A stretch of 37,981 bases of DNA from an uncultured Ignavibacteria bacterium (lineage in GTDB: Bacteria > Bacteroidota > Ignavibacteria > Ch128b), in assembly GCA_937944105.1 (NCBI GenBank), contig CALDZP010000035.1, forward strand, positions 1-37,981, in the 5' to 3' direction. Shown piece after piece: positions 1 to 37,981 of this stretch (within the stretch, counting starts at the first letter, position 1; every line of letters begins with the position of its first letter). Below the pieces are notes generated by a model that saw nothing but the letters and a program-made list of their open reading frames with translations, was not told where the DNA came from and ran no database searches. The position numbers and the translations under genes were made by a program.

Positions 1-63
1 TTTTCAAAATTTATTAAAAAATCTCAGTTTTTTTATGGCATTCAAATTGAATTAGAAAATTAA
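1..63 (+). CDS. C-terminal end of a gene entering from the left edge
   Basis: Frame 1 is open from the first base to a TAA stop at 61-63 and would encode 20 residues ending YGIQIELEN. The alternating hydrophobic/polar pattern near the end would suit the last strand of an outer-membrane beta-barrel, but 20 residues are too few to name a family. A Rho-independent terminator about 35 bases downstream supports a plus-strand gene ending here. Partial; the identity is unknown. Confidence 0.45.
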   Translation, partial: FSKFIKKSQFFYGIQIELEN

Positions 64-96
64 AGTTTGAAATAATACTCTCCTGAACCTCCTATT

Positions 97-129
97 AACC
101 CGGACTCAGTTCCGGGTTCTTTTTTTATT
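97..129 (+). terminator. Rho-independent terminator of the left-edge gene
   Basis: An 8-bp perfect stem (AACCCGGA at 97-104, TCCGGGTT at 111-118) with a six-base loop is followed by a run of T. The stem is GC-rich against a very AT-rich background. It ends transcription of the gene whose last codons lie at 1-63. Confidence 0.88.
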
Positions 130-475
130 TACAAATTTTTAAAAGCTTTTTACAAATAGAATATTCTAATAAAATCTGAATGGTAAAATTTTTCTAAATC
201 AAAAATTCAAACTCATTCATTGAAAAAGAACATATCACACAATAGTAGGTAGAAAGGAACTTCTTTCTGATATAAAGATTACCTAACGATAAATTTCATC
301 TTTTCATTTCACAAAAAAATAATTTTTCAACTCAACAAGTTTGGTAATTGATAATTCTCATTAGTCAAGTTTGTAAAAGATTTTTAAGGGATCAAAAAAT
401 AGAAGTTCTATTTCAAAAAATAATTTTGAAATATTTAAATTAAGTTTGTTAGTTATAATTAAACACGACCAATTT
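130..475. other. Gene-free stretch upstream of rnhC
   Basis: AT-rich sequence without a convincing ORF, RNA gene or repeat. It presumably contains the rnhC promoter, but I see no clear -35/-10 pair. Confidence 0.5.
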
Positions 476-1420
476 ATGAATGACATAAATTTCATAAATA
501 ATAAAAAACAAGCTGAAAAGATTGTTAAAGAATTATTAGAAATTTTTCAATGGACAAATTACACAATCACACCCCTTTCAATCGGTAGTTATAATTTTAA
601 TTTTCGAATTAAAGAAATTAAATCATCTGTCAATGTCATTGTATATTATGGTAGTAAAGGAACGAAAGTTGTACTTCAGGGTAATCCAAACACAAAGCTT
701 TATAAAGAAGTTTCAGAAAAGTTGAGCAAAGATTCAAAATTTAAACAATATAAAGTTACAAATGAGAATCAAACTTTCGATTTTGAAGAACCTGAAAGCT
801 ACATTGGTGTGGATGAATCCGGGAAAGGGGATTTTTTTGGTCCATTGATTATTGCAGGTTTTTTTATTCATCCTGATATAAAAAAAGAATTAATTCACCT
901 CCAAGTTCAAGACAGTAAAAAACTTACAGATGAAAAAGTTATAAAATTAGCTAATGAAATCAAATTGAGATTTGCTGATTATTTTAATGTTGTTCAAATC
1001 TATCCTAAAAAATACAACGAACTTTATGAAAAGATAAAAAATCTAAACACATTACTTGCTTGGGGTCACGCTCGTTGTATCGAAAATATATTAAATAAAC
1101 ACAAAGTTTCGTTGGCAATTTGTGATAAATTCGGGAATGAAAAATATATAAAAAATGCTCTGATGAAAGAAGGTAAACAAATTGATTTAATTCAAACAAC
1201 TAATGCAGAGAGATACATTGGCGTAGCAGCTGCATCAATATTGGCAAGGAATTCTTTTCTGGAGTGGTTAAAACGAACAGAAGAGAAGCTTGGTATTAAA
1301 ATTCCAAAAGGTTCAAATCAAAAAGTAAAAGAAGTGGCAAAATTAATTGTAAAGTTTCATGGTAGAGATGCCCTATTGAATTATGTAAAGATTCATTTTA
1401 AGACGATGAATGAAATTTAA
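476..1420 (+). CDS. rnhC: Ribonuclease HIII
   Basis: Cleaves the RNA strand of RNA-DNA hybrids and can remove primers and R-loops in the cytoplasm. The catalytic domain starts with YIGVDESGKGDFFGP (about residues 109-123), in which the tandem Asp-Glu of the DESGKGD motif is the signature that separates RNase HIII from HII. A further conserved acidic stretch, VQDSKKLTDEK, begins near residue 142, and CDKFGNEKY follows around residue 215. The first 100 residues match the TBP-like substrate-binding domain characteristic of HIII. About 314 aa, normal for the family. An in-frame TTG lies ten codons upstream at 446, but ATG at 476 gives a typical N-terminus; neither has a strong ribosome site. The next gene converges on it, with only one base between the stop codons. 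Confidence 0.93.
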   Translation: MNDINFINNKKQAEKIVKELLEIFQWTNYTITPLSIGSYNFNFRIKEIKSSVNVIVYYGSKGTKVVLQGNPNTKLYKEVSEKLSKDSKFKQYKVTNENQTFDFEEPESYIGVDESGKGDFFGPLIIAGFFIHPDIKKELIHLQVQDSKKLTDEKVIKLANEIKLRFADYFNVVQIYPKKYNELYEKIKNLNTLLAWGHARCIENILNKHKVSLAICDKFGNEKYIKNALMKEGKQIDLIQTTNAERYIGVAAASILARNSFLEWLKRTEEKLGIKIPKGSNQKVKEVAKLIVKFHGRDALLNYVKIHFKTMNEI

Positions 1421-1421
1421 G

Positions 1422-1697
1422 TTACAACAATTCACGTTTAGCATACCAGATTTTGAAAAAATTGATCACAATGAATCCGAGTGCAGAGATACCAATAGAA
1501 ATTACAAGAACTAAATCCAAGCCTAATGTAAATGTACCACGAGTTTCAATAACTACTCGACCTGTCTTAGGATCCACTAATTCTGAAGGGGGATAAATTT
1601 TCGTAAACATTTCAAATCCATCAAAACCCCACCATACAAAAAGAGAAATGATCAATGTAGATACAACAAAAAATACAATTCGCTTAATGATAATCAT
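1422..1697 (-). CDS. Small two-helix membrane protein, function unknown
   Basis: A 91-aa protein with two predicted membrane segments, about residues 7-25 and 61-82. They are separated by a roughly 35-residue polar loop that contains a Pro-Pro and several charged residues, and the protein ends in a short basic tail (KIWYAKREL). I do not recognise the family. Its ATG overlaps the TGA of the upstream propeller regulator gene (ATGA overlap), so the two are almost certainly translationally coupled. That makes it a candidate membrane partner of the regulator, but this is inference from context only. Confidence 0.7.
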   Translation of the reverse strand: MIIIKRIVFFVVSTLIISLFVWWGFDGFEMFTKIYPPSELVDPKTGRVVIETRGTFTLGLDLVLVISIGISALGFIVINFFKIWYAKRELL

Positions 1698-4381
1698 TCA
1701 TTCTCCCTTTTATTTCTAAGCAGGTTTAGTTTCTTTAATCTGTAATGAAAAGTTGAATGGGGAATATTCAAAAGTTTTGCTGCTGCTCTTATATTCCAAT
1801 TTGTTTTCTCAAGGGCACTAATATATTGTTTGATTTCTTCAGCTTCACGAGAGTTTTTAACAATAACTTCTATTCTTGACTTTTCAACGAATTCAGTTCC
1901 ATTGTCAAAATCTTCAAATTTTTGTCTTAATGAATTCTCAAGTTCATCTATTTGTTTTTTAAGTGAATTATTTTCTTCTCTTAATTCATCGATTATTTTT
2001 TCTTTTTCTAAAATTATTTTTGTTAATGATTCAACCTTTTCTTCGAGTTTTTTCTTTAATTCTTCAATTTTATCATCGTGTTGCAATTTTTTATCATCTG
2101 ATATTTTTACTTTTTCGAAATCACTATCCGAGGCCACATCTATTTTTTCGGGATTTCTTCTTTGCTTTATGTATTTTCCAATTGATAAAAAAGCAACATA
2201 CAAGAAAACTAAAGCAAAAAAGATGCTACCGTAGAGCATAAAATGTTTTAAGAAATCAGATTGTATTTCAAATTTTAATTCACTTGAGTTCTTTAACCAG
2301 TTTAAACCATCAACTGAGGCTTCAACGATCAAAGTATATTTACCTGGTGAAAGGTCTTTATATTTGATTTCATTCGAATTGGTAAGATAATTCCAATTAT
2401 CTTCAAATTCTTTAATCTTGTAACGATATATAACTCTCTTCTCATCATAAAATGAAAAAATTGAAACATCAATTTTGATTTCATTTTCATCTTGAGAAAT
2501 TTTAATATTATCTAAATCATATGTTCTTTTATTAGTTGAAAAACCAGTGAAATAAATTTTATAAGTAAAAGTATTTCGTTTGAAATATTTTAATTCAATT
2601 ATAGTTAAACCAGAATTTGTTCCAATAAAAACAATTCCATTTTGTTTATCATACTCAAGATCTTTAATATAGTCTGAAAGTAGACCATCTCTTGCCGTTA
2701 ATGAAGAATATTCTAATCCATTTTTAATGATAAAAATTCCTTTAGTAGTTGCGACCCAGACTTCGTTTTGAGCAACAGGAATTACATCATTTACTTGATC
2801 TATGGTATATCCACCGATTTTGGGTATGAGATTATTGAACCTCCCATTTTTGAAAGATGACAATCCTCTCTTCGTACCAATCCATATCCTACCATCATAA
2901 TCCTCGCTTAAAGAGGTTACATGATTATTTATTAAACCATTTCCAGTTCTTAAAACAGTTACAGCACCTTCAGAATATTTAACAAGCCCATTATCTGTAC
3001 CTATAAATATATCACCCGATTTTGTCACAAGAATCGAATTTATTTCATTTGAAGGAAGTATATTATCGATAGAAAGATAATCTATTAATTTGATCCCCTT
3101 AAAAATAAAAACACCTGAATCTGTTCCAACATAAATTTTATTTTCTGAGTCTTTTGCAAGTGATAAAATTTTTCTAGAATTGATCTGGGAATTAAGAGGG
3201 GATAAAAACAATTTATTTCCTTGAAAAACATAAAGTCCATTGTTTGTTCCAATGAGCTTCTGTCCTAAAGGAGATTCAATCACATCGTTAACAATAATAC
3301 CGGAAGAATTAAAACTATAATTTGAAAATGAGAGCGAATTCGAATTAAAGATCGAGATACCTTCACCGGAGAAAACTTCAAAACCTTTATCGTTTTTAAG
3401 AATTTTATGAATAGATGAAGTTACCTTTGGAAAAAGCGATGGATAATTTTTGATTGCAAGCGAGTTAAGTTTAGCAATTCCGTTTAAAGTACCAATCCAA
3501 ATGTTCCCTTCACGATCTTCAAATATTGATGTAACTACTTGATGGGGTAACCCATTTGAATAACTAATAAAATCTTTTCGTTTATTTTCAATATGAAAAA
3601 CACCATCATCAAATCCAGCCCATATTGAATTTGAGCGATCAACAAGCAACGAAAATCTAGAATAGTTACTTGTTGAATTATGTAATTCCACAGGATGAAA
3701 ATTTTCGATCCTGTAAATTTTACCACTTGAAGTGACATAAACAATATTGTTATTCTTATCAAGACATAATCTTTCTACTCTAATAGGTTTGCCAGAATTA
3801 TCTTGACTGAATTTATATTTTATCCTGTTGTACTGAAATATTATTAAACCTTCATCAGAAGCTATGGCATAACCATTATCAATTGCAACGATATCGTTAA
3901 AATTTGTCTGTGGAAGTAATGCATCAACAAGTATTTTAGTTACTTCAGAATCACTATGGGCTATGTAAAATTCATTATTCTCCGAAATCATTAAAAGTCT
4001 ACCACCATCCTTTTTAAGAACTTTTATTTTTTTTGGAAGATAAGCAAGACGCTGATTTAAATTTATAATCTGTTTGTTTGAATTTATTACAAATAGCCCT
4101 TTTGTTGAAGTCGCAATCCACATTTGATTTTTCAATTCAGCCAGACCACTAATTTCTGTCCTGAGCTCGTTATTCCATAAACTAACTTCTTCAAATCTAT
4201 ACCCATCATAACGAAAAACATTTGAGGTAGTACCAATCCAGATATAGCCTTTATTATCTTGTGATAAGCAAGTAATCGAAGTATTTGATAGTCCATTGCT
4301 AGAATTATAATAATGGAAATAATATAATTGAGAAAATAGGGAGCTGGAAGTAATTAGAAAAATAATAAGTAATCTTTTCAT
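1694..4381 (-). CDS. Transmembrane beta-propeller sensor with C-terminal Fis-type HTH
   Basis: An 895-aa sensor-regulator. Residues 1-17 form a signal peptide or anchor. Residues about 20-620 hold repeated Reg_prop blades of the form D.G.IWIGT..G (for example near residues 44-60, 290-305 and 490-505). A Y_Y_Y domain (about 645-700, with YRYKIKEFEDNW and LSPGKYTL) follows, then one membrane helix (about 712-738), a long Glu/Lys-rich coiled coil (about 755-830) and a Fis/NtrC-type HTH (about 852-888, with NWNIRAAAKLLNIPHSTFHY). In the family, Reg_prop/Y_Y_Y modules normally precede a histidine kinase and often an AraC-type receiver output. No HisKA, HATPase or receiver motif is seen here. I infer that an extracytoplasmic signal acts through a dimerising coiled coil directly on a DNA-binding end. 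The ligand is unknown; related hybrid regulators often sense glycans. Confidence 0.87.
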   Translation of the reverse strand: MKRLLIIFLITSSSLFSQLYYFHYYNSSNGLSNTSITCLSQDNKGYIWIGTTSNVFRYDGYRFEEVSLWNNELRTEISGLAELKNQMWIATSTKGLFVINSNKQIINLNQRLAYLPKKIKVLKKDGGRLLMISENNEFYIAHSDSEVTKILVDALLPQTNFNDIVAIDNGYAIASDEGLIIFQYNRIKYKFSQDNSGKPIRVERLCLDKNNNIVYVTSSGKIYRIENFHPVELHNSTSNYSRFSLLVDRSNSIWAGFDDGVFHIENKRKDFISYSNGLPHQVVTSIFEDREGNIWIGTLNGIAKLNSLAIKNYPSLFPKVTSSIHKILKNDKGFEVFSGEGISIFNSNSLSFSNYSFNSSGIIVNDVIESPLGQKLIGTNNGLYVFQGNKLFLSPLNSQINSRKILSLAKDSENKIYVGTDSGVFIFKGIKLIDYLSIDNILPSNEINSILVTKSGDIFIGTDNGLVKYSEGAVTVLRTGNGLINNHVTSLSEDYDGRIWIGTKRGLSSFKNGRFNNLIPKIGGYTIDQVNDVIPVAQNEVWVATTKGIFIIKNGLEYSSLTARDGLLSDYIKDLEYDKQNGIVFIGTNSGLTIIELKYFKRNTFTYKIYFTGFSTNKRTYDLDNIKISQDENEIKIDVSIFSFYDEKRVIYRYKIKEFEDNWNYLTNSNEIKYKDLSPGKYTLIVEASVDGLNWLKNSSELKFEIQSDFLKHFMLYGSIFFALVFLYVAFLSIGKYIKQRRNPEKIDVASDSDFEKVKISDDKKLQHDDKIEELKKKLEEKVESLTKIILEKEKIIDELREENNSLKKQIDELENSLRQKFEDFDNGTEFVEKSRIEVIVKNSREAEEIKQYISALEKTNWNIRAAAKLLNIPHSTFHYRLKKLNLLRNKRENE

Positions 4382-4607
4382 CTGAAATCTATAATATCTA
4401 ATTGCGTTTTGAAAATCAATTTTAATTATTAAAAATTTAATAAAGATTTAAGAAATTTTTATCGAGAAAATAATCCTAACAAAGAGCAAGTATTTACACT
4501 TTTTTACTAATTAAGCCTTCATTAAATTGTTATTGAGTAGAGTTCGTTTCACATTAACAACAAAAAAATCCCAAAGAGTGAATCGGATATTTCAAGGATT
4601 TTAGCAT

Positions 4608-5966
4608 ATGAATTATAAAGAGAATATATTAAAACAAATCGGGAATACACCATTAATAAAACTAAATAAGGTCAATCGAGGATTAAAACCACAAATTTTT
4701 GCAAAACTTGAATCGGCAAATCCCGGTGGAAGTGTAAAAGATCGAATTGGAATTGCCATGATTGAAGATGCAGAAAGAAAAGGATTATTAAAAGCTGGTG
4801 GGACAATAATTGAAGCTACAAGTGGCAATACGGGAATTGGACTCGCACTTGCTGCAGCTGTCAAAGGATATAAATGTATTTTTGTTGTAACAGATAAAGT
4901 CAGTAATGAAAAAATAAATTATCTAAAAGCCTTCGGTGCTGAAGTGATTATTGTTCCAAGATTATTAGAACCAAGTGATCCTGATTATTATGTGAATGTC
5001 GCTAAAAGATTACATCAAGAAATTCCAAATTCATTTTTCGCTTATCAATATTCAAATAAATCAAATCCCGATATTCATTACAGAACAACCGGTCCAGAGA
5101 TTTGGAATCAAACAGATGGTAAAATAACCCATTTTGTATCAGGAATTGGAACTGGTGGAACAATAAGTGGCACAGGAAAATTTTTGAAAGAGAAAAATCC
5201 AAAAATAAAAGTGATTGGAGCAGATCCTTTTGGTTCAATCTTTAAGACTTTTAAGGAAACTGGTGAATTAACAAAAGGTTCTCCCTATCTTGTTGAAGGT
5301 ATCGGGCAGGATTGTCTTCCAGAAAATGTTGACTTTAGTGTTATTGATGAAATTATTAATGTCTCTGATAAAGATTCCTTTAATTATGCAAGAAAACTTA
5401 CACGCGAAGAAGGAATATTTGCTGGTGGTAGTACTGGGACTAATTTATACGCTGCATTATCAATTGCAAAAGATCTCTCCGAGGATGATGTAATTGTTTT
5501 TATTGTATGCGATACAGGTGAAAGATATCTTTCAAAATTTTATAATAATGATTGGTTAAGAGAACACCGTCTATTAATTGACAAGCCAAGAACATTAAAA
5601 GATTTATCAGAAATCAAGAAAGCTAAAGGTTACAATACACTTATTACATTAAAACCTGATGATAAAGTCTCTCAAGCACTTGAATTGATTTCTTCGACTG
5701 GGTTTTCAAATATTCCTGTTATTGAAAATCGTAAATCGGTTGGTGTTATTCGTGAAAATCGTTTATTAATGAAATTAATTGAAAATCCTTCTCTAAAAAA
5801 TTCAGTTGTAAAGGATGTGATGGATGAGTCTTTAATTGTCCTTGATTCTCAAACAGATATTGATAAGGTGAAAGAAGTTCTTAAAAATGATAACGCTGTT
5901 TTAGTTAATGATTTTGGCAGGATTGTAGATATAATTACAAGATATGACTTAATTGAATTTAGTTGA
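4608..5966 (+). CDS. Cystathionine beta-synthase (PLP domain plus CBS pair)
   Basis: A PLP-dependent beta-replacement enzyme, most likely condensing serine (or acetylserine) with homocysteine in transsulfuration. The catalytic fold covers about residues 1-315: the PLP lysine is K44 in GGSVKDRIG, the TSGNTGIG loop binds the substrate carboxylate, and GTGGTISGTG binds the cofactor phosphate. Residues about 335-452 form two CBS repeats, probably a regulatory nucleotide-binding module. The SNPDIHYRTTGPEIW stretch resembles cystathionine beta-synthases more than O-acetylserine sulfhydrylases. There is no N-terminal heme-binding extension. AAGGA lies about nine bases before the ATG. It is transcribed divergently from the propeller regulator. 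A cysteine synthase activity cannot be excluded from sequence alone. Confidence 0.88.
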   Translation: MNYKENILKQIGNTPLIKLNKVNRGLKPQIFAKLESANPGGSVKDRIGIAMIEDAERKGLLKAGGTIIEATSGNTGIGLALAAAVKGYKCIFVVTDKVSNEKINYLKAFGAEVIIVPRLLEPSDPDYYVNVAKRLHQEIPNSFFAYQYSNKSNPDIHYRTTGPEIWNQTDGKITHFVSGIGTGGTISGTGKFLKEKNPKIKVIGADPFGSIFKTFKETGELTKGSPYLVEGIGQDCLPENVDFSVIDEIINVSDKDSFNYARKLTREEGIFAGGSTGTNLYAALSIAKDLSEDDVIVFIVCDTGERYLSKFYNNDWLREHRLLIDKPRTLKDLSEIKKAKGYNTLITLKPDDKVSQALELISSTGFSNIPVIENRKSVGVIRENRLLMKLIENPSLKNSVVKDVMDESLIVLDSQTDIDKVKEVLKNDNAVLVNDFGRIVDIITRYDLIEFS

Positions 5967-5984
5967 GTTTAAAAATTTTTTCTC

Positions 5985-6014
5985 AAATAATTTTCAAAAA
6001 TGATTATTTTTTAA
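5985..6014. terminator. Weak AT-only hairpin between convergent genes
   Basis: AAATAAT (5985-5991) pairs with ATTATTT (6003-6009) around an 11-base loop, and T-rich sequence lies on both sides. It sits between the stops of the cystathionine beta-synthase and the pseudouridine synthase genes and could serve both, but the stem has no G-C pairs. Confidence 0.3.
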
Positions 6015-6034
6015 TGTTTTAGAAATTAAACAAA

Positions 6035-6622
6035 CTACTTACTCAATCCACAAATCTTTTTCAAATCGAAAATTTCCTGTTTAGTTAATTCTCTAAATTC
6101 ACCGGGCTTTAATCCAAATACTTCGAGAAATTCAATTTTAACTCTAACTAATCTTAATGTTGGATATCCAATAGCAGCTGTCATTTTTCTGATTTGACGA
6201 TTTCTACCCTCGAATAATTCAATTTCCAGCCAGCAAGTGGGAATACTTTTCCGGAAACGAATTGGTGGAATTCTTTCCCATAGTTCAGGTTCATTTTCCA
6301 GTAATCTTACATTTGCTTTCTTAGTTTTTATTTTTTCAATTACTACCCCATCAGATAATCTAATCAATGAAGTTTTATCAGGAATTCCTTCAACTTGAAC
6401 AAAATATGTTCGTGAGTGCTCAAATCTTGGATCAATAAGCTTATGGTGGAGCAATCCGTCGTTTGTCAATAAAAGTAACCCTTCTGAATCATAATCAAGC
6501 CTGCCAACTGGATAAACATCTTTAGGTAAAGAAAGATAATCACTGAGAGTAGCTTTACCTTCAACTGGACTGAATTGACACAAAACACGGTATGGTTTAT
6601 TAAAAATGAAGTAATAATTCAT
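6035..6622 (-). CDS. RluE/RluB-type rRNA pseudouridine synthase
   Basis: Converts a specific uridine in 23S rRNA to pseudouridine. The N-terminus NYYFIFNKPYRVLCQFSP and the GRLDYDSEGLLLLTNDG motif are diagnostic for the RsuA/RluB/RluE family; the catalytic aspartate is D43 of GRLD. Later stretches EGRNRQIRKM (about 155-164) and LVRVKIE are also typical. There is no S4 RNA-binding domain, and the length of about 195 aa matches RluE-like members better than RluB or RsuA. ATG at 6622 is preferred to an in-frame TTG three codons upstream, since NYYF is the usual family start. The target uridine is assigned only by family resemblance. Confidence 0.87.
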   Translation of the reverse strand: MNYYFIFNKPYRVLCQFSPVEGKATLSDYLSLPKDVYPVGRLDYDSEGLLLLTNDGLLHHKLIDPRFEHSRTYFVQVEGIPDKTSLIRLSDGVVIEKIKTKKANVRLLENEPELWERIPPIRFRKSIPTCWLEIELFEGRNRQIRKMTAAIGYPTLRLVRVKIEFLEVFGLKPGEFRELTKQEIFDLKKICGLSK

Positions 6623-6652
6623 ACTAAACAATAAAAATTGGCTTTCAATTTC

Positions 6653-7975
6653 CTAAACAAAAAATCTTTTTGAAAGATTGTGTTTAATTCTTTCCTGTAA
6701 TTTTTGAACTGGCACTTTCCTTATAGATAAATTATTTTTAACTGCTAAAGCAGCAAGAGCACCACAAGCTTCACCCATTGCAGCAGAAGTTGGCATAATA
6801 CGAAGAGCTCCATGTGCTTTGCGAGTTGCTGAAAGACATCTTCCGGCAACCAGTAAATTATCTGCATCTCGAACGATAAGCGATCTTACTGGTATTTCAT
6901 AAAAATCATTCTCTGGCATTTCGTCTAATCGACTCTGTTCATCTTTCTGACCATGAATATCGATACCATAACTACCCCTTGCAATTGAATCATCAAATTT
7001 TTTACAGGACAAAATATCATCTTCAGTAATAACATAATCTCCAATCGCTCTTCTTGTTTCCCTTACTCCAACTTGAATTGCTGTTTCAATCAAATAGGAA
7101 TTTTCAAAACCCGGAACATCATTTTGAAGAACTCTAACAACCTGCCAGGCCTGTTCTCGACCTATTAATTCGGCTTTTGTTAAGTCAAACGAAGTAGAAC
7201 CATCAAGATCAAGAATATTAGAAGTATTGAACGATGCCTCTCCAGAATTTGGTAGTGTAGTATAAAAGATGTAATTAATATCTTCTGATAATCTTTTTTC
7301 TTCGATTGCTTTCTTCACTATACTAAAATAACCAGCTACTGAAATAATTTTGTTTAAGTCAAAATCATAAGTCATCCAGGAAAAGAAATCCTCTTTGTGA
7401 TTCTTTACATATTCTAAAGCTCTATTAAAATTAATACCCCCCATTCTGAAAAATAAAGTAAGTGCTTGAAGTTTACCTGTCTCTTCGTCACCTTTAATCC
7501 AGGGAAAATTACCTGAATAAACAATTTGTGCGTCTCCGGTTGTATCAATAAAAACTTTCCCTTCTATCTCAAACTCCTCACCAAAAACTACAACATTAAT
7601 ACTTTCAATTCTATCACCTGCACGATTTACTCTTGTTAGTAAAGCATGAAGCAAAACTTTTACTTTTGCATCTTTAAGTAACTTGAAAGCTGCCGATCTA
7701 AATGCACTGGCATAAAAGCCATTATCAATCATTCCTTCTCTTTTTCTCATCTCAATCTCAAGCTCTTCAAAAATACCACGAACAAGAATTTCATTGTCTA
7801 TGGAATGTTTCATAAATGGGGAAACCATGCCAGCTGTAGACATTCCACCCGGAAATCCATATTGTTCAATTAAAACCACACTCGCACCTTCTCTTGCAGC
7901 TTTAATAGCAGCACAAATCCCAGCAATACCTCCACCAGCAACAACAACATCAAATGAAAATTTATTTTGATTCAT
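6653..7975 (-). CDS. FAD-dependent oxidoreductase (FAD_oxidored family)
   Basis: A soluble 440-aa flavoprotein. The Rossmann dinucleotide motif VVVAGGGIAGICAA is near residues 10-23, followed by IEQYGFPGGMSTAGMV, where the GG and TAGM residues are typical of the PF12831 FAD-dependent oxidoreductase family. The C-terminal block, with LLVAGRCLSATRKAHG and TSAAMGEACGALAA, closes the FAD site. The substrate cannot be read from the sequence; characterised relatives are diverse and many are unassigned. The ATG at 7975 has GGAG six bases upstream and is preferred to the TTG at 7978. It is divergent from the alpha-amylase gene with about 220 bases between, so a role in carbohydrate metabolism is possible but speculative. 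Confidence 0.8.
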   Translation of the reverse strand: MNQNKFSFDVVVAGGGIAGICAAIKAAREGASVVLIEQYGFPGGMSTAGMVSPFMKHSIDNEILVRGIFEELEIEMRKREGMIDNGFYASAFRSAAFKLLKDAKVKVLLHALLTRVNRAGDRIESINVVVFGEEFEIEGKVFIDTTGDAQIVYSGNFPWIKGDEETGKLQALTLFFRMGGINFNRALEYVKNHKEDFFSWMTYDFDLNKIISVAGYFSIVKKAIEEKRLSEDINYIFYTTLPNSGEASFNTSNILDLDGSTSFDLTKAELIGREQAWQVVRVLQNDVPGFENSYLIETAIQVGVRETRRAIGDYVITEDDILSCKKFDDSIARGSYGIDIHGQKDEQSRLDEMPENDFYEIPVRSLIVRDADNLLVAGRCLSATRKAHGALRIMPTSAAMGEACGALAALAVKNNLSIRKVPVQKLQERIKHNLSKRFFV

Positions 7976-8152
7976 CAATAACTCCGTTATTTATAAAAAT
8001 TTTTGCATTCACAATAATTACACAAATTAATTTCTCGAGCAACGACTTATGCTACAAAATTGAATATATACTTATACTTCAAATTGTCTCACCATTCTAT
8101 CTTTAAGATGCTATTACATTTTATTCTATTTACACTATTTGTATTATTTATT

Positions 8153-8175
8153 AACTTAAGTTAGTTAAGTATAAT
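8153..8175 (+). promoter_or_regulatory. Candidate operator and -10 region before the alpha-amylase gene
   Basis: The perfect palindrome AACTTAAGTT (8153-8162) is nested with a second inverted repeat, ACTTAA (8154-8159) and TTAAGT (8165-8170). These abut TATAAT (8170-8175), which lies 18 bases before the ATG. No good -35 hexamer is seen at the matching distance. In AT-rich DNA such palindromes can arise by chance, so this is only a candidate. Confidence 0.3.
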
Positions 8176-8193
8176 TTACAAAGGTCACAAATA

Positions 8194-11100
8194 ATGCTGA
8201 AATATAAAACAATATTGGTAGTGGGTTTGTTTTTGTTTTTAATTAATCATGCAAATTCACAAACACCTTCAGGCGATACTTACTTGCAAGGTTTCTACTG
8301 GAATGTTGTACCTGGTGGTGTTTGGTGGGATAGTTTAACTAAGCTCGCAACAAAAATTAAAAGTGCTGGTTTTTCTGCAATATATATTCCTCCACCATCC
8401 AAAGGTGCAGGTGGCGGTTTTTCCATGGGATATGATATTTACGATCACTACGATTTCGGGGATTTCTATCAAAAAGGTTCAATAAAGACTCGTTTTGGAA
8501 GTAAATTAGAATTACAAAGCATGATCCAAACTTTTAAATCACTTGGATTAGATGTCTATGTCGATGTGGTCTTAAATCATACCGCTGGTGGTGAACTAAA
8601 ATCAAAGAATAATTGCAGAACTGACTCAGCATATCTTATCTTTAATTATCCTTTCGGCAGCAAACGATTTCCCAAGAACGCTAATTCATTTAATCCAAGT
8701 GAAAATAATAATTGCAACCAATCTCCACCGTACAATGATAATTTTTTCTCATTCGCAAATGACAATTGCACCGACTGTCCAGATGTTAGAGATAGTTTAA
8801 TCGTTTGGGGACAATATCTAAAAAATTACTTTGGCTTTAATGGTGCTCGATTAGATGCTGTTAAACACATAAACCCATTATTCATCTCTCAATTTTCAAA
8901 TCAAGCTTTCCCTTCGTCTTATCTCGTGGCTGAATATATTGGTAATGGCGATGAAATAAGAAATTATTACAACCAACTTGTTTATCTTGGAGCCGGTCAG
9001 GTTTCATTCCTCGATTTTCCTTTAAGATACACTTTAGCTGATATGTGTAATAATGCTTCTGGTAGTTTTGACATGCGCCAACTTGATTATGCAGGATTGA
9101 TTTTTGGTAAAGGAATGTCAGGTTTTAATGTCTCAACTTTTGTTGAAAATCATGATTTCGATCGAATGGGATGGGATGGCACAATTGATACAGCCGTCGG
9201 TGGACACTCTCCCATCTTTCGTGATAAGCATCTTGCATACGCTTACATTATCTTTTCTGAGGGAAGACCTCTTGTCTTCTTTAAAGATTATTTTGATTAT
9301 CAATTAGGTTCTTTGATTGATACTTTGATCTTTATTCGCCATAAATTTTTAGGTGGAAATACTACTTTAAGAAATGGACTTGACCCATGGTATGTAAGAC
9401 AGGATGGCAATCAAGACCAAGAATTACTTGCAAGAGATATCTATGTTGCTCGAAGAAATGGATGGCAACATCAAATTGGTGGTTATCTTGTACTTAATGA
9501 TAATCCTGTACATAGAATTGATGTTTGGGTTGACACAGAATCTCCGATTGGCACTGTATATAAAGATTATTCTGGGAAAGATGAAAATAAAGTAGTAGTA
9601 GGTCCAAAACCAGGTGGAACAAAAAACAGAATAAAGTTAGGCGCGCCTCCCAGAAGTTTCACAATTTATGTTGCCGATACTTCTCAATCGATTAATCATT
9701 CCCCTGTTTTACAGAAAATTGGGAATTTGAATGCTTATACATTTTCTAAGTTTAGTTATCAGATTATTGCAAGTGATGTAAATAACGATGAATTGTTTTT
9801 CACCATTCAAAATAAACCAAATTGGTTAAATCTTAATTCATCTGGATTTTTATCTGGCACGCCTCAAATAACAGACACTGGTTTTTATGGAAATATTATT
9901 ATCAATGTTATGGATAACAAAGGTGGATTCGATGCCGACACTTTTTCAATTACTGTTTACTTGAATCATTTCCCAATAATTTCTCCATTATCAGATACAA
10001 CTTCTTATGCAACACAAAGATTTGAAAGACAAATTGTTGCATATGATTTAGACAATGACACTTTGTTTTATTCATTTATTCAAAGACCATACTGGCTTGG
10101 ACTCGATACTTTAACTGGATTAATGGCTGGTATTCCTTCTCCTGAAGATACTGGAAAATATTTTATTATTTTCAGAGTTTATGATTCAAAAGGTGGAGCA
10201 GATACTTCTTCATTTTATTTAAACATTAAACCAAAGAAGGATTCTGTTATTTATACATATGCAAAACCAAAAATTGATGGAAGAATTACTATTGGTCAAG
10301 AAGATTGGCGTGAGGAGTGGCTTATTGTTGATGACCCTGATAACGATTCAAGATGGACATTGGTCAACGAATTTTACGATTTGTTTTTTACATATGATGC
10401 AGATAGTATGTACCTTGGTGCTAAATATACTCTAGTTAATAATACTCTACAAATATTTATTGATACTGGTATTGATGGTGGCGAAACCAATTTCAATAGT
10501 TATTATGGCTACATGGGGGCTTTCCCAAGAAACTTCAGATTTAAACAGGAAGATAATATAGATCTGATGATTGCAGCATGGAACAGAGAAAAACCAAGAA
10601 TTTTTAAGATTAAAGACTCTAACTCATTTGAGATATCATCATTTTGTTCACGAGCTGGTTCAACGGAAGCTGAAGTTGCAATATCCTGGAATTCTATTTT
10701 TGGACTTGGACCGGGATTGGTTCCACCTTATACGAAACTCAAAATTGTTGCTGTTATCTCTGGTGGAGAAAATTGGGGGGGCGGAGATGCAGCTCCTTCA
10801 AATTGTGATATCGATTTATGTCCTCCAGGAAATGATACTCTTTATCAGGGACCTGATTCATTAATTACTCTATACATGGCAGAGATTGACAAAGATGGAG
10901 ACGGTATTCCAGATCCAACAGTTGTTATTTCTTCCATAGAAGAAATAAAAAATACTAATTCTAATCCAAATAATTTTTTAAGTTCTAACATTTATCCCAA
11001 TCCTTTTAATTCAAAGGCAAAACTTGATATTAACTTAAACAAAGAAACAAATCTTGAAATAAAAATTTATGATCTGATTGGAAAAGAAGTTGATTTAATA

Positions 11101-11232
11101 TTTAATGATAAAGTCAAATCAGGTTCTTATTCATTTTTAATAGGTTCATCTAAACTGGCCAGTGGGATATATTTTGTAAGAATTAAAACAGACGAAATCA
11201 TTCAAATGAAAAAAATTATTTTAATCAAATAA
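8194..11232 (+). CDS. Secreted modular GH13 alpha-amylase with T9SS sorting domain
   Basis: Hydrolyses alpha-1,4-glucan outside the cell. Module order: signal peptide (1-22); GH13 catalytic domain (about 25-490) with region I DVYVDVVLNHT (about 118-128), nucleophile D221 in GARLDAVKH, acid/base E247 in LVAEYIG and the transition-state aspartate D321 in FVENHD; two cadherin/He_PIG-like domains (about 500-588 and 590-678), each with a conserved LSGTP or MAGIP turn; a CBM9/DOMON-like domain starting at PKIDGRI (about 690-890); an acidic DKDGDGIPDP calcium-type loop (about 898-907); and a C-terminal Por sorting domain starting at IYPNPFNS and ending KKIILIK. All three catalytic acids are present. 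AAAGG lies nine bases before the ATG. The next secreted protein follows after 17 bases. Confidence 0.93.
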   Translation: MLKYKTILVVGLFLFLINHANSQTPSGDTYLQGFYWNVVPGGVWWDSLTKLATKIKSAGFSAIYIPPPSKGAGGGFSMGYDIYDHYDFGDFYQKGSIKTRFGSKLELQSMIQTFKSLGLDVYVDVVLNHTAGGELKSKNNCRTDSAYLIFNYPFGSKRFPKNANSFNPSENNNCNQSPPYNDNFFSFANDNCTDCPDVRDSLIVWGQYLKNYFGFNGARLDAVKHINPLFISQFSNQAFPSSYLVAEYIGNGDEIRNYYNQLVYLGAGQVSFLDFPLRYTLADMCNNASGSFDMRQLDYAGLIFGKGMSGFNVSTFVENHDFDRMGWDGTIDTAVGGHSPIFRDKHLAYAYIIFSEGRPLVFFKDYFDYQLGSLIDTLIFIRHKFLGGNTTLRNGLDPWYVRQDGNQDQELLARDIYVARRNGWQHQIGGYLVLNDNPVHRIDVWVDTESPIGTVYKDYSGKDENKVVVGPKPGGTKNRIKLGAPPRSFTIYVADTSQSINHSPVLQKIGNLNAYTFSKFSYQIIASDVNNDELFFTIQNKPNWLNLNSSGFLSGTPQITDTGFYGNIIINVMDNKGGFDADTFSITVYLNHFPIISPLSDTTSYATQRFERQIVAYDLDNDTLFYSFIQRPYWLGLDTLTGLMAGIPSPEDTGKYFIIFRVYDSKGGADTSSFYLNIKPKKDSVIYTYAKPKIDGRITIGQEDWREEWLIVDDPDNDSRWTLVNEFYDLFFTYDADSMYLGAKYTLVNNTLQIFIDTGIDGGETNFNSYYGYMGAFPRNFRFKQEDNIDLMIAAWNREKPRIFKIKDSNSFEISSFCSRAGSTEAEVAISWNSIFGLGPGLVPPYTKLKIVAVISGGENWGGGDAAPSNCDIDLCPPGNDTLYQGPDSLITLYMAEIDKDGDGIPDPTVVISSIEEIKNTNSNPNNFLSSNIYPNPFNSKAKLDINLNKETNLEIKIYDLIGKEVDLIFNDKVKSGSYSFLIGSSKLASGIYFVRIKTDEIIQMKKIILIK

Positions 11233-11249
11233 AAATAGTGAGGTGAAAG

Positions 11250-13991
11250 ATGAAAAAAATTCTTCCAGCTATAACTATAATATTTACAGTGGGTATTTTA
11301 TTTGCAACTACATATCATACCATAATTATTGATGGTAATAATGATTTTCAATCGGACGAGACTTTCTCAACATCTTCTTCGGGTTATGTTGCTTATGCAA
11401 CATGGGATGAAAACAATTTATATCTAGGTTATTCCGGTTATGATATTGGAAGTGGACAGAGCTCCACCAAGTGGATTGTATTTTACATTGATACCGATGC
11501 TAATTTAAATCCAACTAGTGGTAATGGAACTCAGAATGCCATAGGTTTTAATACACAAAATTGGATTCTTCCATTTAGAGCTGATTATATGATCCAAATT
11601 CGAACTGATGGTGGATATAATGCATTAAAATATTTCAATGGTTCAAACTGGGTTGATGTATCACCTCACAATATGAACATTTTTGATAACAACACCTCAA
11701 ACTTTATTGAAATCCAAATTCCAAAAACACGTTTAAACAATCCAGAAAAAATTTATATCCTTGGATATTTCATAAATGAACAAAGCGGTGGTGAATGGAC
11801 ATATGCCAGTTTTCCCGATAATTCATTACGCAACGGCGATGGTTACAAAAATCCAGGTTACTTTGACCACTGGTATGGTTTTGAATTAACAAATGGAATT
11901 TCTCCTAATGCTCCAGTTAATTATGATAATAAAGAATTCTTAAAATGGGATGTAAGACTTGGGGCTTCAATAGCCACTGCAGGACTTAATGACAATAATA
12001 ATTTCGCAGGTATGGCACTTAATGCAACAGACGGTTATGTTCAAAATGTTGACTTAGATAAACCACCAGCACCACCATCAAATTATGTTTATTTAGCATT
12101 TCCACACACCGACTGGTCAAGTCCTTTGGGTCCATATTTCTATCGTGATATTCAATCTTATAAACTACTTGATACATCAACTGTATATTGGGATTTTATT
12201 GTCTCTACAGACAAAACAAATTCAGAAGTAACGTTATCGGTTTCAGAATTTTCTGACGTTCCTCCAAATTATGATATTTACATCAAAGACCTCGTTAACA
12301 ATCAACTTCATAACATTAAAACACAAGGCAGCTATTTGTACAATTCCGGTCTGGGAGGTACAAGAAACTTCAAATTAATAATTGGTAAATATGTACCCAA
12401 TATTGTAGCACCTTCAAGTTTAGATTTTGGAAATGTTAAACTTGAATATGATTCATCGAAGACTTTGACAATTGTGAACAGTGGTCTCGAAACTTTAATT
12501 ATTTCAAACTTATCAGTTACTGGTAATTTTTCTGTTATCGGTGCTGTAACTCCAATCAATATTCCAGCTGGAGGTAGTACAAATCTTACATTAAAGTTTT
12601 CACCAAATCAATTAGGAATGAATTCTGGAACTTTAACAATTACCAGTAATGATCCGGATTCACCAAATTTTATAATTAACTTATTGGGAACAGGAATTAA
12701 ACCAACTTTAAGAAAAAAATTTTCTCCTGGTTGGAATCTAATTGGTCTTCCCCTTTATCCTTCTAATCCATCAAAAGATTCAATCTTTTCACCATTTACA
12801 TCAAATTTTATCTTGTTCAAATTTTCCAATGGCAGTTATGTAAGTGCTGATTCGGTTCTTATCGGTAAAGCTTACTGGCTTGGTCTAAATGACTCATTGA
12901 ATTTCTCCATTACGGGTATGCCCGTTCTATCAGATACAACTATTGCACTTGAAAATGGATGGAATCTTATCTCTCATCTTTACATTAAAGATTTACGAAA
13001 AGCTAACCTCTTAATTAAAAGTGGAGCTGAAATCATTTCACTCGATTCGGCAGTTAATCGAGGATGGGTACAGGGTAATTTATTCTCTTTTGCAAACTCA
13101 ACTAATTCTTATGTTTCGATCGATACTCTTGATCAATTCTATGGATACTGGTTCGCTGCTTTAAGATCAGGATTAGAATTAAAATTTGTAAAAAACCAAA
13201 CCTTTGGAAATCCACCTAAAATTAAATCCGATTTCAGGGACGAAAGAAATTGGATTGTACATCTCTCAGCACAAAATTCAATTTCGAAAGATAACTTATT
13301 CTATTTTGGTTTAAATGAACTTGCTTCCTCTGAATTTGACAATAGATTTGATAATGCGAAACCCCCAATTTTCCCTAACGATAGTGCTGTAGAAATTTAT
13401 TTCAAACGAAATAACTGGCATCCATTTTTCACTAAATACTTATCCGATGTAAGAAAATTTATTCCAAATCAAACTTATAATTGGGATTTTGAATTTGCTT
13501 CCAGAAAAGCTGAACAATCAAGAATAAGCTGGGATAATTTGTCTGAAATCTTTCCTCCCGATTACCTTGAAATGTATTCATTCTTGCTAATTGATATTAC
13601 AAATAATCGAACTATTGATATGAAATCAACAAATACCTATCAATTTAATCACAATGGATCGATCACCAAATTTGCAATAAAATTTGGAAAACTTACTAAT
13701 GTTAACGAAAAATTATATTCATACAATTATGAATTAGGTCAGAATTATCCCAACCCATTTAATCCTACCACAAAAATATCATTCTCACTAAAAGAAAAAA
13801 CTTTTGTTACAATAAAATTATACAACTCACTTGGTAAAGAAATAATTAATCTTATAAGTGAAGAAAAAGATGCTGGAAATTATGAGATTCAAATAGATGC
13901 AAATAAACTTGGAATCACAAGTGGAGTTTATTTTTATAAGATGATTGCAGGAAATTTTACTGCTATTAAAAAATTAGTTTATATTAAATAG
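11250..13991 (+). CDS. Large secreted protein, CBM9-like N-terminus, ASPM/HYDIN-like domain, T9SS signal
   Basis: A 913-aa exported protein without a recognised catalytic domain. A signal peptide (1-19) is followed by a beta-rich module beginning HTIIIDGNNDF (about 22-215). This has the WDENNLYLGYSG pattern of CBM9/DOMON-like domains, which bind sugars or heme. An ASPM/SPD-2/HYDIN-type domain (about 388-483) shows the classic SLDFGNV start, LTFSPN-like core and TITSNDPDSP. A region with repeated GWNLIG / GWNLIS motifs (about 490-660) follows, and the C-terminal Por sorting domain starts QNYPNPFNPTT (about 831) and ends KKLVYIK. It is co-transcribed with the amylase. I infer surface display and starch or oligosaccharide binding; no enzymatic role is supported. 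Confidence 0.85.
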   Translation: MKKILPAITIIFTVGILFATTYHTIIIDGNNDFQSDETFSTSSSGYVAYATWDENNLYLGYSGYDIGSGQSSTKWIVFYIDTDANLNPTSGNGTQNAIGFNTQNWILPFRADYMIQIRTDGGYNALKYFNGSNWVDVSPHNMNIFDNNTSNFIEIQIPKTRLNNPEKIYILGYFINEQSGGEWTYASFPDNSLRNGDGYKNPGYFDHWYGFELTNGISPNAPVNYDNKEFLKWDVRLGASIATAGLNDNNNFAGMALNATDGYVQNVDLDKPPAPPSNYVYLAFPHTDWSSPLGPYFYRDIQSYKLLDTSTVYWDFIVSTDKTNSEVTLSVSEFSDVPPNYDIYIKDLVNNQLHNIKTQGSYLYNSGLGGTRNFKLIIGKYVPNIVAPSSLDFGNVKLEYDSSKTLTIVNSGLETLIISNLSVTGNFSVIGAVTPINIPAGGSTNLTLKFSPNQLGMNSGTLTITSNDPDSPNFIINLLGTGIKPTLRKKFSPGWNLIGLPLYPSNPSKDSIFSPFTSNFILFKFSNGSYVSADSVLIGKAYWLGLNDSLNFSITGMPVLSDTTIALENGWNLISHLYIKDLRKANLLIKSGAEIISLDSAVNRGWVQGNLFSFANSTNSYVSIDTLDQFYGYWFAALRSGLELKFVKNQTFGNPPKIKSDFRDERNWIVHLSAQNSISKDNLFYFGLNELASSEFDNRFDNAKPPIFPNDSAVEIYFKRNNWHPFFTKYLSDVRKFIPNQTYNWDFEFASRKAEQSRISWDNLSEIFPPDYLEMYSFLLIDITNNRTIDMKSTNTYQFNHNGSITKFAIKFGKLTNVNEKLYSYNYELGQNYPNPFNPTTKISFSLKEKTFVTIKLYNSLGKEIINLISEEKDAGNYEIQIDANKLGITSGVYFYKMIAGNFTAIKKLVYIK

Positions 13992-14009
13992 TTTCTTTAT
14001 TCATTAAAA

Positions 14010-14050
14010 AAAGCTGTGAGAGAACTTAATATTCCTCACAGCTTTTAATT
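14010..14050 (+). terminator. Strong terminator closing the amylase unit
   Basis: A 12-bp perfect stem (AAAAGCTGTGAG at 14010-14021, CTCACAGCTTTT at 14036-14047) with a 14-base loop lies 18 bases after the stop codon. The A-rich and T-rich flanks would let it work in both directions. Confidence 0.9.
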
Positions 14051-14054
14051 TTCT

Positions 14055-14081
14055 TGAATAGACAATCAACTGTATATTTGC
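14055..14081 (+). promoter_or_regulatory. Possible Bacteroidota-type promoter for the sigma gene
   Basis: TATATTTG (14074-14081) fits the TAnnTTTG -7 motif known from Bacteroidota, with CTTG (14054-14057) upstream. The gap of 16 bases is shorter than the 19-21 expected for that promoter class, so the upstream element is doubtful. Confidence 0.25.
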
Positions 14082-14129
14082 TTTATTCTAAATTTTTCAG
14101 GAACTTTTAATAAGAATTTAAAAAGAGTA

Positions 14130-14684
14130 ATGAATAAATATAAAGAATACCATCTAACATTTAACGAAAAAATTATCGCAGGCGATAAAGAAGCCTTTAA
14201 AGAGTTTTTCTATGATAATTATAATGATGTATTTAGATTTATCTACCATATGACTTTTGATAGGGAGGCTGCACTGGATTTAACTCAAGATACTTTTCTT
14301 AACTTTTATAAATCAATTGAAAAATTAAATCCTGCTATATCACCTAATTATTATCTTTTTAGAATTGCAAAGAATGTCACTTTAAATTACCTGAATCGAC
14401 TTGATCAGGTCTCATATTATAATTTAGATGATGAAGAAACTCATAAGGAATTTATATCAAATCCCGAAGATGAATATTCTGCTTATTTCTTTGAAAATGA
14501 TATCCAGAAAGCTATTGAATCACTACCTAACCGTTGTCGTGCTGTTTTTATCTTGAGTCGATATCACAATTTGACTTACCAAGAAATTTCAGAAACTTTA
14601 GAAATTTCTTTACAAACAGTTAAAAATCAGATTAATAAAGCTATCGCAATTCTTAAAAAGAAATTATCTCACTATCTGGATTAA
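14130..14684 (+). CDS. ECF-type RNA polymerase sigma factor
   Basis: A 184-aa alternative sigma factor of the sigma-70 family that would direct RNA polymerase to a specific promoter set. Region 2 spans about residues 8-87, with the DLTQDTFLNFY core-binding stretch. Region 4 spans about 127-181, with SLPNRCRAVFILSRYHNLTY and the HTH EISETLEISLQTVKNQI. There is no region 3, as is usual for ECF members. No anti-sigma factor gene is adjacent; the following gene encodes an eIF2B-like protein 22 bases away. The signal and regulon are unknown. AAGAG precedes the ATG. Confidence in the family is high; confidence in the physiological role is low. Confidence 0.9.
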   Translation: MNKYKEYHLTFNEKIIAGDKEAFKEFFYDNYNDVFRFIYHMTFDREAALDLTQDTFLNFYKSIEKLNPAISPNYYLFRIAKNVTLNYLNRLDQVSYYNLDDEETHKEFISNPEDEYSAYFFENDIQKAIESLPNRCRAVFILSRYHNLTYQEISETLEISLQTVKNQINKAIAILKKKLSHYLD

Positions 14685-14706
14685 AAATTTATTCAGAATC
14701 TTTTTA

Positions 14707-15504
14707 ATGCTCGGAAAATCTACACTTAAACTCCCGCAATTTATTAACCCTAAATTAGCTGAAAGCATAAAAGAAATTCTTTTCGATTATTCTTCAGGTA
14801 GTTTAGAATTAAATGAGAAGATTCTAAAACTTTTTCTTCGTATTCGTTCAAAAAAAACTTTAGAATTTTTAATAGAACTTTTTCGTAAAAATTTTCAAAC
14901 TTTCCAGATTATTCAACATACTCTTATAGAAATTGAAAAAATCATTCATAAAAAGAACCTTTCTATTTTGAAATGGGAAATAAAAAAAATTCTAAACTTA
15001 AATTATCAGAGGCTTGAAAAAATTTTTAATAAATTAAATAAAAAACTCAAAGTTGAAATTAAGGTGCTCACAATTTCAAACAGTAAAACTGTTTTTGATA
15101 TAATCAGATTAATACAACAAAAAAATTATCGCCCTGAAATTTTTGTTCTTGAATCAAAACCTGGAAGTGAAGGAATCATACTTTATCAAAAATTGAAAAA
15201 ATTAAAAATAAAAGTACATCTAATTAAAGATAGGGAAATGAAAAAAGTTTTAAACAGTGTGGATTTAATAATCATTGGTGCTGATAAAATATTAGACAAT
15301 AAATGGTTTATTAATAAAATCAAGACAAAAAAACTTCTAACTCTGGCAAAGAAAAAGGGTATTCCATCGTTTTTACTGGCTTTTAGGGAGAAAGTGATCA
15401 AATTTGATGAAAGTACAATTAAAGCTTCCTCAGGTTTAAGATTTGATAAAAAATTATTTGAAAAAATAGATTTAAAGCTTGTAGATAGAATTTTTTTAGG
15501 ATAA
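14707..15504 (+). CDS. eIF2B/MtnA-fold protein lacking the isomerase cysteine
   Basis: A 265-aa protein of the IF-2B superfamily, which contains methylthioribose-1-phosphate isomerase, ribose-1,5-bisphosphate isomerase and eIF2B regulatory subunits. An all-helical, very Lys-rich N-terminal part (1-115) is followed by the Rossmann-like half. Family hallmarks are VLESKPGSEG (147-156, compare ESRP..EG) and IGADKI (190-195), which keeps the aspartate at D193. INKIKT replaces the usual NKIGT. The segment VLTISNSKTV (120-129) aligns with the catalytic THCN..G..A segment of the isomerases, but a serine (S124) stands where the cysteine should be, as in eIF2B-type non-enzymatic members. I therefore doubt isomerase activity. 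No obvious ribosome site precedes the ATG. It is co-directional with the ECF sigma gene, 22 bases after it. Confidence 0.72.
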   Translation: MLGKSTLKLPQFINPKLAESIKEILFDYSSGSLELNEKILKLFLRIRSKKTLEFLIELFRKNFQTFQIIQHTLIEIEKIIHKKNLSILKWEIKKILNLNYQRLEKIFNKLNKKLKVEIKVLTISNSKTVFDIIRLIQQKNYRPEIFVLESKPGSEGIILYQKLKKLKIKVHLIKDREMKKVLNSVDLIIIGADKILDNKWFINKIKTKKLLTLAKKKGIPSFLLAFREKVIKFDESTIKASSGLRFDKKLFEKIDLKLVDRIFLG

Positions 15505-15811
15505 AAATGGTTTAAAAAAAGAACTGCCAGGGTGGAGGGCAAACCCTGGCAGTGTAGAGTTACGTTTTAGTGGAGGGCAATAAGGGTAACACAGATAAGG
15601 GTAGTAAATTCAACTTATAAGAGAACTCAATTGTTTAATCTAACTCAAAATGAATGCCACACAAAAAAGTTGAAAAATCAACAAAAAAAGCTGAAAATTT
15701 TCAATACATTCTCAATAATGATAAAATAACTTTTCAAGTCTGTAATTTTTTAGGTTTATAATAAAAAGGGAATTATTTTCTTATTCATTGTGTTATATGT
15801 ATAAAGTAATC
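15505..15811. other. Gene-free stretch between the eIF2B-like gene and the suf promoter
   Basis: No ORF of interest. It contains the GC-rich hairpin and duplicated motifs described separately (15524-15603), followed by featureless AT-rich sequence up to the suf promoter. Confidence 0.6.
15524..15603. repeat. GC-rich hairpin with duplicated loop and a 15-bp tandem motif
   Basis: A 9-bp perfect stem (CTGCCAGGG 15524-15532, CCCTGGCAG 15544-15552) has an 11-base loop. The loop sequence TGGAGGGCAA (15533-15542) occurs again at 15571-15580. ATAAGGGTA then occurs twice, 15 bases apart (15580-15588 and 15595-15603). No T-run follows the stem on the plus strand; on the minus strand it would be followed by a T-rich run. 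It lies 20 bases after the upstream stop codon and more than 200 bases before the suf promoter. The nature is unknown: a terminator, a small RNA or a protein-binding site are all possible. Confidence 0.6.
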
Positions 15812-15847
15812 TTGACAAATTTGTAAAGATTCTCTAAACTTGTACAA
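15812..15847 (+). promoter_or_regulatory. suf operon promoter with overlapping palindromes
   Basis: TTGACA (15812-15817) and TAAACT (15835-15840) are separated by exactly 17 bases, a good sigma-70 type promoter. The perfect palindrome ACAAATTTGT (15815-15824) overlaps the -35, and TTGTACAA (15840-15847) covers the likely start of transcription. Position and symmetry suit an operator for the Rrf2 regulator encoded at the end of the operon. The promoter is seen in the sequence; the operator role is inferred. Confidence 0.6.
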
Positions 15848-15882
15848 CTAAATCATAAAATTTTATAATGATGGAGGATTAA

Positions 15883-17325
15883 ATGCCAAACGAATCAGTT
15901 GATATCAATCAAATAGCACAGCAGGAATATAAATACGGCTTTTATACAGATATTGAAATGGAAACCTTTCCAAAGGGATTGAATGAAGATATAATAAGAA
16001 TGCTTTCAGAAAAAAAAGGTGAACCACAATGGATGACTGAATGGCGACTTAAAGCATATCATTCATGGTTGAAGATGGAAGAACCACACTGGGCAAATGT
16101 TTATTATCCACCTATAGATTACCAAGATATCAGATACTACGCAGCCCCTAAAAGAAGACCACTAAAAAGTCTCGACGAAGCTGATCCAGAACTTATCAAA
16201 GCATTTGAAAAACTTGGCATTCCACTGGAGGAACAAAAAAGATTAGCAGGTGTTGCTGTTGATGCTGTTTTCGATAGCGTTAGTGTTGCAACAACCTACA
16301 AAGAAAAACTCGCAGAACTTGGAATTATCTTTTGTTCTATTTCAGAAGCAATCAAAGAATATCCTGATTTAGTAAGAAAATATCTTGGCTCAGTTGTTCC
16401 ACCAACTGATAATTTTTTCGCTGCATTAAATTCAGCAGTCTTTTCAGATGGATCTTTTGTTTACATCCCAAAAGGTGTTCGTTGTCCAATGGAACTCTCC
16501 ACTTACTTTAGAATTAATGCTAATGAAACTGGTCAATTCGAAAGAACTTTAATAATAGCTGATGAAGGAAGTTATGTTAGTTACCTTGAAGGTTGCACAG
16601 CTCCAATCCGAGACGAAAACCAGTTACATGCTGCTGTTGTAGAATTAATTGCTCTGGATAATGCAGAAATTAAATATTCAACCGTTCAAAACTGGTATCC
16701 TGGGGATAAAGAAGGTAAAGGTGGAATATTCAACTTTGTTACTAAACGAGGATTGGCAAAAGGAAAACATTCTAAAATTTCCTGGACACAAGTTGAAACA
16801 GGTTCAGCCATTACATGGAAATATCCAAGCGTTATCCTTCAGGGTGATTATTCTATTGGTGAATTTTATTCAGTTGCCGTTACAAATAACAGACAACAAG
16901 CTGATACAGGCACAAAAATGATCCACATAGGAAAACATACAAGAAGTACAATAGTTTCAAAAGGAATTTCCGCTGGTCAATCAAATAATTCTTATCGAGG
17001 ACTTGTCAAAATTACTGCTAATGCAGAATATGCAAGAAATTTCTCTCAATGTGATTCTCTCCTAATCGGCGATAAATGTGGTGCACATACATTCCCCTAT
17101 CTTGAAGTAAACAATCCCACTGCACGTGTTGAGCACGAAGCAACTACATCAAAAATTGGAGAAGATCAAATTTTTTATTTAAATCAAAGAGGGATTTCAA
17201 AGGAAGATGCAATTAGTCTTATTGTAAATGGATATTGCAAAGAAGTCTTTTTAGAACTTCCAATGGAATTCGCAGTCGAGGCTTCAAAGTTACTTAGTAT
17301 AAGTCTCGAAGGTAGTGTAGGTTAA
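15883..17325 (+). CDS. sufB: Fe-S cluster assembly protein SufB
   Basis: Scaffold component of the SufBCD complex, on which iron-sulfur clusters are built. It is a 480-aa soluble protein of the usual length. The N-terminal stretch with [20 protein letters not shown] and [10 protein letters not shown] is typical, and the C-terminal beta-helix carries [29 protein letters not shown] and [13 protein letters not shown] followed by GYCKEVF, a conserved SufB segment. GGAGG sits seven bases before the ATG. It is the first gene of an eight-gene run on one strand with short or no gaps. Confidence 0.97.
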
Positions 17326-17353
17326 ACAAAAAGTAAGAAAGGAAAGAAGAAAA

Positions 17354-18118
17354 ATGTTAAAAATTAAAGATCTTGTTGTAAAGGTAGAAGATAAAGAAAT
17401 TCTTAAAGGTGTAAATTTAGAAGTTAACACAGGCGAAGTGCACGCCATAATGGGTCCTAATGGTTCAGGTAAAAGTACACTCGCTAATGTAATTGCCGGT
17501 AAAGAAGGTTATGAAATTGTTTCTGGTGAAATATGGTATAAAGATATCAACCTTTTAGAACTTCCACCAGAAGAAAGAGCCAAGCTTGGAATTTTTCTGG
17601 CTTTCCAGTATCCAGTTGAAATTCCAGGAATTAGCAATGCTACATTATTAAAAACAGCAATTAATGAAATCAGGAAAGCACGCGGAGAAGAAGAATTGGA
17701 CGCTATGGAATTTCTCTCTCTAATGCGTGAGAAGATGAAATTGCTTGAAATGACAGAGGAAATGTTAAGTCGTTCTGTTAATGCAGGTTTTTCTGGTGGT
17801 GAAAAGAAAAGAAATGAAATTTTTCAAATGTTAATGCTTGAACCTAAACTTGCTGTTCTCGATGAGACCGATTCTGGTCTTGATATCGATGCTTTGAAAA
17901 TTGTAGCCAATGGAGTAAATCTTTTAAGACAGGATATGAGTGATAGAGCAATTATAGTTGTTACACATTATCAAAGACTTTTGAACTATATCATACCTGA
18001 TTTCGTTCATGTTCTTTATAACGGACGAATTGTTAAATCTGGAAATAAAGAACTGGCATTAGAACTTGAAGCGAAAGGTTACGATTGGTTAAAATCAGAA
18101 GATAAAGTAACCGTATAA
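17354..18118 (+). CDS. sufC: Fe-S assembly ATPase SufC
   Basis: ABC-type ATPase that drives conformational change in SufB/SufD during cluster assembly; cytosolic, not a transporter. Walker [10 protein letters not shown] is at 34-42, the Q-loop [12 protein letters not shown] around 81-92, the signature SGGEKKRNE at 147-155, and the Walker B is followed by the SufC-typical DETDSGLD at 170-177. The length of 254 aa is normal. It starts 28 bases after sufB with GAAAGGA-type purine sequence upstream, and sufD follows after 13 bases. Confidence 0.97.
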
Positions 18119-18131
18119 TAAGGAGAAAAAT

Positions 18132-19505
18132 ATGGCTGAGATCATTATTAAAAAGAATAAGATTGATGTAAGTGAATGGTATTTAAAAAATTTTGAAATT
18201 CTGGAACAACATAATAATGGCTCAATTCCTGATTTCATAAAAACTATAAAAAAGATTTCATTACAAAAGTTAATTGATATTGGTTTTCCAACTCAAAAAG
18301 TTGAAGATTGGAAATACACAAACATTATCCAGATAATTGAGAAAAATTTCAAACCATCAAACTTAACGGAGTATTGGAAAAACAGTGAAATAATCGAAAA
18401 ATCAAAAAGAGCCATTGAAAGCGATCAAATTATTTCCAATCTCTCTTCCTTACAACTCGTTTTTATCGATGGACATTTTATAGAACAATTAAGCAATGCC
18501 CAGAAAAGTCAAAATCTAGAACTTCTACCACTCCAAAAAGCATTAAAAGAAAAAACAGAAATAATTCAAAATCATTTCAACAAATATGCACAAATTGAAA
18601 ATGGTTTTAATGCATTAAATAATCTTTTCTTTAGTGATGGCATTCTACTTAATGTGAAAGATAACACAATCGAAGATGAACCTATTGTTGTTATTTTTAT
18701 TCAGTCTGGTGAAGAAGAACAAATAATTAATCCTCGTAACTTAATTGTAGTTGGTAATAATTCAAAAGCAAGAGTAATTGAAACTTTTATTTCATTAAAA
18801 AACATTCCCAATTTTACAAACACAATTACAGAAATTTTTATCTCCGAAAATTCTTTTTTGGAACATTTCAAATTCCAGAATGAATCATTATCAAGTTATC
18901 ATATTGGGAAAATTCAAACTCAATTAGAAAAAAATTCAAATTTCACTTCTCACAATTTTACATTTGGTGGATTAATAACTCGAAATGATATCAATATAGT
19001 ATTAGATGGCGAAGGAGCTGAAAGCCATTTTTATGGATTATATTTTGTAAAAGATAAGCAGCATGTTGATAACCATACTCTGGTCGATCATGCTAAACCG
19101 CATTGTTTGAGTAATGAATTTTATAAAGGGATACTCGCAGAAAATTCTCGTGGTGTATTTAATGGCAAAATTATCGTAAGAAAAGGAGCTCAAAAAACAA
19201 ATGCTTATCAATCGAACAAAAATCTCTTGCTCTCAGGAAATGCTAAGATTGATACAAAACCACAGCTCGAGATTTTTGCGGACGATGTCAGATGTACACA
19301 CGGTGCAACAGTTGGGCAGATTGATGAAGACTCTCTCTTTTATCTAAGATCAAGAGGAATAGATGAAAAGAATGCTCGTTCACTCTTAGTTAATGCTTTT
19401 GCAAACGAGGTTTTATATAATATGACATTTGAACCACTAAGAAATAAAGTCAGTGATTTTGTCATCGAACAAATGAATCAAATTTTACAAAAGCTGGATA
19501 AATGA
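18132..19505 (+). CDS. sufD: Fe-S cluster assembly protein SufD
   Basis: Partner of SufB in the SufBCD complex, needed for iron acquisition during cluster assembly. 457 aa. The N-terminal PTQKVEDWKYTN motif (about residues 55-66) is characteristic, and the C-terminal half shares the SufB beta-helix, with DDVRCTHGATVGQIDEDSLF and YLRSRGIDEKNARSLL. AAGGAG lies before the ATG. Its stop overlaps the first bases of sufS, indicating translational coupling. Confidence 0.95.
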   Translation: MAEIIIKKNKIDVSEWYLKNFEILEQHNNGSIPDFIKTIKKISLQKLIDIGFPTQKVEDWKYTNIIQIIEKNFKPSNLTEYWKNSEIIEKSKRAIESDQIISNLSSLQLVFIDGHFIEQLSNAQKSQNLELLPLQKALKEKTEIIQNHFNKYAQIENGFNALNNLFFSDGILLNVKDNTIEDEPIVVIFIQSGEEEQIINPRNLIVVGNNSKARVIETFISLKNIPNFTNTITEIFISENSFLEHFKFQNESLSSYHIGKIQTQLEKNSNFTSHNFTFGGLITRNDINIVLDGEGAESHFYGLYFVKDKQHVDNHTLVDHAKPHCLSNEFYKGILAENSRGVFNGKIIVRKGAQKTNAYQSNKNLLLSGNAKIDTKPQLEIFADDVRCTHGATVGQIDEDSLFYLRSRGIDEKNARSLLVNAFANEVLYNMTFEPLRNKVSDFVIEQMNQILQKLDK

Positions 19506-20746
19506 ATAATTCAAAAAAAATTGCTGTAAATTTTAATGCTCAAAAAATTCGGGAAGACTTTCCTATTCTTAACACTCGGGTTCGTGGGAAAAACTTAATA
19601 TATTTTGACAATGCCGCCACAACTCAGAAACCAAGCTGTGTAATTGAAAGAATTAAAAAATATTATGAGCATGAAAATTCAAATGTTCATCGTGGTGTTC
19701 ATTATTTAAGTGAAATTGCCACTCATGAATACGAAAATTCTCGTGAAACTGTTAAAAACTTTATAAATGCAACATCCACAGAAGAAATCGTTTTTACAAG
19801 AGGAACAACAGAAGCAATTAATTTAGTAGCTTATTCCTTTGGTAAAACTTTTATTTCTGAAGGTGATGAAATTATAATTACTGAAATGGAACATCATTCC
19901 AATATTGTTCCTTGGCAATTGATGTGTGAAGATAGAAAAGCAAAACTTAAAATTTTACCTTTTGATGATAATGGAGAACTTATTCTTGATGAATATGAAA
20001 AACTATTTAATGAAAAAACTAAGCTTGTTTCAGTTGTTCATATTTCAAATTCACTTGGTACAATAAATCCTATAAAACAAATTATTGATATAGCTCATAG
20101 TTATGCAATTCCAGTCCTCATAGATGGTGCTCAATCAATTATGCATAGTAAAATTGATGTTCAAGATCTGGGATGTGATTTCTTCGTATTTTCAGGTCAT
20201 AAAGTTTATGGTCCAACTGGTATAGGTGTTTTATATGGTAAAAAGGAGTTGCTCGATCAGATGGTTCCTTATCAGGGCGGTGGAGATATGATCAAATCTG
20301 TTACATTTTCAAAAACGATTTACAATGATTTACCGTATAAATTTGAAGCTGGAACTCCTAACATTGCTGGAGCAATTGGGCTCAAGTCAGCTTTAGAATA
20401 TCTGACTAATATTGGTATCGAACAAATCTCTTCTTATGAAAATGAGTTATTAATTTATGCAACCGAGAAACTTTCACAAATTCCACAATTAAAAATTATC
20501 GGAACAGCAAAAGAAAAAGGTCCAATAATTTCTTTCATACTTGATAATATTCATCCTCATGATATAGGAACAATATTAGATTATGAAGGAATTGCTGTTC
20601 GAACTGGTCATCACTGCACACAACCTGTGATGGAACATTTCAAAATTCCAGCTACCACAAGAGCTTCATTCTCGTTTTACAACACGAAAGAAGAAATTGA
20701 TTTTCTATTTGAGGGAATACAAAAAGTAATAAAGGTATTTAGTTGA
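19502..20746 (+). CDS. sufS: Cysteine desulfurase SufS
   Basis: PLP-dependent group II cysteine desulfurase that extracts sulfur from cysteine for cluster building. 414 aa. YFDNAATTQKP near the N-terminus, the PLP lysine K234 in FSGHKVYGPTG, and the persulfide-forming cysteine C372 in RTGHHCTQPVMEHF are all present. The ATG overlaps the sufD stop by four bases, and the stop shares a base with the sufU start. Because sufU follows and no sufE is seen, sulfur transfer probably follows the SufS-SufU route known from Firmicutes. Confidence 0.96.
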   Translation: MNNSKKIAVNFNAQKIREDFPILNTRVRGKNLIYFDNAATTQKPSCVIERIKKYYEHENSNVHRGVHYLSEIATHEYENSRETVKNFINATSTEEIVFTRGTTEAINLVAYSFGKTFISEGDEIIITEMEHHSNIVPWQLMCEDRKAKLKILPFDDNGELILDEYEKLFNEKTKLVSVVHISNSLGTINPIKQIIDIAHSYAIPVLIDGAQSIMHSKIDVQDLGCDFFVFSGHKVYGPTGIGVLYGKKELLDQMVPYQGGGDMIKSVTFSKTIYNDLPYKFEAGTPNIAGAIGLKSALEYLTNIGIEQISSYENELLIYATEKLSQIPQLKIIGTAKEKGPIISFILDNIHPHDIGTILDYEGIAVRTGHHCTQPVMEHFKIPATTRASFSFYNTKEEIDFLFEGIQKVIKVFS

Positions 20747-21198
20747 TGTCCGATTTAAGAGAACTATATCAAGAAGTAATTCTTGATCATTCAAAACATC
20801 CAAAAAATTACTATAAAATGCCTGATGCAACTCATGTTGCTGAAGGATATAACCCACTATGTGGAGATCATTTTAATATTTATCTAAAAGTTGAAGATGG
20901 AATAATTAAAGAAATAAGTTTTGAAGGTTCGGGTTGTGCAATTTCAAAAGCATCTGCGTCAATTATGACTTCAATCGTTAAAGGAAAATCGATTGAGGAA
21001 GTTGAACATATTTTTAATCAATTTCATTCATTTATCACAGGAAAAGTTGATAAAAATTTTGATCCAAACTCTTTGGGAAAACTCGCTGTTTTTACTGGTG
21101 TTTCTGAATTTCCTGTTAGAGTTAAATGCGCTACTTTAGCTTGGCATACACTTATTAATGCTCTGGAAAACAATTCCGAAGTTGCTACAACGGAGTAA
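20746..21198 (+). CDS. sufU: SufU-type zinc sulfurtransferase
   Basis: Accepts persulfide sulfur from SufS. 150 aa from the ATG that shares its A with the sufS stop (TGATG); an in-frame TTG one codon earlier is less likely. The zinc ligands and motifs typical of SufU are visible: C39 and D41 in NPLCGDHF, C64 in GSGCAISKAS and C128 in RVKCATLAWHTL. The insertion of about 18-20 residues between the second and third cysteine motifs, which separates SufU from classical IscU, appears to be present. IscU remains the alternative label. Confidence 0.92.
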   Translation: MSDLRELYQEVILDHSKHPKNYYKMPDATHVAEGYNPLCGDHFNIYLKVEDGIIKEISFEGSGCAISKASASIMTSIVKGKSIEEVEHIFNQFHSFITGKVDKNFDPNSLGKLAVFTGVSEFPVRVKCATLAWHTLINALENNSEVATTE

Positions 21199-21201
21199 AA
21201 T

Positions 21202-21591
21202 ATGGAAGAAAAGAAAACAGAAGAGATTAAGAATTCAAATATTCAAAATCAAGAAAATAAAAATCAGGAAAATCCAAACTTAGACCTGAAACAACTTGAA
21301 TATGACATTATTCAAACTCTTAAAACTTGTTATGATCCAGAAATCCCAGTTGATATTTATGAATTAGGATTAATTTATCGAATTGATATTCATCCGGATG
21401 GAATAGTCGAAATTGATATGACATTAACTTCTCCTGCTTGTCCTGTTGCCGGTTCACTCCCACTTGAAGTTGAAAGAAAAATTAAAGATTTACCTGGGGT
21501 AAAAGATGTAATAGTAAGAATTGTCTGGGAACCCATCTGGAATAAAGACATGATGTCCGATGTAGCAAAAATTAAACTTGGTTTTTTCTAA
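21202..21591 (+). CDS. sufT: SufT-like MIP18 family Fe-S maturation factor
   Basis: A 129-aa protein of the MIP18/DUF59 family, involved in maturation of iron-sulfur proteins. A low-complexity Asn/Gln/Glu-rich head (1-30) precedes the conserved domain, with TCYDPEIPVDIYELGLIY (42-59) and TSPACPVAG (77-85), which contains the invariant cysteine C80, followed by VRIVWEPIWN. It starts three bases after sufU in the suf operon, which supports a role in cluster delivery or assembly. Paralogues occur in phenylacetate degradation (PaaD), but the context excludes that here. Confidence 0.92.
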   Translation: MEEKKTEEIKNSNIQNQENKNQENPNLDLKQLEYDIIQTLKTCYDPEIPVDIYELGLIYRIDIHPDGIVEIDMTLTSPACPVAGSLPLEVERKIKDLPGVKDVIVRIVWEPIWNKDMMSDVAKIKLGFF

Positions 21592-21638
21592 TTGAAAAGT
21601 AAAAATTTATTTAACCCTTAATAAAAAGGAGAAAAAAT

Positions 21639-22172
21639 ATGTTTGATGTTAAGAAAGCCCCATTATATGATCCAGAATCAGTTCAATGGATGAGAGATGA
21701 GTTAATCTATGTTGGATTTGAAGAAATGCTTACACCTGAAGCAGTTGAATTTCATCTTAGAAAAAGCGATGACGAAATAAAACTTGTTTTTATTAATTCT
21801 GTCTGTGGATGTGCTGCAGGAAGTGCTAGACCTGGAGTCTCACTTGCTCTCCAAAATAATTTAATTCCTGATAAATTGTTAACCTCTTTTGCAGGACAGG
21901 ATAGAGATGCAGTAGATTATATCAGGAATGAGTTTCTTAAAGATTACCCACCATCCTCACCTATGTTAGCTCTCTTTAAGAATGGTCAGGTCATTTATAT
22001 TATGCATCGTTATCAAATTGAAGGCAGAAGTCCTGAACAAATTGCATCTGAATTAATAGAGTTTTTCAATAAAGTATGTAAACGAGTCGGTCCATCAATT
22101 CCAAAAGAGAAATATGAACAATTAATTCATGCAAAATCATGTGGTCAAGCAATTCCTTTAAACAAACAATGA
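21639..22172 (+). CDS. BrxA/BrxB family bacilliredoxin
   Basis: A thioredoxin-fold protein of the YphP/YqiW (DUF1094) family. The active-site CGC motif lies at 56-58 in NSVCGCAAGSARPG, a family hallmark. At 177 aa it is about 30 residues longer than Bacillus BrxA/BrxB, with a Lys/Cys-containing tail. Family members remove bacillithiol from oxidised protein cysteines. Membership in the suf operon suggests protection or repair of cluster-assembly thiols, or transfer involving a bacillithiol-type thiol; this is inference. AAGGAG precedes the ATG, and the rrf2 gene follows after nine bases. Confidence 0.88.
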   Translation: MFDVKKAPLYDPESVQWMRDELIYVGFEEMLTPEAVEFHLRKSDDEIKLVFINSVCGCAAGSARPGVSLALQNNLIPDKLLTSFAGQDRDAVDYIRNEFLKDYPPSSPMLALFKNGQVIYIMHRYQIEGRSPEQIASELIEFFNKVCKRVGPSIPKEKYEQLIHAKSCGQAIPLNKQ

Positions 22173-22181
22173 GTAGACGAA

Positions 22182-22670
22182 ATGAAGTTTAGCACAATTG
22201 AAGAATATGGATTAAGATGTTTAATTCAAATTGCTAAAAATGAAAATGAAAACGGGCTAACAATACCAGAACTAAGTGAACTTGAAGGATTATCCGAAGC
22301 AAATGTAGCCAAAATTCTGAGGATACTAAGAATCGGTGGACTTGTAGAGGCGGAAAGAGGTCAAAACGGAGGATACAGATTAACAAAACCTCCTGAGAAA
22401 ATTACACTGCGAGAAATATTATATACATTAGGTGGCAAATTATTTGAATCCGAATTTTGCAATACTTACACAGGTATTTCTACAATCTGCACCAATTCCA
22501 CCGATTGTTCAGTCCGTTCGGTCTGGAAAAATGTTCAAAGAGTTATTGATGAGATTCTTAGTAGGTTAACATTGAAAGATTTACTCGCACCAGAAAAAGT
22601 TGTAGATAAAGTTGTATGTGAAAGAGTTGAAAATTTTGTAAGTATAAATGATTTAAAAATTATTCAGTAG
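22182..22670 (+). CDS. Rrf2 family Fe-S-sensing transcriptional regulator
   Basis: A 162-aa winged-helix regulator. The N-terminus MKFSTIEEYGLRCLIQIA and the wing RGQNGGYRLTKPPEKITL are typical of Rrf2/IscR/RirA/NsrR. Three cysteines, C93, C103 and C109 (spacing C-X9-C-X5-C), lie where family members bind an iron-sulfur cluster; IscR uses C-X5-C-X5-C, so the first interval is longer here. As the last gene of the suf operon it most likely senses cluster status and controls the operon through the palindromes at 15815-15847. It could instead be a nitric oxide sensor, but the neighbours argue for SUF control. Confidence 0.9.
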   Translation: MKFSTIEEYGLRCLIQIAKNENENGLTIPELSELEGLSEANVAKILRILRIGGLVEAERGQNGGYRLTKPPEKITLREILYTLGGKLFESEFCNTYTGISTICTNSTDCSVRSVWKNVQRVIDEILSRLTLKDLLAPEKVVDKVVCERVENFVSINDLKIIQ

Positions 22671-23581
22671 TTCTTAAAATACAATTAAATAAAACTTAGG
22701 GGCTGCAAAAAAATATTATTTTGTCAACCTTTATTTGTTTCAGGTTCTATTTTTAGCTAATAATTTAGAGTTTAGATACAAAACAAGTTCATATTGACAA
22801 TTTTTGGACAGTCTCTAAGTTGCAATTATCTAAATAATCAACTCAAAAGGAGTAGAACGTGAATTAGTTTCTAAAACAAATTCAGAATGAAAATTTTAAG
22901 GATTTAGATTCTGAAAGAAGTTAAGAATAACATTTTGAGAGGCTTTTAAGATACAGAAACAATTTCGGAATAATGTTTTTGTTAAAATAAATTCTAATAC
23001 ATTAATAAGTCACCCTGAACTTGTTTCAGGGTTTATGACCAAATAAAAAAGAATCCTGAAATAAGATAGGGTGACATTTTGAGATTCTATAGTTTCACAG
23101 ACACGTTCGGAATGATTTTTCAACTTTAGATTCTGAAACAAGTTCAGAATGACAATTTGAGATATTTAAGATTCTGAAACAAGTTCAGGATGACAATTTA
23201 ACAATTTAATTTCTGAAACAAGTTCGGAATAACATTCTGAGAAATTTAAGATCCTGAAACAAGTTCAGGATGACATTTTGAGAATTTTTAGATTCTGAAA
23301 AAAGTTCAGAATGAAAATAGTGTTACGCTGAATCTTGTGCTGAATTTATTTAAGCATTATTTCAGCATCTTTTAGATTCCGAAATAAGCTTGGGATGTCA
23401 TTTTGAGTCTATTTTAATTTCGACCTCGAAAGTTTTCAGAACAGAATAATATTTATTTGACAGCTCCCTCCGTCTTTAATTAAATCAATTTTTCAATGAG
23501 TTACTCTTTTTAATTCAAATAAAAATAGATTAAACAAAAAATTCCTTAGATGTTCGAAGAAATTTCAAATTAAACAAAAAA
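22671..23581. other. Long gene-free region between convergent suf and pnt genes
   Basis: About 0.9 kb with no credible ORF on either strand. The first 190 bases are plain AT-rich sequence; 22866-23407 is filled with degenerate hairpin repeats (separate entry); the rest is AT-rich up to the pntB terminator. No terminator with a clear stem is seen directly after the rrf2 gene. Confidence 0.7.
22866..23407. repeat. Array of about twelve degenerate 34-base hairpin repeats
   Basis: The core is ATTCTGAA-acaag-TTCAGAAT, followed by GACATTTTGAG. Recognisable copies start near 22866, 22906, 22949, 23051, 23082, 23128, 23169, 23208, 23249, 23290 and 23374. One reversed copy at 23009-23039 is bounded by GTCA and TGAC. 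Copies at 23128, 23249 and 23290 have perfect arms. A related hairpin (TGCTGAA 23338-23344, TTCAGCA 23361-23367) is embedded near the right end. Spacing is irregular at about 40 bases and there are no unique spacers. This resembles the dispersed intergenic CCTGAA-TTCAGG palindromes seen in many Bacteroidota/Chlorobi genomes. Confidence 0.85.
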
Positions 23582-23611
23582 GGCTGTCATAAAAGGATTT
23601 ATATGACAGCC
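23575..23611 (-). terminator. Terminator of the transhydrogenase operon
   Basis: A 10-bp perfect stem (GGCTGTCATA 23582-23591, TATGACAGCC 23602-23611) with a ten-base loop is followed on the minus strand by a T-run. It begins 31 bases after the pntB stop codon. Confidence 0.88.
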
Positions 23612-23642
23612 AAAGAAAAAAATATTTTACTAAAGTTATTTA

Positions 23643-25037
23643 TTACAAGTTTTTCAATTCATGAACAAGTTTATTCACCGCTTCTTTTGCATCACCAAAA
23701 TACATTAATGTATTTGGATAGAAGAATAATTCATTTTCAATACCAGCATATCCCACATTCAGAGATCTTTTATTAACAACTACTGTTTTTGCAAAGTCTA
23801 CATTTAAGATTGGCATTCCATAAATTGGTGAGTTTTTGTCATGACGTGCTGCAGGATTAACCACATCGTTTGCACCGATTACAAAAGCAATATCAGTATT
23901 TGGGAAATCATCATTAATATCTTCCATAGCATAAAGTTTATCATAAGGAACTTGGGCTTCAGCAAGAAGAACATTCATATGACCAGGCATTCTTCCTGCA
24001 ACTGGATGAATTGCAAATCTCACATTTTTACCTTTTGATTCAAGAATGTTAAATAAATCTCTAACTGCATGTTGAGCTTGTGCCACTGCCATTCCATAAC
24101 CAGGAACAATAATAATATTTTCTGCCGCATCAAAAAGCATAGCAAGTTCTTCAGCTTCAACTGACTTTACATTTCCTTTAACCGTTGTAACTGCAGGACC
24201 ACTTGAACCCGCAGATTCCCAACCACCCAAGACGACATTCATTAAAGAGCGATTCATTCCTTTACACATTATGTTTGTTAAAATAATTCCAGAAGCTCCA
24301 ACAAGAGCACCAGCAATAATTAATTCATAATTATTTAGAACAAATCCTGTTGCCGCCCCAGCAAGACCAGAATAGGAGTTAAGCAACGAAATAGCAACTG
24401 GCATATCGGCACCACCAATTGGCAGAACAAGCAAGACACCAAGCAAAAGTGATATTCCAACAATGGAAAGAATGAGTACTTCATCTTGAGGATTCATTGT
24501 GAAAAATATTGCTATAGCAACAACAGAGAGGAGTAACAGTAAATTCAAAGGATGTTGTCCAGGATACTTAACTACTTTACCAGTAACAATTCCCTGTAAT
24601 TTTCCAAACGCAATAAGAGAACCAGTAAATGTAACTGAACCTATTAAAATACTTAAAGAAATTGTTACCGTGTCATAGGTTGTAAATTCGATTTTATCCG
24701 TAAGTTTATTTAATATTTTATAATATTCAGAAAGAGCCACAAGCATTGAGGCACCACCACCAAATCCATTTAACAAACCAACCATCTGTGGCATTCCTGT
24801 CATTGGAACTTTAAATGCCATTAATGAACCAACTATTGACCCAATCAAAATACCAATTATAATCCATTCATAAGTTAATATATGTTTATCGAAAAGAGTC
24901 ACAACAATAGCTATAAGCATTCCTATGGCAGCAAAAAAATTGCCTCTTCTTGCTGTTTTTGGTGAAGCGAGAAGTTTTATTCCGAAAATGAAAAATACTG
25001 AGGAAATTAAATAAGAAATTTCAATAAATATATTCAT
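23643..25037 (-). CDS. pntB: Proton-translocating NAD(P) transhydrogenase subunit beta
   Basis: Integral membrane subunit that couples hydride transfer from NADH to NADP with proton flow, supplying NADPH. 464 aa. The N-terminal half (about 1-265) has eight or nine hydrophobic helices (domain II), with GLLNGFGGGASMLVA around residue 88. The C-terminal NADP-binding domain III has VPGYGMAVAQAQH (about 310-322), GRMPGHMNVLLAEA and FVIGANDVVNPAA (about 384-396), and the closing GYAGIENELFF. It is the last gene of the three-gene set, eight bases after pntAB. Confidence 0.96.
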   Translation of the reverse strand: MNIFIEISYLISSVFFIFGIKLLASPKTARRGNFFAAIGMLIAIVVTLFDKHILTYEWIIIGILIGSIVGSLMAFKVPMTGMPQMVGLLNGFGGGASMLVALSEYYKILNKLTDKIEFTTYDTVTISLSILIGSVTFTGSLIAFGKLQGIVTGKVVKYPGQHPLNLLLLLSVVAIAIFFTMNPQDEVLILSIVGISLLLGVLLVLPIGGADMPVAISLLNSYSGLAGAATGFVLNNYELIIAGALVGASGIILTNIMCKGMNRSLMNVVLGGWESAGSSGPAVTTVKGNVKSVEAEELAMLFDAAENIIIVPGYGMAVAQAQHAVRDLFNILESKGKNVRFAIHPVAGRMPGHMNVLLAEAQVPYDKLYAMEDINDDFPNTDIAFVIGANDVVNPAARHDKNSPIYGMPILNVDFAKTVVVNKRSLNVGYAGIENELFFYPNTLMYFGDAKEAVNKLVHELKNL

Positions 25038-25045
25038 ACATTATC

Positions 25046-25327
25046 TCACTTTTTTTTGAACATTTTTAACATTCGATCAGTTACCAAAAAACCGCCAACA
25101 ACATTAATAGTGGCGAAAATAACCGCAACTAATCCAAGAATCGTGCTGATTGTATATTCTTCTAAACCTGCACTTATTAAAGCACCAACAATTGTAATTC
25201 CAGATATTGCATTAGAACCTGACATCAAAGGGGTGTGCAATGTTGGAGGAACTTTGGTAATCAATTCAAAGCCCACAAACATTGCCAGCACAAATACATA
25301 TATTAAAATTAATAATGTACCATCCAT
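25046..25327 (-). CDS. pntAB: NAD(P) transhydrogenase subunit alpha, membrane part
   Basis: A 93-aa protein with three membrane helices (about 4-20, 35-52 and 58-80) and the conserved PPTLHTPLMSGSNAISGI segment (residues 27-44) of the alpha-subunit membrane domain. It exists as a separate gene, as in the three-subunit Rhodospirillum-type enzyme; in E. coli it is fused to the NAD-binding domain. AAAGGA precedes the ATG. It lies 13 bases after pntAA and eight before pntB. Confidence 0.94.
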   Translation of the reverse strand: MDGTLLILIYVFVLAMFVGFELITKVPPTLHTPLMSGSNAISGITIVGALISAGLEEYTISTILGLVAVIFATINVVGGFLVTDRMLKMFKKK

Positions 25328-25340
25328 AGTAAATCCTTTC

Positions 25341-26489
25341 TTAATTATTTAAAAGTTCTTTTGTTCTTTGATGAACTATCTGACCATCTTTAACAATCGT
25401 TGCTTTACCTATTATTTCATCTTCCACATTATGGTTGAATTTTCCTTCTTTAGAAGCATAAGTAATTAAATTAAACAAATTTCTTGCATACATTTCGCTT
25501 GCATGGTAAGGAACAAGACTTGGGAGATTTGGCTCGCCGATGATAGTTATGCCATATTTCTTAACTGTTTTTCCTTTTTCGCTTATCTCAACATTACCAC
25601 CAAATTCAACTGCCATATCAAGAACAACCGAACCTGGTTTCATACTTTTAACCATTTCTTCGGTAATTAAGAGTGGAGCTCTTTTACCAGGAACAAGTGC
25701 CGTGGTGATAACTATATCTGCTTCAGAAACATGTTTTGCGATCAATTCCTGTTGCTTCTTTAAAAATTCTGGTGACGCTTCTTTAGCATACCCTCCTTCG
25801 TCCTGCATTGATTCGTCAGTTTCTACTTCAATAAATTTTCCACCAAGACTTTGTACTTCTTCTTTAACAGCAGGTCTGATATCAGAAACCCAAACCACTG
25901 CACCAAGTCTTTTAGCTGTTCCGAGTGCTTGAAGACCCGCAACACCAGCTCCCATTATAACTACTTTTGCAGGTGAAATCGTACCAGCGGCTGTCATCAT
26001 TAATGGGAAAATTTTATGAAGGTAATTAGCTGCAAGAATAACTGCTTTGTATCCTGCAATATTTGCTTGTGAACTTAATGCATCCATAGGTTGAGCAAGA
26101 GTTGTTCGTGGAATGGCATCCATTGAGATTACATTAATACCAAGCTTAGCTGCTTGATTAGCAACTTCTGGATAATGCAAGGAATACATAAATGTAATTA
26201 GCAATGTTCCTTTTTTCATCATCTCTAGTTCATTTTTACCGAACTTTGGATGTTCTATTGGTCTCTGGACTTTTAAGACAATGTCCGATTTATTATAAAG
26301 TTCATTTAAATCTTCAATTACTTTAGCTCCAGATCTTTCATAATCTTCGTTAGTAAAGCCAGCATTAACTCCAGCATCTTTTTCTATAATTACTTCATAT
26401 CCTTTTTTGATAAGTTTCCCGGCTATATCTGGAACTATTGCAACTCGATTTTCACCAGGATAAATCTCTTTTGGTACACCTATAATCAC
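25341..26489 (-). CDS. pntAA: NAD(P) transhydrogenase subunit alpha, NAD-binding part
   Basis: Soluble NAD(H)-binding domain I of the transhydrogenase, related to alanine dehydrogenase. 382 aa. The start IGVPKEIYPGENRVAIVP, the Rossmann motif VVIMGAGVAGLQALGTAKRLG (about residues 170-190), the RxxVxEEVQSLGGKFIEV stretch and the mobile-loop region after VVLDMAVEFGGN are typical. The start codon is GTG at 26489, with AGGAG seven bases upstream. It is the first gene of pntAA-pntAB-pntB. The key catalytic features read as complete, so a functional pump is expected. Confidence 0.95.
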   Translation of the reverse strand: MIIGVPKEIYPGENRVAIVPDIAGKLIKKGYEVIIEKDAGVNAGFTNEDYERSGAKVIEDLNELYNKSDIVLKVQRPIEHPKFGKNELEMMKKGTLLITFMYSLHYPEVANQAAKLGINVISMDAIPRTTLAQPMDALSSQANIAGYKAVILAANYLHKIFPLMMTAAGTISPAKVVIMGAGVAGLQALGTAKRLGAVVWVSDIRPAVKEEVQSLGGKFIEVETDESMQDEGGYAKEASPEFLKKQQELIAKHVSEADIVITTALVPGKRAPLLITEEMVKSMKPGSVVLDMAVEFGGNVEISEKGKTVKKYGITIIGEPNLPSLVPYHASEMYARNLFNLITYASKEGKFNHNVEDEIIGKATIVKDGQIVHQRTKELLNN

Positions 26490-26792
26490 TTTTAACTCCT
26501 TATTAATTTTTCAAATTTACTGATTAGTGAATTTAATTACTAAAAGGGCGTCATATGAAAGAAAGCAATTTTTAAGAATAATTTGGGATAAGAAATGACG
26601 GAGTAAAGTTAACAAAGGTTTTTATTTTGTTATTATATTCCAATTAATTTTTTTTCAAAGTTTTATTAATAACCGGGAAACTCCAGGAAAGTTTAAGAAT
26701 ATTTATATTGATATTTCCTATAACACTTTCTCAATCAAAATATGACCAATTCAAAGTAAAAATGGACTTTAACTTAAAATTATAAGGAGGTT
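26490..26792. other. Gene-free stretch between the TPR gene and pntAA
   Basis: About 300 bases of AT-rich DNA that must hold the pnt promoter. An AAGGAGG at 26784-26790 on the plus strand has no start codon behind it and is probably chance. No clear terminator for the TPR gene and no convincing -35/-10 pair were seen. Confidence 0.5.
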
Positions 26793-28232
26793 TTATTTTT
26801 TCTTCCCAAGAAGCCGTTTATAAAGTTTTGAGTTCACTATATCAGGAAACTCTTTTTCAAATTGTGTTTGCTTTGTGGGATCAAGTTTGAAACTCTGTCG
26901 TAATGATTCAAAAGCATCCTGAGTTCGACTGAGAAAGAAATAAATTTTAGCTCTTTGATAATATGGTTCAGCCCAATTGGGTGAAAGATTAATGCAGTCA
27001 TTGTAATATTTCAAAGCTTGACCGAGATCACCCATTTCATAAAAAGTAAGAGCAATATTGAAATAGATATCAGCATTATCAGGGTCGAGTTCAAGTGCTT
27101 TCAAATAATTTTCAATTGATTCACTTAAATTACCAAGTGAATACTCCAGATCGGCTTTTGCAAGCCAGGCATCTGGATTTTCAGAAGAAATTTCAATCGC
27201 TTTATTGAAGTCGTTTAATGCTAGAGTGTGTTTTCCAAGTGTATCGTAACAGAATCCTCTGGAAAGATAAGAATTATAATGTTGAGGATTAATTTCAATT
27301 GCTTTTGTATATGCTTTTATTGCTTTGTGATATTCTTCAAGCTCTTCATAACTTAAACCGATATTGTACCAGGCAGTGAAATCATTTGGATCAAGTTCTA
27401 TGGTCTTTTTATAAGATTCGATTGCTTCGTTGTGTCTTCCAGTTGATGCTAATGCATTGCCAAGATTAAAATGGGCAGAAGCAAAACTATCATTTATAGC
27501 TATGCTGAAGTTATAACTTTCAATTGCATTATTCCATTTTTGTAATTGTGAATATATTACACCAAGATTATAATAAGTCAAATAACTGTAAGGATCGATT
27601 TCCAAAATTTTTTGATAGACTTCGATTGATTTCTCAAATTCCGAATTTAATTCAAAGCAAAAAGCAAGTTCATTGAGGAGTTCTAAATTTGTTGGTTCGT
27701 TTTTCAAAGTGTCGTATAAAATCTCAATTGCTTTATTTACATCATTATTTTCATAAAAATATATTAAGCTCATTTTTGCGTCACGATTATTTGGATAAAG
27801 TTCATTAGCCAACTTCAAATAGTAGAGTTCCTGTTCAGAATTACCTAATTTCGAGTAAACCGAGGACAAGTTAAGTATTGTTTCAATATCAATTGGATTT
27901 AATGAGTATGCTTTAAGTAAAGCTTCTTCTGCTTTCTCAAATTCTTCAAGATGATAATGAAAGATGCCTTTCTTCTGCCATATTTCAGAATCGTATGATG
28001 AAAATTTTAGATAAGCTTCGGTTAATTCAATACCAATTTCAAATTCACCAAGTTCATGTGCTAATCCTATGTAATCTTCAAGAGAATCGAGGTCAAAAAT
28101 GATAGGATTTGATTTAAATGAATTGTAAAATTCATTTAATGACGCAAGTTCAGAATCATAATCCTCATCTTCAAAATCATCTGCGTCATCGTTAAAATCG
28201 TCATACCAATTATCGTCAAAGTTATCTTTCAT
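26793..28232 (-). CDS. Tetratricopeptide repeat protein
   Basis: A 479-aa protein with no signal peptide. An extremely acidic head (about residues 3-30, mostly Asp and Glu) is followed by roughly eleven consecutive TPR units. The best copies read SYLTYYNLGVIYSQLQKWNNAI, NDFTAWYNIGLSYEELEEYHKAI and NADIYFNIALTFYEMGDLGQAL, each about 34 residues with the W/L-G-Y-A-P pattern. It ends in a basic GKKK tail. TPR arrays are protein-interaction scaffolds; the partner cannot be read. AAGGA lies before the ATG. It is downstream of thyX on the same strand, with about 100 bases between. Confidence 0.9.
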   Translation of the reverse strand: MKDNFDDNWYDDFNDDADDFEDEDYDSELASLNEFYNSFKSNPIIFDLDSLEDYIGLAHELGEFEIGIELTEAYLKFSSYDSEIWQKKGIFHYHLEEFEKAEEALLKAYSLNPIDIETILNLSSVYSKLGNSEQELYYLKLANELYPNNRDAKMSLIYFYENNDVNKAIEILYDTLKNEPTNLELLNELAFCFELNSEFEKSIEVYQKILEIDPYSYLTYYNLGVIYSQLQKWNNAIESYNFSIAINDSFASAHFNLGNALASTGRHNEAIESYKKTIELDPNDFTAWYNIGLSYEELEEYHKAIKAYTKAIEINPQHYNSYLSRGFCYDTLGKHTLALNDFNKAIEISSENPDAWLAKADLEYSLGNLSESIENYLKALELDPDNADIYFNIALTFYEMGDLGQALKYYNDCINLSPNWAEPYYQRAKIYFFLSRTQDAFESLRQSFKLDPTKQTQFEKEFPDIVNSKLYKRLLGKKK

Positions 28233-28333
28233 ATTCCTTTTTACTTTTATCTTTTGTTAAACTAATTAATCAATTTTTCTAATTCAAGTTAATTATTTTT
28301 AATAAAAAAGTTATAATTCGTTTTATATAAAAT

Positions 28334-29191
28334 TTACAAATGCGAAATTTTTTTCAACTTGTCAAAAAATTCTGCTTTTTCATATTTCGAAAAACCAATA
28401 TTTTCAATTTCATTTTCATCAATATTGTCAGGTAAATATTTTTGCAATACAATCAATTCTTGCTTTGAAAATGTAACTGCATTCAAAACGTAGTCTTCAA
28501 ATGCTTCATAGGCAATTGGAACCACTGTTTTTACAATCTCAGCCATTTTTTCTGCGTATACCCTAATCTCATATTGTGCGTGTTTGTCCATTCGGAGTTT
28601 AAGGAAATGAAAAAGGTTATGCAAGTCGATTTTCCAGTACCATTGAGTATAAAGTGAAAGAGGTAAATTTATTCTGGCAAGTTCTCTGGCAATATTGTTT
28701 TCAAGCATTTCCTGGTAGCCAGTGAATGCCGACTTTTGTTCTTCTAAAAGTATTTCCAGTACTCTTTTGCGGACTTCGGGTGGAACTTCTTCACTATCTC
28801 GCCCCTGCTTATTAGATCGATTTTGAAACTTAATTACTGATTCATCAGGAACATAGAATTCTTCAGGCATTATTGAGTATCTTCCTGAATATTCATTGAC
28901 ATTTGCTGTTCTGTGTCTTATCCACTGACGGGCAACAAAAATCGGAAGCTTAACATGAAACTTAAATTCCACCATTTCAAATGGCGTTGTATGCTGATGA
29001 CGCATCAGATATCTTATTAAAGTTCGATCTTCGCTGACTGTTTTTGTTCCTTTGCCATAACTAACCCTTGCAGCTTGCACAATAGATTCATCGCCTCCCA
29101 TATAATCAACAAGTCTGATGAAACCATGATTCAATACTTTGAACTCTTTGTCAAGAATTTCGTCTGCCCTGGGATTTAAGACATGAGCCAT
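28334..29191 (-). CDS. thyX: FAD-dependent thymidylate synthase
   Basis: Makes dTMP from dUMP using methylenetetrahydrofolate and a flavin, with NADPH as reductant. The ThyX signature RHR-X7-S is present as [14 protein letters not shown] at 92-105, with the conserved serine S102. The [14 protein letters not shown] segment (68-81) and [18 protein letters not shown] (about 183-200) are also characteristic. 285 aa, slightly longer than the minimal family. AGAGGA precedes the ATG. A methyltransferase gene lies only nine bases upstream on the same strand, so co-transcription is likely. Confidence 0.95.
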
Positions 29192-29200
29192 TTTATTCCT

Positions 29201-29821
29201 CTAAGTTTTTTTACAAATAAATCTTACAACCGCACCTTCCCCCTCATGAAATCTTCCTTCATGAAGAGTTACAACTTTTTCTTCAGATACAATGATTTCG
29301 AATTTTGATTCATTCTGGTTTTGAAATACTTTTTCAATTTCGATTTTGTCAAACAAAAGATTATAATCCTTAGGTCCGCCTGAATTATAATTCAATTGTT
29401 TTTTTGAAAATGCCTCAACGAAAAACAAACCTCCTGGTAAAAGAGCTTTTTTAATTTTCTCAAAGAGAATTAATCTTTCTTCTGTATTTAGATGAAGATA
29501 TATCAAAACAATAGTCCCCCATCTATTTTCGCCGAAATTAAACTTATTTACATCAGCAAGGATAGTTTTAATTTGAACATTTTTTTCTTTAGCAAGTTTT
29601 TCAGCTTTTTCTAATCCTTTGATTGCATAATCAAGTGAGGTTACATTCATACCTTTAGTTGCCAGGAAAACTCCATTCCTTCCTTCTCCATCACCGAGCA
29701 TTAAAACAGGATTCTTAAATAGTTTATGATTACTTTCAAAAAACATTTTCAAGAAATTATTTGGTTCTTTTCCGTAAACATATTCTTCTGATGAAAATCG
29801 ATCGTTCCAGTGATTTTGCAT
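29201..29821 (-). CDS. Class I SAM-dependent methyltransferase
   Basis: A soluble small-molecule or protein methyltransferase of about 206 aa. The start NHWNDRFSSEEYVYGKEPN is common to a TehB-like group of bacterial methyltransferases. The SAM-binding glycine loop is LMLGDGEGRNGVFLA (about 40-54), with Asp in place of the usual Cys of GCGEGRN. SLDYAIKGLEKA (motif II) and LADVNKFNF (motif III) follow. The substrate is unknown. ATG at 29821 is preferred to GTG at 29833, because the family usually begins just before the WNDRF motif. It is followed by thyX after nine bases, but no functional link is evident. Confidence 0.8.
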   Translation of the reverse strand: MQNHWNDRFSSEEYVYGKEPNNFLKMFFESNHKLFKNPVLMLGDGEGRNGVFLATKGMNVTSLDYAIKGLEKAEKLAKEKNVQIKTILADVNKFNFGENRWGTIVLIYLHLNTEERLILFEKIKKALLPGGLFFVEAFSKKQLNYNSGGPKDYNLLFDKIEIEKVFQNQNESKFEIIVSEEKVVTLHEGRFHEGEGAVVRFICKKT

Positions 29822-29935
29822 TTCACACAACACTAGTATTTCTATGAAATTTACCTTGATTTTATTTTATGAATTCAGAGTAAAATTAAAAAATAAATTG
29901 AGATTAAAGGAATTAAAAAAATTGTTACAAATATC

Positions 29936-30664
29936 TTAAAATCTATAGTTCAAACCTAAAATTAAATTCAAGCCATCAAGGTTAATTTTCGTATAGAAAA
30001 TTTTTTCAAAAAGTTGTATCCTGTCTCCGTTGATAAAAGTTTCTGTTTTGGTGAATTCATTTCTAAATTCAAGTTCAGGATCTCGAAACTTCATCTCAAA
30101 TTTTAATGATAAATTTTTTATTAAAGAAATATCAACTCCAGCATTTACTAAAATTCCATAATCCATTCTAATTACTTTACTTTTAGACATAAGATCATAA
30201 ATTTTTCTTGAATATGAACCATAATAAACACCTATGCCTGACCCCATATAAGTCCAGTACCAATGACGACTAAAAGGAAAGATATAGTATATCATAAGTT
30301 CAAGAGGATATATTTGAAAACTTTCTTCAACCTGAAATGTCCTTGGTAGATTATTAAATAATCCTCTGACTGAATAGAGTAAACTTGATGTTCTTAAAAT
30401 TTCTGTTCCAATACCAAAATAAATTATACTGTTCCAGACATTAGTTTTAATTTCAAAGGTATAGCTCAAGAATCCATCGAAGGTATAATATTGATTTCTC
30501 AAATCAGGATCGGCAGAGCGAGGTGTCAGAAAAACTTTTGCACCAGTATTATAATTCAAATTAATGCTCAAATCGAATAATGAAGGACGGTTTAAATAGT
30601 CCGACTCTTGAGCGAGTAAATTTGCCGTTAGAAATAAAATTAGAATTAAATTTTTGATCTTCAT
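29936..30664 (-). CDS. Outer-membrane beta-barrel-like protein, function unknown
   Basis: A 242-aa exported protein. A clear signal peptide (about 1-19, ending LLAQ) is followed by many short amphipathic segments rich in Tyr and Phe, and the chain ends LNLILGLNYRF with a terminal phenylalanine. That is the standard C-terminal signature of outer-membrane barrels. I do not recognise a specific family. It sits alone between the methyltransferase gene (115 bases downstream) and a long gene-free stretch. The barrel assignment is supported by pattern; the function is unknown. Confidence 0.7.
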   Translation of the reverse strand: MKIKNLILILFLTANLLAQESDYLNRPSLFDLSINLNYNTGAKVFLTPRSADPDLRNQYYTFDGFLSYTFEIKTNVWNSIIYFGIGTEILRTSSLLYSVRGLFNNLPRTFQVEESFQIYPLELMIYYIFPFSRHWYWTYMGSGIGVYYGSYSRKIYDLMSKSKVIRMDYGILVNAGVDISLIKNLSLKFEMKFRDPELEFRNEFTKTETFINGDRIQLFEKIFYTKINLDGLNLILGLNYRF

Positions 30665-31441
30665 TTTACTAAAGATAATTTATAGAATTCTAATTTGAAA
30701 CGCCTGAATTATCAGCTTAAAATACTTCTACAAAGTGAATAGAAAAAATATTAAGATTTTAACTATTCTCTCTCTTATTAAATGAAATTTTCTGCATTTT
30801 TATTAATCTATTTCAAAATAATAATATGAAAAGTTAACTCTAACAAATTCATAGAAAAATGGAAATAATAAAAATTCACGCTCTGAAATCAATCAAAATG
30901 AAAATAATAACCGTCTAATAATTTATATCAAATTTATAGCATAAGTAATACGTTTCTGAGGTGTATATAACGCTTGTGTAAAAACTAATAAAGATAAAAT
31001 CAAGAAAAAATCGAGAGAGGCTAAAGAGATGATAAAGTGAGAATATTATGAGTTTCGAATAAGGGGAGAAAGAGAACTAAGTAAAAAATAAGGAGAAAAC
31101 TAAAACATTATAGATAAGATTTAGAAAAATTTGAAAGAAAATACGGTTTATAAATCTTTTATCTTACTTAATAAAATAAGTTTTTAGCTATTAACAAATT
31201 TCAAATAATTTCAAGATATTTTTTAATATGTAATTTGCCTGTCGAACTTTTATCAATCCTTTGAAAATAATTCTTGTTATTTGATGACTCGAATCGGCTT
31301 AACCTTAATTAAACATGCATTAAAAATTTTTTAAACATGTTTGCAAATACATATGCTTTTTTTTAGCTTTATTTTCAATTTTAATCTTCAAAATTTTAAT
31401 TTTCATATTGAATTTATGTTGAATAAAAAAACAGGATTGAA
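30665..31441. other. Long gene-free stretch upstream of aspS
   Basis: About 780 bases, very AT-rich, with no credible ORF, tRNA or repeat family on either strand. A purine-rich block on the plus strand (about 31005-31140) contains GGGGAG and AAGGAG, but no start codon follows at a useful distance. The stretch must contain promoters for the divergent outer-membrane and aspS genes; none is clear. Confidence 0.55.
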
Positions 31442-33208
31442 ATGAAGTTTAAAAAACGTACTCATACCTGCGGTGAATTAAGGGAAACACATATCGGACA
31501 AATAGTCACATTAAATGGCTGGGTCGATAATCGTAGAGATCTTGGTGGTGTAATCTTTATTGATTTAAGAGATAGATACGGAATTACTCAAATTGTTTTT
31601 GAACCAAATTACAATTCAAAGGCTCATGAAGAAGCAAAAGATTTAAGAAACGAATGGGTACTATCAGTAACAGGAAAAGTTAGACGACGACCAGAAGGCA
31701 CTGAAAATCCTAACTTAGAAACCGGTCTAATAGATGTTATGATTGATGAAGTCACAATTCTTAATAAAGCTCAAACACCTCCATTCCCAATTGAAGATAA
31801 TATTTCTACAAGTGAAGAAATAAGGCTAAAATATCGCTATCTCGATTTAAGAAGAAGACCAATGCAGAGAAATTTGGTTCTTCGCCATAAAATGTATCAG
31901 ATAGTTAGAAAATATTTTGATGAGAATAATTTTCTTGAAATTGAAACTCCCTTTCTGATGAAATCTACTCCAGAAGGGGCTCGAGATTTTCTTGTACCAA
32001 GTAGATTGCATAAAGGACATTTCTACGCATTACCGCAATCTCCTCAAACATATAAACAAATTTTAATGGTTGCTGGATTTGATAGATATTTTCAAATTGT
32101 AAAATGTTTTCGTGACGAAGACCTTCGAGCAGACAGGCAATACGAATTCACCCAAATTGATGTGGAAATGTCATTTGTAGATGAAGAAGATATCTTTACA
32201 ATTGTTGAAGGTTTGATGAAAAGATTATATCAAGAAACACTTGGAATAAATATTCAAACACCATTTCCACGTTTGAGTTATAAAGATGCAATGGAATTGT
32301 ATGGTTCTGATAAACCTGATTTACGGTTTGACCTTAAAATGGTCAACTTAAATTCTGTTTTTGCTCAAAGTGAATTTAGATTATTTTATGATACGGTAAA
32401 GAAAGGTGGAATTGTTTCTGGATTAAATGCTAAAGGTTGCGGTAATTATACTCGTAATCAAATTGATGTATTAACTGATTTCGTTAAGAAGCTGGGATCT
32501 GGTGGGCTTATATGGATCAGAGTGACAGAGAATGGTTTCGAATCTCCTACATTAAAATTCTTCTCAGAGAAAGAACAAATTGAATTAAAACAAAAGATGA
32601 ATGCTGAATCGGGAGATTTAATTTTGATTCAAGCTGGAGAATGGAAAAAAGCTCTCTCAGTAATGGGAGCTTTAAGACTTGAAATGGCAAGACGAATGGG
32701 ACTGATCAAAGAAAATTCAGAACCAAAAATTTTATGGGTTGTGGATTTCCCACTTTTTGAATATAGCGAAGAAGAAAAAAGATTGGTCGCTATGCACCAT
32801 CCATTTACATCACCAAAGGATGAAGATGTAGATTTAATGCTAACAGATCCATTAAAAGTGAAAGCCAAAGCTTATGACTTAGTATTAAATGGTAATGAAA
32901 TTGCTGGAGGAAGTATTAGAATCAATACTCCTGAAATTCAATCAAGGATGTTTGAAGCTCTTGGAATTTCCAGAGAAGAAGCTGAAGAGAAATTTGGTTT
33001 TTTACTCACTGCATTTAAATACGGAGCACCACCACATGGTGGAATTGCTTTCGGATTTGATAGAATGGTGATGTTGTTTGCTGGAGAAAATTCAATTCGT
33101 GATGTGATCGCATTTCCTAAAACATCAAACGGAATTTCACTTTTGGATAATGCACCATCACCTGTAAGTCCTGAGCAATTAAAAGAACTTCATATTAAAA
33201 TAATTTAA
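31442..33208 (+). CDS. aspS: Aspartyl-tRNA synthetase
   Basis: Class II synthetase that charges tRNA-Asp (or also tRNA-Asn if non-discriminating). 588 aa, the usual bacterial length. An N-terminal OB-fold (about 1-105, with GWVDNRRDLGGVIFIDLRDR) is followed by YRYLDLRRRPMQ (about 131-142), motif 2 FRDEDLRADRQYEFTQID (about 223-240), the bacterial GAD insertion (about 290-420) and motif 3 GIAFGFDRMVMLFAG near residue 534. AGGA lies before the ATG. It is a single-gene unit with its own terminator. Confidence 0.97.
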   Translation: MKFKKRTHTCGELRETHIGQIVTLNGWVDNRRDLGGVIFIDLRDRYGITQIVFEPNYNSKAHEEAKDLRNEWVLSVTGKVRRRPEGTENPNLETGLIDVMIDEVTILNKAQTPPFPIEDNISTSEEIRLKYRYLDLRRRPMQRNLVLRHKMYQIVRKYFDENNFLEIETPFLMKSTPEGARDFLVPSRLHKGHFYALPQSPQTYKQILMVAGFDRYFQIVKCFRDEDLRADRQYEFTQIDVEMSFVDEEDIFTIVEGLMKRLYQETLGINIQTPFPRLSYKDAMELYGSDKPDLRFDLKMVNLNSVFAQSEFRLFYDTVKKGGIVSGLNAKGCGNYTRNQIDVLTDFVKKLGSGGLIWIRVTENGFESPTLKFFSEKEQIELKQKMNAESGDLILIQAGEWKKALSVMGALRLEMARRMGLIKENSEPKILWVVDFPLFEYSEEEKRLVAMHHPFTSPKDEDVDLMLTDPLKVKAKAYDLVLNGNEIAGGSIRINTPEIQSRMFEALGISREEAEEKFGFLLTAFKYGAPPHGGIAFGFDRMVMLFAGENSIRDVIAFPKTSNGISLLDNAPSPVSPEQLKELHIKII

Positions 33209-33269
33209 TCATTCAGAATAAACATACACTTTAATGCTATTGTAAGAGAATTATTAAAATGATTCTAAA

Positions 33270-33307
33270 ACAAAAAAGCCACGAGAATAAAATCGTGGCT
33301 TTTTTAT
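33270..33307. terminator. Bidirectional terminator between aspS and the OPT gene
   Basis: An 8-bp perfect stem (AGCCACGA 33277-33284, TCGTGGCT 33293-33300) with an eight-base loop is flanked by an A-run on the left and a T-run on the right. It can therefore end both aspS (plus) and the OPT transporter gene (minus). Confidence 0.92.
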
Positions 33308-33326
33308 TAGTTTAAAGATTGAAAAA

Positions 33327-35306
33327 TTAGTCTTCTTCTTTTGCTCTCATCGTTTCCCACATCATATAAAGAATTACTAAAGTTAACATGACCATACCCA
33401 GAATTTCAGCAGATTTACTTTCAGCCCAGATTGAATTGAACCAGTTAAATCCAGCAAATCTCAGCAAAGCGCTCACTACTCCAAATAAAGCTCCCCCAGC
33501 AATAAATCCACTTGCTACCAGAGTACCTCTAGAAAATCTAGCATTATTTAATTTTTCATTTTTTGTTCTTGTCTTAGCCCAGTGAGCAATTAAACCACCG
33601 ATAAGAAGAGGTGTATTCAGATCAAGCGGGATATACATTCCAAGAGCAAAAGCTAAAGGAGAAATCTTTAGCCAGGTAACAATTAAAGCAATTACAGCAC
33701 CAATAAAGTAAAGCATCCATGGTGCAGGAATATTTGACATAAGCGGTTTAATAACAGCAGCCATCGCATTAGCCTGGGGAGCAACAAGTGCGCCTTCACC
33801 AACGAAACCATATGTTTTATTGAGAATTATTATTACCACACCAACAGTAGCAGCGGAAACAAGTGTTCCGAGAAATTTAAATGTTTCTTGATTTCTGGGT
33901 GTTGTTCCTATCCAATAACCAATTTTTAAATCAGTAATAAAACCTCCAGCCATAGAAAGAGCAGTACAAACAACTCCACCAATAATCATAGCACTTAACA
34001 TACCAGATTCTCCACTTAATCCAATTTGAACAAGAATGAAAGAAGAAAGAATCAAAGTCATCAAGGTCATTCCACTAACAGGATTTGTTCCAACAATTGC
34101 AATAGCTGTAGCAGCGACAGTTGTAAAAAGAAAAGCAATTATAAGAACAATTAATAATCCAACAAATGCGTGATATAAATTGAAAGTAACCCCACCATAA
34201 AAGAAAACAAAAATTAAAAGAGCTGTGAGAATAATAAACAATACATTAAAAGACATTTTAATATCTACCTGAGTTCTCGGGATACGATTTGTATCTCCAG
34301 ATTTTTTAAGAAAAATTTCGTTATACGCAAGAGTAACAGCATCTTTAATGATTTTTGAAGAACGAATTACTCCAATAATTCCCGCCATTGCAATACCACC
34401 AATGCCAATATGCCTTACATAATTTCTGAAGATTTCTTCAGCACTCATTTCAGAAATTAATTTTGTAGCAGTTGCCCCTAAAGGAGTTGTAAGATGTTGG
34501 CCTATTTCATAAAAAAGAGGAATGAAAACAAACCACGATAAAAACGATCCTGCACAAATAATTATTGCATATTTCAAACCTACAATATATCCCAAACCCA
34601 AAACCATTGTAAGCGTATTTACTTTAAAGACGAGTTTAAATTTATCAGCAAGAATTTCACCAAAATGAAAAATTCTTGTTGAAATTACCTCACTCCACCA
34701 TCCATAAGTTGTAACTACAAAATCAAATAATCCCCCAATTAATCCACTTACAGCTAAAACAGATGCTTGTTTGCCCCCTTTTTCTCCAGCTACTAAAATT
34801 TCAGTTGTAGCAGTAGCTTCAGGAAAGGGAAATTTTCCATGCATATCCTTAACGAAATATTTTCTAAAAGGAATCAGAAAAAGAATTCCTAAAAATCCAC
34901 CAAAAAGCGATGCAAGAAAAATCTGATAAAAATTGACAGGTAGGTTCAAAATATAAAGAGCTGGAATTGTAAAAATTGCACCTGCAACAATAACTCCTGA
35001 ACTTGCACCAATTGATTGGATTATAACATTCTGCCCCAAAGCATTTTTCTTTTTCATTAAAGAAGAAATTCCCACTGCTAAAATTGAAATAGGAATGGCA
35101 GCTTCCATCACCTGACCAATTTTCAATCCTGAATAAGCTGCAGCCGCTGAAAATAAAATTGCCATGAACAAGCCCCACAATACAGAGTAAGGAGTAACTT
35201 CTGGATAAATTTTATTAGGATGAAGAATTGGAATATATTCTTCACCTTCTTTTAATTCCCGGTAAGCATTTTCTGGAAGACCATTTGATGTTTTGCTTAA
35301 TTCCAT
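33327..35306 (-). CDS. OPT family oligopeptide transporter
   Basis: A 659-aa polytopic membrane protein with about fifteen hydrophobic helices. The N-terminal SGLKIGQVMEAAIPISILAVGIS, the GKFPFPEATATTEILVAGEKGG loop (about 160-181), and the later GTNPVSGMTLMTLI and WIGTTPRNQETFKFLGTLVSA segments are characteristic of the prokaryotic branch of the OPT/YSL family. Members import oligopeptides or metal chelates, usually with protons. The substrate cannot be assigned. AAGGAGAG precedes the ATG. It lies 32 bases downstream of radA on the same strand and may be co-transcribed. Confidence 0.92.
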   Translation of the reverse strand: MELSKTSNGLPENAYRELKEGEEYIPILHPNKIYPEVTPYSVLWGLFMAILFSAAAAYSGLKIGQVMEAAIPISILAVGISSLMKKKNALGQNVIIQSIGASSGVIVAGAIFTIPALYILNLPVNFYQIFLASLFGGFLGILFLIPFRKYFVKDMHGKFPFPEATATTEILVAGEKGGKQASVLAVSGLIGGLFDFVVTTYGWWSEVISTRIFHFGEILADKFKLVFKVNTLTMVLGLGYIVGLKYAIIICAGSFLSWFVFIPLFYEIGQHLTTPLGATATKLISEMSAEEIFRNYVRHIGIGGIAMAGIIGVIRSSKIIKDAVTLAYNEIFLKKSGDTNRIPRTQVDIKMSFNVLFIILTALLIFVFFYGGVTFNLYHAFVGLLIVLIIAFLFTTVAATAIAIVGTNPVSGMTLMTLILSSFILVQIGLSGESGMLSAMIIGGVVCTALSMAGGFITDLKIGYWIGTTPRNQETFKFLGTLVSAATVGVVIIILNKTYGFVGEGALVAPQANAMAAVIKPLMSNIPAPWMLYFIGAVIALIVTWLKISPLAFALGMYIPLDLNTPLLIGGLIAHWAKTRTKNEKLNNARFSRGTLVASGFIAGGALFGVVSALLRFAGFNWFNSIWAESKSAEILGMVMLTLVILYMMWETMRAKEED

Positions 35307-35338
35307 TTTTCTCTCCTTGTTATTTTTGGGTAAATTAA

Positions 35339-36697
35339 TTATTCAAGAATTTCTTTTATTGCTTCTTTAAGGGTTTTTACCTGAACAATTTTAATAGGTA
35401 AATCACTAAACTTTATATTTATCTTTTGCACAGGAGTAACTATTTCTTTGAATCCAAGTTTGTTTGCTTCCTGAATTCTTTTTTCAAGATTACTTATGCC
35501 TCTGATTTCACCACCCAGTCCAACTTCTCCAACAACACATGTAAGAGAATCGGCCGGTATATCTTTAATGCTTGAGATAATTGCAGAACAAACAGCAAGG
35601 TCTGCAGCTGGCTCATCGATTTCAACTCCACCAGCAATATTTAAAAAAACATTATTCTGGCTCATCTTGTAATTTAATCTTTTTTCAATTACAGCGAGTA
35701 ATATTGAAAGTCTTCGTAAGTCAAAACCTGTAGTCACTCTTTGAGCCATACCATAACCAGAAGGAGTAACTAATGCCTGCACTTCTACAAGAATTGGTCT
35801 TGTTCCTTCAATAATCGAAGTTACAACTGAACCCGAACTTCCATACTCTCTCTCTGCCAGAAAAATTTGTGATGGATTTTCAACTTCTTTAAGACCATTT
35901 TCCTGCATCTCGAAGATTCCAATCTCATTAGTGGAACCAAATCGATTTTTTATTGCTCTAAGAATTCGGAATGAATAATTTTTCTCTCCAGAGAATTGAA
36001 TTACTGTATCGACAATGTGCTCAAGAGCTTTTGGTCCAGCTATCAATCCATCTTTTGTTATATGACCTATAATTATAACTGCAACATTATATTTTTTTGC
36101 AAACTCCATTAATTGAGCAGTACATTCACGTATCTGTCCAATTGTTCCTGGTGATCCATCAAGTTCATCTCGGTAAATAGTTTGAATTGAATCTATTACT
36201 ACAACCGATGGGGCTTCTTTTTCAAAAATTTCTAAAATTAAATTAAGATTTGTTTCCGGAAGAATAAATAAATTTTCATTTTTGATTTTTAATCTTGAAG
36301 CTCTCAAACTAATTTGTTCAAGCGATTCTTCACCGGTCACATAAATAACTTTAGATTCAATATTTGATACTGCTTGAAGCACTAATGTTGATTTCCCAAT
36401 TCCTGGATCACCCGCAATGAGAACTATACTTCCCTGAATAAGTCCACCACCAAGAACTCTATCAAATTCTTTTATTCCCGTTTTAATCCTAATTGAATCA
36501 ATCTTTAATTTTTCATTATTAAGTGCGAAAATTGATTTTACTTCATGCTTTCTTGAAGAGATTTGATGAGTCTTTGTTTTCTTCTCAATTTCTTCTGAGA
36601 AAGTATTCCAGCTACCACAGGAAGGACACTTACCTAACCATTGTATCGATTCATAACCACAATTTTGACAAACAAATTTTTTTCTTACCACACTCAT
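35339..36697 (-). CDS. radA: DNA repair protein RadA
   Basis: A RecA-like ATPase that extends strand exchange and processes recombination intermediates. About 452 aa. The N-terminal C4 zinc finger has cysteines at 10, 13, 24 and 27 (CQNCGYES and GKCPSCGSW), the Walker A GDPGIGKST is near residue 93, the RadA-specific KNRFGSTNE motif near 249, and a Lon-like C-terminal domain contains GGVEIDEPAADLAV. The ATG at 36697 shares its A with the stop of the upstream ABC ATPase gene (TGATG), and AGGA precedes it. The TTG one codon earlier is less likely. Confidence 0.96.
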   Translation of the reverse strand: MSVVRKKFVCQNCGYESIQWLGKCPSCGSWNTFSEEIEKKTKTHQISSRKHEVKSIFALNNEKLKIDSIRIKTGIKEFDRVLGGGLIQGSIVLIAGDPGIGKSTLVLQAVSNIESKVIYVTGEESLEQISLRASRLKIKNENLFILPETNLNLILEIFEKEAPSVVVIDSIQTIYRDELDGSPGTIGQIRECTAQLMEFAKKYNVAVIIIGHITKDGLIAGPKALEHIVDTVIQFSGEKNYSFRILRAIKNRFGSTNEIGIFEMQENGLKEVENPSQIFLAEREYGSSGSVVTSIIEGTRPILVEVQALVTPSGYGMAQRVTTGFDLRRLSILLAVIEKRLNYKMSQNNVFLNIAGGVEIDEPAADLAVCSAIISSIKDIPADSLTCVVGEVGLGGEIRGISNLEKRIQEANKLGFKEIVTPVQKINIKFSDLPIKIVQVKTLKEAIKEILE

Positions 36698-37425
36698 CAA
36701 TATCCTGTTCTTTTTATAAAGTTTTGAATAATTGGATCATAAGTTTCAACAAAATCATCAAACGCCCCATCGAAATAGATTTTACCGTCATGTATCATAG
36801 CTACTCTATCGGCAACTTTTTTTACACTAACAAGATCGTGCGTTACAACGATAGATGTGACTTTCAATTTTTTTGAAAGGTCATAGATTAATTGATCTAT
36901 TGAATCAGAAGAAATAGGATCAAGACCAGTAGTAGGCTCATCATAAATAATGTATTTAGGATTTGTCACCAGAGCTCGAGCGAGCCCAACTCGTTTTTTC
37001 ATTCCTCCGCTTAGTTCGGCAGGTTTTTTTTCATTAATTCCCGATAAGTTTACAAGTTCAAGTTTTTCATTGACAATTTTTCTAATTTCATCTCTTTTCA
37101 TTCGTGTGTTTTCAATTAATGCGAGCCCTACGTTTTCTTCCACAGTCAAAGAATCAAACAAAGCCGCTCCTTGAAAAAGAAATCCAAAATTTTTTCTTAA
37201 TTCATAAAGTTCATCTTCATCAAGTTCATTAACAATTTTACCATCAACTTCAATTGTTCCACTATCTGGTTTGAGAAGTCCAATAATATGTTTAATTAAA
37301 ACACTTTTGCCACATCCGCTTCGACCAATAATGGCTATAGTTTCACCATCATTGATATCTAAATCAATCCCGTTTAATACTTTTTGATCATTGAATGATT
37401 TGTGTAGATTTTTAATTCGAATCAT
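36697..37425 (-). CDS. MlaF-like ABC transporter ATPase
   Basis: ATP-binding subunit resembling MlaF/Ttg2A of the lipid-trafficking Mla system. Walker A GRSGCGKS is at 34-41, the Q-loop FGFLFQGAALFDSLTVEENV around 80-99 (the FQ-GALFDS form is typical of this branch), the signature LSGGMKKRVGLARAL at 138-152, and Walker B with YIIYDEPTTGLDP at 158-170. 242 aa. No mlaE permease or MCE-domain mlaD gene is adjacent in the window: upstream is over 500 bases of non-coding DNA and downstream is radA. The transport role is inferred from the family only. Confidence 0.85.
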   Translation of the reverse strand: MIRIKNLHKSFNDQKVLNGIDLDINDGETIAIIGRSGCGKSVLIKHIIGLLKPDSGTIEVDGKIVNELDEDELYELRKNFGFLFQGAALFDSLTVEENVGLALIENTRMKRDEIRKIVNEKLELVNLSGINEKKPAELSGGMKKRVGLARALVTNPKYIIYDEPTTGLDPISSDSIDQLIYDLSKKLKVTSIVVTHDLVSVKKVADRVAMIHDGKIYFDGAFDDFVETYDPIIQNFIKRTGY

Positions 37426-37981
37426 AATTATTCAAATTTAACTGTAATGTTAAATATTTTTCAAAGTTTTAAGTGAATCTTTTTTGACTTTTAGTAAAAT
37501 ACTACGGGTAAAAATTCAAATAAAAAAGTTAGATTAAAATGATTTTTAGATATTGAATATGTTATGTAAGGTTTGGTGATTTGTAAAATATTGCTCTTTA
37601 TCCTTTTAACTTCGGAATCTGAATAGCTCTTTCATTTAGCTGTCATTGCGAGGAGTGAAACGACGAGGCAATCCTTTACAAAAACATAAAAATGCAAAAT
37701 GAAAATTTTTGCCGTAACCAGAAAAGATTGCTTCCCCGCCTTTGGCGGGTCGCAATGACTGGAATAAGAGAAAAGATTGCTTTCCCGATTTTCATCAGGA
37801 TTCGCAATGACATGTAAGAGAGAAAAAATACCTTCGCTTTCAATAACAAAATATTATTAAAATTTTATCAAATGATTAATAATGAATTTCAAAATTTTTA
37901 ATTGAGCAGATCGAAACATTATTGAAAAATATTTATCAAATTTTGAAATTGATTATATCGGTCTTTTCAGGATAAAATATC
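37426..37981. other. Gene-free right end of the window
   Basis: More than 550 bases without a credible ORF. It is AT-rich apart from the GTCATTGCGA-type repeats at 37642-37811 (separate entry). The last 120 bases show nothing recognisable; a minus-strand reading is open for only 14 codons from the edge, too short to call. Confidence 0.55.
37642..37811. repeat. Three intergenic palindromic repeats with ATTGCGA arms
   Basis: Unit 1 (37642-37673) begins GTCATTGCGAGG and ends GGCAATC. Unit 2 (37726-37759) begins GATTGC and ends TCGCAATGAC, with an internal hairpin CCCGCC-ttt-GGCGGG (37735-37749). Unit 3 (37775-37811) begins GATTGC and ends TTCGCAATGAC. Units 2 and 3 are inverted relative to unit 1, so unit 1 can pair with either. 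Near-identical GTCATTGCGAGG...GCAATC elements are a well-known dispersed intergenic repeat in many bacteria. Confidence 0.85.

Follow-up and report, generated by a model that had tools for sequence, protein, structure and literature searches.

The hybrid two-component systems (HTCS) of Bacteroides, such as BT4663, BT4673 and BT3049, combine two Reg_prop propellers and a Y_Y_Y domain, a single transmembrane (TM) helix, a kinase, a receiver and a C-terminal helix-turn-helix (HTH) of the AraC type. Oligosaccharide binding is described for large sensors of this type (PMC3243724; PMC7815789). A phosphorelay is dispensed with in SusR of Bacteroides, which is described as a periplasmic sensor, a TM segment and a cytoplasmic HTH, with a DNA-binding domain of its own that is unlike other known families (PMC3878776). 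Transmembrane transcription regulators (TTRs) in general have been surveyed across 50,302 proteins, of which 7.7% contain Y_Y_Y domains and 8.2% contain two-component core domains (PMC10269533). ToxR, CadC and TcpP exemplify their one-component logic with a single TM helix, and several such regulators are accompanied by a small co-operating protein, such as ToxS, TcpH and VtrC (PMC10269533, Table 1). Likewise, in Rsp of Neisseria gonorrhoeae the PilS-type membrane receptor of a kinase is fused to a PilR-type DNA-binding domain, apparently as a local gene fusion (PMC10269533; PMC6528607).

We analyzed a window of 37,981 nucleotides, representing the whole of the contig stretch under study, from an uncultured bacterium of the class Ignavibacteria. 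It encodes a sensor-regulator in which a signal peptide, two Reg_prop propellers, a Y_Y_Y domain, a TM helix, a coiled coil and an HTH_8 domain follow one another, as established by Pfam, hydropathy and an AlphaFold2 model (Table 1). In the periplasmic part, Pfam detects Reg_prop (112.8 bits, E 3.8e-34) and Y_Y_Y at residues 644-706 (46.7 bits, E 2.9e-12), phmmer aligns the propeller region with the BT4663 periplasmic domain 4a2l (E 2e-36), and the top structural matches of the propellers, which form 14 blades in the model, are 4a2l/4a2m (Foldseek, E 2e-37). Its nearest solved relatives by phmmer and Foldseek are the sensor domains of BT4663 (a heparin sensor), BT4673 and BT3049.

Table 1. Features of the sensor-regulator locus, in positions of the window
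Feature	Position	Strand	Basis
Sensor-regulator ORF, 895 aa	1694..4381	minus	ATG start, no internal stop
Signal peptide, residues 1-18 (MKRLLIIFLITSSSLFSQ)	4328..4381	minus	hydropathy peak at residue 4; predicted from sequence
Two seven-bladed beta-propellers (Reg_prop), residues about 30-600	2582..4294	minus	Pfam, phmmer, model, Foldseek
Y_Y_Y domain, residues about 608-707	2261..2560	minus	Pfam; beta-sandwich in model
Single transmembrane helix, residues about 710-736	2174..2254	minus	hydropathy; model helix 710-740
Charged coiled coil, residues 770-822	1916..2074	minus	heptad test; unbroken model helix; poorly conserved sequence
Fis/NtrC-type HTH, residues about 844-888 (WNIRAAAKLLNIPHSTFHYRLKKLNLL)	1718..1852	minus	HTH_8 match, model helices, fold matches, invariant columns
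91-aa protein, two predicted TM helices	1422..1697	minus	helices read from sequence; start overlaps sensor stop (ATGA)
Promoter-like element TTGATT-N17-TATTAT	4391..4419	minus	DNA alignment of five upstream regions; consensus reading

The preliminary description of this DNA had held that the sensor is followed by one membrane helix, a long charged coiled coil and a Fis/NtrC-type HTH, with neither HisKA, HATPase nor receiver motifs, and that the protein would be a one-component transmembrane regulator; every element of this anatomy was borne out. The only strong hydrophobic segments are the signal (residues 4-22) and the TM segment (714-732, mean hydropathy 2.31), and the KYIKQRR stretch after the latter indicates, by the positive-inside rule, that the C-terminus should be cytoplasmic. 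The heptad periodicity of residues 768-818 exceeds that of all 2000 shuffled sequences (0/2000), and D, E, K and R make up 52% of residues 760-830. The full-length AlphaFold2 model (a monomer built from 5 sequences, mean pLDDT 74, pTM 0.48) has helices at 710-740 and 770-822, with the linker 736-771 between them at very low confidence. No match to HisKA, HATPase_c, Response_reg or histidine kinase models was obtained in the protein with Pfam up to E=10, and NCBIfam, up to the same E-value, detects no kinase or receiver domain; the matches falling in 740-850 are sub-cut-off coiled-coil noise. As modeled, only a helix lies between the membrane and the HTH, which leaves no space for the fold of a kinase or a receiver.

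At the C-terminus, HTH_8 is detected at residues 855-885 (32.4 bits, E 7.7e-8, against a Pfam gathering cut-off of 22), and the weak NCBIfam matches to nifA and MobR are confined to this tail. The model places helices at 844-859, 864-870 and 875-884; when the HTH was modeled separately, the first PDB matches recovered by Foldseek were the DNA-binding domains of NtrC1, NtrC4, NtrX and Fis. The best-fitting entries superpose at an rmsd of 0.7-1.3 with probability near 1 (for 4l5e, probability 1.00, TMt 0.83 and rmsd 1.3), the E-values of only about 0.1-1 being a consequence of the 60-residue query. Of the features of the NtrC family, the protein thus has the Fis-type C-terminal HTH and lacks the AAA+ sigma54-interaction domain: Pfam returned no Sigma54_activat match in the 895-aa protein up to E=10, whereas the positive control described below (L229) scored 232 bits.

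A search of other genomes for the same domain order, which had been proposed at the outset, recovered orthologues in five further genomes of the same Ignavibacteria family, so that all six sampled genomes, spanning three genera, encode the protein; this excludes chance. Where full length, the orthologues are 45-65% identical, and in one genome (G004) the gene is split across two contigs. In the five full-length orthologues, invariant columns make up 76% of the HTH (26/34 of positions 855-888) but only 35% of Y_Y_Y, 30% of the propellers, 10% of the linker and coiled coil and 4% of the TM segment. No other part is as well conserved as the HTH, so the sensor-HTH protein is under selection and is not a fusion accident. 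In 294 genomes of the class, end-to-end matches to a Y_Y_Y-to-HTH alignment were restricted to the six family genomes (at least 455 bits), the next best match reaching 70 bits and ending before the HTH, and a search with the HTH alone of 395 genomes of the phylum (E<=1e-6) found no other sensor with the HTH of the window protein; both searches can miss another HTH_8 on a propeller, and one did escape them. Plasmid records yielded only distant propeller sensors. The pairing of a propeller sensor with a bare HTH_8 is rare, and a single small Ignavibacteria family conserves it. The genome of the window has just one other Y_Y_Y sensor (G000:C34, L211), a 1064-aa frame with histidine-kinase motifs, which makes the contrast with the kinase-less protein a real one. 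Several short sensors of the class (L151, L158, L160, L231, L232) and the truncated L233 were considered as further kinase-less forms and discarded, as kinase motifs were seen in them on reading.

In relation to the described systems, the window protein shares with the HTCS the Reg_prop and Y_Y_Y sensor, the single TM helix and the C-terminal position of the HTH; in contrast to them it has neither kinase nor receiver, and its HTH is of the Fis/NtrC and not the AraC type. As in the TTRs, a DNA-binding domain and at least one TM helix occur in one chain without a two-component core domain. SusR, going by its described layout, is alike in lacking a phosphorelay and differs in its DNA-binding domain, and Rsp differs in having a PilS-type receptor and no propeller. 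In the window protein HTH_8 is C-terminal, and Pfam detects no Trans_reg_C domain; ToxR, CadC and TcpP have an N-terminal winged HTH and a C-terminal periplasmic domain, which is the opposite order. A query with the sensor retrieved 80 loci, and among these Pfam verified four kinase-less Reg_prop/Y_Y_Y proteins, in which the same sensor leads to a DNA-binding domain of a different family without any kinase match: three of the AraC type from Prevotella, Xylanibacter and Segatella records (L089, L100, L088) and one of the LytTR type from a Chitinophagales metagenome-assembled genome (L051). The earlier comparison to ToxR and CadC, as the same logic built from other parts, therefore survives as regards the logic; the novelty it implied does not, since the TTR class, SusR, Rsp and the AraC and LytTR proteins show that this wiring is not a new kind. 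What is unusual is the presence of HTH_8 without the sigma54 AAA+ domain, together with the small two-helix membrane protein whose gene comes next downstream in 6/6 genomes.

Other members of the class carry a related fusion in which the AAA+ domain is retained. In one protein (L229:797-4297, plus strand, family f10) Reg_prop, Y_Y_Y, a TM helix, a coiled coil, Sigma54_activat and HTH_8 occupy a single 1166-aa frame, and a full-length relative in another family (L235:1486-5040, minus strand, f23) is 47% identical to it. The propeller sensor with a complete sigma54-activator module and no kinase or receiver is thus present in at least 2 of 294 class genomes, a lower bound since the two best candidates per genome were scored; a further candidate (L230) proved to be a stand-alone AAA+ activator. 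These proteins share the sensor, TM helix, coiled coil and HTH_8 with the window protein, and differ in the retained AAA+ domain and in an insertion in the HTH. We take this insertion to be FhlA-like, and an HTH of this type is not the direct source of that of the window protein. These cases show that NtrC-family outputs have been attached to the same sensor on more than one occasion. A literature search, mostly without subscription papers, found no description of propeller-sigma54 proteins or of HTH_8 transmembrane regulators, and the L229/L235 fusion is possibly more unusual than the window protein itself.

The gene for the 91-aa protein lies directly downstream of the sensor gene in all six family genomes, overlapping it by 4 bp in the window and in G004 and separated by gaps of about 8-55 bp in the other four. 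By analogy with the small partners of other transmembrane regulators, this protein, with its two TM helices, may serve the sensor as an accessory partner in the membrane. Other families of the class have distant homologues of it (L127-L135), which match weakly (best E 3e-10) and mostly precede the gene of a secreted protein, presumably YceI-like from its appearance. The convergent neighbor encodes RNase HIII in 6/6 genomes; upstream lies a PALP/CBS enzyme in genus g1 and ArsR/methyltransferase-like genes in genus g2. The first neighbors, RNase HIII and the PALP/CBS enzyme, give no hint of a regulatory target, and no glycan-use cluster adjoins the sensor gene. The promoter-like element ends 9 nt before the ATG and is conserved in the orthologues, and the sensor transcript is probably nearly leaderless. 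The only invariant upstream element, TTGAYTTTCAA, was considered as an operator and rejected, since it occupies the position of the -35 box and reads as promoter; the five aligned upstream regions contained no operator that we could find. Two genomes of genus g2 carry an extended form of this element in front of sdhC, but it is missing there in all three genomes that were checked in the genus of the window, and we therefore claim no regulon. Elsewhere in the window (8194-13991, plus strand) are genes for an alpha-amylase-like and an Ig-like secreted protein, each ending in the Por_Secre_tail of type IX secretion, followed by a gene for an ECF-type sigma factor (14130-14684).

We consider it likely that the protein is a membrane-anchored one-component transcription regulator, probably binding DNA from the membrane as a coiled-coil dimer. 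The two propellers and the Y_Y_Y domain would sense a ligand in the periplasm; as their nearest structural relatives belong to a kind of sensor that binds oligosaccharides, the propellers are probably glycan-binding as well. The signal would be an altered spacing or rotation of the dimer. Each chain would pass it on through its single TM helix to a parallel coiled coil, and this would bring the two HTHs into or out of the position needed for binding to a palindromic operator. Fis-type HTHs contact DNA in dimeric form, and a change of coiled-coil register transmitted through the TM helices would therefore be the simplest switch. RpoN is encoded in 6/6 family genomes; in the absence of the sigma54-contacting AAA+ domain the role of a classical sigma54 activator is impossible, and the HTH might act as a repressor, an anti-activator or an activator that directly contacts RNA polymerase.

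An alternative that we regard as unlikely is that the DNA-binding tail is set free by regulated cleavage within or close to the TM helix, with a soluble coiled-coil/HTH dimer then acting on DNA. A large periplasmic domain, a single TM helix and a self-sufficient coiled coil with HTH would suit such release, and the very low model confidence of the linker 736-771 is as expected of a disordered linker; against it, the TM and juxtamembrane segments are the least conserved of the protein (4% and 10% invariant columns), such that no conserved cleavage motif is visible, and transmembrane regulators are described as acting at the membrane (PMC10269533). On these two grounds we lean slightly towards action from the membrane.

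The conservation pattern also bears on whether the HTH regulates at all. It could be the leftover of a sigma54 activator or hybrid kinase that has lost its middle domains, comparable to the gonococcal fusion protein Rsp from the nps/npa locus, which has no evident role in pilE transcription (PMC6528607). Most of the frames recovered with the HTH as query do span about 450-560 residues, which matches sigma54 activators in size, and the GAFTGA motif is present in several of the frames that were read; but across three genera no segment of the protein is better conserved than the HTH, the opposite of decay, and such a remnant is very improbable. We give still less credence to the protein being a detached half of a two-component system whose kinase or receiver is another protein acting in trans: the 1064-aa sensor with kinase motifs elsewhere in the genome could supply a partner, but the protein has no receiver domain, and no kinase-like gene was noticed beside the sensor when the ORFs of the six genomes were read by eye.

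With the membrane-anchored regulator as the preferred reading, the outputs joined to the gut-type HTCS propeller sensor comprise a kinase relay, AraC, LytTR, sigma54 AAA+ and a bare Fis-type HTH. Such different outputs on one sensor argue for a mechanical and modular passage of the signal through Y_Y_Y, the TM helix and the coiled coil, and a one-piece sensor without a phosphorelay offers a simpler chassis for tests of propeller signaling or for glycan biosensors. A broader scenario, which we advance as a long shot, is that Ignavibacteria repeatedly switched their Reg_prop sensors from the phosphorelay to NtrC-family outputs, either to a complete membrane-held sigma54 AAA+ activator, as in L229 and L235, or, in the family of the window, to a bare HTH_8 with a co-encoded ToxS-like two-TM partner, the latter being a membrane-tethered DNA-binding switch that could antagonize sigma54-dependent promoters.
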